Positions 1 through 64,000 of a DNA stretch of 64,000 nucleotides are shown here, one piece after another. This DNA is from Nymphaea colorata. Lineage: Eukaryota; Streptophyta; Magnoliopsida; Nymphaeales; Nymphaeaceae. Under the pieces are notes generated by a model. The model saw nothing but the letters and a program-made list of their open reading frames with translations, ran no database searches and had not been told where the DNA came from. Location: assembly GCF_008831285.2 (NCBI RefSeq), contig NC_045141.1, forward strand, positions 24,599,315 through 24,663,314, given 5' to 3'. Position numbers and translations under genes: made by a program. How positions within the stretch are numbered: position 1 is the stretch's first letter; every line of letters begins with the position of its first letter.

Positions 1-1
1 C

Positions 2-829
2 CGGCGCCACCATGGCGTCCCACTGACCAAAGGAGAAATCTTCAACACGCTCGATGAGACGGAAGGAGAGTTCGTCGGGAGGCTGTCGAAGATGCCGCAG
101 TATAGGAACCGAAGAATATGGGGCATAGGACCCATCTTCCCGATCCAATTGGAGAAGAGTTCGGGTCCGAAACCGGATCTGTTAAATTGGCTGGATAAGC
201 AACCCGAAAGATCGGTTCTGTATGTGTCGTTCGGGTCGATCTCGAGCTTGTCATTGGCTCAGATCCACCAGCTGGCCCTTGGGCTGGAGCGCAGCGGTCA
301 GAGGTTCCTGTGGGTTCTTCACTGCGCGGACCGGGGCGATATCTTCATGAAAACGCCCGATCCAGAAATCCGTTTGCCCGAGGGGTTCCAGAAGCGGGTC
401 GCCGGGTCCGGTCTGGTGGTCAGGGGGTGGGCCCCACAGTTGGAGATATTGAGCCACGGCGCGGTGGGTGGGTTCCTGAGCCACTGCGGCTGGAACTCAT
501 GCATGGAGAGCCTGAGCTTGGGCGTGCCCCTAGCCACTTGGCCGCTGCACTCGGACCAGCCGGCCAACGCGCAGCTGGTGACCGAGGTGCTGAAGGTAGG
601 GGTGGTGGTCAGGCAGTGGACTGGGGCAGGGGCAGGGGCAGCGGAGGAGGTCGTGGCGGCCGAAAGGATCGCGAGCGCCGCCAGGCGGCTGATGGCGGAC
701 ACAGCCGAGGCTATAGAGATCCGAAATAGGTCGGCGAAGCTGAGGGATGCAGCTCGGCGAGCCTGGGCTCGGGCTGGGTCGTCCAGCACAGCCTTGAACT
801 CTTTTGTGGAATTGGTAACCAGGGCATAG
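2..829 (+). CDS. UGT93-type zeatin O-glycosyltransferase-like, 5' end outside window
   Basis: The reading frame is open from base 2 to a TAG ending at 829 (275 codons) and corresponds to about residue 192 onward of the full copies at 19256 and 23714, so the N-terminal acceptor-binding half lies before the window. The C-terminal half carries the complete 44-residue plant UDP-sugar binding (PSPG) box, starting WAPQLEIL and ending PLHSDQ. The HSDQ ending and the following ANAQLVTEVLKVG resemble zeatin O-glucosyl/xylosyltransferases, cytosolic enzymes that add sugar from UDP-sugar to the side-chain hydroxyl of zeatin. It has a small Gly-Ala insertion (GAGAGA-like) after the PSPG region, absent from the other copies. 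No stop or frameshift is seen, so it may be intact. Acceptor and sugar specificity cannot be read from sequence. Confidence 0.88.
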   Translation, partial: RRHHGVPLTKGEIFNTLDETEGEFVGRLSKMPQYRNRRIWGIGPIFPIQLEKSSGPKPDLLNWLDKQPERSVLYVSFGSISSLSLAQIHQLALGLERSGQRFLWVLHCADRGDIFMKTPDPEIRLPEGFQKRVAGSGLVVRGWAPQLEILSHGAVGGFLSHCGWNSCMESLSLGVPLATWPLHSDQPANAQLVTEVLKVGVVVRQWTGAGAGAAEEVVAAERIASAARRLMADTAEAIEIRNRSAKLRDAARRAWARAGSSSTALNSFVELVTRA

Positions 830-1939
830 TGCCTTGCTGCAAGCTTTAGCCGACAACTAAACAGCCAAGAGCTCGGGCCGACCCGGTCCAGTGCAATTTG
901 TTCCTATACCATTTGTGAATTGTTCGTCTCGCATGTGATTAAGTTCGTGATTGATCTATGGATCAATCATGTACAGGAAGATCTATTGCATATGCAGCAA
1001 TAATCTGAACAAATTAAGGATTGTTAATTAAATAATTGTGTTCCGCCCCAAAGATGCCCTTTGCGTTTTGTTTTGATCAGTCTGGCTACCGATCGTGCAC
1101 CGGGGTCGAACATATAAGAAGCTTGTGCTTATAAGAGGGTGACCGTTTGGCTTTGTTATAGTGTCTAAGTCTATTGTTCATGAGGCGTTCAGTCATCTCA
1201 CCATATTTAATACAATAGTCAATTTAAAGCAACACCCAATAATACTTGGTTCATAATTTAGTCAATTTACTAAACGCTCAAGTGTCGGGCGTTTGAGCAT
1301 GTTTTAGGGATGTAAATGGTTCAGATTTTATCAAGTAATTACTTAACAAATCAGACTTGAATTGAATGGAACCATTTAGGTCCATGATTTATATTCTTGG
1401 GCATCATTTTACTGCTTCAGGAGACATTTAGTTGATTTATTTCTTTATCCTCTGAGATCCGTGGATATAATACGACACACAATATCATCCCTGAAGAAGT
1501 AGAGATAGATCTCAAGTAATTACAATGCTTTCTTACAATGATGTTGAGTGTTAAAAGACTTGCATATTCATGAATATGATAGGATATAACTTTCATTGTG
1601 GCAAACAACAAGTGCAGGCATCTCGAGGTACCGAAGACAAGCCATTTACCCCAAGGAATGAAAGGTTCAGCTCCTCAGTTAAGTAAAAAGCATAGACAAT
1701 CACAAAAAAAAAAAAAAAGATTGAAAATAAAACAAATAGAAAATGCTTTGACAGACATTTAGTTATCTCATATTTGATTTGATACTTTGATCCTTAGAGA
1801 GGAGCGGGTTTAAGAGGAGATCCCGGTCTCATCCTTTTAGGCTTTTAGAACTAAGCTTTTCTATCAAAAATATGAAATACTAGACCACGAAATTGATTGG
1901 ACATAACTTTTATTGATGCATGTGCCAAACCACAAGTCC
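830..1939. other. Intergenic, UGT 3' flank
   Basis: AT-rich non-coding DNA. The first ~200 bases are the 3' flank of the UGT and are recognisable again, diverged, behind the UGT remnant near 2835-3020 (shared GATCAATCATG-type and TATGCAGCA words). The rest has no coding signal that I can support. It contains a small inverted repeat (1308-1382) and a poly-A run near 1705-1719. Confidence 0.6.
1308..1382. repeat. Short inverted repeat, MITE-like relic
   Basis: GGATGTAAATGGTTC at about 1309-1323 is matched in inverse orientation by GAACCATTTAGGTCC at about 1369-1383, giving a ~75-base stem-loop. The GGATGT-type terminus resembles other small elements in this window (46580, 63096). No target duplication was identified, so transposon origin is inferred. 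Confidence 0.35.
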
Positions 1940-2340
1940 AAAAGGTAATAACCAAGATAAAATATTGAAAACAAAGAAAACCAAACAACGAAACACATGA
2001 AAATACATGTGAGTCTGTAATAACGTGCTTGCATTCACAAGTGGAAAAGTGCAAAATACACTGTCAACCAAACAAAGGGCACCACAAAAAGGCCATCTGT
2101 GCCTTCGAAAAGTGAAAATTAATAAATACTAAAGTGAACCTTTGAAAGAGCGCGCCAAAAGAAGACACCCAAAAAGATATAATATCTTCCTTTCTCTAAG
2201 GAAGGGGAAAAAATGAGGAGATGCGTCAACATCAAACGAAGAAGAAGAAGAAGAAGAGCTGTATCGACATCAAATGTGATGCTCAATTCTTATAGAAACT
2301 AAAAAGGCCTACTTATTCAACATTTTTGATTGACTCCTTA
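1940..2340. repeat. Tandem segmental duplication, copy 1 (no MITE)
   Basis: This AT-rich segment is clearly, though imperfectly, repeated at about 3800-4440. Shared landmarks in order are AAGATAAAA, CACTGTCAA, AAAGTGAAA, GTGAAC, a short run around AAAAGATA, a TTCCTTTCTC-like run, and GAGCTGTA. Copy 1 lacks the 253-bp MITE that sits inside copy 2. It contains a (GAA)n run near 2239-2259. It lies about 1.1 kb behind a UGT 3' end, as does copy 2, so the pair is probably one duplicated UGT-plus-flank unit of roughly 1.9 kb. Confidence 0.65.
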
Positions 2341-2714
2341 TTTCATGGCTTATAATTTTGTTAAGCTTCACTTTCCTAATCTTTTCAAACATATCCACGA
2401 AAGAGTTTGCCAATGCTCTGCTTAAAGGGCCCATTTAACAGCTTCATTAATATGTGCGGAGCTGCACAACTAAATCCCATGTTTAACAAACTTGGAATGC
2501 GAATATACACTTAAGAGCTATACTTTAATTTCAGAAAATCTGAAAAATTTCCGATCTTAAAAATTCGTGCATCTCAGCTTCTGATTGTGTTACATCTGGA
2601 GCAACTATTAGATTTTACAAAGTAAGATCCGTCCTTCAATTGGTGCCAGTTCAGAACTGATCACATTGGTTCAAACTTTTACCAAAGGAGTATCTGAATG
2701 ACTATATCTGAATA

Positions 2715-3020
2715 GATATCCGAGGAAGGACAGCCAAGCTGCGGGGTGCGTCTCGGCGAGCACGGGCTCGAGCTGGGACGTCCAACACAGCCTTGACTAC
2801 TCCTCTTGTGGACTTGATAATCATAGGAATGTGCCTTGGTGCCCATGTCGATAGTAGTAGGCCAAGAGGTCGTTCTTTCACGGTCTGCTGCAATTTAATG
2901 TTTTCTTCTCCATGTTATTTATGAACCGATGGTCTTGTGTTCGATTAATTTCATGAACGATCTGTGGCGTCAATCATGTTGGTGAAAATATACTGTATAT
3001 GCAGCATATAATTTGTCATT
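2715..3020 (+). pseudogene. UGT93-type 3' remnant
   Basis: Bases 2715-2832 translate to a short stretch (TAKLRGASRRARARAG, then TALTTPLVDLI) that matches the last ~38 residues of the upstream UGT (SAKLRDAARRAWARAG, then TALNSFVELVT). The position of the normal TAG stop reads ATG here. Homology with the 3' flank of the gene at 2-829 continues to about 3020, including a TCAATCATG word and a TATGCAGCA word. Nothing of the catalytic or PSPG portion is present, so this is a dead 3' fragment left by tandem duplication. Confidence 0.8.
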
Positions 3021-3161
3021 GTTCTTTCATATATGTAAATAAATGGGATCCAATAAACACTCAGCTAAGTAAGGAACCATTGTAAACGCAGCCTCATTTC
3101 AAGAACCAAGCTAAGAACCTGGTGTGCTGGGTTCTGAAAGTATTTTAAAATGAGTGTCAGC

Positions 3162-3311
3162 TTGTTTCTCCCAAGTTCTACATGGCTGCATGTCAATTCA
3201 GAGTGAGCAGCAGATCCTTGCTTTTAACACTCGAAATTGTTTCTCCCAAGTTGTACATGGCTGCATGTCGATTCAGGGTGAGCAGGAGATCCTTGCTTTT
3301 AGCACTAGAAT
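3162..3311. repeat. Two-copy 75-bp tandem repeat
   Basis: The 75-base unit starting TTGTTTCTCCCAAGTT at 3162 repeats at 3237 with a handful of substitutions. Because 75 is a multiple of three, an open frame through it shows a 25-residue repeat, but there is no evidence that it is coding. Confidence 0.8.
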
Positions 3312-3799
3312 AAAGACTAACTGCCTATCAGATATCACCTCCAGCTATTGCAGCAACCATCTCCGGGATGACTGCATCTTAATTTGTTAATCCAAAAATG
3401 GGATAAAACATAAAAGCAAAAAAAATGACGGTTATGCACACTATGGTGAAAAGCTAGCGACCTAGCTAGGATTGAGAACGAAACCGGTTCGAGAACTCAA
3501 AATTAATTAGGAGAGTGGTAAAGCAAAAACAAAAAAAAACTTTAAACACATGTTCCTACTTCCTAGTGCGTATATGTTAAAAACTCTCTAGTTCCCGAAT
3601 GATATATGGTATAATTTTGTCTAATGATTGTTTGTTCGAACTAGAAATAATATACTCATAATCACAATAATTTTCCGGAAACAAAAATTTGGAACCATCA
3701 GAAAGCGAGTTTAACAAAGAACATGTGTTCTTCTTATCAAACATTCTATTAAGTTATTAAAAATTAAACCCATATGAAAGACGAAGTTCTGCCCTTCTA

Positions 3800-4440
3800 A
3801 AAGGTAAACCCCATACGAAAGAAACATATTTAAATTAAACAAGATAAAAATATAAAGTATACAACAAAATAGTGAAGCACAAAGTAAATTAAGGGTGGGC
3901 ATTAGGCCGGGGGCTTGTTGGGCTTTCGGGCCCCTGGCCTGGGCCTGAGAGCAAATTGAGCGGGTTTTGGGCCAAGGCCTAGTTGAAATGGGCTGGGTTG
4001 AATTTTTTTAAAATTAATTTTAACTATATATATATATATATACATTTATTTTTCTAAAATAAATTAGACCGGGCCTGAACCCAGGCCACAAAAAATGAGG
4101 CTGAGCTGCCCCAGGAATTGGGTCGGCCTGACCTGATGCCCACCCTAAATTAAATACACATGATTCTGTAACATGTTGGCACTCAGAAATGAAAAAAATT
4201 GCAAAATTCCACTGTCAAAGGGCATTGCAAAGGCAATCTATATATGTCTAAAAAAAGTGAAAGTCATTGAACCTTAACGTGAACTTATAGAAAGTGGGAA
4301 CCAAAAGAACACTAAAAAGAGATACGATATATTTCTTTCTCCATGAAAAAGGGAAAAGAAAAAACATTATAACATCAAATTAAAGTTGAAGAGCTGTAAC
4401 AACACCAAAAGCCAAGTTCAACACTCCTCAATACCATTAA
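3800..4440. repeat. Tandem segmental duplication, copy 2 (MITE-interrupted)
   Basis: Diverged copy of 1940-2340, interrupted by the hAT-like MITE at 3893-4145. Outside the MITE the order of landmarks is preserved. Together with copy 1 this gives a paralogous empty site for the MITE insertion. Confidence 0.62.
3893..4145. mobile_element. hAT-like MITE (253 bp) with 8-bp TSD
   Basis: Imperfect terminal inverted repeats GGGTGGGCATTAGGCC (left) and the inverse of GACCTGATGCCCACCC (right) match at 14 of 16 positions. They are flanked by perfect 8-bp duplications TAAATTAA at 3885-3892 and 4146-4153. The interior is GGGCC-rich at both ends with a TA-microsatellite in the middle and has no coding capacity. 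An 8-bp TSD is typical of hAT transposons, so this is a non-autonomous element mobilised by an hAT transposase elsewhere. The duplicated segment at 1940-2340 lacks it. Confidence 0.88.
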
Positions 4441-5160
4441 GATAATATCTAAGGGCGTGGCTACAACACACCACACACCACCCAACCCAAGTGAATGCAC
4501 TATCCATCACTTGGTGAGGTGAGAGAGAGAAAAGAGGGAAGAAGACCAATCCTACCCGTTTCTCCACTCAAACTCAACCACCCAAAATGATAGTGCGTAG
4601 AATAAGAGAGAGAGAGAGTCGTCATCTGGTCCTAACTTTTGGCACCACTTCAGTGAAAAGGGGTAGCGACTGTTCAATGGATTCGGTAGATCCATCCTCC
4701 TTCCTTTAAAGTAACTGGAAAGCTGAAGTGGGGACATTGAGGAAGAATTCTATATGGGGACGTCGTGCGACTCTATCGGGCCGTTTGTGCAAGTGTGTAA
4801 TCATTTTGGGTGAGTAGGAGGTTAATAACCCACTGCTGCTCACAGCTTGGAAAGAAGGCCAAAAGCCCTTTTGGCCCCCAAAGTCATGGACTTTATCGGG
4901 ACCAGAGTAGATGTCTTACACCTATCAACTAGAGTGTCATGATTTTACCATTTAAGAGAGTAACACTGATATGAATGCCGTGCAAGAGATAGAGAGAGAT
5001 AAAGCAGCTAAAGCTAAGAACCGTGTTTAGAAAATGAAGAAAAGGAGAAGATTGAGGGCATTTAGAAGGTGAGGTTTGTCTCATTGAACTTTTTGTATAG
5101 CAGATTGGCGCTACAAGATAATATTAAGAGAATCTGAAGATTTGGCACGGTTCTGCAAGG
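4441..5160. other. Intergenic, nothing recognised
   Basis: Mixed-composition DNA with short GA runs near 4519-4530, 4605-4618 and 4988-5000. No coding frame longer than background and no recognisable protein similarity on either strand. Confidence 0.5.
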
Positions 5161-5363
5161 CTACTCAAGCCAGATATTTTGGCTGGAGGGGACACTGATT
5201 TAATAACTTTAATCCTTTTAGGACAACTATATATATAAACAATCAAAAGTATCAAATTATGTATATATAAAAAGTATCAAATTATATATATATATATATA
5301 CCTGGTGAGCTGGTTGGTGTGGGCAACCGCTCGCAGTAGCCACTATGTAGCTCCACCACTAAA
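5161..5363. mobile_element. hAT-like MITE (203 bp) with TSD TCTGCAAGG
   Basis: The segment is bounded by TCTGCAAGG at 5152-5160 and again at 5364-5372 (eight of these nine bases would be the duplication). The left end reads CAAGCCAGATATTTT, and the right end, inverted, reads TGGTGGAGCTACATA, a degenerate version of the GGGGxxGAGCCAGATAT terminus seen at 14995. The interior contains TATATA arrays and a short internal repeat AAAAGTATCAAATTAT. No coding capacity. Classed with the 14995 and 16135 elements. Confidence 0.6.
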
Positions 5364-6757
5364 TCTGCAAGGTGCATTGTAAAAATATATATTGTCTAAG
5401 TTTCACCTTGATCTCAAACTGGTGGTTTATTCATGGCTGTTTAGAATGATATATGCATAACAACATTCGATACAAATTTGATATCTTCGACTATGTCTTC
5501 ATAAAAAATCCCTAGCAAAAAGGCATCCCTTAGATTTAGAATATTCGCATCTCCAAATACGTAAATATTTAAACGGATCTTAATTTTTTGTGCAATCAAG
5601 AGGAAGGAGGCCTGAACTTTAACTGGATTGGAAAAAAAAAACTGCGAATAACTTGGAATTCGCCCCATAGGCTTGCCTAAAAGTTTTTGCATGGCCCCTC
5701 TCGTCAAGCTTTTGCACAACAGTTTCACTAACTAGCCAAAAATTTTCGAGCTCCAGCCGCTAACTTTAAAAAATCTCGGCTCTCTCGAATCAGTCAAGCC
5801 ACACACACATTAACACATCTATAGTTAAATGGTCTCATCAATAGTTGGTCGACGTCAGCAGGCTCTCTCATTCCCTCAAGAACATATTCAATCAACCAGA
5901 GAGAGTATTCGGCAATGTATGTTACTTTTAGGTGCCTTTGTTGCATTTGCAAGATATTAATCCTTTTCTTTTACAATGGTAATTACGATCAAGAAACTTG
6001 GAGATAGATTTTTCTTTATGATAATATCCTTGTTTATCTATGTCTTTGCCTAAATTTGTCTGAGTTCATCATGTTGTGGTCTACCAAGATTGTGTGTGTG
6101 TTGAGGTCCTCGATCTTCTCCTTTCTTAATAATGAAACATTTTGACATGGAATTCCAGCTTTTTCATGATACTACTCTACCTATGGTCTTGTTCTTGCGA
6201 AACCTATCATGCTAATTGCAAAGATCCACTATGACTACATTGTCATTAAGATGTTCTAATTCTTATAAATTAAATGACTAGAGCTTGATACTTATCTTTA
6301 ATAGTTGCCCGCCTCTTGCTCAGCATCAAACAATGACAAACAGCCCTATTTTTTGGAGTAGATTCGTGGAACAATATGCATGTGTGATTGTTGTCGAACG
6401 GTTAATTCTAAAACTGCATAGTTATGCAATGGAAGGGTGATCACCCCTAAAATGGTTTTCTGCTGTTATTAAAGTTGTTTTTACTGTTATGAAGAAATGG
6501 GTATCCTTACCTGCAACACCAAACGTCAAGCTACCTTGTTTATCCTTGAATTTTTGCACAGGCAGCAACCTTTCAAAAATCTTAGGAGCACATCATTGAT
6601 AAAAAACTATTTACAGTTGAAAAAAAAAGCCCTACTGAACGATGTGAGACATGAGCCTTTTAGAAGATTCACCAAATTGATCCTTGATATTCTTAATAAG
6701 TAGATAAAGAACTAAGATAATATATAGGTTATAAGACGAGAAAACCCCAAGTCAGGA
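5364..6757. other. Intergenic, contains a duplicated ~200-bp block
   Basis: No gene is recognisable. Bases about 5885-6080 are a diverged copy of about 12540-12740 (shared words GCCTTTGTT, ATTTTTC, ATGATAATATCCTT and TTTGCCT in the same order). The copia element at 6763-11666 lies between the two copies, so the intergenic DNA of the UGT cluster was itself duplicated. Confidence 0.5.
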
Positions 6758-6762
6758 TACCA

Positions 6763-7204
6763 TGATGAAAGTTAATGCAAAATAAAAACGTGAGGAGTTG
6801 TTTATGAAGAAGGTGAAGGGTTCAACTTTTAGGGTTCCCCAAAAGTTTCATCGTGCCATGACAAGTGCCCATTCACCTTGTCTAATTTAATTTTCAGTTT
6901 TTGTTTTTAATATGTCAATTATGGCCATAGTAGAATCACCAAGAGTCATGTCATTTATTTTTCAGTTTTTTTTACTTGTATATATATGACCCTTTGGGTT
7001 GGTCAAATGTGAGTGAGGAAGGCTTTCAAGTGTGCTCCAAAATTTCTTATCGCGTGCTTAATCTTTACTGTTTTGTGTCATGTCTTGTGACCACTTGAAG
7101 AAACAAATGGTGGATTAGTTGTTGTGTTGCTCTTGTGTTATATTCGTGTCATTTACAGGAGCACAAAAAGAAGATGTGCAGGCAGGTCATTCCTTTAGCT
7201 AATA
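6763..7204 (+). repeat. 5' LTR of copia element 1
   Basis: Starts TGATGAAAGTTAA and ends near AGCTAATA just before the primer site. It matches the 3' LTR at 11277-11666 along its length but holds about 39 extra bases near 6822-6862 that the 3' copy lacks, plus an extra TTTTG-type insertion. The differences imply an old insertion. Confidence 0.88.
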
Positions 7205-7205
7205 G

Positions 7206-7217
7206 TGGTATCATGTC
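7206..7217 (+). other. Primer-binding site of copia element 1
   Basis: TGGTATCATGTC, one base after the 5' LTR. The first eight bases match the usual plant copia primer site complementary to initiator tRNA-Met (TGGTATCAGAGC). Confidence 0.7.
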
Positions 7218-7323
7218 GATTGTGTTGTCGTGATTGTTGGTAAGAGTGCAAAAGAGAAGCATGCAAGGTAAAATCTACACACAATTTGTTTGACAAAATT
7301 TCTTTGAAAAATTTTTGTTCATT

Positions 7324-8231
7324 ATGGCTAATGGCATGACCACTTCAAATGTTTTTCAATCGCTCATACCTTTATTTAATGGAGAAAATTAAGGATTTTG
7401 GAGCATAAAAATAAAGACTTTCTTTTTGTCAATGGATCTTTGGGATCTAGTTGAGAATGACTGTATAGAAAGTGCAGAGAGCTCTAAACAAGGAGAAAAT
7501 ATGGTTGAATCAAGAGAGCAACAAAAGAAATATTCAAAAGCCTTATTTGTTCTTCAAGAAGCTGTAAGTGAGGCTATCTTTCCTTGAATTGCTGGTGTTG
7601 CTAGTTCAAATGAACCTTGGACTATTCTCAAGCAAGAATATCATGGTGATAAGAAGGTAACGACAGTGAAACTCCAAACCCTCTATAAAGAGTTTGAAAT
7701 ATTGTTTATGAAAAACAATGAATCGGTCCAAGATTTTTTTCAAGAGCTTTCATAATTATAAATGAAATGAAAACCTTTGGAGATGTTGTCAGTAACCAGA
7801 AAATTGTAGAAAAAATAATGAGAAATTTATTGCTTAAATTTGATCATGTGGTTACAGCTATAGAAGAGTCTAAAGATTTGACTGCATACTTTACTAATGA
7901 GTTATTGTGTTATCTTTTAGCCTATGAACAAAGAATGAACAAGTCAATTGAGAAAAGTGTAGAACAAGCATTCCAAGCCCAAGTCAAGTTAGATGACTTT
8001 AGCAAAGAGAGAAATGGAGCAATCGCACGAAAGAATGCAGGTCTCAGACGAGGTAGAGGTAACTACCATGGACGTGGACGAGAAAGATTTGAGGCAGAAA
8101 GAAACAAGTCAAAATGAGGTGACACAAACAATAAAAAACATGACCACAAAAACAAGTACTGTGTTTTTTGCAAAAGAAATGGTCATACTGAAGCGTGTTG
8201 TTGGGATAAAGCAAAACAACAAGCTAATGTA
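7324..8231 (+). pseudogene. copia gag (nucleocapsid) remnant, element 1
   Basis: The frame opens with an ATG at 7324 and shows copia gag features: a DLWDLV segment, a region rich in Lys/Glu, an Arg-Gly-rich stretch (RRGRGNYHGRGRERF) near 8052-8090, and a CX2CX4HX4C zinc knuckle (CVFCKRNGH) from about 8160. Stops interrupt it: TAA near 7389, TGA in FP-stop-IAG near 7584, several between 7750 and 7766, and TGA at 8115 just before the zinc knuckle. Confidence 0.85.
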
Positions 8232-11015
8232 GTGGAAGAGAAAGCAGAAGATGGTAACTTGTTTTTTATTTATACAGAGTCAAAAGAAAATATTGATCAT
8301 GTATGGGTTTTAGATAGTGGATGCAGTTATCATATGACAGAAAATAGAGACTTGTTTCATGACATTGATGAATCAGTGAAACTTGGAGACAACAAAAAGG
8401 TGCAAATTGATGGTAAAGACACAATTGGGATACCAATTAAAGATGATACTAAAAGGTTGATACATGATGTTTACTATATACATAGATTAGCATATAACTT
8501 GCTAAGTGTAGGACAGTTGGCACAAAAAGGATATTTGATTTCATTTCATGATAATGTATATGAAATAAAAAATAAATGTTCTAACATGCCATCTATAGTA
8601 GTGCAAATGACAAAAAACAAAATGTTTCCAATCGAGCTTTCACACTTTGATGCATATGTTTTAGTTGCAGTCATAAATAAAATGTCTAAGTTATGACACT
8701 TAAGATATGGACACTTGCACTACAATAGACTGAAGTTATTGAGGCAAAAAAAATTTGTTGTTGGTTTACCTCGTCTTACCAATAAGGAAAATATTTATGA
8801 AACATATGTGTATAGAAAATAACATCGTCTTTCATTTCCAGTTGGAAAGCATGTAGAGCGAAAGCTCCTTTACAATTAGTGCACGCTGACATTTGTGGAC
8901 CAACAAGAACTCCATCTCTAAATAATAGTAGATATTTTCTACTATTCATTGATGATTTTTCTCGCATGAGTTGGGTGTTTTTTCTTGTTGAAAAATCTGA
9001 AGCCTTTAAAAAAATCAAGGAATTTAAAGTGTTTGCAGAAAAAGAATGTGGACGACCTATAAAAATATTTTGTACTGATAGAGGGGGAGAATTTTTGTCA
9101 AATGATTTTGACAATTTTTATAAATTACATGGCATAGGTAGACAGTTAATGGTAAGAAAAACTCCCCAGCAAACTGGAGTTGCTGAAAGAAAAAACCGTA
9201 CAGTGGTAGAAATGGCTCGTAGTATGTTGAATGAGAAGCATCTTCCAAATGTGTTTTGGGCCGAAGCAGTAGCTACAATTATGTATCTTCTCAACATATC
9301 AGCAACTAAAGCAGTGTGCAATATGACTCCATATGAAGCATGGTGAGAGAAAAAAACCTGATGTAAGCAATTTAAAAGTTTTTTGATGCATTGCCTACTC
9401 CTTGTGCGATTCTAGTAGTAGAGACAAAATAGATAAAAAGAGTGAGAAATATATTTTTGTGGGTTATAGTAATAACTCAAAATGTTATAGACTATACAAT
9501 CCGGTAACAAAGTCTTTAATCATTCGGCATGATATCATTTTTGATGAGAATGGATCATGGGAGTGGACAACAAGAGAAGATCAACATATTCCATTTGTTG
9601 AGTCAACTTTTCACTCACATGCATCATCGTCAAGTGCTATTCATTTAAAAGAGACCAATTCAGATCATGAAGAAGATGCCGAAATAATTACAGATGGATC
9701 TTCTCCTCCAAGAAAGGTATGATCTCTCCGTGACATATATGCTTCTTGTTCATTTGCTTTTATGATAGTGTAACCATCATGTTATGAGGAAGCATGTGGT
9801 AAAGAAGAATGAGAAAAAGCAATGCAAGAAGAGATCAATACAATTAACAGAAATGACACATGGCAGTTGGTAGATTTGCCACAAGGAAAATAACCTATAA
9901 GTGTGAAATGAGTTTACAAATTGAAGTACAATGTCAATGAAGATGTGCAAAAATACAATGTTAGACTAGTCGTCAGAGGGTATGTAAAAAAATATGACAT
10001 TGATTATTTTGAAACATTTTCTCCTGTTGCTCGTTTTGAGACTATTAGACTAGTATTGGCACTAGCAGCTCATTTAAAATGAAAGGTATTTCAATTAGAT
10101 GTCAAGTCTGCTTTTTTGAATGGTGCTTTAGAAGAAGATGCATACGTATATCAACCACATGACTTTGTCATAAGTGGACAAGAGAAGAAAGTGTATAAGT
10201 TGAAGAAGGCTCTTTATGGTTTCAAGCAAGTACCAAGAGCATGGTATGAGAGGTTTGACACATATTTTCACAGAAATGGGTTTCGACGTTGTGAGAGTGA
10301 ACTCACATTATACTTGAAAAATGAAGGTAATGATATGCTTGTGGTATGTGTTTATGTAGATGACATTATCTACATGGGATCAAGTGATGTGCTCATTCAA
10401 AAATTCAAGGACAATATGATAAGTGAGTTCGAAATGTCAGATTTGAGTTTATTGCATTTATTTCATGGTCTTCAAGTTGTTCAAACAAATAATGACATTT
10501 TTATCTCTCAAGAAAAATGTGCATTAAATCTACTTGAGAGGTATAAAATGTTAGATTGCAAGTCGTGTTCTATTCCAATGAACGCAGGTGAAAAATTGAC
10601 TTTGTCTGATGGGGCTGCTAAAGCCAATAAAACAATGTTTAGAGGTCTAGTTGGTGCCTTGTTATATTTGACTTATATACGATCAGATATTTTATTTGCT
10701 GTGAGCTTTGTATCCAGGTTCATGTACAATCCATCATTACACCATCTGTGGGCAGCAAAACGTGTTCTACGTTACATCCGTGAAACTACTGAATATGGAA
10801 TTTGGTATAAATCAGATGTTTGTTTTAACTTACTTGGTTACACTGATAGTGACTGGGTAGGAGCTGTAGATGATCGAAAGAGCACAAGCGGCTATGATTT
10901 TACACTTGGATCATGTGCTATATCATGGTGTTCAAAGAAGCAAAGTACGACGACATTATCATCTTCTGAAGCGGAGTATATTGCTGCATCTACTGCTACT
11001 TGTCAGACAATTTGA
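8232..11015 (+). pseudogene. copia pol (protease-integrase-RT-RNase H) remnant, element 1
   Basis: Domains appear in copia order: aspartic protease (VLDSGCSYHMT near 8307), integrase with catalytic Asp in HADICGP (8888), Asp in TDRGGEF (about 9075) and Glu in GVAERKNRT (about 9184), then reverse transcriptase (KSAFLNGALEED from about 10100, YVDD at 10353-10364) and RNase H (DSDWVG, SSSEAEYIAA near 10970). Frame breaks near 8694, 8820, 9345, 9722 and 10080 split it. The 10116-11015 piece is the longest intact part. It was an integrase and reverse transcriptase polyprotein and is now inactive by inference from the breaks. Confidence 0.92.
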
Positions 11016-11276
11016 ATGCGTCCAGTTTTGGAAGATCTTGGTCAAAGTCAAACTGAAGGAATACCAATCCATTGTGACAACAAGACAACTATAGCAACAA
11101 CATATTGAACTCCGTCATCATTTCATTCGTGAGATCGTTGGTAAAGGTCAAATCATGTTGAAATATTGATCAACCAATGAGCAAGTTGCAGATGAGTTTA
11201 CTAAGGCACTTTCATACCCAAAATTTGTGAAGTTTCGGTCTCACCTTGGTGTTTCAAACTTTGCATTAAGGGGAAG

Positions 11277-11666
11277 TGATGAAAGTTAACGCAAAATAAA
11301 AAAGTGAGGAGTTGTTTATGAAGAAGGTGAAGGGTTAAACTTGACAAGTGCACATTCACCTTGTCTAATTTAATTTTCAGATTTTGTTTTTAATATGTCA
11401 ATTATGGTCATAGTAGAATCACCAAGAGTCATGTCATTTATTTTTCAATTTTTTTACATGTATATATATGGCCCTTTGGGTTGGCCAAACATGAGTGAGG
11501 AAGGCTTTCAAGTGTGCTCCAAAATTTCTTCTCGTGTGCTTAATCTTTGCTGTGTCATGTCTTGTGACCACTTGAAGAAACAAATGGTGGATTAGTTGTT
11601 GTGTTGCTCTTGTGTTATATTCCTGTCATTTATAGGAACACAAAAAAAAGACGTGTATAGCTAACA
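11277..11666 (+). repeat. 3' LTR of copia element 1
   Basis: Begins TGATGAAAGTTAACGC directly after the polypurine tract and ends TAACA before the TACCA duplication. It is shorter than the 5' LTR because of an internal deletion of about 39 bases. Confidence 0.88.
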
Positions 11667-11704
11667 TACCATGCAAGAATGATTGAGAAGGAGGGAAGGT
11701 GGAG

Positions 11705-11708
<4 letters not shown>

Positions 11709-11748
<40 letters not shown>
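11709..11748. repeat. (AT)n microsatellite
   Basis: Pure AT dinucleotide run of about 40 bases, 40 bases beyond the 3' end of the copia element. Confidence 0.95.
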
Positions 11749-11752
<4 letters not shown>

Positions 11753-14589
11753 GAGGAAGTGATCGATTGTCTGAGTTTAGAAAATAAATTTTTGATCATG
11801 GACGCATCCATCTCTCCCATGCCAATTTTGTATTAATTTTAATTTGACTGCCCTAAAATATCAAAGTTTCTTCCCTTGAAATTTGCCTTACGAGTCCCCT
11901 CAGTCTTGGATCATCATTCTTCTTAAGGTGAGCTTCTTGCAGAAGAGAATGTTGTACTGGAGCTCAGATAAAGAAATGAATCCAGCCTGAGTAGAAATGG
12001 ACACCCCTAGTACCCTTTTCAAGATTCTTCAGTTTTCCTTTGAGTTCAAGAATTCGGGCTCTTGAACCTCTAGCTTAGAAGGAGCTGGTCCTACCGTCTC
12101 TAGGTAAAATATTCAGGATTGAAAACTATTCTATTTTCCTGAGTAATGAACTGAAGAAGTATGGATTTCCTTCCACCAATGTATCCCTCCAAATCATATC
12201 AAACTAGAAAGGATATCAGTTAGGCAGACCAAAGCGCATAACTATTAGCACTCTATTTGATGGTAAAGAATTATACTAAACGAGAATCGGCGAGCATTTA
12301 TGGTAAAGTGGGAGAGGTGGAAGTGGAACTTTATCTTAGCATAAAGAAGGGCTGCTGCTACAATTGGAACAGTCATCAAATGCCATTGCAATAGAGAAGC
12401 GGTGCATTTATCTCTAATACCATATTAAAATCTTAGTCTCCCCACAACCAATCAAGCAATAAACATAATAACCTGAACCCATCGATCAATGACTAATTTA
12501 CATCCATGAACAGTTTCCCTCATTTTCTCAATCATCATATTCAAGCAATGAGCGAGGAGCCGCAGAATATATGTTATTTATGAATGCCTTTGTTACATTT
12601 GGATGTTCTGAATCCTTTTGGAAGAATAATTACAATCAATCATGCATAGTAGATCGATACAGATTTTTCCATTATGATAATATCCTTCCCGTGATTTTGG
12701 GGATTTGCCTTTGTCTAAGTTTATCCTGCTGAGATCCACAAAGAATCAAAGATGACCTTGGTCATGTCAGGCCCACGTGCGGTTTTCGCCTTAAATATTG
12801 AAACTATTGCCCAACGATTGAATTTCCTTTATAATGACAGTTACCTACTTAACTTGTGAGATTGATCATTAGCACTAACCATATAAAAAATGATTTCTTT
12901 ATTGGGAGGAGATAAGAACAAAAAAAAAAAAAGCACCCTCATCTCATCCATATCGTCATTCCCCACATAAAAAAAGTTGGAAACAAGAACAATCATGGAC
13001 ATGAGAGAGAGAGAGAGAGAGAGAGAGAGTTGAGTTGTATGGAATTCAAAAAAGTAATCTGAGTTGTCTTCAAAGTTGGTTCAATTAGTAGTCGACACCG
13101 TCTGTCTGATCTATGCGGCTCAGCAGCCTCCCCAATATGGAGAACACGAATGATTTTTTATTGTTATTACTGTTATTTTCACCTAAATACAGGAGAAGTG
13201 GAAGTTGATTATTTAGCTCATGGTAAGCAACAGTTGCTTCGTGCTCATCGACGAGGTCGGCAAGAACGCAAGGAACAATCCGGGGACCAGCATAACATTT
13301 GCCAAGCTTTGTTGTTTTGTGCGGCATAAACGCCGGCTGCTTTGGACCGTCCTCCTGTTCCTTTCTCCATTTAATGTTCTGTCTTCTGTTTCTTCATGTG
13401 AAAGTTTTGCACCAAATTAAAGCGCCGACGGCGCTCCGGTCGACAGTTTTGGCCGTTCTGATGTCCCTCATCCGGCAGTCTACTATCTCAATATTCAGAC
13501 GGTCAACTTAAGGCTTGGGAAACGCAGGGAGTACATGCACGCCAAGCCACGCCCACCCTATTCATGAATTGTTGAGCTCTTTCAGAAAATTGTTGTTGGG
13601 GTTGAAGAAATACCTCAAAAAAGGCCAAAGTCTCTCCTCCTTGCCTTGCCTCGAGGTTCAGTGTTGTTTAATGAATTTATAGTTATTCCCTTCAATTTGA
13701 GAATAGCATGTGCTAGTGCTTGTAGTATACCGTACTTATAAAAATAAAACTACAAACTTTGACAGTCTGATACACTCCTCAAAGCACATACATCAAGAAA
13801 ATGGACTAAGCCAATTCACATAGGAACCATCGCAGGAGCTTTGTGACGTCCATGTCTTGTGTAAATTTGGATGACTTTTTGTTTGAACTTGAAACAAATT
13901 TACACGTTTTTCGATGCCGACATTAATCAAAGAAATGCATTTTTCTTATCAACAGCAACACCACTCCAGAGAAACGCACTTTGTTCTCAATCTTTCCATA
14001 CGGCAGAGGCCTTTTTCTAAGAAAGAAATTTCAAACCACCATGAATCCAGTCTTCACACTAACTACCCTAAGGGGGAAGAAAGATTTCATCCACATTTCC
14101 CATGCGACACAATTGCTTCTAGGAAAAATTTTGCATGGGGAGACCAATATTCAAACCCGCTCCTGAGCGATCCTCCATTAGAAGTGGGTTTCACGTGAAG
14201 CACATTCGCTTCTTTTGCTTTATTTTCTCCGTCTGTCGCCGATTTCTGGCTCCCATCTTCAAACTTGCGTTGGCTTGGTGCCTTACTAATGGACCCACGG
14301 CCTAACTGTCCAGGTATCATTTGTCATGGGGACAGGAGAGTCCCCACCCGCCCATCCTCTCATGTTCTCACTGCTCGAGACAGTGATGGACAAGAAGTCA
14401 AAGCTCCCCAAGTTCCCATGAGCCCGTCCTTATCATGCATATGAGTTTATGTACGTAGATCCGATTCGGACCGGACTACCGATTTCACTACTCAAATTAT
14501 ATTTAAACAATAGTTTAGACAATACCAGATCCGATTGTAATGTCGTAAATAATGCTGTCGATCCGATACACCTAAGCGTGTTTGTCTGG
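11749..14589. other. Intergenic, duplicated block and (GA)n
   Basis: About 12540-12740 is a diverged copy of 5885-6080. A (GA)n run lies at 13003-13029. Open frames around 13085-13511 show no recognisable protein and overlap one another on both strands, so I do not call them. Remaining sequence is AT-rich and featureless to the eye. Confidence 0.5.
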
Positions 14590-14781
14590 GTAAGCCTGAG
14601 CACCGGGCTGGGCACCCGGTGCTCAGCTCAACTCAAGTTCAGGTCGGGCTCGGGCTTAGGTTTTATTGGTCGGGCTGGCCCGAGCCTAGGTGTCAGGTGT
14701 CGGGCCGGCCCAAGCTTGGGTGTTGGGTTGGCTCGAGCCCAGCTCCTTATCGGGTTGGGCCGGCTCGATGCTCAGGCTTAC
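14590..14781. mobile_element. GGGCCGG-rich TIR element (MITE-like)
   Basis: Termini are near-perfect inverted repeats: GTAAGCCTGAGCACCGGGC at the left and, inverted, GTAAGCCTGAGCATCGAGC at the right. The interior is a run of GGGC/GGCC words quite unlike the AT-rich flanks, similar in style to the MITE at 3893. No 8-bp duplication is evident, so the exact boundary and family are uncertain. No coding capacity. Confidence 0.6.
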
Positions 14782-14994
14782 TGATGAGAACCAAATTTGG
14801 TATCAATAAAACAACTAAGGTTTTTATGAGACCCGTGGCCCATTTAGAACCACATTGTTCATCACTATTTTCTTCTCAAACTTGATTTTGACAATGGAGA
14901 GATTATATATTCGAGGTTGGAAGATTCAGAATCAATTTGAGTCACAAGCAAGCAGTGAGGGCAAAAGCGGACACTTTCAAACATCATTTAGCAG

Positions 14995-15207
14995 CAAGGG
15001 GTAGAGCCAGATATTTTTCATGGAGGAAGTCAAATTAAAGTTTCTAAATTTTGACTAAAGTTTCTAAATTTTGACTAAAGCTGAAATATCAATTTTTTCA
15101 AAATTTTTATATAAAAGAGATATTTTAAAATTTACATATAAATTTTTGAATTTTTTTTTTGAGGTGGGGCTAACGTCCATGACGACCTTACCTTGGCTCT
15201 GCTCCTA
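14995..15207. mobile_element. hAT-like MITE (213 bp) with TSD TTTAGCAG
   Basis: Left end CAAGGGGTAGAGCCAGATATT, right end (inverted) TAGGAGCAGAGCCAAGG, flanked by TTTAGCAG at 14987-14994 and 15208-15215 (the preceding A also matches). The interior is A/T-rich with a duplicated GTTTCTAAATTTTGACTAAA near 15040-15079. It shares its first ~70 bases with the element at 16135. Non-coding and non-autonomous. Confidence 0.85.
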
Positions 15208-15380
15208 TTTAGCAGGTATTAATGATGGCCAGAATAAGAATAAAGAGCGAACTTCTTTCTTTGAGTGCCATGAGTTTAATTTGTGGGAACAAAATTGATT
15301 AAAACCATAAGATGTGTAGAGAAATTAATTTCCATGAAAACTTTTCCAATGTTTAATAACCAAGCAGATACTTCCAAAAG

Positions 15381-15918
15381 GCTTTCGTCGCGTAGCAAAT
15401 CAGACTTTTTTTGTGTGTCTCGACAACTTATTCCACGTTAGGCAAATTAACGTACTCCTAATAGTTTACTCCAGAAAGGCAGTGCTGTTTTGGAATACTC
15501 GTAGTGCTGTTTTGGAATACTTCAGCCTTGACGTGAAATTATATATATATATATATATGTATATATATAAATTTGTAAAGACCAGACACTTAGGTTTGGG
15601 ATAAATACCAGAACCTTTATCTTTTTGTTAAAAAAATATTTTAAATAAAAGATAAACGTCCTAATATATTTATATAAACTATTTTGATTTAAAACATGTT
15701 GTTTTTATGAAAAATGTTGATTTTTCTATTGTCAAAATGTTGAAGCTATGAGAGCCATTCATTTTATAAAAACTCACACCAAAAAATTGATCAACTTGAC
15801 ATATATTTTGCATCAACTTATAAGATCATATTTGTAAGGTTGGATTGCAAGAAAACACTTTCAAAAGAATATGCTTTTTTGTTCCTAACCTATTGGTTGG
15901 TCTGGTTTTTGCTAATCA

Positions 15919-15968
<50 letters not shown>

Positions 15969-16111
15969 GAAACGGTGGTACAAATTACACGTGGAGGCTG
16001 TAGTATTGGAAAACAGCACTACCTTTGTGGAGTAAACTATTACGAGTATGTTAATTTGCCTAACCTTTGTTGTTGACACACAAAAAAGTCTGATTTCCTA
16101 CATGATCAAAG
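15381..16111. mobile_element. Fold-back element with long inverted arms
   Basis: The arm at about 15391-15540 is the reverse complement, with modest divergence, of 15983-16101; matched landmarks are AAATCAGACTTTTTT, GTGTGTC, TTAGGCAAATTAAC, TAATAGTTTACTCCA and AGTGCTGTTTT. A weaker match extends outward to about 15381 and 16111. The left arm carries one extra tandem copy of a ~22-base unit (AGTGCTGTTTTGGAATACT). Each arm is followed on its inner side by a TA array (15541-15568 and 15923-15966). The ~350-base AT-rich centre encodes nothing recognisable. Long arms suggest a fold-back or Mutator-like non-autonomous transposon. No target duplication was found. Confidence 0.78.
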
Positions 16112-16134
16112 GGAAATGTTTGGCCAGTCTACAA

Positions 16135-16515
16135 CTAAGGGCGTAGCAGTAATTTTTCATGAGGAGGGCCAAATTAAAGTTTTTAAATTTTGATTAAGGT
16201 CGAAATATTATTTTTCAAAATTTTATATAGAACAAGTGAAACTTTTTAAAATTTACATGTAAATTTTTATAATTTATTTTTTTGAGGTGGGGCGAGGGCC
16301 CATGCAGGGAGGGGCACAATGAGGATTTTTTTAGGAGTGGGCCAAAGAGTCGAACAAACTTATTCGGGTAGGGCCAAACTAAATAAGAATCTAAAAAATA
16401 CATTACGCAACTACAAATTTTCAATTTTTTTAATGTATTTTTTTTTCAATTAGTTGGGATGGGGCCACGGCCCGGGCCCCCTTCCCTTCGCCCCTACATG
16501 CGGGCCTCCTCCTCT
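16135..16515. mobile_element. hAT-like MITE (381 bp) with TSD GTCTACAA
   Basis: Flanked by GTCTACAA at 16127-16134 and 16516-16523. Left end CTAAGGGCGTAGCAG and inverted right end AGAGGAGGAGGCC are both degenerate versions of the CAGGGGCGGAGCC-type terminus. The first ~130 bases (TTTTTCATGAGGAGG, AAATTAAAGTTTTTAAATTT) match the 14995 element. GGGCC-rich patches near 16290 and 16460 are internal. No coding capacity. Confidence 0.72.
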
Positions 16516-17383
16516 GTCTACAATGAACATGATTTTAGGTCAGCCCTATGAGGAATTAAACGCTGGGCAAGAAGTGTACATTGGCATGTCTCGCATGTCT
16601 CTTATTCGATATCAGTGGGTGCTATTCTTTTTTGATAGCATTAAGACTTCAACCAAGGGGTGTTAAACACTGGCTTTAAGATGGATTGTTGGTTGTTCTC
16701 CTTCTCCTCCTTTCTCTTTCTCTTTGCGTGTGTGCATGCCGGGCAGGGAGGCAGAGGCTTTCATACTTATTATTAATGAAGTTTAGTGTGTTGTTATGAG
16801 AACACTTAACAACTTTGTGCCCAACACCAAACACAAGAGAGGGAGAGAGGAGGGCAATTACAACACTCGACCACTGCCCTCATAACATCAACATGCCACC
16901 CAATATTCCTGTGTGTTTTGGAGACAGTAATCTAAGCACTGGAACACACACAGAGAGAGAGAGAGAGATGCTGAAGCAGAATACCAAAACAATCCCGTTC
17001 TTCGCATCAACGTGGGGAAGGCACGAATGGGAAGAATAAAGCTTGCTACTTTTCCAGCGAAACAAGAGCAGAAGGGTGGCTATTAAAATCTAGACAAGTA
17101 GTCATGGCCAAGTAGGCATCCACCAAAGGTTTGAGAACCAGATCATCCATGTTGAGTGGGTCTGCATTTTGTATCATTTCTTTGTATTAGTGGCAGAGCA
17201 AAAAAAAAAAAAATGGCTATTAAAAATAAAGAAATTTTAAAAGACCAGTCATCATGTGGCTCCCTACTTCAACAAGATAAGGTCCAATCTCATAGTCGAA
17301 GTTATTCTTCACGGTTTTCTGGTTGTCCTACTTCCTCACCCTTAATCTGCGTCACTTGGCGTCACATCTAATCATGCTCAACT

Positions 17384-17384
<1 letters not shown>

Positions 17385-17446
<62 letters not shown>
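17385..17446. repeat. (TAA)n microsatellite
   Basis: About twenty pure TAA units in a row. Confidence 0.95.
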
Positions 17447-17527
17447 GAGATTAAAATTTACTTTAGAAACACACCAATCTTCTTAAAATAATTCGCTGTA
17501 AAGTTCCTAAGGTGAATGACCTAGTGA

Positions 17528-17815
17528 TATTGTTTGACAATTGTGACATAACATATTATTGTTACTGCCTAAAAGAAAAGAAATTGATTTGGTACAGTGT
17601 TTTATGAATCTACTGGGACGAGCGAGTTTCATGAAACAATAACAATGCATTGTTGTTGTTAAACGCCCCCAAAAGAACTGTTGGATAATAAGGGTACTCA
17701 CATGCTTCATAAATTGAGCTGACTTATGAAATGGTAGTTCTAGTGTTTCATGAATCAACTCCATCTATAAAGCATATTCATGAGACACTTATAAAATGTT
17801 TCTATTGCCAAACAG
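17528..17815. mobile_element. Possible degraded hAT-like MITE
   Basis: The left end TATTGTTTGACAATTG and the inverse of the right end (GACTGTTTGGCAATAG) match over about 13 of 16 bases. GACCTA lies just outside both ends, but not at a fixed distance, so the duplication is not convincing. The interior is palindrome-rich (several TTCATGAAAC-like words) and an open frame across it has no recognisable similarity. Confidence 0.35.
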
Positions 17816-19167
17816 TCCAAAAAAGTAGACCTAACTTTGATTAATTTTCACATGCAAAAATATGCAAATTTGATCATGAGAATCAAAAATATCCTCCATG
17901 CTCCCACTTGGCCAACCCCTTTGGGCTTCTTTGGAAAAGAAAAAAAAAGGGAGAGAGACCAAACTATGACTAACTTTAAAATTAATTCTCAAGGAAAAAA
18001 AAAGGTTAAAAAAATACGAAATTGTGACTCTAAGTTCATTTTGTTATTTCTTAATCATAGGGCCTTGCTGAATTTGGATGACAACTGCAATATAAGATGC
18101 ATCCCCCCACCATGTTCAGCATCCCGTCGCTTGATCAAGTTCAATGCTTCATGCGGCGGCCGATCATGGTTTATAATTCTTTATAACTTTCGGGGGTTGG
18201 ATGCCTCTCTACGCCTCCATTAATGCCATGTGAATTTCTGCACACTTCTCCATATGCTCCCTTCAAGTTGACAGAAAAAAAAAAAAAAAAAAAAACACTA
18301 TTTTGTTGGGATTAAACACTATTTTTTTAAACGCTATTTTGTACATGTCGTAAACTACTTACTATTGGATGATTGCTGCTGCAATGCAAGATAAGCTTCT
18401 TTCCACGATCAGGACAGGAACGTCATCCGGAGAAATTGCAGGCTTTTATGACGGGACGGCAGTCACTTATCCACGAGATGTATGAATTTCTTCTCTCCCG
18501 TCTCCCATCTCTTCACATGGCGTGAAACCATCCTTTAGATTGACATGAGAAAGTGAGCTAGAGCGTCGGCCACATGTTCTTATCTCTGAAAATAAATAAT
18601 ACGGCCACCTGTCTTGAGGGATACAGCTTAAATACATGCCTTGAATTCGGTGAATTTTTTATGTGCAAGTTAAAGTTGGTGGAGATCTTACGACCTGATA
18701 TTTATATAATTTTAAATCTTACAAGCAAGAAGGAACTGCCATGCTAAAAGAAAACAAAAAGATGAAATGATAAAATAGTATGTAAAAGATAATCGAACCG
18801 AATGTGAATACGTCTCACGCAGTCAGTCGTTTGGTCCTCATGTCATCTGTCCCGTACAAATCAACTTCAAGCATGTGAGGGAAACACTAGTCCCCAAAAT
18901 CAGGTGATGAAGTCAATATTCTCCGGTAATTTTTGAGAAATTCGTTTCGGCGTCCCAAAATTTTTCCCCGATCTCACTGGGGCGCACAAATCACAATCCC
19001 TTTTCTTTTTTTCTTTTTTCCGATACACGGCTTCCCAAATCCCAATCTGGAACCACAAGTTGGAAAGTTGACAGCATAAATGTAAAGATATCTGCGCTTC
19101 ATGGTATTATGTCTAAGTAGTGGTCACTTAAATGGAAAATAGAAATTGTTGGCCGATTACGCGGGTC

Positions 19168-19196
19168 CACGTGTCTACTACTTGGTCTATATAAGG
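19168..19196 (+). promoter_or_regulatory. G-box and TATA box of UGT copy 2
   Basis: CACGTG at 19168-19173 and TATATAAGG at 19188-19196, 60 bases before the ATG at 19256. This spacing is normal for a plant TATA promoter with a short leader. No upstream ATG lies between the TATA box and the start codon. The G-box suggests bZIP or bHLH control, by inference only. Confidence 0.65.
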
Positions 19197-19255
19197 ACGG
19201 ACCAACAGCAGACCAACAAAAAGCAGCGTCTCTAAGTTGCACACCACACGACAAC

Positions 19256-20644
19256 ATGTGCCGTGTGCGAGATCCGGCGGTGGTGGTGCTGATGCTCCCC
19301 TTCCCTGCGCAGGGCCACCTGACCCCTCTCCTCCATTTCTCCCGCCTCCTCGCCCTCCGCCGCCTTCCCGTCGTCTTCATCAGCTCATCCGCCCATAACC
19401 GGCAGGCCAAGCTCCGGCTGCAGGGCTGGAACTTGGCTTCCTTCCCCTCCATCTCCTTCCACGACCTCCCCCTCCCTCCCTTTCCGGTACCAGAACCGGA
19501 CCCCGAGTCGGTCATCAAGTTCCCCGCCCACCTCCAGCCGATCTTCGACGTCTCGGACATGCTCCGAGACCCGCTGGACCAACTGCTGGGCTCGCTGGCG
19601 GCGTCGTCCAGGCGCGTCGTCATCGTGCACGACCCGCTCATGTCCTACGCCGCGGAACTCGGGTCCAGGTACGCCAACGTTGAGGCCTTCGCCTTTAGGT
19701 GCGTCAGCGCCTTCTCCTCCCTTTCTTTCCAACTCAACCAGCGGAGGGATCCAAAGCCGGCCAGAGAGGGTCTGCATCTGGTGTCGCCAGAGGGCTGCTT
19801 CACCAAAGAGTTCCTGGAGTTCGTCCACCGCCGCCACCATGCCGTCCCACTGACCGCCGGCGAAATCTTCAACACGTTCGATGAGATGGAGGGCGAGTTC
19901 ATGGAGAAGCTGACGGAGATGCCACGGTACGAAAATCGAAAGATATGGGGCATAGGACCCATCTTCCCGATCCAATTGACAAAGCGTTCGGATCCGAAAC
20001 CGGGTCTGTTCAATTGGCTGGACATGCAACCGGACCGGTCCGTTCTTTACGTCTCGTTCGGGTCGAACTCGTCGCTGTCGTCGGCTCAGGTCTCGGAGCT
20101 CGCCGCCGGGCTGGAGCAGACTGGCAAGAGGTTCCTCTGGGTCCTCCGAGCAGCGGATCGAGGTAATATTTTCAAGAAGGGAACCAGACCCGAGATCCAC
20201 TTGCCCGAGGGGTTTGAGCAGCGGGTCCGCGGATCGGGTCTCGTGGTGAGAGGGTGGGCTCCGCAGCTGGAGATCTTGAGCCACGGCGCCGTGGGTGGGT
20301 TCCTCAGCCACTGCGGGTGGAACTCCTGCATGGAGAGCTTGAGCCTGGGCGTGCCGCTGGCGACTTGGCCGCTGCACTCGGACCAGCCGGCTAATGCGCA
20401 GCTGGTGACGGAGGTGCTGAAGGTCGGCGTGGTGGTGAGGGCGTGGGGAGGAGGAGCTGAGGAGGTGGTAACGGCCGGGAAGATAGAGAAGGCGGTAAGG
20501 CGGCTGATGGCGGACACGCCGGAGGCCGAAGCGATCCGAGAGAGATCGGCAAAGGTGCGAGATGCGGCTCGGGGTGCGTGGGCTCCCTCTGGATCATCTA
20601 CTGCTGCCTTAGACTCCTTCATACGCTTGGTAACCAGAGCATAG
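19256..20644 (+). CDS. UGT93-type zeatin O-glycosyltransferase-like, complete
   Basis: Intronless gene of 462 codons, the usual length for family 1 plant glycosyltransferases. The start ATG has A at -3 and follows a TATA box at proper distance. Residue His21 in PFPAQGHL is the expected catalytic base, and Asp126 in VVIVHDPLMS is placed for the activating Asp. WGIGPIF lies near 231 and the SVLYVSFGS loop near 262-270. The 44-residue PSPG box runs from Trp334 to Gln377 and ends PLHSDQ, followed by ANAQLVTEVLKVG, as in zeatin O-glucosyl/xylosyltransferases. The enzyme would transfer a sugar from UDP-sugar to a hydroxyl, probably on a cytokinin-like acceptor in the cytosol. No organelle signal is seen. 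GC content is far above the flanks. Acceptor and sugar donor remain uncertain. Confidence 0.93.
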   Translation: MCRVRDPAVVVLMLPFPAQGHLTPLLHFSRLLALRRLPVVFISSSAHNRQAKLRLQGWNLASFPSISFHDLPLPPFPVPEPDPESVIKFPAHLQPIFDVSDMLRDPLDQLLGSLAASSRRVVIVHDPLMSYAAELGSRYANVEAFAFRCVSAFSSLSFQLNQRRDPKPAREGLHLVSPEGCFTKEFLEFVHRRHHAVPLTAGEIFNTFDEMEGEFMEKLTEMPRYENRKIWGIGPIFPIQLTKRSDPKPGLFNWLDMQPDRSVLYVSFGSNSSLSSAQVSELAAGLEQTGKRFLWVLRAADRGNIFKKGTRPEIHLPEGFEQRVRGSGLVVRGWAPQLEILSHGAVGGFLSHCGWNSCMESLSLGVPLATWPLHSDQPANAQLVTEVLKVGVVVRAWGGGAEEVVTAGKIEKAVRRLMADTPEAEAIRERSAKVRDAARGAWAPSGSSTAALDSFIRLVTRA

Positions 20645-23480
20645 TTCGCCTTCATCGATACACGTTGGGGAAGATCCATCTTTTATCCAGGGATCATGTT
20701 CATTTCAATTCATCACGACTAGTCGCTAAGGCCATGTTGCATGAAGATAAAGTTTCTCATGATGTCGAAAAGGGGATATTTTGAGTGAGATATCGAGAGA
20801 CGTGTTCTCCAGAGATGTTCTAGATTTGAACGGGGCAGAGTCACGGACAGCTATGTAAGTTTTCATTTTTTTAGTTCAATTTTACTTTCTCTGTCTAGAA
20901 TTGTGGACAATTTGTACCATTTCTTTTGGAATAACATAGCTTGGTGCGTGTAAAGGTGTTCCAATCGGATCATACCAACTGCCACTGAGTAGAAAGTTGA
21001 TGCTCAAGAGGTGGCAACACTTTATAGATACTAAGTGGACTAAATGTTGACAACGCACACACATAAAATATTGATTCTTTTTTATTTGATTCGTCGCTGT
21101 TGTTGGTGGATGGCAAGGATGCGTTTAGCAAAAAAATGAACAATTAATTAAGCTAAGAGAAAGGATTGCGTGCAAAAATAACTGTTCGGATGATACGAAA
21201 CTCATTCTATTGATTAAGCACATGACCTTGGCGATTAAGTTGCTAACGATTGTAAAAACAACAAATCGATATATGAATCTGGGAAGTTTTGAAGTTAAAT
21301 TTGAACGGTAGACCCGTGAATGGAAGCAATAATTAACCGGCATCTCAGTTGCATGAATTTGGAAAATCAATTTTGAAGAAAAACTGGAATTTGCAGACAA
21401 ATTGTTCAACGTTCTGACTCGCCCCAACCAGGGATCTTTCCCGTGGCCTGACTGGTCGGGGAAGCCCGAGGCAAAGGCAATCAAATTGAGAGTGACAAGG
21501 GCCCGGCCGGCGGGCAGAGTCTGAACAAGCTGACGAGAAAAAGAAAAGGGAAAAAAGGGATAGAGTCGCCGCAGAGAATCGTCAATGAGGGCAGGGCCCG
21601 CCCTGCATGCCCCGTGATTAATAAAAAAGAAACATCTACAGAAAGGCTCCCAAATTTTGAGCTCTTCACAAATACACGCCCAACAATTGAAAGTTTAAGT
21701 TTAAAGGCTTAATATTTATTAGTAATTCTCAAACAGTTGCTTTTAAAACTTAGATTCACCGACTTAGATTCATTCAAAACATGAAACGGTGAGAGGATTT
21801 TCTTATGAAACTTAGATTCATATACTTCTCGTTACCATACGCTCCCCATAAAGAAATCAATGAATGTGAAAGAATGAATCTCCTGCGGAGAGGCAAAACT
21901 ATGATGCAAGCAAGGAGGAAAGGAAAAATTAAGGAGAAGGCAATGCAGCAGCATGGAAACAGGTTGCTATAAAACCTACAACCTCTTCATTTGCTGCATA
22001 TGGATTCAACAAATCCCTTCTTGGATTCAGCTAGACGCCATAAAACTTGAACGGGAGATTCTTGTCTTTGCTATTCTTGGGACTCAGTCAGAGAGAGAGA
22101 GATAGAGCAAAGGAAGAACCAGAACAGTGACAGTGAAAATGAATATAGGTGCTGAACAGTAAGTCTGAAGAAAGGGGATTTGAAAGATGGACTGAAGATT
22201 AGGAATGCTAAACCGAAACGGCATGAATGGCACTCTTCTAACTTCCTTCACCATGTAAAATAATTGAGGGTTTGGCTTCTAATTCAACTGACTTGGCCAT
22301 GGTAAGAAAGCTGGTGCCCTCTGCCTGTTGCATGCTGCCTGGTAGTGGCCACTAGGAGACGGTTGAGTTTAAAAGTGGTACCACTTTACGAAAAAGGCTG
22401 TCTAATTATCTATAGAACAAGCAGTAGTGGAGAAGGTGGAGATCAGGCAAAAACAAGAGTTCAGTCACACATTTTGGCGTTCCCACTTTCCGGCGAAGCT
22501 TTTAAAGTATTCTCCAATTGTCCCTGCAAAAAGCTGATCTGTGACTTGTCATATTGGCTACTGCCATTCGCTCTCTCTCTCTCTCGCATATGGCAATTTT
22601 GCTTAACGTCGGCCAACGTGAGCAAAAAGAGTGAAAAGCCTCAGTGGGCACTCAAAAAGGAAGAGGGAGACGTAGCAAACTCTGAGACGACGAGTTCCAG
22701 TGGCCTCGACAAAGTTTGTCGACCATGTCGACTGCCTCTTGTTCAGAATATCATCCACTGACTGATCTTTCACTCAAGAACATATAGACTGTGCCAATTC
22801 TGATTCCTATTATTATATTCGTTCATCCAGTCCTTATCAACGCCATCCCTCTTTTCTCCTAAAGTACGCTACACTTATCTCTATATTGTACTTTTTTCCA
22901 TCATACAATATATGTTTATCTGTATACTTTAAGATATCGTTGGTTACAAAAAAGAAGAAAGCTGAGAAGGATAGAGGCTCCGCCAATTATTTACTCGCCT
23001 CCAGCAATCATCTTTCTCCGGTACACAGCATCTGGTCGCAGAGACAGAATGAGTTAGTGAGAACGCTTCCAATGTAGTGCCAAAAATTTATAATGGACAT
23101 GTCGGTGCGCTCAACCATTTGTGGACCAGCACTTTCCTGCAGGAAAGTTAAAACGGAAAGGAACAGATGAGCAATCTTTGAAAGAACTTTTCCCCCTATC
23201 TGTCGGAGACACGGAAAATCGTTTGGTTGTGCATTGGAACCACCAAAACCTCAACTACCCAATACGTCTCAAGCCAGACGGCAGCTTCAGTTCCCAATTT
23301 CCGGTTCTGTTCACATCACAAGCAACGCCGTGAAAGATGTTCCGATCATCTCGACCGGCGCCGTGAACGCCGGAAATTGAAAGGAACCCAAAATTTGGAT
23401 TGCTCTAACCATTCTTCTTACGTTAGATGTGTATCTTGCCTCTTTCTTCGTGCTTCCGCGCGATCAGATCGCACGTCATA
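20645..23480. other. Intergenic between UGT copies 2 and 3
   Basis: About 2.8 kb without a recognisable gene on either strand. Short GA/CT runs near 22090 and 22570. Open frames of up to 138 codons (22345-22761) begin with non-ATG codons and show no known protein features. Confidence 0.5.
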
Positions 23481-23635
23481 CACGTGACTTATTAGACCTC
23501 AAGTTAAGGAAAAGTGGGTGGGTGATACTCCCACATGCCGATTGGATAGTCTGTCTTTACAGACCCATATTGTGGCGTGGGTCCTGTTTTGTCGTGCTCG
23601 TGCCACACGGCCCCAACTTTCTTGGCTTATATAAA
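23481..23635 (+). promoter_or_regulatory. Promoter of UGT copy 3
   Basis: CACGTG (23481-23486), an inverted CCAAT motif ATTGG (23541-23545) and TATATAAA (23628-23635), 79 bases before the CDS start. The G-box plus TATA arrangement resembles that of the copy at 19256, but the G-box lies much further upstream (about 147 bases from the TATA, against 20). Confidence 0.55.
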
Positions 23636-23653
23636 CGCCAGGAACCAGCAGCC

Positions 23654-23710
23654 ATGGACGCCATACCAGGCACCAGCCTCCCTCCCTCTAGTCAATTAGC
23701 TAATTCATAA
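23654..23710 (+). other. Upstream ORF (18 codons) in leader of UGT copy 3
   Basis: An ATG in excellent plant context (GCCATGG) opens an 18-codon frame ending TAA at 23708-23710, only three bases before the UGT start at 23714 and in the same frame. If the transcript starts upstream of 23654 this would reduce initiation at the UGT. The TATA box at 23628 predicts a start near 23655-23662, so the ATG may sit just outside the mRNA. The other complete copy has no such ATG. Confidence 0.45.
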
Positions 23711-23713
23711 ACG

Positions 23714-25099
23714 ATGTGCCGCGTCAGTGATGCGCCGGTGGTGGTGCTGATGCTCCCTTTCCCTGCACAGGGCCACCTGACCCCTCTCCTCCATTTTTCC
23801 CGTCTCCTCGCCCTCCGCCGCCTTCCCGTCGTCTTCCTCGGCTCCTCCGCCCATAACCGGCAAGCCAAGCTCCGGCTGCAGGGCTGGAACCTGACTTCCT
23901 TCCCTTCCATCTCCTTCCACGACCTCCCCCTCCCCCCGTGCCCCGTACCAGACCCGGACCCCGAGTCGGCCATCAAGTTCCCCGCCCACCTCCAGCCAAT
24001 CTTCGACGCCTCGGACCGCCTCCGAGACCCGCTGGACCAGCTGCTGGCCCCGCTCTCGGCGTCGTCCCGGCGCGTCGTCGTCGTGCACGACCCGCTTATG
24101 TCCTTCGCCGCGGAACTCGGGACCAAGTACCCCAACGTTGAGGCCTTCGCCTTCAGGTGCATCAGCGCCTTCTCCTCGCTTTCCTTCCAACTGAACCAGC
24201 AGAGGGATCCGAAACCGGTCAGACAGGGTCTGCATCTGGTCTCGCCCAAGGGCTGCTTCACCAAAGAGTTCCTCGAGTTCGTCCACCGCCGCCACCACGG
24301 CGTCCGACTGACGAAAGGAGAAATCTTCAACACCTTCCATGGGATCGAAGGAGAGTTCACGGAGAAGCTCTCGACTCTGCCGCAGTACAAGGACCGAAGG
24401 GTATGGGGCATTGGACCCATTATGCCGCTCCAATTGGAAAAGCGTTCGGACCCGAAATCGAAGCTGTTCCACTGGCTGGACAAGCAACCCGACGGATCCG
24501 TTCTTTACGTCTCGTTCGGATCGAACTCGTCCCTGTCCTCCGCTCAGATCTCCGAGCTAGCCGCCGGCCTTGAGCGCAGCGGTCAGAGGTTCTTGTGGGT
24601 GCTTCGAGCCCCGGACCGGGGGGACATTTTTAAGAAGGGAACCGATCCGGAGATCCGCCTGCCGGAGGGGTTCGAGCAGCGAGTCTCCGGGACGGGCCTC
24701 GTGGTGAGAGGCTGGGTTCCTCAACTTGAGATACTGAGCCATGGTGCGGTGGGTGGGTTCCTTAGCCACTGTGGGTGGAACTCTTGCATGGAGAGCCTGA
24801 GCCTGGGTGTGCCTCTGGCAACTTGGCCGCTGCACTCGGACCAGCCGGCGAACGCGCAGCTGATGACTGAGGTGTTGAAGGTGGGGGTGGTGGTCTCGGA
24901 GTGGGGCGCAGCCGAGGAGGTGCTGCCGGCGGAGAAGATCGAGAGATCGGTCAGGCAGCTTATGGTGCCCACGAATGAGAGTTTGGATGTACGGAAGAGG
25001 TCCGCAGAGCTGCGGGAAGCAGCACGGCACGCCTGGGCTCGAGGCGGCTCGTCCCGCACAGCCTTAGACTCGTTCGTGGATTTGATAACTAGACCATAG
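23714..25099 (+). CDS. UGT93-type zeatin O-glycosyltransferase-like, complete
   Basis: Intronless, 461 codons, and very similar along its whole length to the copy at 19256 (same MCRV start, same catalytic His21 in PFPAQGHL and Asp126 in VVVVHDPLMS). The PSPG box (334-377) begins WVPQ instead of the usual WAPQ and ends PLHSDQ. The main differences are in the 205-255 region (FHGIEGEF, LPQYKDRRVWGIGPIMPLQ) and the last 70 residues, where substrate differences might arise. One residue is missing after the PSPG region. By family it adds a sugar to the O-hydroxyl of a zeatin-like acceptor in the cytosol. The substitution in the PSPG box does not touch the conserved HCGWNS or final Asp-Gln that contact UDP-sugar. 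Confidence 0.93.
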   Translation: MCRVSDAPVVVLMLPFPAQGHLTPLLHFSRLLALRRLPVVFLGSSAHNRQAKLRLQGWNLTSFPSISFHDLPLPPCPVPDPDPESAIKFPAHLQPIFDASDRLRDPLDQLLAPLSASSRRVVVVHDPLMSFAAELGTKYPNVEAFAFRCISAFSSLSFQLNQQRDPKPVRQGLHLVSPKGCFTKEFLEFVHRRHHGVRLTKGEIFNTFHGIEGEFTEKLSTLPQYKDRRVWGIGPIMPLQLEKRSDPKSKLFHWLDKQPDGSVLYVSFGSNSSLSSAQISELAAGLERSGQRFLWVLRAPDRGDIFKKGTDPEIRLPEGFEQRVSGTGLVVRGWVPQLEILSHGAVGGFLSHCGWNSCMESLSLGVPLATWPLHSDQPANAQLMTEVLKVGVVVSEWGAAEEVLPAEKIERSVRQLMVPTNESLDVRKRSAELREAARHAWARGGSSRTALDSFVDLITRP

Positions 25100-27767
25100 G
25101 GTTTTGTGATCATGTCCCCATATGATGATGCAAATTTATCGACTTGAAATAATTAACAAGATTATCGCCTCCCCGCTGGATCAATCATATTATGTGAACA
25201 CTTCAAATCTCTTTGAGAGCTTGGTGTTCTAAAATTTATTAGCATCAACCATGCATGCCCTTATTTTTTTGTAATTGAAAAGGGCACCCAACTTTTCAAT
25301 ATTGTTAAAACCGCACTTAAATCCTTTGGCTAACTAAAAACCAGATATATTATATCTTTACTTCTTTGAAACTCAAGTGTTCAATAGGTAAAATATTTTT
25401 ATCATTTGACCCACTACAAGTTTACATGAAAAATATAGTAAACGGTTTACAGTAAGGTTTCGTTTGGATAACTTTCTAACATTAAGTTTGGGAAGAAAAA
25501 AACCATTTGACTACTTTAGAGATTAATAAAGCATGCTAATTGTCTCAATGGGCATAGCATAACTGATCGATTTGAGTGAGATCTTGTTTATGTGTCGTCA
25601 GGATGATTTCAATGGGTGTAAGCATTTTTAGATCTCGAGAGTCGGTTTAGTTTAGTTTTCCAAGAGTTGCTTTCGATGAAGGGTGCAAAATTTAGGTTTT
25701 TTTTTATTATCTCAAAATATTTGGGTGTGATTTTTAATTAGTTTTGATATTTTTCATCTCGATTGAGGAGAGGGTGTCACGTCTATGCACAACCTTTTAA
25801 GGTATATCAATTGTACTTCTGACCCACTTGCATTGGGTCCCATACATAAATGTATACAAGCCTATACATATAAGCAGGTTCATCGATCTAGTTCTTAGCC
25901 ACAAGGGGTGGTGAAGGCCGGTGAACCTACTTTCCCTGGCGCAAAGGAAAATTTATGTTTATGGAACTCAAGCTAAAAGTCCAACCAGTCTGGCCCAGAA
26001 CCATTTTCCCCAACTGTGGGGATTTAAAACAATCAGCAGTTTCACACTAGAGAAAAAGAAAAAAAGTATATAAATTAATTAAGTGCTGCTTCAATCGATG
26101 TCTTTCACGTGTGAATGACAAGAAATTTGGTTCTAGACGCAACCGACCTCCTTTTTTGTGTCAGTCGAATAATTCTAACCATTTCGGATCTTAGCTTCGC
26201 TCAAACATACATAGTGTTCAAATCATATATAGAATTATGAGTGGTTCTTAACTTAGTAGAGCATGTATTAGACACAGAACCTACTTTTCAACCATCAAAA
26301 TGAGATCAAAAACTTATTTGCAATAACAAAGAATGTTTTTAACATTAGATGTTCACTCTATTGATGCTTATAGTTCCAATTGAGTTTGGTAATTGGTTAT
26401 CTAAATAACTCAAGTGCGGTCAAACGGAATCGATGGAATAAGTAGATGCATCGAATAATCGAGGCAGGTGCAAAGTCAGCACGAAAGATGATCGAGGAAT
26501 AAGACCAAAGCACGCACTTACCTCATGAAGATTTTTCAACGCCACTTTTATCACGACAAAGCACAAGAACAAGGAATTTAGCGGGATTATGGCATGAGAT
26601 TCCAACCCCAAAGCAGTGATGTTTCAAAAGGAAAAGAGAATGATTCGCTTTTCTCATGACCAAATTGATTCAACATTGGCGGTAATTAGCATCAATCAAA
26701 AGGTTAATTTTCAAAGGAAAGTTAGGGAACCATCTTTTTGAAGCTCAATAATGATCATTGTGATTTCATGGCTATCATATAAATCTTTCTTTTTCTCCAT
26801 CGGATGTCCACATCCAATACCATCAGTTTGGCAAATGGAACGGTATGTAATTGTTCTATAAAAAAGTGTTGTCCGCCATAACTTTTAAGACAGATTCATG
26901 GTACAGTTTGTAACAGTTTCATTTGCCAAACAGACCCTCGTCGTTCAGTATTAACTATTATTGGAAAGTAACTTTTTTTTTGTTAGATTTGTTAAAATTT
27001 GTATTAAGTGAGAATTTCTGTTCCCCAAATCAGCTGGCACCGAACTTCTACTCCCATTGAATTTTTTTAGTGTTTAAAATAAGTACAATAATTAGTGAGA
27101 AAGTGAGATTATTTACATTAGTACTTTAGAAAATGAATCAAAATGATTCAGCACTTTTCAAGCACAAGTTTTCAGTATTTGTGAGGATGGTTTGTGAACT
27201 TGCGGCTGTGCAGAAAATCAAGATTTAACTCGTCATTAGAACTCTCAAACCCAAGTTTCAAGCCACACCAAAACAATAATTAGGTTTTTCTTCGGCTCTT
27301 TTTCGTGTTCGCAAGTACTCAAGTACGAGCTTTTGTGAACTTGTGGCTGTGCGTCGCTTCACTTCACGACAGTACTTGAGAGGCGAGAAAAGTTTTCCAT
27401 CAAGTCGTGGGACCGGCACTTCCTCTCAAACGGTACAAGTTGATCGTGACCACATGTGGTCACCGGGGGGGCAGATGTCATTAAATCTATCTGACCAACC
27501 ACAAAAAGGTAAGATGGGGCCGGGCCCCTCATTCAAAACCTTCAACTTCTTCATCAAGGTCAGCGGTTCCATCCCTGTCAAGCGCGGGTGCTAGCTTTGG
27601 GGTTTTATGCACCAAGCCAGTGATTAGACTCCTTTAACTTAGATGTGGTGTCCCTGAGTCAAATATAAAATAGAGTTACAAGTAGCGAGAAGGAGTCATT
27701 TGTTAACATGGGTTTTGTGTCCGTGTTTTATGAATTTGTCCTAAAGATTCAGTAACATCTGCTTTAA

Positions 27768-28140
27768 TTCTTTAGTTTATTTAGTCCAGCGTAACGAATC
27801 AGTCTTGACTATTTTGTCCATTGATGAAAATCTTGGGGATTCGACAAACGATGGATGGATAACCTCTGTTATCACCATTAACCTTGGTTTTCAACATGTA
27901 TAATTTGATGAAGAAGGCTGCCAAAGATTGATGTAGATTTATAAAACACAGTCTCCACGTGCTTTAAAACTCGCAACATGAACTACTTTTTGGTACGACA
28001 CCTGTGATAGTTTGCTAGCCATCTCATCATTTTTAATCCAGCGTAAACAAAATCATAGTCTTGATTTTGATCTTTGATTTTGTCACTATCAGTCTTGGTT
28101 TTCAATATCTATCATTCGATGAAGAAGGCTGCCAAACTTG
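27768..28140. repeat. Diverged direct duplication
   Basis: TCCAGCGTAA, AGTCTTGA, CTTGGTTTTCAA and GATGAAGAAGGCTGCCAAA occur in that order at about 27784-27921 and again at about 28036-28136. The best-conserved block is GATGAAGAAGGCTGCCAAA. Function unknown. Confidence 0.6.
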
Positions 28141-29642
28141 TTCAAAATAGTATCTCTTGCTGATGGTCCCCTAGTAAGGCCATTCCTTGCTACTTAAGAG
28201 AGCATTTGACAAGAAGAAAATTGTATAAATAGAACACACAATTCAAGAACTCTTATGTTCTTGTTTTATGAAAGATGAAGCGATCATAGACGTTGTTTCT
28301 AAATTTATCAATCAAAAGTTGGATATAATCATGCTAAGTATATAGAACCATGTGTTCTGTGAATGTGATGTCCTTAACATGTGCCCACTAAGATTCATGC
28401 ACTTCATGAATTGGCCGATCTTTTGATTACAACAGGGTTTTGGCCAGGTTGGTATACCTAAAACCAGTGCAAATCTCATCGTGGTAGAATAATTTTGGTT
28501 TGGAGAACTTGACCAAGTTAAATAAGCTTCCGACCTGTTTTTGTTATGTCAAGGGCAGTGACTTACAGGAAACTGTATCAAAAATCTAAACTTCAGACGT
28601 GCCAATAAACGTGCAAATATGATTGATTCAACAGATTACATGGTGAAAGGAACCAATTTAGATGAAGTATCTAGGTTAACTAATACTAACACACACAAGG
28701 CGAGCCCTAATTGGATACAGCAAATAGTTAGATCCATCTTCATTCCCAAGATATTTGTGATGTAAATGTATGCAATAACCTTTCCAGAGCAACTGAGAGA
28801 GATTTTTGCGGATACTGACATCTTGACCTTGGTGAGTGGACTCAAACAGGTAACTTATTAGTGTCATTAATTTGATGGGATATCAATAATTTAAACTGAG
28901 GACATAGTTTCTTTTGTCTGGGCAATATGATTTTGAACATTCTTTCTATGGAGGAGGTGCAGCCACAGAGACATGCAAAATGTTGTGCCACATGGGCGCG
29001 GTCTGTGGTGAAGGACGGCATACGGCAGATGCGATGGCGTCGTGCCACATCTACCGCCCCTTCAAATGGAGCACATGAGCAATGAGGCAGGCAGAGAGGT
29101 CGCTGTTGGACAGGAGGGCATGGAGGATGCTGCCGACGGCTGAATGAGAGGGGTGACGGAGGCTAAGATGAAAGAAGCACGGAGGATGAACCAGAGGGTA
29201 GGGACGTCCAAGCTAGCTTATTATTTCTCGGGCGATGCACAAAGGGGTCGCAAACACAGATTGGCGTGGAAGAAGGAAGCATGGAGAATGAACCGGAGCC
29301 TGGGACGTCGAGGAGGGAATGACTGGTGGTTCACGATGAGTCGCAGCGGAGGATGATGTTGGCTAGCTTGACAAAGGGCCTAAAGTGACCATGTGCCAGG
29401 AACAGAAATAATAAGCATTAGTAGGTGTCCCATCTTTGCCCGAGAAGAAGAAGAAGATTTTACACAGGAGAGGGCATGGCCGTATGGGTATGAGGAAAGC
29501 AATGTATAACATGACCAAAGTGCGATTTTATAGTCAAGATGATAAAACTGACCAGGTAAAACAAAAGTTTCATACCATATAATTATGGTGGTACAGATTA
29601 AAATGCCACAGCTGACCTGAACTTAAATTAACATCAGTGTTC

Positions 29643-29871
29643 CCAGTGTTGGTATACGCACAATTATGGCTGATACTGACGGGCATTGGTCTATATCAGC
29701 CCATTTCCGTTCATTCCCATTTGCCTATTCAAAAACAATAAAAGATAATCCAGCAAACAAATAATACCTTCCCAACAACCTGCATTGGCTCAATAGCGGG
29801 GCCCCGCTATAAGCCGATACAGTGCATATGGCTATATCGGCCAATAAGAAGCGATATATAGACAACACTGG
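29643..29871. mobile_element. Possible MITE with CCAGTGTTG termini
   Basis: Left end CCAGTGTTGGTATAC, inverted right end CCAGTGTTGTCTATATATCG. The interior has paired TATATCGGCC/GGCTGATA-like words. A similar GTGTTGCCAGTACC start occurs near 60183 in a beta-adaptin intron. No target duplication identified. Confidence 0.45.
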
Positions 29872-30890
29872 TTTGTATGGTTCTCAACGAGCTCTTCAGC
29901 ACGACTTTTTGGCACTGTGAAAGCTTAAGATGTATACAAGATAAATACATATAAATAATGTTTAAACATTATAAATGCAACGAAAAACCAAGCGTGACAA
30001 TGTAGATGTAAGCAGTAAATACGATTAGTTCATCTCAAGTTGGTTCATTTTTCAAGATTCACTACTGACATGGAAGCAGTAAATACGACAAGTTTATCTC
30101 AAGCTGCTTCAGTTTTCAAGATTCAGTCTAACACAGTTTGAGTTGTCACAAATATCATTTCTGGGTATGAACAACAAGGTTGTTTCAGGTATAATACAAC
30201 AGAGTTGTTTTTTTAGACAAACAACAAGAAAATCTCAGCAAAAATAAAAATCTCATAACTAAATAATGTAAAAAACACAAAAAGTAGCAAAGATATGAAG
30301 AAAACGGAACAAAACAACAAAAGGAAAAAAAACACAAAAATATGTGTTCTTTCATGTTTTTGTTCATTTTGGCATTTCTTTTGGCTGACCAGTTTTTAAC
30401 GTGTTTTTGTAGGTTTTTTCAAATAAAACATGCTTTATGTTACAATGGTGCCTTATATCAACTCAATTTTTATTTAACTGCTAGAAATGATGATTACATC
30501 CAATTTCTTTTTCTCTTTCGAGAGAGCAATGCCAAGTTTGCAGTACAAACTAGGCAATAAGTAATAATCTCAAAAGGATTCCACAGCATAAACGGTCGTT
30601 TGAAGCATCAATAATTTTTAAGAAAAGGGCAAGATTTGTCTAACTGGTTTTAAGATGAAAATATCTTGTCCAAACATGGACGGTAAAACAATTATGAGAA
30701 CTTGAGCCACTGACTTTGATAAAAAGGATCTCTTATTTTGGAAGCGCAATCTTCCATAGATTACATAAGAAGATAATTCTGTAACATTTATTTATTGACC
30801 TCTCAATTCTCACTGCTTATAGACGAAAAGTACATATTCCAGGGCAGTTCAGAGCATGCCAGCACAAGGAATTAGGCAATTAGCATATGT

Positions 30891-33800
30891 TCAAGGACAA
30901 TTTAGATCAGGTTTGACCTTAACCCGTGAAATTACAGTGCGCTTGTCAAGGCCATGCAGGGAGTCAATCAAGTGCATGCGCAATGAAGCAGGTCCACAAG
31001 CCTTCTCCATCCCAAGTTCACTTGCCACACCAAATACAGAGAGTGCTGCTGTAGTGGCATCCAAAGCGCGCTCAGGATCTATCGCAACAAAAGCAGCAAT
31101 AATAGCTGTGACTGCACACCCTGTTGCTGTGATACGCTGCAACATTGCAACTCCATTGCATGCACCAACCACCTGCCATCCATCTGTGATGATGTCTACA
31201 GACCCGGAAACGGCAACTATGGCACCACATGTTTGAGCCAAGCGTTTGGCTGCCTCTATTGCCTCTATTGATTTGTGGGTGCCATCTGTCCCCTTGAGAG
31301 GAATAAGCAGAGGACAACAATTAGCATCAATTATTTAGCAATAACAGACAGAATGTAACAGCAGCAACATATCAGGTATAGACATGGAAAAGGCACTTTT
31401 GGAAGGGAAAATAGTGAATTTTGATTCACAAAGATGCAGATGAATTAGGTCATAGACAAGTAAAAATTTCAGTGGGACTGGTGTTCATTAAGAGGTGTAA
31501 GTTTATTCATCCAGTCGAGGTAAATTATTGGATGGTCAACATGCTTATGCCCTCTGCAAGAGACACTTATCAAAACACCCTGGGTAGGCACTAGGCAGAG
31601 CAAGGTTGCCCGAAATCACAAAGACTTTACCCTACTTGAGGACTAAGAATTGACTTTGACAAAAAGAAGAGAGAAGTAAATAGCAAATGTTCAATTATTT
31701 CTTAAAGTTGACGATTTTACTAAATTTAGGTCTAACAGAAGTACTAAAAGCCTAAAATACAGGCGTTTCCGAGCAGAAACTTGAAACAAATAGCCTACAA
31801 CAGTAGACGTGAGGAAGTGCAAAAGAGGAAGCATGTATGCAGCCATCCTATAAGATAACAACCCCTATATTATTGGACAAAGATTTGGAAAGAATAATAT
31901 AGATTTGGCAAATTTAGACAGTTCAATTTCCCTTAAATTAGGTCGCTAGATGATATGGAGATACAATCATGATAGGAGTTGACTTCTGACATTAGGACCC
32001 AATTTAATATGAGTACACAAAGTAGGTTTTAGAAATGGAGGCTGGAACTATGTCCATTTAGTGAGATATCAAGAGGGTGATAGACGTGCCAAGTTTGTCT
32101 TCTTTGTGCTGTATCTGTTCGATGACTTTTTCACCTATCTAACCATTCGTCATATGTTGAGCTTCAACTGACAAGCTTCGGCATTTGGCACCACTCTTTA
32201 TCAGTCAACTAGCTTAATGTGGATGAAATATATGCACACTAATCTGTAAAGTGAAGAACAAAATAAAATGACAGAATTTTACAGTTCGTATGGCTGATAC
32301 ATGATCACAATCAGGGCCGAAAATTCAGTCTTTTTTCCTATCCAAGAAGAGCTATGCAACGTTCCAGTACAATTTCCTCATCAATGAGGTGAGGTTATAA
32401 CATGAAAGCAAGAGGCGGCCCATCTAATTTAGTCAAAACAAAGTCATGGAGTCATGGTTGAATACTACAAAGAAGAACAACATGAATGACCTAGGAAATC
32501 GCTAGGGATATCTGAAATGTTTCAAACTGTTGTAAGGTCATCATCCTCAATCCTCAGGTTTCTAGAAACAGAGCTCTAGATTGCCCAAAACAGAGGTGGG
32601 AAGGAAGCAAGATCCTAACAGGACGAGATCACAAGATTTTGCTTCTTAGGAAACGTGTGGGGAAAGCCCTCGGAAGGTTTAGAAGAATGAGATTAAAACT
32701 AAGCCAGTTTTGCAGCGCTCTGACTATGTGTTCATATAACCAACCAAATCTGAATAAAACATAACGACACTATATTCAAACAGAGACAAAAAATAAAAGG
32801 AAAGGGAGAAAAAGAACAAATGAAACAGACAAAACGAAACACAAACTAATTTTCCTAGTACCATAATCCAAGTAAAGCCGTCGCTTAGCTACCGTAAAAA
32901 GTACGTAAAAGCGTTCTGGCCTGTAAATCAAAGAACGTCAAATAGACGGCAGCCGTCAAATATCTACAAAAATGACTAGGCAGCCGAGTAGGCACCAGTT
33001 CATGCAGGAGAAAATCGAACTTATTCAAGTTTGTTTTGCAATACGCAGGTTCTTCCCTCCAACTTCTTTCAATTTGGAACATATCACCCTCCGAAGCTGT
33101 TCTCGAGATCCTACATGAACAGGCTCAATTATAGTTTGTTAGTTTTGTTGGTTTCTTCTATTGTGATTCCTGAGGCCAATATGTTACGCTTCTCTGCATG
33201 GTTTTGCTCCAACGGCTCCCAGGTAGAAACATTTTCCTTTGAAATTGTTCCACTTTCAGTTCAAATCAACGGAAAATAGCATACTTCCCCAATTCCACTT
33301 AATATCGCTACCATTGCTTTCCAAATTGGTAGTTTCCTCAAACAGATAAAAGACCCCCAAAAAAAAACTCTAAATAGAAAATGCCTCTGACGTGAACGGT
33401 GATAGTGGCCCACTAAGAACTCGAGAAACATAAACAAAATTGGCCTTTGGACTCCTTTTCCTTTGCCCGTGAAAGAAGTTGCAGACTAAGAATCCAATAT
33501 ATAGTTCCATTTGCTATATTCTATTTTAAGGTTTATCAATATTTTCTAATTGAAAGTTTGAAACATGTGTTTTCTCTTTCATTCACTTACTTTCCCACTA
33601 CTTCCATCCGATAAACTTCATCGACAACAGAAAAGCCCCACAAAAGAAAGAACCTTAAGAACTCGAGCAGAACAAAAAGGAGCGACAAGAACAACTCCTT
33701 TTCACCTTGTTGGGTCCAGCAGAAGCACCGGAGAGAGCGATGATCTCCGAAGCGTTCCCCCGAACGACTGCCGGCCGGAGGTCCAGCAACTCGAGGCAAG

Positions 33801-34200
33801 CGCGGAGTCGGAAACCGGAGGCGGAGACAGCGACGGGGTCAAGCACCCAGGGCTTGCCCAGCCGGTTAGCGATCTCGGCGGCAGCCTTCATAGATGCCAA
33901 CCACGAGGGAGTGAGTGTACCGACGTTGATAAGGAGGGCGCTGGCGTGAGGGGTGAAGTCAGGGACCTCCTCCAGAGCGTGGACCATGGCAGGGGAAGCA
34001 CCGGCTGCCAGAAGGGTGTTGGCCATCAGGTCCATGGAGACGAAGTTAGTTATGCACTGGACCAGAGGGAAGGAGTCCCTCACTCTACTCAGAAAACCCC
34101 ATGCCTTCACCCCCCACCTTCCTTCCTCCTCCTCGTCTTCTTCTTCTTCTTCTTCTTCTTCATTTTCTTCTTCTTCATCAGAACCCAATCTCTTTCCCAT
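30891..34200 (-). CDS. THIM: Hydroxyethylthiazole kinase (two exons)
   Basis: Exon 1 spans 34200-33706 (165 codons) and exon 2 spans 31292-30891 (133 codons plus TGA), joined by GTGAAA at 33705 and a CTCAAG acceptor at 31293, phase 0; total 298 residues. It would phosphorylate 4-methyl-5-(2-hydroxyethyl)thiazole with ATP, a thiamine-salvage step. Diagnostic stretches are VQCITNFVSMDLMANTLLA (substrate side), GKPWVLDPVAV, RGNASEI and, in exon 2, VAVSGSVDIITDG and ATGCAVTA, the nucleotide-binding segment with the conserved Gly-Cys. The start chosen is the ATG at 34200; upstream frame is open but begins without ATG. Residues about 9-26 form an almost pure Glu/Asp tract encoded by a GAA repeat, not part of the bacterial enzyme. 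No clear transit peptide. UGT92 is transcribed divergently 703 bases away. Confidence 0.92.
31293..33705 (-). other. Intron of the thiazole kinase gene (2.4 kb)
   Basis: GT-AG intron. No second gene or clear transposon was seen inside. It is AT-rich, with open frames that lack recognisable similarity. Confidence 0.75.
34131..34178. repeat. (TTC)n coding microsatellite
   Basis: TTC/CTC triplets that, on the minus strand, encode the Glu-rich tract near the thiazole kinase N-terminus. Confidence 0.85.
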
Positions 34201-34903
34201 TGACTCCCGCTGTTTCTGCCGCGTCCGACCCCGAGCACCCCAGTTAAAAAGCAAACGGGTCGGGTCCCGGGTTTCATGTATGGATAATCAATTCCCATGT
34301 TGCAGAATCCCATTAGGTGGTCCCCTTATTATTATTTTTTTTTGTTCTCAATCAAATTTTCTAAACCACGTGCATTCTAATAGACTTGCTCTACAAAAGA
34401 ATCATTTTATCTGTTTTTTTTTTTTACCAAACAGCTAAGGCATATGCGCATGTAGCTATTCAAAACCAACACATAAATAAAAAAAAAGTACCTCTAGCTA
34501 GGGTTCATGCAAAATGTTCTCATTGTTCAAGAGAGCTGCCCATTTATCAAGAAGAGACCCATCCAAATTAACCGACCGGGAAGTTGGATTTAAATCTCAT
34601 GGGTATCAGATTCGAATACATATGTATCAGCATCCAATTTAGTGCTCTTAAAAATTAGAAAAGTTGAATTTATATTTTTCTAGTAAGGAATAATAATACG
34701 AGCTTAATGCAGTACGCCAAAACAACTTTTAATATATCCAAACGAGTATTATAATGACATGGCAAACGAATATGATCCGTTACGTCCCTTCAGACGTTCA
34801 TTGGCCTCCATTAAAATCAAATCCTTAGATGGCGAAGCAGCTTAAATGTGCAGAGTCCCAAGTATGAAATCCTGTGATTAATTCACTCCCTCTCGTAAAG
34901 GAG
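34201..34903. promoter_or_regulatory. Divergent intergenic region, THIM / UGT92
   Basis: The 703 bases between two divergently transcribed genes must hold both promoters. No convincing TATA box was picked for either. A five-codon upstream frame (ATG at 34864, TAA ending 34881) precedes the UGT92 start. Confidence 0.45.
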
Positions 34904-36370
34904 ATGGGTCACATAGTGATGCTGCCATTCTTGGCATGGGGACACTTCAAACCCTTCGTCACCTTCGCCAACCTGATCATCCACCACCACCCATCCCACA
35001 CCATCACCATCGCCACCACCCCTCTCAACCTCCCCAAGCTCCGCTCCATCCTCCCTCCTTCTACCCCCATCCGCCTGGCTGCCCTTCCCTTCGACCCCTC
35101 CTCCCACGGCCTTCCTCCCGACGGCGACTGCACCGACTTCCTCCCTCCCCCCCTCATCGTCCGTCTCTGCTACGCCTCACGCGCCCTTCGCCCCGCCCTC
35201 GAAAGACACCTCCGCGACCTCCCCGTCGCGGATCAACCGCCGTGCCTCATTGCTGACATCCTATTTGGCTGGACGGTGGACGTTGCTTCCATTACTGGCG
35301 CTTTTCATGCATTCTTTGCGACCCAAGCTGCCTATGGCTTTTGCATCTACATGTCACTGTGGCTGCACCTGCCTCAAGCCATGACGGATTCCGACGAGTT
35401 CGAGTTACCGGACTTCCCGGACGTCCGCCTCCACCGCACACAGATCTCCGCGTATGCCAAGACGATGACGCCCTCTGACCCCTGGCCCGTTTTCCTCCGA
35501 GAAGAGTGGGCACTGAGATTTGGCACAGGTGGGCTGTTGGTAAACTCGGTGAGGGAGATGGAACCCAAGGGCATGGAGCGACTCCGCACCTTGTTTCCAG
35601 GGAGACCCATCTGGAGCATCGGCCCTGCGCTCCCTTCTGCCCTTCCAGTTCCAGCAACTGAGTCTTCATCATCACTCGCGAAGCGGCCGGGGATTTCGCC
35701 AGAGGATTGCACTAGATGGCTTGATCACCATCCACCCGGCTCGGTTCTCTACATGTCGTTCGGTTCGCAGAACACCATCTCCGCGTCTCAGATGAAAGCT
35801 TTGGCGAAGGGTTTGGCGGAGAGTGGGGTGGCTTTCATATGGGTGGTAAGGCCGCCGGTGGAGTTTAAGTTGGAGGAAGAGTTCAGATCGTCGGAATGGT
35901 TGCCGAAAGGGTTCGAGGATAGGATACGGGAGAAGAAGCGAGGATTGGTGGTGAGGAACTGGGCTCCGCAGTTGACCATCTTGGCCCACGAATCAACGGG
36001 TGGGTTCTTGAGCCACTGCGGGTGGAACTCGGTGCTGGAGAGCCTGAGCCATGGGGTGCCTCTCATAGGGTGGCCTATTGCGGCGGAGCAGTTCTACAAC
36101 TCGAAGATGATGGAGGAGGAGATGGGGGTGGGAGTGGAGCTGGCGAGGGGGAACCAGGCGGAAGTCAGGAAGGAAGAGGTGGTGAGGGTGGTGGCGTTGG
36201 CGATGGGAGAGACGGAGAAGAGGGAGGAGATGAGGAGAAAGGCCAGTGAAGTAAGAGAAGTGTTAAGAGGGGCGTGGAGGAAGCAGGTTGGTGACGGTGG
36301 TGGAGGCAACTGCGTCGGTTCATCCTTTGCCGCCATGAATGATTTCCTTGAAACTGCGTTTTCCAGGTGA
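34904..36370 (+). CDS. UGT92-type UDP-glycosyltransferase, complete
   Basis: Intronless, 488 codons from the ATG at 34904. The upstream frame is open but has no earlier ATG. His14 in FLAWGHFKP is the catalytic base and Asp118 in CLIADILFGW the partner Asp. The loop SVLYMSFGSQNT lies at 280-291. The PSPG box spans Trp353 to Gln396, opening WAPQLTILAHE and ending IAAEQ, followed by FYNSKMMEEEMGVGVEL. The FxxWGHxxPF start, the ISxxD linker and the AEQFYNSK ending match plant UGT92-like enzymes, whose acceptors are poorly known. It transfers sugar from UDP-sugar in the cytosol. It belongs to a different family from the UGTs at the left of the window and has a broken paralogue 0.8 kb downstream. 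CDS is GC-rich. Confidence 0.93.
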   Translation: MGHIVMLPFLAWGHFKPFVTFANLIIHHHPSHTITIATTPLNLPKLRSILPPSTPIRLAALPFDPSSHGLPPDGDCTDFLPPPLIVRLCYASRALRPALERHLRDLPVADQPPCLIADILFGWTVDVASITGAFHAFFATQAAYGFCIYMSLWLHLPQAMTDSDEFELPDFPDVRLHRTQISAYAKTMTPSDPWPVFLREEWALRFGTGGLLVNSVREMEPKGMERLRTLFPGRPIWSIGPALPSALPVPATESSSSLAKRPGISPEDCTRWLDHHPPGSVLYMSFGSQNTISASQMKALAKGLAESGVAFIWVVRPPVEFKLEEEFRSSEWLPKGFEDRIREKKRGLVVRNWAPQLTILAHESTGGFLSHCGWNSVLESLSHGVPLIGWPIAAEQFYNSKMMEEEMGVGVELARGNQAEVRKEEVVRVVALAMGETEKREEMRRKASEVREVLRGAWRKQVGDGGGGNCVGSSFAAMNDFLETAFSR

Positions 36371-37172
36371 GATGACAAGGCATCAACAGGCGGCAGGGCT
36401 TCATCGCGTTCTTGGTTCAACAGGTCCTCGTGCTGCACTGTGTGGTATTCTGATTGGAATGGCTGTGGGACATGATTATTATTTTCTTAATGCCAGAATG
36501 ACCAAACGTTTACTGTACCACTTTGCGGATTAGTGTATTGTATCATTTTGTTGCTACACGTTCTTTCTGTCTTTTAGACTTTTTTTTAATGAGAATCCCT
36601 TCTTCTTAGCTTGTCGTTTACAAGTTTTTTGAAATATCACCTTCACTTTTTCTTTTCTTTTCCAGGGAAATTCATTTTTGAATTTTGAGAAACCGTTGTT
36701 TCATCAACGAACACATGCAGATTTAACGCACTTGTTTGAAGGATTTATGGATTTGATTTGAATAAGAAGATCTGACTGGTTATGAAATCTAACCACAACA
36801 TGCAGTCACATCATGCAAAACCCTCGAATATATCTGAAAAAGATGCTTTAAAATGTATAAGAAGGATATAGAAAGATTTAAGGAAAAAGCTAAAAAAATT
36901 TCAAGTCCTGTTTGTTATACGGGTATAAATTAAAGATAATTCCCGTTGTTCCTATTTATCCGACAACTCAAGTCAACCCCTAGTATTAGTCATTTTTTTT
37001 CTCGCCAACGAAGATCTCAGGTTAAACCCTACGTTACGTTAGTAATGCTCCACAAAGAAAGCTGGGAATGGAAAAACGTGAAGCGCAAGAGATTCACTGA
37101 CGCAGTCACGAAAACAAAGGAAACCTGGGTAAACACCGATCACGAAACCCTTACATAACGTTCAGATCAGAA
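36371..37172. other. Intergenic between UGT92 and its pseudogene
   Basis: AT-rich, no coding features recognised. Confidence 0.5.
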
Positions 37173-38084
37173 CCAATGGCGTCTGTGGCAGCAGCTCCCC
37201 CAAACGAAGGCTGACTCCGACGAGTTTGGGCTGCCGGATTGTGCTGACATCAGACTCCACCGCGCACAGCTCCCCCACAATGCCAGGTGGCCGGATTTCC
37301 TCGGGGAAGAGATCAGCATGATTCTCGGCGCAGACGGGGTCTTGGTGAACATGGTAGAGGCGATGGAGATCAAGGGCGTGGGCCGAATCACTACCAGAGT
37401 CAGAAATTTTTGATTGGGAGCACTCATTGATCTTTCGCTTAAAACGACTCACTACCAGGGTAAAAAAAAAAAAAAATAATTGAGGGGCACTAATTGATCT
37501 TTCGCTTAAAAGCGATGGAGACCAAGAGCGTGGGCCGATTCACTAGCAGTGACCCACGCCAGTCACACAGTTCACCACCATCTTTCCAGGAAGACCCATC
37601 TGGTGCATCGGCCCCGCGCTGCCTTCCTCCTGCCTCTCGACCGACCCATCGAAGGCGAAATCACTACTCGTGAAGGAACCGAGCATTTCCACGGAGGACT
37701 GCATGGAATGGCTCCACCTCCACCAACCCGTCTCGGTTCTGTACACATCGTTCGGTTCGCAAAACACCATTTTCGCGTCTCAGATGAAAGCGCTGGTGAT
37801 GGGTTTGGAGGAGAGCGTGGTGGCTTTCATATAGGTGGTGTGACCGCCGGTGGAGTTTAAGTTGGAGGAAGAATTCAGATCGTCGGAATGGTTGCCGAAG
37901 GGGTTCGAGAAGAGGATGAGGGAGAGGAAACGACGGTTGGTAGTGAGGAATTGGGCTCCCCAACTGACCATCCTGGCCCACGAATCAACGGATGGGTTCT
38001 TGAGAGTTGAGCCACTGCGGGTGAAACTCGGTGCTGGAGAGCCTCTTCCATGGGAAGCCGCTCATAAGGTGGCCTATTGCGGCG
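37173..38084 (+). pseudogene. UGT92-type pseudogene, part 1 (5' of copia insertion)
   Basis: Homology to the intact UGT92 begins at about its codon 150 (LWLHLPQAM) and runs to the PIAAEQ region, so the N-terminal third is missing. Inactivating changes include a duplicated, scrambled segment at 37361-37549, in-frame TAG where the intact gene has Trp (FIWVV, near 37830) followed by a TGA, an extra ~7 bases (AGTTGAG) inside the PSPG box near 38005, and a base loss a little further on. The copy breaks off at CGGCG (38080-38084), where a copia element was inserted. It resumes at 43217. Confidence 0.92.
37361..37549. repeat. Local tandem duplications inside the UGT92 pseudogene
   Basis: GCGATGGAGA-CAAG-GCGTGGGCCGA occurs at 37361 and 37511, and ATTGATCTTTCGCTTAAAA at about 37426 and 37492, with a poly-A run between. 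The duplication disrupts the frame. Confidence 0.75.
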
Positions 38085-38316
38085 CTTTTCATAGCCAAAA
38101 ATTTAGTATCACAACAGGTTTGTTTCAACATTATCAACAGTTTGATCCAATCTCTACATGATCTTGTTATCTCATTCAGAGACTTACCTAGACTTACCTG
38201 AAACTGTGTAACACGCCCATTATAAATATGTACGCCCACTATAAATATATAGATTGAATACAAACAACTGAAATTTTCTCTCTTTCGTTCTCTCATTCAC
38301 ATTTACAAGTTTATTA
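38085..38316 (+). repeat. 5' LTR of copia element 2 (first 24 bases missing)
   Basis: Aligns with the 3' LTR from its base 25 (CTTTTCATAG) onward and ends TTTATTA before the primer site. It contains local expansions (ACTTACCTAG/ACTTACCTG and two CGCCCA-TATAAATAT units) not present in the 3' copy, so the LTRs are considerably diverged. Confidence 0.85.
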
Positions 38317-38328
38317 TGATATGAGAGC
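38317..38328 (+). other. Primer-binding site of copia element 2
   Basis: TGATATGAGAGC directly after the 5' LTR; ten of twelve bases match the plant copia consensus TGGTATCAGAGC. Confidence 0.7.
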
Positions 38329-38344
38329 ATCTTCAATCGAGCGC

Positions 38345-38408
38345 CCCAATCGATCATTATTATGATAGGCCGGATGTCATCAGTATAATAGGCCAGATGT
38401 CATCAGAG
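38345..38408. repeat. Short tandem repeat at the edge of the captured segment
   Basis: ATAGGCCGGATGTCATCAGT and ATAGGCCAGATGTCATCAGA, two copies about 23 bases apart, lie between the primer site and the captured gene fragments. Confidence 0.8.
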
Positions 38409-38434
38409 TTGAGTCTGCTCTCCTCTGATTAATG

Positions 38435-38790
38435 CCGTGGCGCTGGCACAAAGAGACCCGTTGGGAAACGGCGACGGTCGTAGCAGGCGTGGCGAGTGAG
38501 GGTACACCTGAGCTTGCAGTAGTGAGACTCCACACCTTGACGTTCTTGTCCCAGGCCTGCCTCTCAATCTCTCTGAATCTGGTAAGGCGGAAAAGGTTGC
38601 ACGTGCGGTTTGGCCGGAGAGACGAGGAACCGGTACCACCCTGGATCCTGAGATGATGGTGGGAGAATAGGTGTTCGGGGAGAACCAGACGCAGCTGACC
38701 CAATTAGTGTGGCTGTCGGCGTCCTGAATCGTGTACTTACATCGAGAGCGTTCCAGAGCTTGATGGTGCGATGGCCTTCTGAGCAGAGGC
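38435..38790 (-). pseudogene. Captured RACK1 fragment (antisense in copia element 2)
   Basis: Read on the minus strand, 38790 downward gives [10 protein letters not shown], then, after a frame shift, [20 protein letters not shown] and [11 protein letters not shown]. After a foreign insert of roughly 85-90 bases it continues [13 protein letters not shown] and then, with small frame slips, a TVAVS...SLCAS-like end. This order is the WD40 repeat region of the plant RACK1 (guanine nucleotide-binding subunit beta-like) scaffold, a 40S ribosome-bound protein. Frameshifts and the insert make it non-functional. The insert (about 38560-38645) was not identified. Confidence 0.87.
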
Positions 38791-38811
38791 GCTCTGCCAC
38801 GTTAAAAGAAT

Positions 38812-38937
38812 TTTTCCAAGGTTTATGATGTAAATATCGTCAGTCCTGCGCTTGAAGAGGTGGCGCTCCATCTGGAAGTCGTAGTTCTTGGTGCCAAAGT
38901 GGACGTCAGCTGTGAAGCATCATTTGTATGTTCGCCA
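38812..38937 (-). pseudogene. Captured 40S ribosomal protein SA fragment (antisense in copia element 2)
   Basis: On the minus strand, 38937 downward reads ANIQMML, one frame slip, then [33 protein letters not shown]. This is the near-N-terminal segment of plant 40S ribosomal protein SA (usual form [33 protein letters not shown]). The match stops after LGK and the RACK1 fragment follows about 20 bases later, so the two genes were joined here. It is too short to be functional. Confidence 0.9.
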
Positions 38938-38939
38938 AC

Positions 38940-39660
38940 TTTTTAGTGTGAGCCCTGCAACTCTCAAATTCACGTGGGAGCGATGCAACGATCTTGTCCA
39001 GTACAATCTTGTCCAGTCATGGATCTTGAACTTGATCCATAAATACTTGATTGTTAATGTGATCCATGCAACGTCGGCAGCAGAAGTTTGGAGGGACCTT
39101 AAAGCCAGATTCACCCAAATGAATGGACCTCGCATATACCAAATACAACAACAAATCATAAATTGCAGACAACATCAATCATTCAATGCAGCTTACTAGA
39201 TAAGGGCTTGTGTGAAGAATTAGGATTATATATATCGATGTTCTTAATTGTTCTTGTGGGTCCGTAAAAACTATTAAGATCAACCAACAGGACCACCTTA
39301 TGTAATTTCTAATGGGACTCAACAATAGTTATGCAACTGGTAGGAGTCAACTCATATTAATGGATCATCTTCCAACCATTGCCAAGGCGTACTCTCTTCT
39401 CATCCAATAAGAAAAACAAAGAGACGTTAATATTATTCAAAATGATCAAAGGACTTCTATCTTGTTGTTCAGTCTCATGATGGAGACAAACATAATAAAA
39501 TCAAGGAGAAGGGAAGACTTCGACTAAAATGCGAGCATTGCGGGAAAGTCGGCCACATTAAGGCAAAGTGTTATTTCCTTGTTGATTTTCCTAACAAGTC
39601 GGGTTCTTCCAATGCACCAACAAGACCAAAGGTGAACGCCACGAGGTCCCCTACTATCGA
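38940..39660 (+). pseudogene. copia gag remnant, element 2
   Basis: Begins abruptly at about PATLKFTWERCNDLVQ and continues WILNLIHKYL, SAAEVWRDLKARFTQMNGPRIYQIQ, typical of copia UBN2-type gag. A CX2CX4HX4C zinc knuckle (CEHCGKVGHIKAKC) lies at about 39530-39571. The usual gag N-terminus is absent and its place is taken by the antisense host fragments. Stops follow codon NAAY (about 39197) and further on. Confidence 0.85.
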
Positions 39661-42600
39661 CTAGTCCCAAACTCAGTTATTTCGAAAATTTCTTGAGTTC
39701 AAAGAAAACTCAAGCCAAGGTACCAATGACCCCAAAATAAATCTTTCATGTAAGCTCCCATCATTCATTTCTTGTGCCACAACCAGCCAATCATGAATTC
39801 TTGACACCGGTGCAACACACCACATCACCAATGTCTTATCTATCCTTGACCAACCCATAATCATAAATCATCCACCAATCCACCTACCCAATAACTCTAA
39901 AACTATTGTCTCACATGTAATAGATGTGATTATTTCCCCCACCATTACTTTCAAAAATGTTTTATATGTCCCAACATTTCATTTCAATCTCATCTGCATA
40001 CTAAGCTTTGTAGTGACTCAAAATGTGATGCAAAGTTTAATGAGAACTTTTGTTTGTTGCAGGACCGTCACTCGATGACTACGATTGGAACAGGTAAATT
40101 GGAAAACGGATTGTACGTACTCAATGAAGAAAGATTTGCTGTTAGCACAACCACGATCAAACTTATACATTGGCATCTCAGACTTGGGCATGCTTCTAAT
40201 CCTAAACTCCTTACTTTATCTCACTTGAAACTCATTGATTCCTATATGTCATTTGATAATTGTGATACTTATTTTGTTGCTAAAAGCACTAGACTTCCCT
40301 TTCCAACTAGTTCTATCTCTACTCATGCACCTTTTGAATTGATTCACTGTGATGTTTGGGGAGGCTACCAGACACCTTCATTTAAGTGGCGCACATTATT
40401 TCTTAACTATAGTAGATGATTTTTCTCGACCTACATGGATCTATGTTATGAGACACAAACCTGAAGATTTTTGCATGATTAGAAGTTTTGTCACACTTAT
40501 AGAAAATCAATTTCAAACAAAAATTAAACTTATTAGGAGTGATAATGGGACTGAATTTTTTTCTCAAGATATGCAAAATTTTCTTCATGAAAAAGGAATT
40601 GATCGTCAACATAGTTGTGCTGCGACACCACAATAAAATGGAGTAGTTGAACGCAAGCATAGAGATCTTCTAAATATGGCTTGATCCCTTCTTTTTCAAG
40701 CAAATTTGCTCGTGAAATTTTGGGGAGAATGCATTACCGCAACTGCTTATCTACTAAATAGGTTGCCCATGGATGCACTTCACAATAAAACTTCTTATGA
40801 AATCTTGTTCCAAAAAGCCCCAACTACAAACACTTACGCGTGTTTGGATGTCTATGCTATGCCCATAATATTTATAAAAAACATAAATTTGATATGTGTG
40901 CAAGAAGATGTATCTTTCTTGGATATCCATATGGAAAAATGTCATATCAAGTGTATGATCTTGAAAACAATGTTTTGTTCACCAGTAAGGTTGTTCGTTT
41001 TTGTGAAAACTATTTTTCTTAAAAAAGTGAGAATATTATTAATGGAGATGAAATAGTAGTGTTTCTCTTACCATTCAGTAATCAAATCTTAAGCGAACAT
41101 GAGATCTTTTCAAATTCAACCCAACATCAAGATCCTATCCCTGATTTGCAAACAAATCATGACCACCACAATATTCAACCTAGTAATGAACTAGGCAACT
41201 AGGCAACCAAACCCAAGATACTAGTAATATCAACCCAGACACCACCAATAATTCCATCCAACTCCGTAGGTCTTCCCGCCCAAGACATATGCCCAATCAC
41301 CTTAAGGACTATAAATGTCCTTCTGCCCTACCCATTTCCAACAAGTTGTTAACGAGTGATGTTCGACAACACCAAAAGATACATGTTATCCAATTGCATC
41401 ATATATTGATGTCTCCAATTTCACCTCCTATTATCTATGTTTCATGACTACCCTACTTAAGCAACATGAGTCTTCATCTTTTACCCAAGCTATGCAGGAC
41501 CCAAAGTGGCGAGAAGTCATGCGTGTTCAAATTGATGTATTGCAAGACAACTAGACTTGGACCGTCACCAAGCTACCTCCCGACAAAACCCCCATCGGTT
41601 GCAAATTGGTGTTCAAGATCAAATATCAATCTTATGGATCCGTTGAAAGATACAATGCCCGCATTGTTGCCAAATGATACAATCAGACTGAAGGTGTTGA
41701 TTATAATGAAACTTTCACCCATGTTGCCAAAATTTCTACCATCCCCGTTTGCTCGTCCTTGCAGCCATTAAAAGGTGGCACCTATTTTAGGTTGATGTTA
41801 ATAACGCATTTCTTCATGGCGACTTAGTAGAAGAAGTACATATGCAGTTGCCACCTTGGTTCACTCGACAAGGGAAAAAAGATATGGTATGTCGATTGAA
41901 CAAATCCATTTATAGACTTAAATAATTGTCAGGAAATTGGTTCTCTAAATTGACAACATTTCTCACAAGTTTGGGTTTTTCCCAGTCAAAGGTAGATTAC
42001 TCATTCCTTGCCAAAACCATGATTAGAGAAAGGTTCTTTCTAGTAATCTATGTAGATGATATAATTATTGCAGGCGATGACTTTGGGAATCAAGAATATC
42101 AAATATGTGATGAATGAAAAATTCAAGTTAAAAGACTTGGGCAAGCTCAGATACATGCTCAGGATTGAAGTTACAAGATCTGAAAGAGGGATATTTTTAT
42201 CCCAAAAGAAATATCTCCTCAATATTTTACATGAAACAAACTATATGAGAGCAAAACCATATGACTCTTCTATGGAACAACACTTGAGGCTTGATAATGA
42301 TGTCCTGAAAAAAGCCAGTCAATACAGAAAAATCATTGGCAAACTCATATATTTGACTATAACTAGACCCGAGATCGTACATACAGTACATATATTAAGT
42401 CAATTTATGAGCAAACCTCGCATCCCGCATAGAGAAGCAATGAATCGTCTTCTAAAGTACCTAAAGGGGAACTGCAGGCTATGGAGTATTATTGTCTTCA
42501 GAATATCCCATCCAACTTAAGGCATATTGTAATTCAGATTGAGCATCTTGTCACATGACTCGCAGATCGACAAGTGGATAATGCACTATGATCGGCAACA

Positions 42601-42984
42601 ATCTCATTACATGGAAAACAAAAAAACAAACAACAGTTTCTAGGTCTTCTGCTGAAGCTGAATACCGATCCATGGCACTTACGACATGTGAACTCATATG
42701 GCTTAAAGCTCTTCTACACTATTTTGGGATATCTCACACAGAGCCGATCACTTTATTTTGTGATAATCAAGCCGCAATGCACATAGCAGCCAATCTTATG
42801 TTTCATGAGCAGACCAAGCATATTGAAATTGATTGTCATAGACAAAATTCTAAGTGGAGAGATTCATACTCAGTTTGCGCTCTCTTTTCAGCAATTACAG
42901 ACATATTCACTAAGTCACTAGGACTAGAAGTGTTTCAAACATTAAAAAGCAAGTTGACACTCTTCAATCCAGGAACGCTAACTT
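39661..42984 (+). pseudogene. copia pol remnant, element 2
   Basis: Protease (LDTGATHHIT near 39800), GAG-pre-integrase (WHLRLGHASNPKLL near 40170), integrase core with Asp in HCDVWGG (40351), Asp in RSDNGTEF (about 40540) and Glu in VVERKHRD (about 40649), RT with IYVDDI (YVDD at 42049-42060), and RNase H with SSAEAEYRSMA and CDNQAAMHIA near 42645-42790. Frameshifts and stops are frequent (for example at 40419, 40636, 41056, 41535, 42115). Inactive. Confidence 0.9.
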
Positions 42985-42993
42985 AAAGGGGAG

Positions 42994-43216
42994 TGTTGGA
43001 AAGATCTAACAGATAAGCTTTTCATAGCAAAAATTTTGGTATCACAACAGTTTTGTTTTATCTTTATCAATAGTTTGATCCAATCCCTACATGATCTCAG
43101 TTATCTCATTGGGAGACTTACGTAGAACTGTGTAACGCCTACATAATATGTAGATCTGTCATGAATGCAAGTGATTTCTCTCATTCGTTCTGTCCTTCAC
43201 CTTTACAAGTTTATCA
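42994..43216 (+). repeat. 3' LTR of copia element 2
   Basis: Starts TGTTGGAAAGATCTAAC after the polypurine tract and ends TTTATCA at the CGGCG duplication. TGTTGG...CA ends are typical of copia LTRs. Confidence 0.9.
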
Positions 43217-43520
43217 CGGCGAAGCAGTTTTACAACTCGAAGATGATGGAAGATGATGGAGGAGGAGATGGGGGTGGCAGTGGAGATTGGCGAGGGGGAA
43301 CCAGGGGGAGGTGAGGAAGGAAGAGGTGGTGAGGCCGAGGGTGGTCAGGTGGGGTTGCTGATGGGAGAGACGGAGAAGAGGGAGGAGATAAGGTGAAAGG
43401 CCGGTGAAGCAGGGGAAGTGTTGAGAGGGGCGTGGAGGAAGAAGGGCAACGGTGAGAATGGTGGCACGGAAACGGGATCTTCCCTGTCGGAATTGAATGA
43501 CTTTAGTGCAACCAGGTCAA
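43217..43520 (+). pseudogene. UGT92-type pseudogene, part 2 (3' of copia insertion)
   Basis: Continues the copy broken at 38084, starting at the CGGCG duplicate and AAGCAGTTTTACAACTCG (AEQFYNS in the intact gene), through KMMEEEMGVG, EVRKEEVV and the C-terminal GAWRKQ region to about the SxLxxxNDF end. It has a small duplication (AAGATGATGG repeated), a stop in ATAAGGTGA near 43389, and several indels. With part 1 it was once a contiguous second UGT92 gene. Confidence 0.9.
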
Positions 43521-44525
43521 CCAAGAGAAGGCCAAGGAATTAAAATGGACGAGATGGGTACAACTAGATCATCTTTTCCTCTTCTTCTGCGTTGCCCATC
43601 TTTCTTTAATGGATTTTTTATTAATTGAAGTTTTAATCCTAGTCCTATTTGATATTCTTTAATTTCTCATATTTCCAAATTCATACTCTTATTCGCTTTT
43701 AAATAGTTTGACATCCACCGTTCAGTCTACTGCTGTTCATGGTTCACGTAATGGGACGTTTTAGCTTAACCTAACCTATGCTGGTTTATGAAGACAAAGA
43801 CTATTTGTCTGGAATTGAAAGTTCCTCATGAATCAATGTCGCCGTCAAGCGCATCCATCGACTCCAAACACAAGCACTTGAATTGAGTTCCTTTTTTCCC
43901 AAACAATCCCCTATGGCTTTATCTCTGAAATGCCAACACAGCCCACATTATCCCGTGATTTTTAGTTTCAGGCCTACCTTTTTTGAATGCTTAGTGCACA
44001 TCCATTTTTCCATCCATCCTGACTCCAAATCATGTGCCCCAAAAAGTTGGGATTAACGGTACAATGCTCAAAGTCGGACGGCAGCGGTGCCCTCCATATT
44101 TCCCATCTGCCACAGGGTTTTATGGAGTCTTTTGAGTTTGGCAAGGGTTGCCAAGAAAGCAAGTGATTGGAAGTTAAGTTCGCATGAATCATGAAGCACC
44201 AAAGAATTCAACTAGTAAACTTCGATATAGAAGACCTAGGAACGCCTTTCTCGGCCAGCAGTATGTCCATTTACTATTTTTTAGAGCCACAGTAAAAGAA
44301 AGTCGCAGTAAAGGGTGAAATCTTAAAAGCAGAGCAACTGATAAGTTGCCTATATATGGTACATGTTTTTTGCGTCGACATCTCCAGTCTCGACGAACAT
44401 TCAATGCAACAAAAGGTTACATCTAGAGGAGAAGTTAGCTCCAGATGATTGCTAGATTTCCCTGAACACCCACCATGGAGCAAACTTGCTTGCCATAAAT
44501 TGTCCTGCCCCTTCTATCCGTTTTT
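43521..44525. other. Intergenic, nothing recognised
   Basis: About 1 kb between the UGT92 pseudogene and the downstream minus-strand gene; probably includes that gene's 3' UTR at its right end. Confidence 0.5.
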
Positions 44526-45534
44526 CTACAATTCTAGCACCACATCTGTACATTACAAGAATATTGGCAGGTTATAACTCACAAGAATAAAACATTCTCT
44601 GTTTAAACGTGTAGTCAAAAGATTATTGCTTGAAGAACTTACAGTCTGAATCTGTCGTGATCCAGCTACCCCTCTTCGTGGGTTCCTTGACAATGCATGC
44701 AGAGATTGAAATTGCTTTGGGATGTGATGTTTGACCTGCAAGCGCCTTCTGTCTCCAGCTGGAGGAAGATTTTATGGATTGTTCAGAAGAATCAGAACTG
44801 GCAGAGTAGGCTGAACGGTTACCAACATCATATTTGCAGTTTAATATGCTCGAATTTGATGGTTCATTGTCGTAACGCCCTGATCCGAGTGCCCCACGAT
44901 TCCGGAAATACAGAACCTTCAACCACAAATACTACAGCAGGTTACCATCAACGTACCGAAGATGAACATACATTTTTCCTGCTATTTATTTCTTCACAGT
45001 GGAATCGAGCCACCTCTACACTCAAACTCTCCAGGCAGCTGCAAGCCCTTCTGCCTGATGATGTCTATATATTAAGTTTGGTAATCTATCATATATCATT
45101 TTGACTCTTCTTTTCTTTAAGACCAAGTCAGCCAATGAGTCGAGGCATATATAAACTAGCCACAGGTGAGATTTCTCAACGTGTTCTCTCGGCCTGTGAT
45201 CTATGATTATGTGGGCAACAAAAAGGGACCAAAAGGATTGAACTTCCATAGTTGAGACGACAATCATGGGCTACCCACCATTCATCAACATATTACAGAT
45301 AATTGAGGAAATTCAAAAGTAGCGGAGTTACTTTGGTTTTACTTGACCATCGAACAACTAAAGAAACTGGTCATACTTATTTTCGAGGTTACTGAAGAAA
45401 GTAAAAGAATTGTGCTAAAGGGAAGATATACTGAAGAAAGTAAAAGAACTGTGCTAAAAGGAACTTACCTTCCATCTTTTGCTTCCTTCACCGTCGGTGT
45501 TGGATGCTGCTGCCCAACGTAACAGTTCCTTCAT
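44526..45534 (-). CDS. Conserved plant protein of unknown function (KELLRW...VVLEL family), three exons
   Basis: Exon 1 45534-45469 (22 codons, MKELLRWAAAS), exon 2 44916-44643 (274 bases, VLYFRNRGALGSG through GSWITTDSD), exon 3 44545-44526 (20 bases, YVVLEL then TAG). Junctions are GTAAG at 45468 with a GAAG acceptor at 44917, and GTAAG at 44642 with a TACAG acceptor at 44546; the joins keep the frame and give 119 residues. The MKELLRWAA start, LxFRNRGAL, the Ser-rich middle and the WITTDSxxVVLEL end fit a small soluble plant protein family I recognise but cannot assign a function. No signal peptide or membrane segment. The frame stays open upstream of 45534 (SK before Met), so a longer N-terminus is possible. 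Confidence 0.78.
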
Positions 45535-46579
45535 TTTGGACAATGCCCTTCCCTTTTCCGCTCCTCCTCTGTGCAATTTACGCTTCGGACATCCACTAAT
45601 CCCCTGATTTATACCACTTGCATGATACATGCATGCATCGCGCAGTGGTAGAACATCTCTACCAACCTGATGAATCCCTGCCATATGGCCGTGACCCACC
45701 GTAGTCGTATTGATGAAATCTGGTTTCAAACCCAGCATGCGGTGCTTCAATGTGCCATAAAACAATGCAGTGCTGCTGTCAACTCCTTCCCCCAATAATA
45801 AGCCCAAGGTGTTCTTACAATTCTTCTCTTCTGAGTTTTCCTCCTCGTAATCCTGAGAGAGAGCTGGTGCACAAGCTCGGTTGAAAGGAATTATGTCTCT
45901 TGATTTTGCTTCTGCTGAAAAACTCCACTGTATTAGTATGATCACTTCCTCATGTGGGTGGCGAAACTGCATAGCTGATACTAAACCCAATGCATTGGTC
46001 AAATTACAAATTGTTGGGGAAGTAGGAAGAGGATTAGAAAAAGTCGAGTTTCCTTCGCCGTTTCCTATGCTATATATAAATTAGTAACAGCTTCTTCAAC
46101 AGTAACTTGGGGAGAGGTTCAGTAGCCGAAAATGACAGTAAACCAAGCAATTTAGTGACGGACCTGCTAGAAATGCTTTGCTTCTCTGTATGTTTTCTTT
46201 GTTAACCTTCTGTCCGGCCGTAAGAAGCCACTGAATGATCTATATCAAAAGTCCCTTGGATGTTAGCCATGAAAATATCTCGAAGGGAAAGAAGATGGGC
46301 TTGTGAGTTCATCCCATTACCTGCAGCATGTTGTATATAGACGTAGGATGGACGGCTGAAGATGCTGCCAATGAGATAATTGGATTTGCTACAAATCTTC
46401 AGCAGATTGGCACAGTCTTATATAACAAATAGACCCGCAATTTTCCTCGTACACATAGCACAACTTGTCCAAGTGGCCATTATCGACAACTAACAAATCT
46501 TTCTTTGATGAAACCCAACAACAATAAGTCAGTACTACTCACTTGGAGTGAGCATGTAGCCGCAAGCCCCTTAGCTAGC

Positions 46580-47001
46580 TAGTGATGTCAACGGATTGAA
46601 TTTGGATAAGATATCTAACTAAACTGCTTTCACAAGTTCTATATGAAACAATTTGACATCCAATTAAGAAATTGGATCCAGTTCAAAATTTTAAAAAAAG
46701 AGACCTGATTGGATTTCGATTTGAATTGGGGTTTAAACAAATACCCAATCATATTGTGATTTAGATTCAGTTTCAGTTTCAAATAAATATCCTACATCCA
46801 ACATCCACACATTTTGAAAATCGGTTCTTAATACATCATAATGCAATGCAGTTCAATTTCGGTTGTATACTTAAAAATAGGATTCGGACAAAAAAACAAA
46901 AACAAAACAAAACAAAGTTAGATTTGGATCGAGTTTAGATTGTGAACTCAAAATTGGATTCAGATTACATCCGCTTAAGATTAAATCCATGGACATCTAT
47001 A
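46580..47001. mobile_element. Possible hAT-like MITE with GATGTCA termini
   Basis: Left end TAGTGATGTCAACGGATTGAAT, inverted right end TATAGATGTCCATGGATTTAAT. The interior repeats ATTGGATT/GATTTGGAT words on both strands. The element at 63096 has the same style. No target duplication found. Confidence 0.5.
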
Positions 47002-47922
47002 TTAGGGTCGTGCTCGCTATTCTCGTGTCATGTTCGAGCTGACACTTATTGGGGTCTGCCCAAGTCAACTAAGCTAACATGAGTTGAATAAATAATTAAG
47101 CATGAAAAGAAAGAGAGTTCATTTTTCTTATCATGTACACAACAATTCTATGAAACCACAATATTCCAATCGGATCCCGTGCCTTTTGGTCAACCCCTTA
47201 GACATTGCGTTGTAGAATTTGGCAACACTGGTTTAACATTATCTAGCATTAGATCGTCCTTGAATTTTTTGCTTGCCTTTTTCTGTTCAACAATGAAAAG
47301 CTACTCGCCTCCCCATCAAAATTAATCTCAGAGATCAAAGCACTTGGGCATGATCCCGAAACCAAGAGCAGCCTACGATTGGCACTTTGCATAAAGTGCC
47401 AAGTCAGACCTATTTTAAGAATGAACCAAGCAGCTGTTGACTTAGCTTGGTTTCGCTCATCTTGAAATTTACATTATTGATGGGAACAAGCGCCCGTTTC
47501 AGGTTCATGATAAAAGCTATGTTTCATACAAAAGCTCCAAATAACAGCCTAGAGTGAACTTCTTTAACCTGAGAAACAGACAAGTTGGCTACAATTATTT
47601 TTCTCTATATTACACTTCCATCAATAAACTTGTGCTCTTACAGCTTTAGCTAACATTTTCAATTTCTCAGGTTAATCTGAAGCCACTAATCAACAGTTTT
47701 CTCAAAAAGGGATATATCCTTAATTAGAAAAATTGCAAGAGATGGAACCTTTATGAGAACTATAAGCAAAAGTAAGCCTAAACGAAATCTTAAGAGAAAC
47801 ACTTTTACTCTCAATTCTTTAGTCCAAGCGTGAGTGTGAAGCTTAGCTAGAGGCTTAGTAAAACGAGCCTAACCCGAACACAAGATGCGTACAATTATTC
47901 CTAGGTCCGAACCGAAGCTTGC

Positions 47923-47944
47923 TATATATATATATATATATATA
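47923..47944. repeat. (TA)n microsatellite
   Basis: Pure TA run of about 22 bases. Confidence 0.9.
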
Positions 47945-48912
47945 ACATAAAAGTGCTTCCCTTTACAATAACAGGAAATCTGGAGGAATGTACCTTGCTA
48001 TTGCTACTACATAGTGTGCCTTTGTGGTGCAATAGAAAGCCACGTTCGTTGCCCATATATTTAAATCCATTGATGCGCTCCCTGCTGCTCTCTGTTTGGC
48101 AAAGAGTTGGAAAGTGAGCCTTCGCTATTTAACAAGAGCACCTGTTTGAGGAATGCTCGCAAGTCGGAACGTATCTTACTTTCCTAGGGAGTGCTCTCCA
48201 ACACATGGCTTCCCACTTCTTCCAATGCTTCACCAGATCACGTGGATTCGTCGACGTTTCCAAAAGCTTTCAAAAACTATCATCAACTGCGTGCTTTTTA
48301 TTTAGTATCAGCAACTATCCAAGTTGAACCGGCTAACGAGGATTCTCAAGGACAGCATATGAATGATGTAAATCAACTGGCATATTAAATTTTACCATGT
48401 CTCCAATTTGGGAAACCATGACTGTAGAGGGGTTCCCCACATTCTCAGCAACTTAGGTGCTTGCATACTTCACTTGGGTAGTGAGATAGAGCCTATAGAT
48501 CTTCAATTTACAGAATGTCAAGAGTTCGATACTCGGTCCGTTTTTATTGGTATTGTTTGGTTGCAAGTCCAGTCTGCATATTCAGAAAAAAAAAAAGAAG
48601 AAGAAGAAAAAGGTTAGGCTCTTCGGTGAAGATCCAACTTAACCGACGAATTGAATATATACAACTGATGTGACATGTCAAAAGCGCTATGTTATGCAAG
48701 CTTTGTATAGACTCGATATTATTTTTTAAACATTCTGCGGTTTACCAAAATTTTACTTCAATATGAGCTTCTGTCAGAAAATAAAACCCAAAATGACATT
48801 TTTCTTGTTTATGATATACTTCCATTAGATCGAATTATGGGAAACTTTCCCAGAATACTTATATGGTTTTGAGGAGTTCTTCTTCTAGGTCAAGGTAAGT
48901 TAAAAGGACCAG

Positions 48913-49200
48913 GTGGGTAGACACCATTTCTGTCTTGGTTTATATGAGAATTCTCTAAGCATTTTTAACATTCCTCTTGATGCTAAAAGATACGAATCCC
49001 AATGTATCCGTACCCTCAAAAGTGATGTAACTTCTACTAACATTCAGGTTGACTACCTTGGAGTTGCTTGGTCCGGAGTACCTTTGAGTTGCTTCATGGG
49101 AAACTGTGGTAGCGTCATCCACCGAGTTCGATCCAAATGCAAGCCCTTGCTTCAAGTTGATGTTGAGAGACTTCAAGACCTTTATATCTTGCGACGGCGA
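48913..49200 (+). pseudogene. Possible LINE reverse transcriptase fragment
   Basis: The open frame shows DYLGVAWSGVPLSCF followed by VIHRVRSKCKPLL, in the style of the YLGVP segment downstream of the plant LINE reverse transcriptase core. No YxDD core, endonuclease or poly-A tail was seen. It is short and the match is from memory of the motif only, so it is tentative. Confidence 0.3.
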
Positions 49201-50094
49201 TTTTTGGGCGTTATGCCCACAAGAGGGGCGACCCACAACCCGGCGGCCCAGACAAGGAGCCCCGCAAGTCGTGTGTTCATTGGGGGAGGCGGGCTTTCAT
49301 GCCCTCCCTTCTTATGGTTAACATATAAACTGCTTCCATATCTTACCTTGCTTCAAATTTGACAGTATCAATTTGATTCTTCTGATATTTTAATCAATTA
49401 CGAAATTGTTTGAGTGTAAATTGAGCCTTTACGTGTATCCAGGAGTTTATGACATTTTACAATTTAAGCCGTAGAAATGCAAGTTAGAATATAGATATAT
49501 TTCAAGGGAAACGCATAATTCATAAGCTTGATTAATCCAATCATCTATATTTTACAAGGGTCAAACTTGAATACACTGCAAATGATGCCATTCAGACGGT
49601 TTTTGACTTTTTGCGTACATATTTCAAGTCTTCTTCCATATCCGAATTGTGATTCTCAACAGAGCTATATTCTGACTTACGAGGGATGGGGCTCATCGAA
49701 ATTGCCCAATCCGCATTTGACCATACGTTTCCATCATTGGAAAAAGCAATTTTATGCTTGTCGCTAAGCAGCTTTTCTCAAAAAAATAAAAAATAAAAAT
49801 AAAAATGAAAAATAAAAAATCTGCGGGGAACTAACCACCCCACCAACATCAAAACCAAAAAAAAGGAAAAAAAACAAAAAACAAAATACTAGTTCATTAT
49901 CATCAAAATGCACTAGCAGCGGACTTTGATTTAATACGTTTGCCATTTTTTCCTGTTCAGAGAGAGAGACAGAGACAGAGAGAATCAATAACTTCAATAA
50001 CGGGGGAAAAAATGAAGCCAAAAACACAAGATAAAGATACAAAATGGGACAGATCATACATTTCAGCAGCAAATGAACATTCTCAACACCATCA

Positions 50095-52561
50095 CTAGAG
50101 AAGGGACTCCATTGCTTCAAAGAAGAAGGGAGCCAGCTCCGGGTTTGGGGTCTTGATTGCGCATTTCACCCCAGGGACACTGACCGTGGTCGTCAGTTCT
50201 ATAAGGAAGGGAATGTTGTGAGACAGCTTGGCCGACAGATAGATAACTTCCTGATTTGCATTCCTGCGCTTTGCAATGAAGAACATGTTGGAGGTGGCCA
50301 GCTTGTCAAGTGTAGCATCCACACTGTTGATCACAGCATTTGCGAAATCTTTCACGATCTCGTGAGTATCAGGAAGAGACTTCCATGTCTGTCGAAAAAT
50401 ACAGTAAGATACAGTCAACCACACATCTAAATTCAGAATTATGGTTCGCAGATTCCATTGAGTTCCTCACAGCTCAGAACAGAATCTCAGACAGCAGCAG
50501 GTTTTCGTAAGCACAAATGGCTCTAACCAAACTAGGTCATGCTTCAATTTTCCTTGGTTTATTATCCCCAAATTCCGTACTAGTAATGAAGAGAATAATT
50601 CCGTACATGCTTCAAAGAAAGAACCATTTTCAAGTTCACATTCTTTGATAAACTTTGTAGATTGTCAAGATCTCACAGATCTACACTACACTATCATCTA
50701 ATTGACACACAAATACTGTCTAAAATCCCCGACCCCAGTTAATAGAAGATTTTGTATCCCAATGGTTCGTGGATGCACAGTATTGCATTTCGTATCATAG
50801 GCCCATTAGGTGCAGGCTGTAAGATCCATTGAATCGGCCTCATTCAGGATTGTTCTCATGTAGCCAAAGGCACTTAGCAGGAACCTTGAGACAATTCAGA
50901 GACTTTTCTGGTCTGATATGGGAAAATATGGAAATGATAATCTGTTTTATCAATATTAGCAGTTCTTGGCCAAAGCTTACATACCTCAAGGAAGGAGGCA
51001 CGCTCCATTCTACCATCCTCAAAGAAGAATACTTGCAATGGAATCTTATCAGTGAAGTACCAGACTGGCTGCTGATTGTTTTTCACAGCAATCTGCAGGA
51101 GTGAGCTTGGAGGTCCAGGTGAAATATTCTGGAACATCAGCATTGGGAGTAGAGTCCTTGCAGATGCACCTGGTTGTAATTGGGGGACCTAAACAGTAAA
51201 GGAGGCAGTCAGTATCATCCAAGTATTTAAGCTCTGTTAGAACTATATATGAGTGTCCATATTATTTGTAACAGTCCCAAAGACAAAGTGTGCAAGGATT
51301 TCTTACTTGTAGTGGACCAGCAGCTGCAAGCCCCAAAGTGTTTTTGTTGAACTGAATCATAAACCCATCAAGAGGAATTGAGGAGGCATTTTCAAATGAC
51401 ATGCTGTAGAAGATTTGGTCATCACGCCTTGTCAACATTCCACCAATTTGAAGTCCTTGGCCAGAAGATGACGGAAGTAGAATAGGCAAAGGAGACCTGC
51501 AAATGGAGAATGGTCACCAAGACTCAGAAACAGTAGCTAGAACAAACAAAAATAACATCTGACAAGATGTAATATTAATACCAAGCATACAAGGAAAGGA
51601 AGAACAGAAAGCACGTCATCAAATAAGCAGCTGGATGAGGCAAGTAAAAATAAGTGGAATCCCAGTTTCAACCCCGCAGGCTATGCCCCCATCTTTAACA
51701 ATCCCAGGAGAAAAAGTGAAAACAAACTATAGCATTACTGGTGCCCACCACTTACTCTGAAGCTGCAGATGTCTGATCGGCTGGCACAGGGGCATTATCC
51801 AGACCCATAAGATCTCCAAGCAAGTCCGGTACTGGGGGAGACGCAACAGAGGGTGCTGCTGCCGGATGCTTTGGAGAATTATATGAAATATTGTTCGAAC
51901 CAGATAAAGCAGCAGTATTGTCTGCCGGAGAAGAAGTTTCTGCATTTCCTGAATCAATCCCGTCGGGGTACTCTTCGTCATCTGGTTTTTGGATTGCTGT
52001 CTTAACACGGGTTACAAACGCATCTGGAGGTTTATGATAAACAGATGCAAGGGTTGCAATATTTGAAAGAAGTTCATCAAGAAGAGAATTATCAAGCTGG
52101 TTAGAGTCATCACTGATCACTGGCTTCTCTGCTAACACGACATCTTTTGCTGCCTGTACACATATAGGCATGTCATAGGCATGTACAAGCTAATCAGAGT
52201 GACAAAATGTCTATGCAGTGCATACCTCTGGATCAGTTGACAAGAGCCGCCAGTATATATATGCCCGATCACGAAGGTCTGGATTGTCTGTCTCCTGAGT
52301 GGCATTATTTAGTACGACCTGGAGAAAAGGAACGAGACTTCAGCAAGAAAACGTAAATCAATTTTTTCTTTTTATAAAACATTAAATTAAAATCAGGTGC
52401 ATAAATTTCTGGTGACAATCAAATTTTACATGAAACAACAGAACCAGGAGCTCATAAGCAACAAGTTGACCAGTTCATCTCAAACCCAAAAAGACCCGAC
52501 AACATTCCCTGTGCATGTATAGATAGCTTCTATAGAAGTCAATAGTCGTAAATCGTAATAC

Positions 52562-52592
<31 letters not shown>

Positions 52593-53758
52593 CAGACAGA
52601 CAGATAGACCGACCTTGATGTTCATCTTAGAAGGTACGTTTGTTGTCTAAAGTACAAACAAAAGAGTTCCTTCATCCTAAATGCAGCAAAGAAAAAATTT
52701 TATATGATGACCACCAAGTCACCGACTGATAGCAAGCCTGCAATTTGTGGCTTAATGAGTACGGTTTCTTCATCCACTTTTTAAGAAAGCTAAACACAAC
52801 AGTTCTTTGTTGATTCTCCTTAACTGTTCCATGTAATAGTTGAATCATAATTTTGTCTAGTGCACAATTTATTCATTAGTTTATTGGATTGTAAGCCATT
52901 AGTTACATTCCTACCACACATGAAGCAGCTAAAGACATATATAGAGGGAGGAATGCTAGTGTTTATTGGACGATGCAACTGTTTATGTTAATAGTTAATA
53001 GTAATCCTGCAAATTGGGCAAGAATAGGGGGACAGATTTCCATGTATAAACTGGAGGTATTGTGAGAAAGCATGAAATGCAAGACCTGAATCATCTGCTG
53101 AGGCCCTTCAGTTGGTTTCTTAAGAAACAATTTAACAGTTGCAGTCAACAACTGCAACTGAACAAGTGCTGGCTCCTCCGGGAAACTCTCCAAGAAACTT
53201 TCAAGGAGCTCATCAGCATTATCAATTCTTTCTGCATATTCACCAATTATCCATATCATCGATGCCTGCAAAAACCAGGAATTAAAAACCTCATTTATTA
53301 AGAGAAAAGAACTGACATGTAGAAAATATAAGACAAGCACCTTGGCTTCAGGCTCATCCAAAGTATCCAAGCTCTCACACAAGGTAGCAATGATAGACTC
53401 GTAGCTGCACTCAACAAGATGACAAGTCTTTATACCTAGTATGAGTACAGAAAAAATGATAAAATGTAATCCAATATAAACAATAACTCACGTGTTTGGA
53501 TATCGTCTAAAAATGTCTTTGATTACTATTATGGCCTCCTGAACAACATAATTCACTTTAATTTTTATCAGCTCAAGCAAAACACTAATGCACCGCTCAG
53601 CTGCCCTTTCAAGCTTTATGGCACATCTACCAATCGCACGAACCGCCTTTCTAACAAAATCTACATCTACCTCTGTTGCATACTCCTTAAGTTCCAAAAG
53701 AACCTGCAGCAATTATTCTTTTGACATTAATAATTTTCCAGAATGACCATATTAAAAC

Positions 53759-53792
<34 letters not shown>

Positions 53793-56700
53793 CACACACA
53801 CACTAGACTACTAGTACAAGACAATAAATGCATAGATGCAGCATCTGCAAATTAACTATGGAATACATGGTTATACAAGGAAGCAAAACCTGTGATCATA
53901 CTTTTGCAACTGTTTGAAGCTGACACTGACCGGGCAACTAGATAAAATTTGCATTTACTTAAGAAATCCATTAATATTTCCTATTTTCCCGGAAAGTAAC
54001 TTGTTACCAAAAGAAAAGTGTAACATTCAAATGCAATTGAAAAAGAATAAATTGATCCTGTTCAAGACAAAACGAAATAAACGCTCACCATTTTCTTCGA
54101 GAAATCAACTTAAAGATTTCATTTTATTTTAATTTTCCTAAAAACATTGATATTATTAAGGATTTCAAAGAACTCTCCTAGCTTTGACTTCCTTTAAGAA
54201 GACTGAACCATATCTATTCTGTAAGTTACATATACATTAACTTATTAGAGAACTCAAATTAAATATTAGGAGAAAAAAACAGCTTTCAACAACAAAAAAC
54301 AAAAAAAAAATCTAATATTAACAGCATAACTTATTAAGTTCAAAATTTACATAAGTGATCTTTCTAAAGATGCATAATTTTTCCAACATGCCTATATATG
54401 AAGTTCATAGTTGAAGGAAAAGAAATGAAAATTTCATAACTTTACGGCACTAAACCAAGGGATCAATCTCATATTAGAAGCTTACATATCCTCAAAACCC
54501 AGGGCTCACAGAATTTTTCTAAGCATCAGAGCTTAATAGCAGCTTCCTGAAGAGAAATATTGAAGTATTATTGTTTTAAACATGGAAAAATAAAAATAAA
54601 CATCAGTGATCAGTCTAATTGTTTACTAACAAGTAACATTTAACATGACATTCATTTTTCTCAATTTTTAAATTAGCAAGCTGGAGTTAGGCATAGTGCC
54701 AAACCTTAAGCAAACTAGCAAAAAGATGCACTATCTCCTTCAACTTCAAAGTCTTAACAAACACATCTTTCCAGGTTTGCCATCTATTATAGATGGCAGG
54801 TCCAGACATAAAAGGCAAGACATGAGACAGGATCATGTAATAAAAATATTACCTGGTCTATATTCCGATCTGAAGCAAGCTTGATCATAATCTCCAGTTT
54901 TTCCATTTTTACATATATCGGGTCATTGTACTTGCAAAAGAAAACCTGCCAGGTTTCATCTTATCAGCATAAATAAGCAATATCTACAAACAATGTCATG
55001 CTTAGCGGGGTGAACAGAAAGGACCTTGATTTCATGTGCAAGAATTGTGGGCCGCCGTTGAACAATAAGGTTAATATTTCGTAGAGCAACATATTGTATT
55101 TCTGGCTCAGCAGAAAGAAGCGTCACTAAAGGTGGAGCCATTTTCTTGCAAAGATTCCGGACAATGTCTGTGCTAGTTATCAATTCCATCTGCTGAAGAA
55201 TCATCTGCAGGATGCAGATGAAAAGGGCATAAAAGAATAATGCACTTAAATTAGAAGTGGCGATGGTGAGCAGATTTGGACCAAAAAAATGCAATATGCA
55301 CAAGAAATATGAAGCCTGGTCAGCACTGCATATGGTTATTTGAGAATAAACCCCAGCTTGATAAGCAGAAGAAATAAAATAATAAGAGACAAATCTGTCT
55401 TTTGATGTTTTCTTCAGCAGCTCATAGACTAAGTGGTCTTATGCAAATCAGATTACATTCACAGAATTAATATGAATTTTGTTGGATAATTTCTTGAGAA
55501 TGTTCTTGCCACAGGACTCTCAACAGGAATAATATTAATCGGTATCCAATTAAGTTTGCACAAACCTGAAGCATAAGAATTCAACCAAGCACAAGAAAGT
55601 ACCTTGACTGCTGAGAGCACAACTGCACAGTTTGCATGCTGTAGACGTGGAGTAACTCGCTCAACTATATTTTCAGCTTCACGGGCATCAGATGCCTTGT
55701 ACCTTGAAAGAGAATCCAATATGAAAACCTGACCCCATCTGCACAACAGCATAAATCAAATGATATTATCAGTTAGAGAGAATCATAGCCTAGTCATATT
55801 GATAATTGATGTCCTATATTAGATATAAGACACAGCACTATCAAAGAAGATTACATGAGGATGAGCTATAGATCAGGTGGCAATTGCTCAACCATTTAAC
55901 CTATATGAACTGACACTAGGTGCTACCAAGCTTCAGCAAGTCACTCTCCTATTAGGACCCTTAGAGATGTTCCTCTAACAGGTAGGCAGTTCAACTTCAA
56001 CTTGGTCTTCAACCTGGCCAGAAAATGCTCCAGCAATAGATGAGGACCTGCAAGCCAGTGCAGTTTGAGTTTTGGCCCACTGGCCTGACGTGCATGCAGC
56101 TAAGTGCAGTAGTTACTTTGGCAGTATACGGTTGGACAAAGTAAGCATCATCTAGGCCAGTTGGCCGTCTAACCCAGAGGCCTAATTAGCAGATTAGAAG
56201 TACTAACAAATCAATGCCCATCAATAACTTTTGTCTTGTTAACCATCAGAATTATTATTATGAGATTTACATTCTGAACAGGAAATAAATAAAACATCCT
56301 CTATCAATGATTTCAGCAAAATTCACAATATGGTTCAGCTTGCTGTTCTCGAGTAGAACAATCCAAGATAGCTTCTCTAAAACCAACATAATGACGATCC
56401 AGATTGAGAACAGCACAAAACGAAAAGACGCCTGCTGTTACTATCAATGAGAATAGGAGCATACCTCCGAAAGTGAATGTGCACAAGGCTGAACGGACAA
56501 CCTTGCAAAGATAATGAACCTATGCAGCTAATGCATGTGCACACACACAAAAAAAAAAAAAAATCAAGTTGACAGAACCTTACCCCATACTTCTCAAATC
56601 CCAGGTGTTCCTTATGAAACCCAAAAGTTCAAGTTAAATATGACATCAAAATTTTAAAGATCCATAAAAAGGAACTCAACCTATCACTAGAAGAAATTAT

Positions 56701-59700
56701 TGTACTTTTTGAATTGCAAAGGTCCTTTTCTAAAAGTTTAATATCTTATTTTTACTGCCATAAGGTTTGGTCAAGCTATCATAGACATAACTCCTAAAGA
56801 AAAGCTGCAGACCAGAACATCTTAGCATTTTATAGAAAAGGATGTATCAGGTGATATAATCACACAGCCATTTGTACACCAGCTAGACGAGCATAATATC
56901 ATGAACAAATTTTTGTAAAGCAACATCCATAAGAACCTACTCAGTGCACTCGTTTAGAGCAGCAAGGAGCTTTGAAAGTGTTTGACTTGTAATTTCAAAA
57001 ATTGGTCTACTGCTGTTCTCCTGTATCTCGGCAAGGGCTGCAATTGCATTTGCAACTACCATTGGGTTGTTGTCAGAGATCAGATCCTTCAAGGTGTCAA
57101 GGAAACCTCGATCCTCTACAAGCTCAGCATTTATGTCATAGAGCTTTGCAACACAAACTGCTGCCGTTTTACGAACATAAGGATCATCATCCTAGCACAG
57201 GATAAAAGGAAAATTTTCAATAACAGGAATTAAAAACAGCCGTTTATTGAAAAAATGGTACAGGAAAAATAGTCAATGCAAATCAAGTTACCTTAAGGCA
57301 ACGCTGAAGAGGATCACATAAATACTCTGTGATTTTGTCGACACGGATGCATCCCATAGTACGCACAGCTAGAGCCCGAATTAGAGGATTTGGATCTTGT
57401 GAATCCTAAAGTAATGAAAAATAGCAGATAGCATTAAACTAGGAGAAAATGAATAGATCCCTCTTTGTATGGTATTGCATGTGTATCTGTGCAGGTATGC
57501 ATGTTTACATGCATTTATGTTTATACACATATATATAAAGTTATAAACATAAACAAAGAAACCCTGAATGTTGTGCTACATCAAGTATTTCCAGTTATTT
57601 TCTGCATACCTTACAAGTAATATTTCCAACACATTAATATTTCCTAAGAATTACACTTGAACCATAGTTTTTTGTAAAATGCATGATTAATTGATGCTTG
57701 AAAAGTAAGAAACTTCTAGCCATGGAACTGCTCTCAGTTTCAAGGTTAGTGAAAGTTTCCTACATATCATAACTGGATGTTCCAAGAATTAATTGCTATA
57801 CCATTAATCACATTGAACAGAACACAGTTTTTCAAACAGTAAGATGAAAATGGCCTGAAATCCTCAATTCTTTGCAGGAGAATGTAATGTTGAAGAGAAT
57901 GTATGCAGTAGGACTCCAGCAAAAATGATGAAAATCTGCACAAATCTTCTTTAAAGCATCAACTAGGGGCTTTAATATCTATTGAAATTGGCAAGAAAAC
58001 AGCATAAAAAAAAATAGTCTTCATGAACCATTCTATGACAAATCTGCTAATAATTTCAGGAAATGCATAAACTACCAAAATAAATAGAAGATTAACAATC
58101 CACCAGTATTTTAATTTAGTTCTGAGATTAATTAAGTACCTGTATGAAATATGCAGGCTATAGAGAAAATATTACCTTCACAAATGTATTAACAGCAAGT
58201 ATTGCAAGATCAGGCTGGCTTTTTGCATAGTTTATAAGGTATAAATAAACTAGCTTCTTGAGTTCCAAGTTTTCAGTTTGCATGCAGTTCACTACATCTG
58301 TAAACAGTGATGAAACATCTTTGCCAACTGTCATGGCAGCAATAACCTTTTTCACAGCATCCTTTTTCTTGTCCTGCAAAGCCAAAAAAAAAACAGAAAA
58401 GACAGAGAACTCAATCTAAAAATTCATTCCCAGAAAATGGTAATGCAATATTTTCCATTTCCAAGTATCAACAAAGAAAAACCACATCCAAGCACAATTT
58501 TGACTGGATTACAAGCCTCTGGCTAAAAAACATATTACGGAATGAGATGATCACTCTTAGATTCATAGCTTGCCACCCCTCTCCCCTCTATAAAGTCACT
58601 GACAAATAAAAATAAAATAAAAACGTAGAAAAAAGTTCACATTGATATGCCTTGAGAAGGTATAGCTTGCATGTGTAGCATGGCAGTTAAACAATTTAAA
58701 AAGGAAAGTAGAACAGCTCTCGTTATTCAACCTGTGGATGCAGCTTAACTCAGAAACATCATCTTATCAACTTCAGAAAGATAACTCCTGCTTTATTGAA
58801 CATACGCACGTTGTGAAATGTGATCTGATAATCCCATTACAGATTAGCAAAGTGAATATGGAACCAAACTGAACACAACATGTGCTAACTGCAAAAGGCA
58901 TGTCCACAAACTATTTCTGAAAAAAGAATACATGATGTGACTCCTGGACACCAATACCCAGTGTTGACACTTGACAGCAATGGGCAAGGCGCAATATGTT
59001 GGCAATCAACTGAAAGAACTGCTCCCTCCTTAGGACCGGGACCTTTACTACCAGTCCCCACACTTGAAGAATTTCGGACCTGCAATTCAGTTTCATTCCG
59101 GTGGCTTTCTAAAACAACCTCCAAAAGTCAAGTTGATGCGGGCTTCAAATCACCTAACCTGCTTCAACATCTAACCATCAAAAGTAAATCACCATGTGCA
59201 CCTTTTAGAGGGATGCTAAAAGTCCAATTCTAACAACTGAACTATCAGGTCCTTTTGATGGCCAATTCCCCAGGATCTCTCTGCATAAAGTATAGCCTAT
59301 GTATTACTTTAGCAATAAAACCATGTAGATGGTTTAATTGCAGGCCTAAAATTTTTGAGTAGAGGAGAACCTTTACGTGTTCAATTATGTATAAAAACCA
59401 ACATTCCCTATAGAACTAACAATTTCAATTGCGACTTTTGACATAAATCCATGTTTCAGATTTTCAGTGTGCTATGAAACGTTGCACATATTGATGCATA
59501 GAAAGGGACATATGCACATACTCAAAGGAACCAGGGACAAACATGGTTATTAGTTATTACATTTCGTATTCAAAAGAAGAGGGAAAAGCATGATTGCTAC
59601 TAGTATATAGTTTTCCAGATAAATAATTTTTGAATTTGGCTCCAAAACAATCTCTTATGTATAGAAAGGCACAAATAATGGCCACAGTCTCAAACACGGT

Positions 59701-61733
59701 GTTACTTTTATGTAACCGGTCAGTCTGATATGACATACTTAATTATAGTTAGTTATACAAACTTTTTTTCTTGTTCTTATTTTTTCTCCATGTTGTTAGA
59801 CCCATGATGAAGATTTTCTTTGTCAGTCACTTCCCTCTCTCTAATTCCTCCAGTTTTTTTATTCTATTTGCAGTTAACTGAAGCTCAGTATTTCTCTCTT
59901 TTATGTTGTTCCTCTTCTAGTACGCACAGCTAAGCAGCACTTGTGCAGTGGCACCTGCATGTTCTTAGGCTTATCAGGTATCCATTTCCACATTTTAATC
60001 TGTGAGAGCAAAACATGTACATGCTGCCTGAGCCTTTGTCTGCCAAAACTATGGAGCTTTCATCCATCCTCAAACCTAGTCAGCTAAACATTTGCTTAGA
60101 TGGTACCCCAAAGAATAGGAACAGGCGTGATGACCTCAAAAACATGCAGACATGATAAACAGCTGGTGTTTGATGAAAAGTAGTGTTGCCAGTACCATCA
60201 GCATCGGTACCACATCTGTTTGTTGGCTGCTATGACATATTGGTAGATCTGCATTAGCCCATATCAGTCCTTTTCTCATAGTAATTTAAGAAAATTGTCA
60301 ATTAAAAGTTTATTCTGCAAACCCATATTGCCCAATATTATGTCAGTGAGGGGACCGATACTCAACATCATAATGGCAATAGTAAAGAGAAATAGTTCAA
60401 GAAAATAGCAGAGGGTGGTCAAGTGGCTCACCAAGTGAAGGAATATCACTGTAGATAGAGGTCAATTGTGTGAAGTTCGAAATACTAAGTAATGCCAAGA
60501 TGGTTCAAAAACATCAAAGTACATTTCTCAGCAGTTGACATCATGGGAAATATAAGAATGCACCCACCTGGCACAATGGTAAATGCACATAGCACTTGAT
60601 AGAAAGAAATTTTTCTCTTTGAAGGTCCATCGTATTTGAAGGTTCCTCATGTAACTCAATATATTTGTATCACAAGCAATGGAAAACCTATCTACCAATG
60701 AAAATGGAGACTTTCCAATAAAACGCATTTCCCAGAGAGGAGGATCTAAAATCAGTGGACGTCTTCATTCGCAAAATAACCTTGCTCTGCTTCAACTCCT
60801 ACCACGGGATGTTTGACACGTATTCAGATAATAACCAGACCAAACATTGCACAGAAGCTTTTGGTTCTCAACTTCCGTTTCTCCAATTCTGACGATTATC
60901 ATCCAATATGGAGAAACCTACACATCTTCCATCTACCAGGTACTCTGTTTGACAACCTCCATAAAACAGCATGCTCCGACTCCTCTTCGTTCCTTTCCTC
61001 GAATAAATCGCGGGATAAAGTTGCAGATTTCGAGAACCCAACTCGATCATCGATGAAGATATAAACCGATTGCAAAGGAAACCAAGAAGATCCGATAGAC
61101 CGATTTTACTCGATCCACTCCAATACTGGAAAATTCCGAATCATTTGGAAGTTTTTCTCTCGAGATCGGTTTCCACTAAATAACGAAAAAATAGAGATCG
61201 AACTCAAATTCCACTAAAGAACAAAAATGGATACCGTCAAGCTCCATGTGGAAACAGAAACCAAACCAATCTAGCCACTTACGGAGCAAATATAACATTC
61301 ATTTAAGTATTTCCACAATGACATCGATCCACTCAAACAGACCCGCGGGAATCCATCCTCCAGGTCGATTTTGCCAAACAACACAAGGACGAAAGGAGAT
61401 CCCATCAAGAAAAAAAAAACAAAGAAACAACTCAGAAGCTCAAGTTCTCAACAAGAAACATACAGATCGGAAGCCGATTACTGACACAAACCTCCCAGAT
61501 CTGTACTCAGGGCCAACCAATAGGCGCAAGTAGCAACTAAGGAAAAAGAGACTTTCCCCAATGTACGTAGATCAAGTAACCACTCCCAAACGGGATCCCA
61601 GGTTTTGTTCACCGGGGGCAAAATGTGAAGGGAAGGAATGCAGTACCTTGTATTGGGAATTGAGCTCCTCTTTCAGCTCGGGGATCTCTCCCTTCTTGGT
61701 GGTGGAGAAGTACTTAGAGTCGTGCCCGCTCAT
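50095..61733 (-). CDS. Beta-adaptin (AP-1/AP-2 large subunit), 15 exons
   Basis: Coding exons (high to low): 61733-61647, 58373-58176, 57405-57292, 57191-56941, 55738-55603, 55204-55025, 54945-54853, 53703-53492, 53404-53341, 53265-53086, 52318-52226, 52153-51756, 51496-51307, 51188-50985, 50388-50095. All junctions are GT-AG and the frame closes to 897 residues, the usual length of plant beta-adaptins. It is a large subunit of the clathrin adaptor complexes at the trans-Golgi network and plasma membrane. Residues 1-535 are the armadillo-like trunk ([24 protein letters not shown] start, [20 protein letters not shown]). About 536-690 is a low-complexity hinge with [11 protein letters not shown], the clathrin/accessory binding type motif. 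About 690-897 forms the appendage ([34 protein letters not shown]). No defect seen; one of the best-supported genes in the window. Confidence 0.97.
52561..52610. repeat. (CAGA)n / (GA)n microsatellite in intron
   Basis: GAGAGAGA passing into CAGACAGACAGA units, within the 52319-53085 intron of the beta-adaptin gene. Confidence 0.9.
53761..53803. repeat. (TA)n(CA)n compound microsatellite in intron
   Basis: TA array followed by CA array in the 53704-54852 intron of the beta-adaptin gene. Confidence 0.9.
58374..61646 (-). other. Intron 1 of the beta-adaptin gene (3.3 kb)
   Basis: Separates a 29-codon first exon from the rest. It is GT-AG and AT-rich. It contains a stretch at about 60183-60378 whose ends resemble the CCAGTGTTG element at 29643, suggesting an inserted MITE. 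Open frames inside (for example 61246-61533) have no recognisable similarity. Confidence 0.75.
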
Positions 61734-61821
61734 TTCTTCTTCCTCTCTTCCGCTACTCCTGCTCTCCCCTTCTACGCCTTCCCTAAGAGATCTCCGCCCT
61801 CGCAGAGAGCTCCCTCTCTCG

Positions 61822-61854
<33 letters not shown>

Positions 61855-61870
61855 CTCTCTGAGAGAGGCG
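61734..61870 (-). promoter_or_regulatory. CT/GA-rich leader of the beta-adaptin gene
   Basis: Upstream of the ATG, the + strand is a CTCTCTCG/CTCTCT array (about 61811-61856), read as a GA-rich tract on the transcribed strand. GA/CT arrays in the 5' UTR or core promoter are common in plant housekeeping genes. No TATA box was identified. Confidence 0.55.
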
Positions 61871-64000
61871 TCACAGTATGCACCAAAACGAGAAGAAATT
61901 GGGGAAGAAGAAACGGAAGGTTGCCGCTCTCTGTCTTTCTCTGTAAGCGCGAGCACGCTTCTCTTGTTAGTTTTTCAAGAAAGCCTGCTAAATATCATAA
62001 TTTACAACGAAGGACCTAATCTTCAGTTGTCATAACCGACTGGCTCTGGCCGACTTAAATAAAATAGCTTCTCGAATCTCTTGCAGATATTACACAGTAA
62101 TGCCTGCTCTAAGTTCCGAACTGAACCCCAAAATCGTTTAGTTTGCATGAGTTTTTATTTCCATTCCTTCTTAGCTTTGATCTGAGCATGCTTGGTGAGG
62201 ACAACATGGTGGGAAAGCTCATTTATGCAGATTGGTTTTCTAATTTGGTCCAATATTCAACATAAGCTTCTCTTACTGGATCCATTGATCATCTGATTTG
62301 GATGAATATCCAAATCTTTTTTGTACTTCTGTAAATGTCAATCCTAAACTAAATTCAGGTTCAATGGAAATTATCTAAATAGTGGAATCTTATAAGAGCC
62401 CTACAAGATCTGCTACCTATCATTGATCACCTATTCAGGTTCTTGTGCTGGGTTGTTCAGATCCCATAGAGTGCCCTTCAATTCGTCGATTTAAAGTTCA
62501 ACTAACAGTAACCAATAAAAATTATGCACTTGTAGTGCACAATGAACGAGAACATACAGAGATTCAACAGCTTAAATTTGAATCACATGTATCTTTTTTA
62601 CCATATTTGATTTATTATATTTTAGCAGGACCGTGTTCATATTCCAATTCGAACTAAGAAAAGTATGTACCATATCTAGATTCGGTTTTGAAATTCACAA
62701 TACCGGATGTGATTAACATCCAACGTTTGAATTCACTGCTGAATTGGAACCCCATTATGATATGCTAAGAATCAAGTTTTAAAATGTATGGATGTCAAAT
62801 ATAGAAAAATTAATTAAATGGTGCTTATTATTCAATCAAACACCGCTAAATCCAAATCCAAAACTAGATTTGATTGGATGTCAGTTCTGAAATCTGAATC
62901 TGGTTGTATTTCTTCATGGAATGTCAAATTTGTTTGTACAATGGAGTTACTTAAAGTTGGTCGATCACATATCTCACCCGAATATGATCCATTGAAATCC
63001 CAGAAAACAGAAAGATTAAGACTTATCATTTTTCAGAACTATAAGAAGTTCCTTTTTCTTTATTTTTTATGAATTTACCTGATGTTAAACTAAGATAAGG
63101 ATGTTAACTGCGACCAAGGATATCAATATATCTGATTTGGATTAGATATACCGAACTGATCTCGAAAATCAAATATGGAAAAAAATTTAGCATCTTATTA
63201 AGAAATCGAATCGGATTCGGATATACATAAATATCTGATCCGATTGAGATTCGGGTCAGAATTATTTTTCAACAAATATCCGATAACTAATACTCTTACA
63301 TTTTGAAAATTGGCAAAATTTGGTTCAAAAATTGGATTTGGATTGTGAAATCGGATTTCGAATTCGAACATGATTTTCTTTATTCGCATTCGAATCCGAA
63401 TTAAAATCCGAATGAGAGAATTTTTGAAAAAAGCACATACAGTTAAGGATATATTTCGAATGACATCCCTAATAAGCGACAACTAAAGACTCTGAATTAA
63501 TTCTCAGTGATACTCCTTGTAATATCTGATGGTTAAAGCAAAGTGGATGCCAAGTCCCATTTGTGGCTTGAATTTTGGAGATAACGGAGGGAAAAGAAAA
63601 AAAAAATCATCCATTCAAATGTAATAACTGTAGGATTTTGCGCGTTTTGTAAATAACTGACAAGTTGCACCGCTTTTGTAAAGTATTCATCCGTTTTATT
63701 TTCCATTACGCGCGAGAGGAACTAACACACAGAAGAGGGCAAACGTAATTTGATCGAAACAAAAAGCCCCATTGAACGTAGCGCCAGCTGTCAAATTAAC
63801 TACTGCTTTTACCAAAAAACCTGACACTTTCTGGCAAATGCTTTGCCCACCTTTGCCGCGCGGGCGATGAAATTTTTGCGTTGCATTTTTGTTAAACCGT
63901 TGGAGTCACCGTACAAACTAGGGGTGTTTAAGAGTCACAAAATCAATCTCAAGCTCCACTAAGCTATGCCAAATCTAAAATATAACTTAGTATTGAAGCT
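61871..64000. other. Intergenic right end
   Basis: Should include the beta-adaptin promoter at its left end. No gene recognised. One TIR-like element at 63096-63472. Confidence 0.5.
63096..63472. mobile_element. Possible hAT-like MITE with GGATGT termini
   Basis: Left AAGGATGTTAACTG, inverted right TAGGGATGTCATTCG. The interior is rich in GATTTGGATT, TCCGAATT and CGGATT words on both strands, a style shared with the 46580 element. No target duplication found, so the ends are approximate. Confidence 0.5.

Follow-up and report, generated by a model that had tools for sequence, protein, structure and literature searches.

How pieces of several host genes came to fill, in the opposite sense, the leader of a copia element is the question raised by the window, a stretch of 64,000 nucleotides on contig C4 of the Nymphaea colorata genome; parents and further copies of these pieces were searched for in the same 408-Mb genome. 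The element lies on the plus strand at 38085–43216 and is decayed. It splits a copy of a gene which, from our reading of its sequence, we take to be UDP-glycosyltransferase-like, and is flanked by a 5-bp CGGCG duplication (38080–38084 and 43217–43221), the uninterrupted paralogue at 36076–36120 being TATTGCGGCGGAGCAG. The Ty1-copia hallmarks are present: two LTRs, a primer binding site (PBS), a polypurine tract and the 5-bp target-site duplication. The 5' LTR (38085–38316), as aligned to the 3' LTR (42994–43216, first letters TGTTGG), lacks the first 24 nt of U3 and is followed by the PBS (38317–38328), identical at 10 of 12 positions to TGGTATCAGAGC of the relatives. The gag-pol region (38947–42984, the pol part read by eye) is decayed and lacks the N-terminus of gag, and the polypurine tract AAAGGGGAG was read directly at 42985–42993. 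The two LTRs aligned with 172 matches, 24 substitutions (24/196 aligned positions) and 35 gap columns, which indicates that the insertion is old.

The left target-site duplication abuts the 5' LTR at 38085 despite the loss of exactly the first 24 nt of U3 (compare 42994–43017), and a start of plus-strand synthesis 24 nt inside U3 may have been the source of the shortened LTR. The UDP-glycosyltransferase-like copies are arranged in tandem, one uninterrupted (35587–36287) and one split by the copia element (37576–38084 and 43217–43445), with further short matching stretches at 414–531, 20243–20358 and 24751–24816. The window also holds large diverged duplicates (1–835, 19256–20652 and 23714–25099) that are 77–83% identical. 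In gag, at about 38988–39017, approximately 15 nt are duplicated relative to the copy L005.

The minus strand of 38325–38944 consisted of six pieces of four host genes in the order RPSA, D, RACK1, C, RACK1 and D, antisense to the copia element. Counted from the PBS, these were the 3' part of the gene D ORF (38325–38438), RACK1 piece a (38439–38555), two joined exons of gene C lying inside RACK1 (38549–38637, with a left boundary ambiguous by a few bases), RACK1 piece b (38639–38775), which shares 6 bp of the parent gene with piece a, a second gene D piece (38774–38810, 33/37 identical and about 40 bp from the first piece within gene D) and RPSA (38811–38944), with exon 2 (38811–38836) joined to exon 1 (from 38837). 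The first gene D piece contained a 23-bp tandem duplication (38354–38399), missing in nine other copies aligned. In a phmmer search, 38809–38910 on the minus strand matched residues 25–57 of a 40S ribosomal protein SA chain (E = 5e-13) and 38649–38738 on the minus strand matched a RACK1 chain (E = 5e-12); no match was obtained with 38440–38560.

The parents of all four genes were found in the same genome, 84–92% identical by piece. DNA matches placed the RPSA parent on C1 (91%, E = 1e-32) and the RACK1 parent on C11 (90%, E = 8e-47, with 86% for the second part). The unnamed gene C was located on C1 (C1:29884985-29885049 and an exon about 790 bp off; 92%, E = 3e-18) and gene D on C9 (C9:20555643-20555809; 86%, E = 9e-10, further parts 84% and 89%). 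Gene D is a short ORF, and Pfam at its cut-offs gave no family for it, for the RPSA and RACK1 pieces or for gene E described below. The identity of the RPSA and RACK1 pieces is certain, as the protein matches are joined by DNA matches to genes of the same genome.

The first-pass annotation of this locus had reported RPSA and RACK1 sequences on the minus strand within a copia element, with the LTR and the primer site on one side and a gag lacking its N-terminus on the other. That observation was confirmed by the matches given above; the 5' LTR and the PBS-like site border the segment on one side, and gag starts at about 38947 without the N-terminus that the relatives have. The annotation counted two genes in two pieces, and the four genes of the mosaic rule out a two-gene chimera; the stretch of about 20 bases which it noted between RPSA and RACK1 is really the 37-nt gene D piece. 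Its pairing of RPSA and RACK1 as 40S-associated proteins has no visible meaning, with pieces of genes D and C lying between and inside them, and was rejected. A leftover RACK1 intron was likewise ruled out as the source of the gene C piece, which matches another locus and has its own intron removed.

In the RPSA piece, a GT-AG intron of 1.33 kb was missing: exon 1 of the parent ends with GACG before gtattcc, exon 2 starts with GTATTTAC after ttttaag, and the window joins both with one base changed at the join. The gene C piece lacked a GT-AG intron of about 790 bp, the join running from TTCAG (before gtttga) to AGAGATT (after aaatcag). Each RACK1 or gene D piece comes from a single stretch of its parent and is uninformative on splicing. 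With gene E included, four introns of three genes (RPSA, C and E) were absent at their splice sites. Because the RPSA and gene C introns were lost at GT-AG sites, the template was in all likelihood mature mRNA, and the use of host mRNA as such is, on the sequence comparison, nearly certain. Since these splice sites belong to the minus strand, the RNAs were host mRNAs in sense, and the element holds their antisense copy. Antisense host transcripts are unlikely templates, because splicing used the sense-strand sites.

The full mosaic was found once in the genome. The search with 38520–38950 gave eight matches (7/7 candidates scored), which besides the window itself were seven short matches to parent genes or apparent paralogues. 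Gene D with part of RACK1 (38439 to about 38520 of the window) was located behind the PBS at 11 other loci, one of which, L010 (C5:3637532-3637654), is short and degraded and reaches only to the equivalent of 38478. The 11 aligned copies had the order LTR, PBS, gene D, RACK1 and then an extra stretch of about 230 nt, partly missing in L007 and L023 and absent in L010 and L016; gag with its N-terminus came after the leader in nine of the 11. With a joined comparison row serving as the parent, 191 columns were comparable. The window, L024 and the consensus of an eight-copy group had the same derived state in 15 of them. In 9 columns, some located where RACK1 meets the leader, L024 and the eight-copy group were derived without the window, and in 5 the window alone was derived; no column had a derived state common to the window and only one of the other two. 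These shared derived columns indicate a single entry of gene D and RACK1 in an ancestor, followed by amplification.

A gag tree with a midpoint root was built from 21 of the 23 rows given, two being too short and dropped. The window, L024 and the eight copies, i.e., the ten rows with gene D and RACK1, formed one clade (99/99), and L047, L040/L041 and L042/L043 were placed outside it; the tree left open the order within the clade and among these outer relatives. From the pattern of columns, the window lineage probably split off first. The gag N-terminus was either lost in the window, or the founder was defective and recombined with a relative. Divergence (36/415 for the unique pieces against their parents, 19/172 for the shared pieces and 24/196 for the LTRs) was tried as a means of dating the window mosaic and rejected, since these values do not tell a single capture from two.

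The relatives L042 and L043 represent the empty state, in which the PBS (degraded in L043) and about 20 nt are followed by gag. The leader of L047 is nearly the whole antisense spliced mRNA of gene E (C9:11741847-11742565), which has 130 codons in three exons, and both introns (172 and 113 bp, GT-AG) are gone. The alignment score of this leader was 376 with the spliced gene, 218 with the unspliced gene and 17 with the other strand. The spliced alignment had 339 matches, 33 substitutions and 79 gap columns, the second splice join differing by GG/T. The copy begins in the last codons of gene E, where six nucleotides (CAGAGC in the host) match the 3' end of the PBS, and reaches the gene's 5' region beyond the ATG. 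It terminates in ATCAGAGC, and the native leader comes next; no poly(A/T) tract or 3' UTR was present in this insert. The sequence ATCAGAGC is read as a second PBS remnant, although it could be a small target-site duplication. A second PBS remnant at the insert end was also seen, degraded, in L040 and the L012 group. The extra stretch of about 230 nt in the copies with gene D and RACK1 turned out to be largely gene E exon 1, and the 12/12 candidates obtained with it were gene E and a second C9 locus (two) and copia copies (ten). Given this identity, the capture of gene E probably preceded that of gene D with RACK1; alternatively, recombination between elements united the parts.

Host parents were found in three of the four lineages outside the family of the window whose leaders were searched (L047, L050 and L053, not L055). 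In L053, gene F (C12, 86%), a PC4-like exon (C1, 93%) and a piece of a C7 gene were all antisense. The PC4 assignment rests on the exon, as the Pfam hit (E = 0.009) was below cut-off. The C7 gene piece has two parts (96% and 73%) with the intervening stretch lost, sits in the middle of the leader away from the PBS and replaces about 100 nt of leader common with the sister L078; q536-744 of L053 had further matches at C1:5862196 and on C13, C11 and C9. The L050 leader, found once in the genome (26 matches, 24/24 candidates), contains a sense piece (93%, C2) directly joined to an antisense piece (75%, C4), which from the parent ORFs are presumably 11S-globulin-like and HSP20-like, respectively. 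Pfam at its cut-offs gave no family for either piece, PDB gave no useful match for the globulin piece or for an ORF of L058, and no parent of the first 488 nt of the L050 leader was among the matches. As the match of L050 q995-1072 adjoins copia coding sequence, it was not counted as a host gene. For the L055 leader, a repeat family with 42 matches, no host parent was visible among the 40 of 73 candidates scored; L055:642-1400 is the long repetitive leader of another copia group with many diverged copies.

Of the ten genes with an assigned orientation, nine were antisense (RPSA, RACK1, C, D, E, PC4-like, F, the C7 gene and HSP20), genes D and F being oriented by their ORFs only, and one, the 11S globulin of L050, was sense. 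A fair coin gives this split or a more extreme one in about 2% of cases, a figure to be read with the genes of one mosaic not being independent. The elements L044, L045, L050 and L053 form one gag clade (100/99), and all have leaders of about 0.9–1.1 kb. Leaders turn over much faster than gag, because L044 and L045 share one leader while those of L050 and L053 differ.

The host pieces were located between the PBS and the native leader, and at the PBS join the host sequence reads CAGAGC in gene E and GAGC in gene D. At least four matches to the PBS 3' end occur at 0.3% of 3989 positions of the gene D locus and at 1 of 409 in the gene E stretch, which is the join itself. Three lineages allowed a comparison of this join with the host parent, and one of them, L053, had no clear match. 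Short matches were also seen at the D/RACK1, RACK1/C and RPSA/gag joins. Together, the data make it reasonably probable that the copia leader was made by antisense reverse transcription of mature host mRNAs, presumably primed at the PBS. Plus-strand strong-stop DNA ends in a copy of the PBS. Its 3' end (CAGAGC) would miss the minus-strand PBS, anneal by 4–6 nt to an mRNA trapped in the particle and be extended, so that the mRNA is copied antisense toward its 5' end. Reverse transcriptase could move from one trapped mRNA to the next (D, RACK1, C, RACK1, D and RPSA) and would finally rejoin the element at a PBS remnant, as in L047, or at a short gag match, as in the window. The copy would then integrate and be amplified if gag-pol was intact or regained via recombination. 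The return to two mRNAs (D-RACK1-C-RACK1-D) suggests that there were few RNAs per particle.

Several observations count against this mechanism: L053 gave no clear match at its PBS join and has its C7 gene piece away from the PBS, the leader of L055 had no visible host parent, and the splice joins of RPSA (one base) and gene E (GG/T) are imperfect. A further difficulty is L050, because one-way antisense copying does not give a junction of sense globulin and antisense HSP20. The junction counts against strict strandedness, and the sense piece would need an extra step, e.g., a switch to a cDNA strand. That piece would be easier to understand if the usual template switching among co-packaged RNAs had taken minus-strand synthesis from the element RNA to a host mRNA and back, and mRNA templates, shown by the intron loss, and short matches at the joins are equally expected of such switching. 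However, minus-strand jumps onto an mRNA yield sense inserts, yet nine of the ten genes are antisense; antisense host transcripts, if they were the templates, would lack splicing at the sense sites, and neither the second PBS remnant nor the way in which inserts begin at the 3' end of the PBS is explained. This route is regarded as unlikely. Double-stranded cDNA fragments made in the particle, joined end to end and patched in by end joining before or at integration would account for the mixed orientation in L050 and for mosaics with short matches at the joins, but predict neither the antisense bias and the PBS start nor a copy of gene E that begins in the last codons and passes the ATG, and such an origin, too, is doubtful.

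Insertion into a chromosomal copia leader was also considered. One or more LINE-made processed pseudogenes, maybe nested and inserted antisense, would be intron-free, and the direct repeat ATCAGAGC flanking the L047 insert could be their target-site duplication. The lack of a poly(A/T) tract and 3' UTR in L047, the same PBS position at which inserts of different lineages begin and the return of the four-gene mosaic to two of its genes make this explanation very improbable. Helitrons, Pack-MULEs and filler DNA at breaks typically capture multi-gene mosaics, which fits the window, but DNA-level capture would have kept introns, and four were absent at the splice sites of three genes. Moreover, a repeat scan of 38280–39010 revealed five pairs with arms of 10–21 nt and no inverted repeats bounding the insert, of the Pack-MULE terminal type or otherwise. 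DNA-level capture was rejected as the least credible origin. The first-pass annotation had named a separate Helitron or Pack-MULE with its own ends as the finding that would contradict it; the repeat scan gave no inverted repeats of such an element around the insert, and part of the mosaic occupies the same place in 11 other copies. Its view that host pieces sit antisense inside a reverse-transcribed unit is supported by the intron-free pieces, and the comparison it proposed, of introns in fragments and parents, favored mRNA templating for RPSA and gene C. Other copies of the chimera, which it suggested looking for, were found for gene D with part of RACK1 and not for the full mosaic. Its interpretation as a whole is partly supported.

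Gene capture by LTR elements is already known, and PBS-anchored antisense copying of host mRNA would add a checkable signature: the insert should be antisense and spliced, open with a short match to the 3' end of the PBS and stop close to the 5' end of an mRNA, where a second PBS remnant lies. If the mechanism holds, whole families would produce LTR transcripts containing RNA complementary to host mRNAs, hypothetically a source of double-stranded RNA against essential genes. In titles and abstract starts of open-licence papers, a scope with most subscription journals outside it, PBS-primed antisense capture of host mRNA was not described.

One close likeness is to maize Bs1, an LTR retroelement carrying segments of three host genes (PMC13317346); the pieces found here are, in contrast, antisense, begin at the PBS and fill the leader. 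Transduced pieces are usually in the sense of gag-pol, according to the sections available of a 2020 review (PMC7264820). The window resembles such transducing elements in carrying several host genes and differs in that all four are antisense (gene D by ORF only). Host genes within LTR elements were also reported for rice and sorghum (672 and 1,343 captured genes), and the main text of that report, as far as available, does not use the words "orientation", "antisense" and "intron", the feature not being treated in those words (PMC3726574). Antisense sequences inside plant LTR elements are known from the additional ORFs of Grande, RIRE2 and Retand; these ORFs are located between pol and the 3' LTR, and the same review describes their origin as unknown, as it does for most antisense ORFs of plant LTR elements (PMC7264820), whereas the sequences described here lie between the PBS and gag and their parents were found. 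Finally, the chimeric retrogenes of Magnaporthe, as presented in the accessible part of their report, are likewise fused cDNAs of different transcripts arising by double template jumps, in that case during LINE reverse transcription and here in the leader of an LTR element (PMC2104539).
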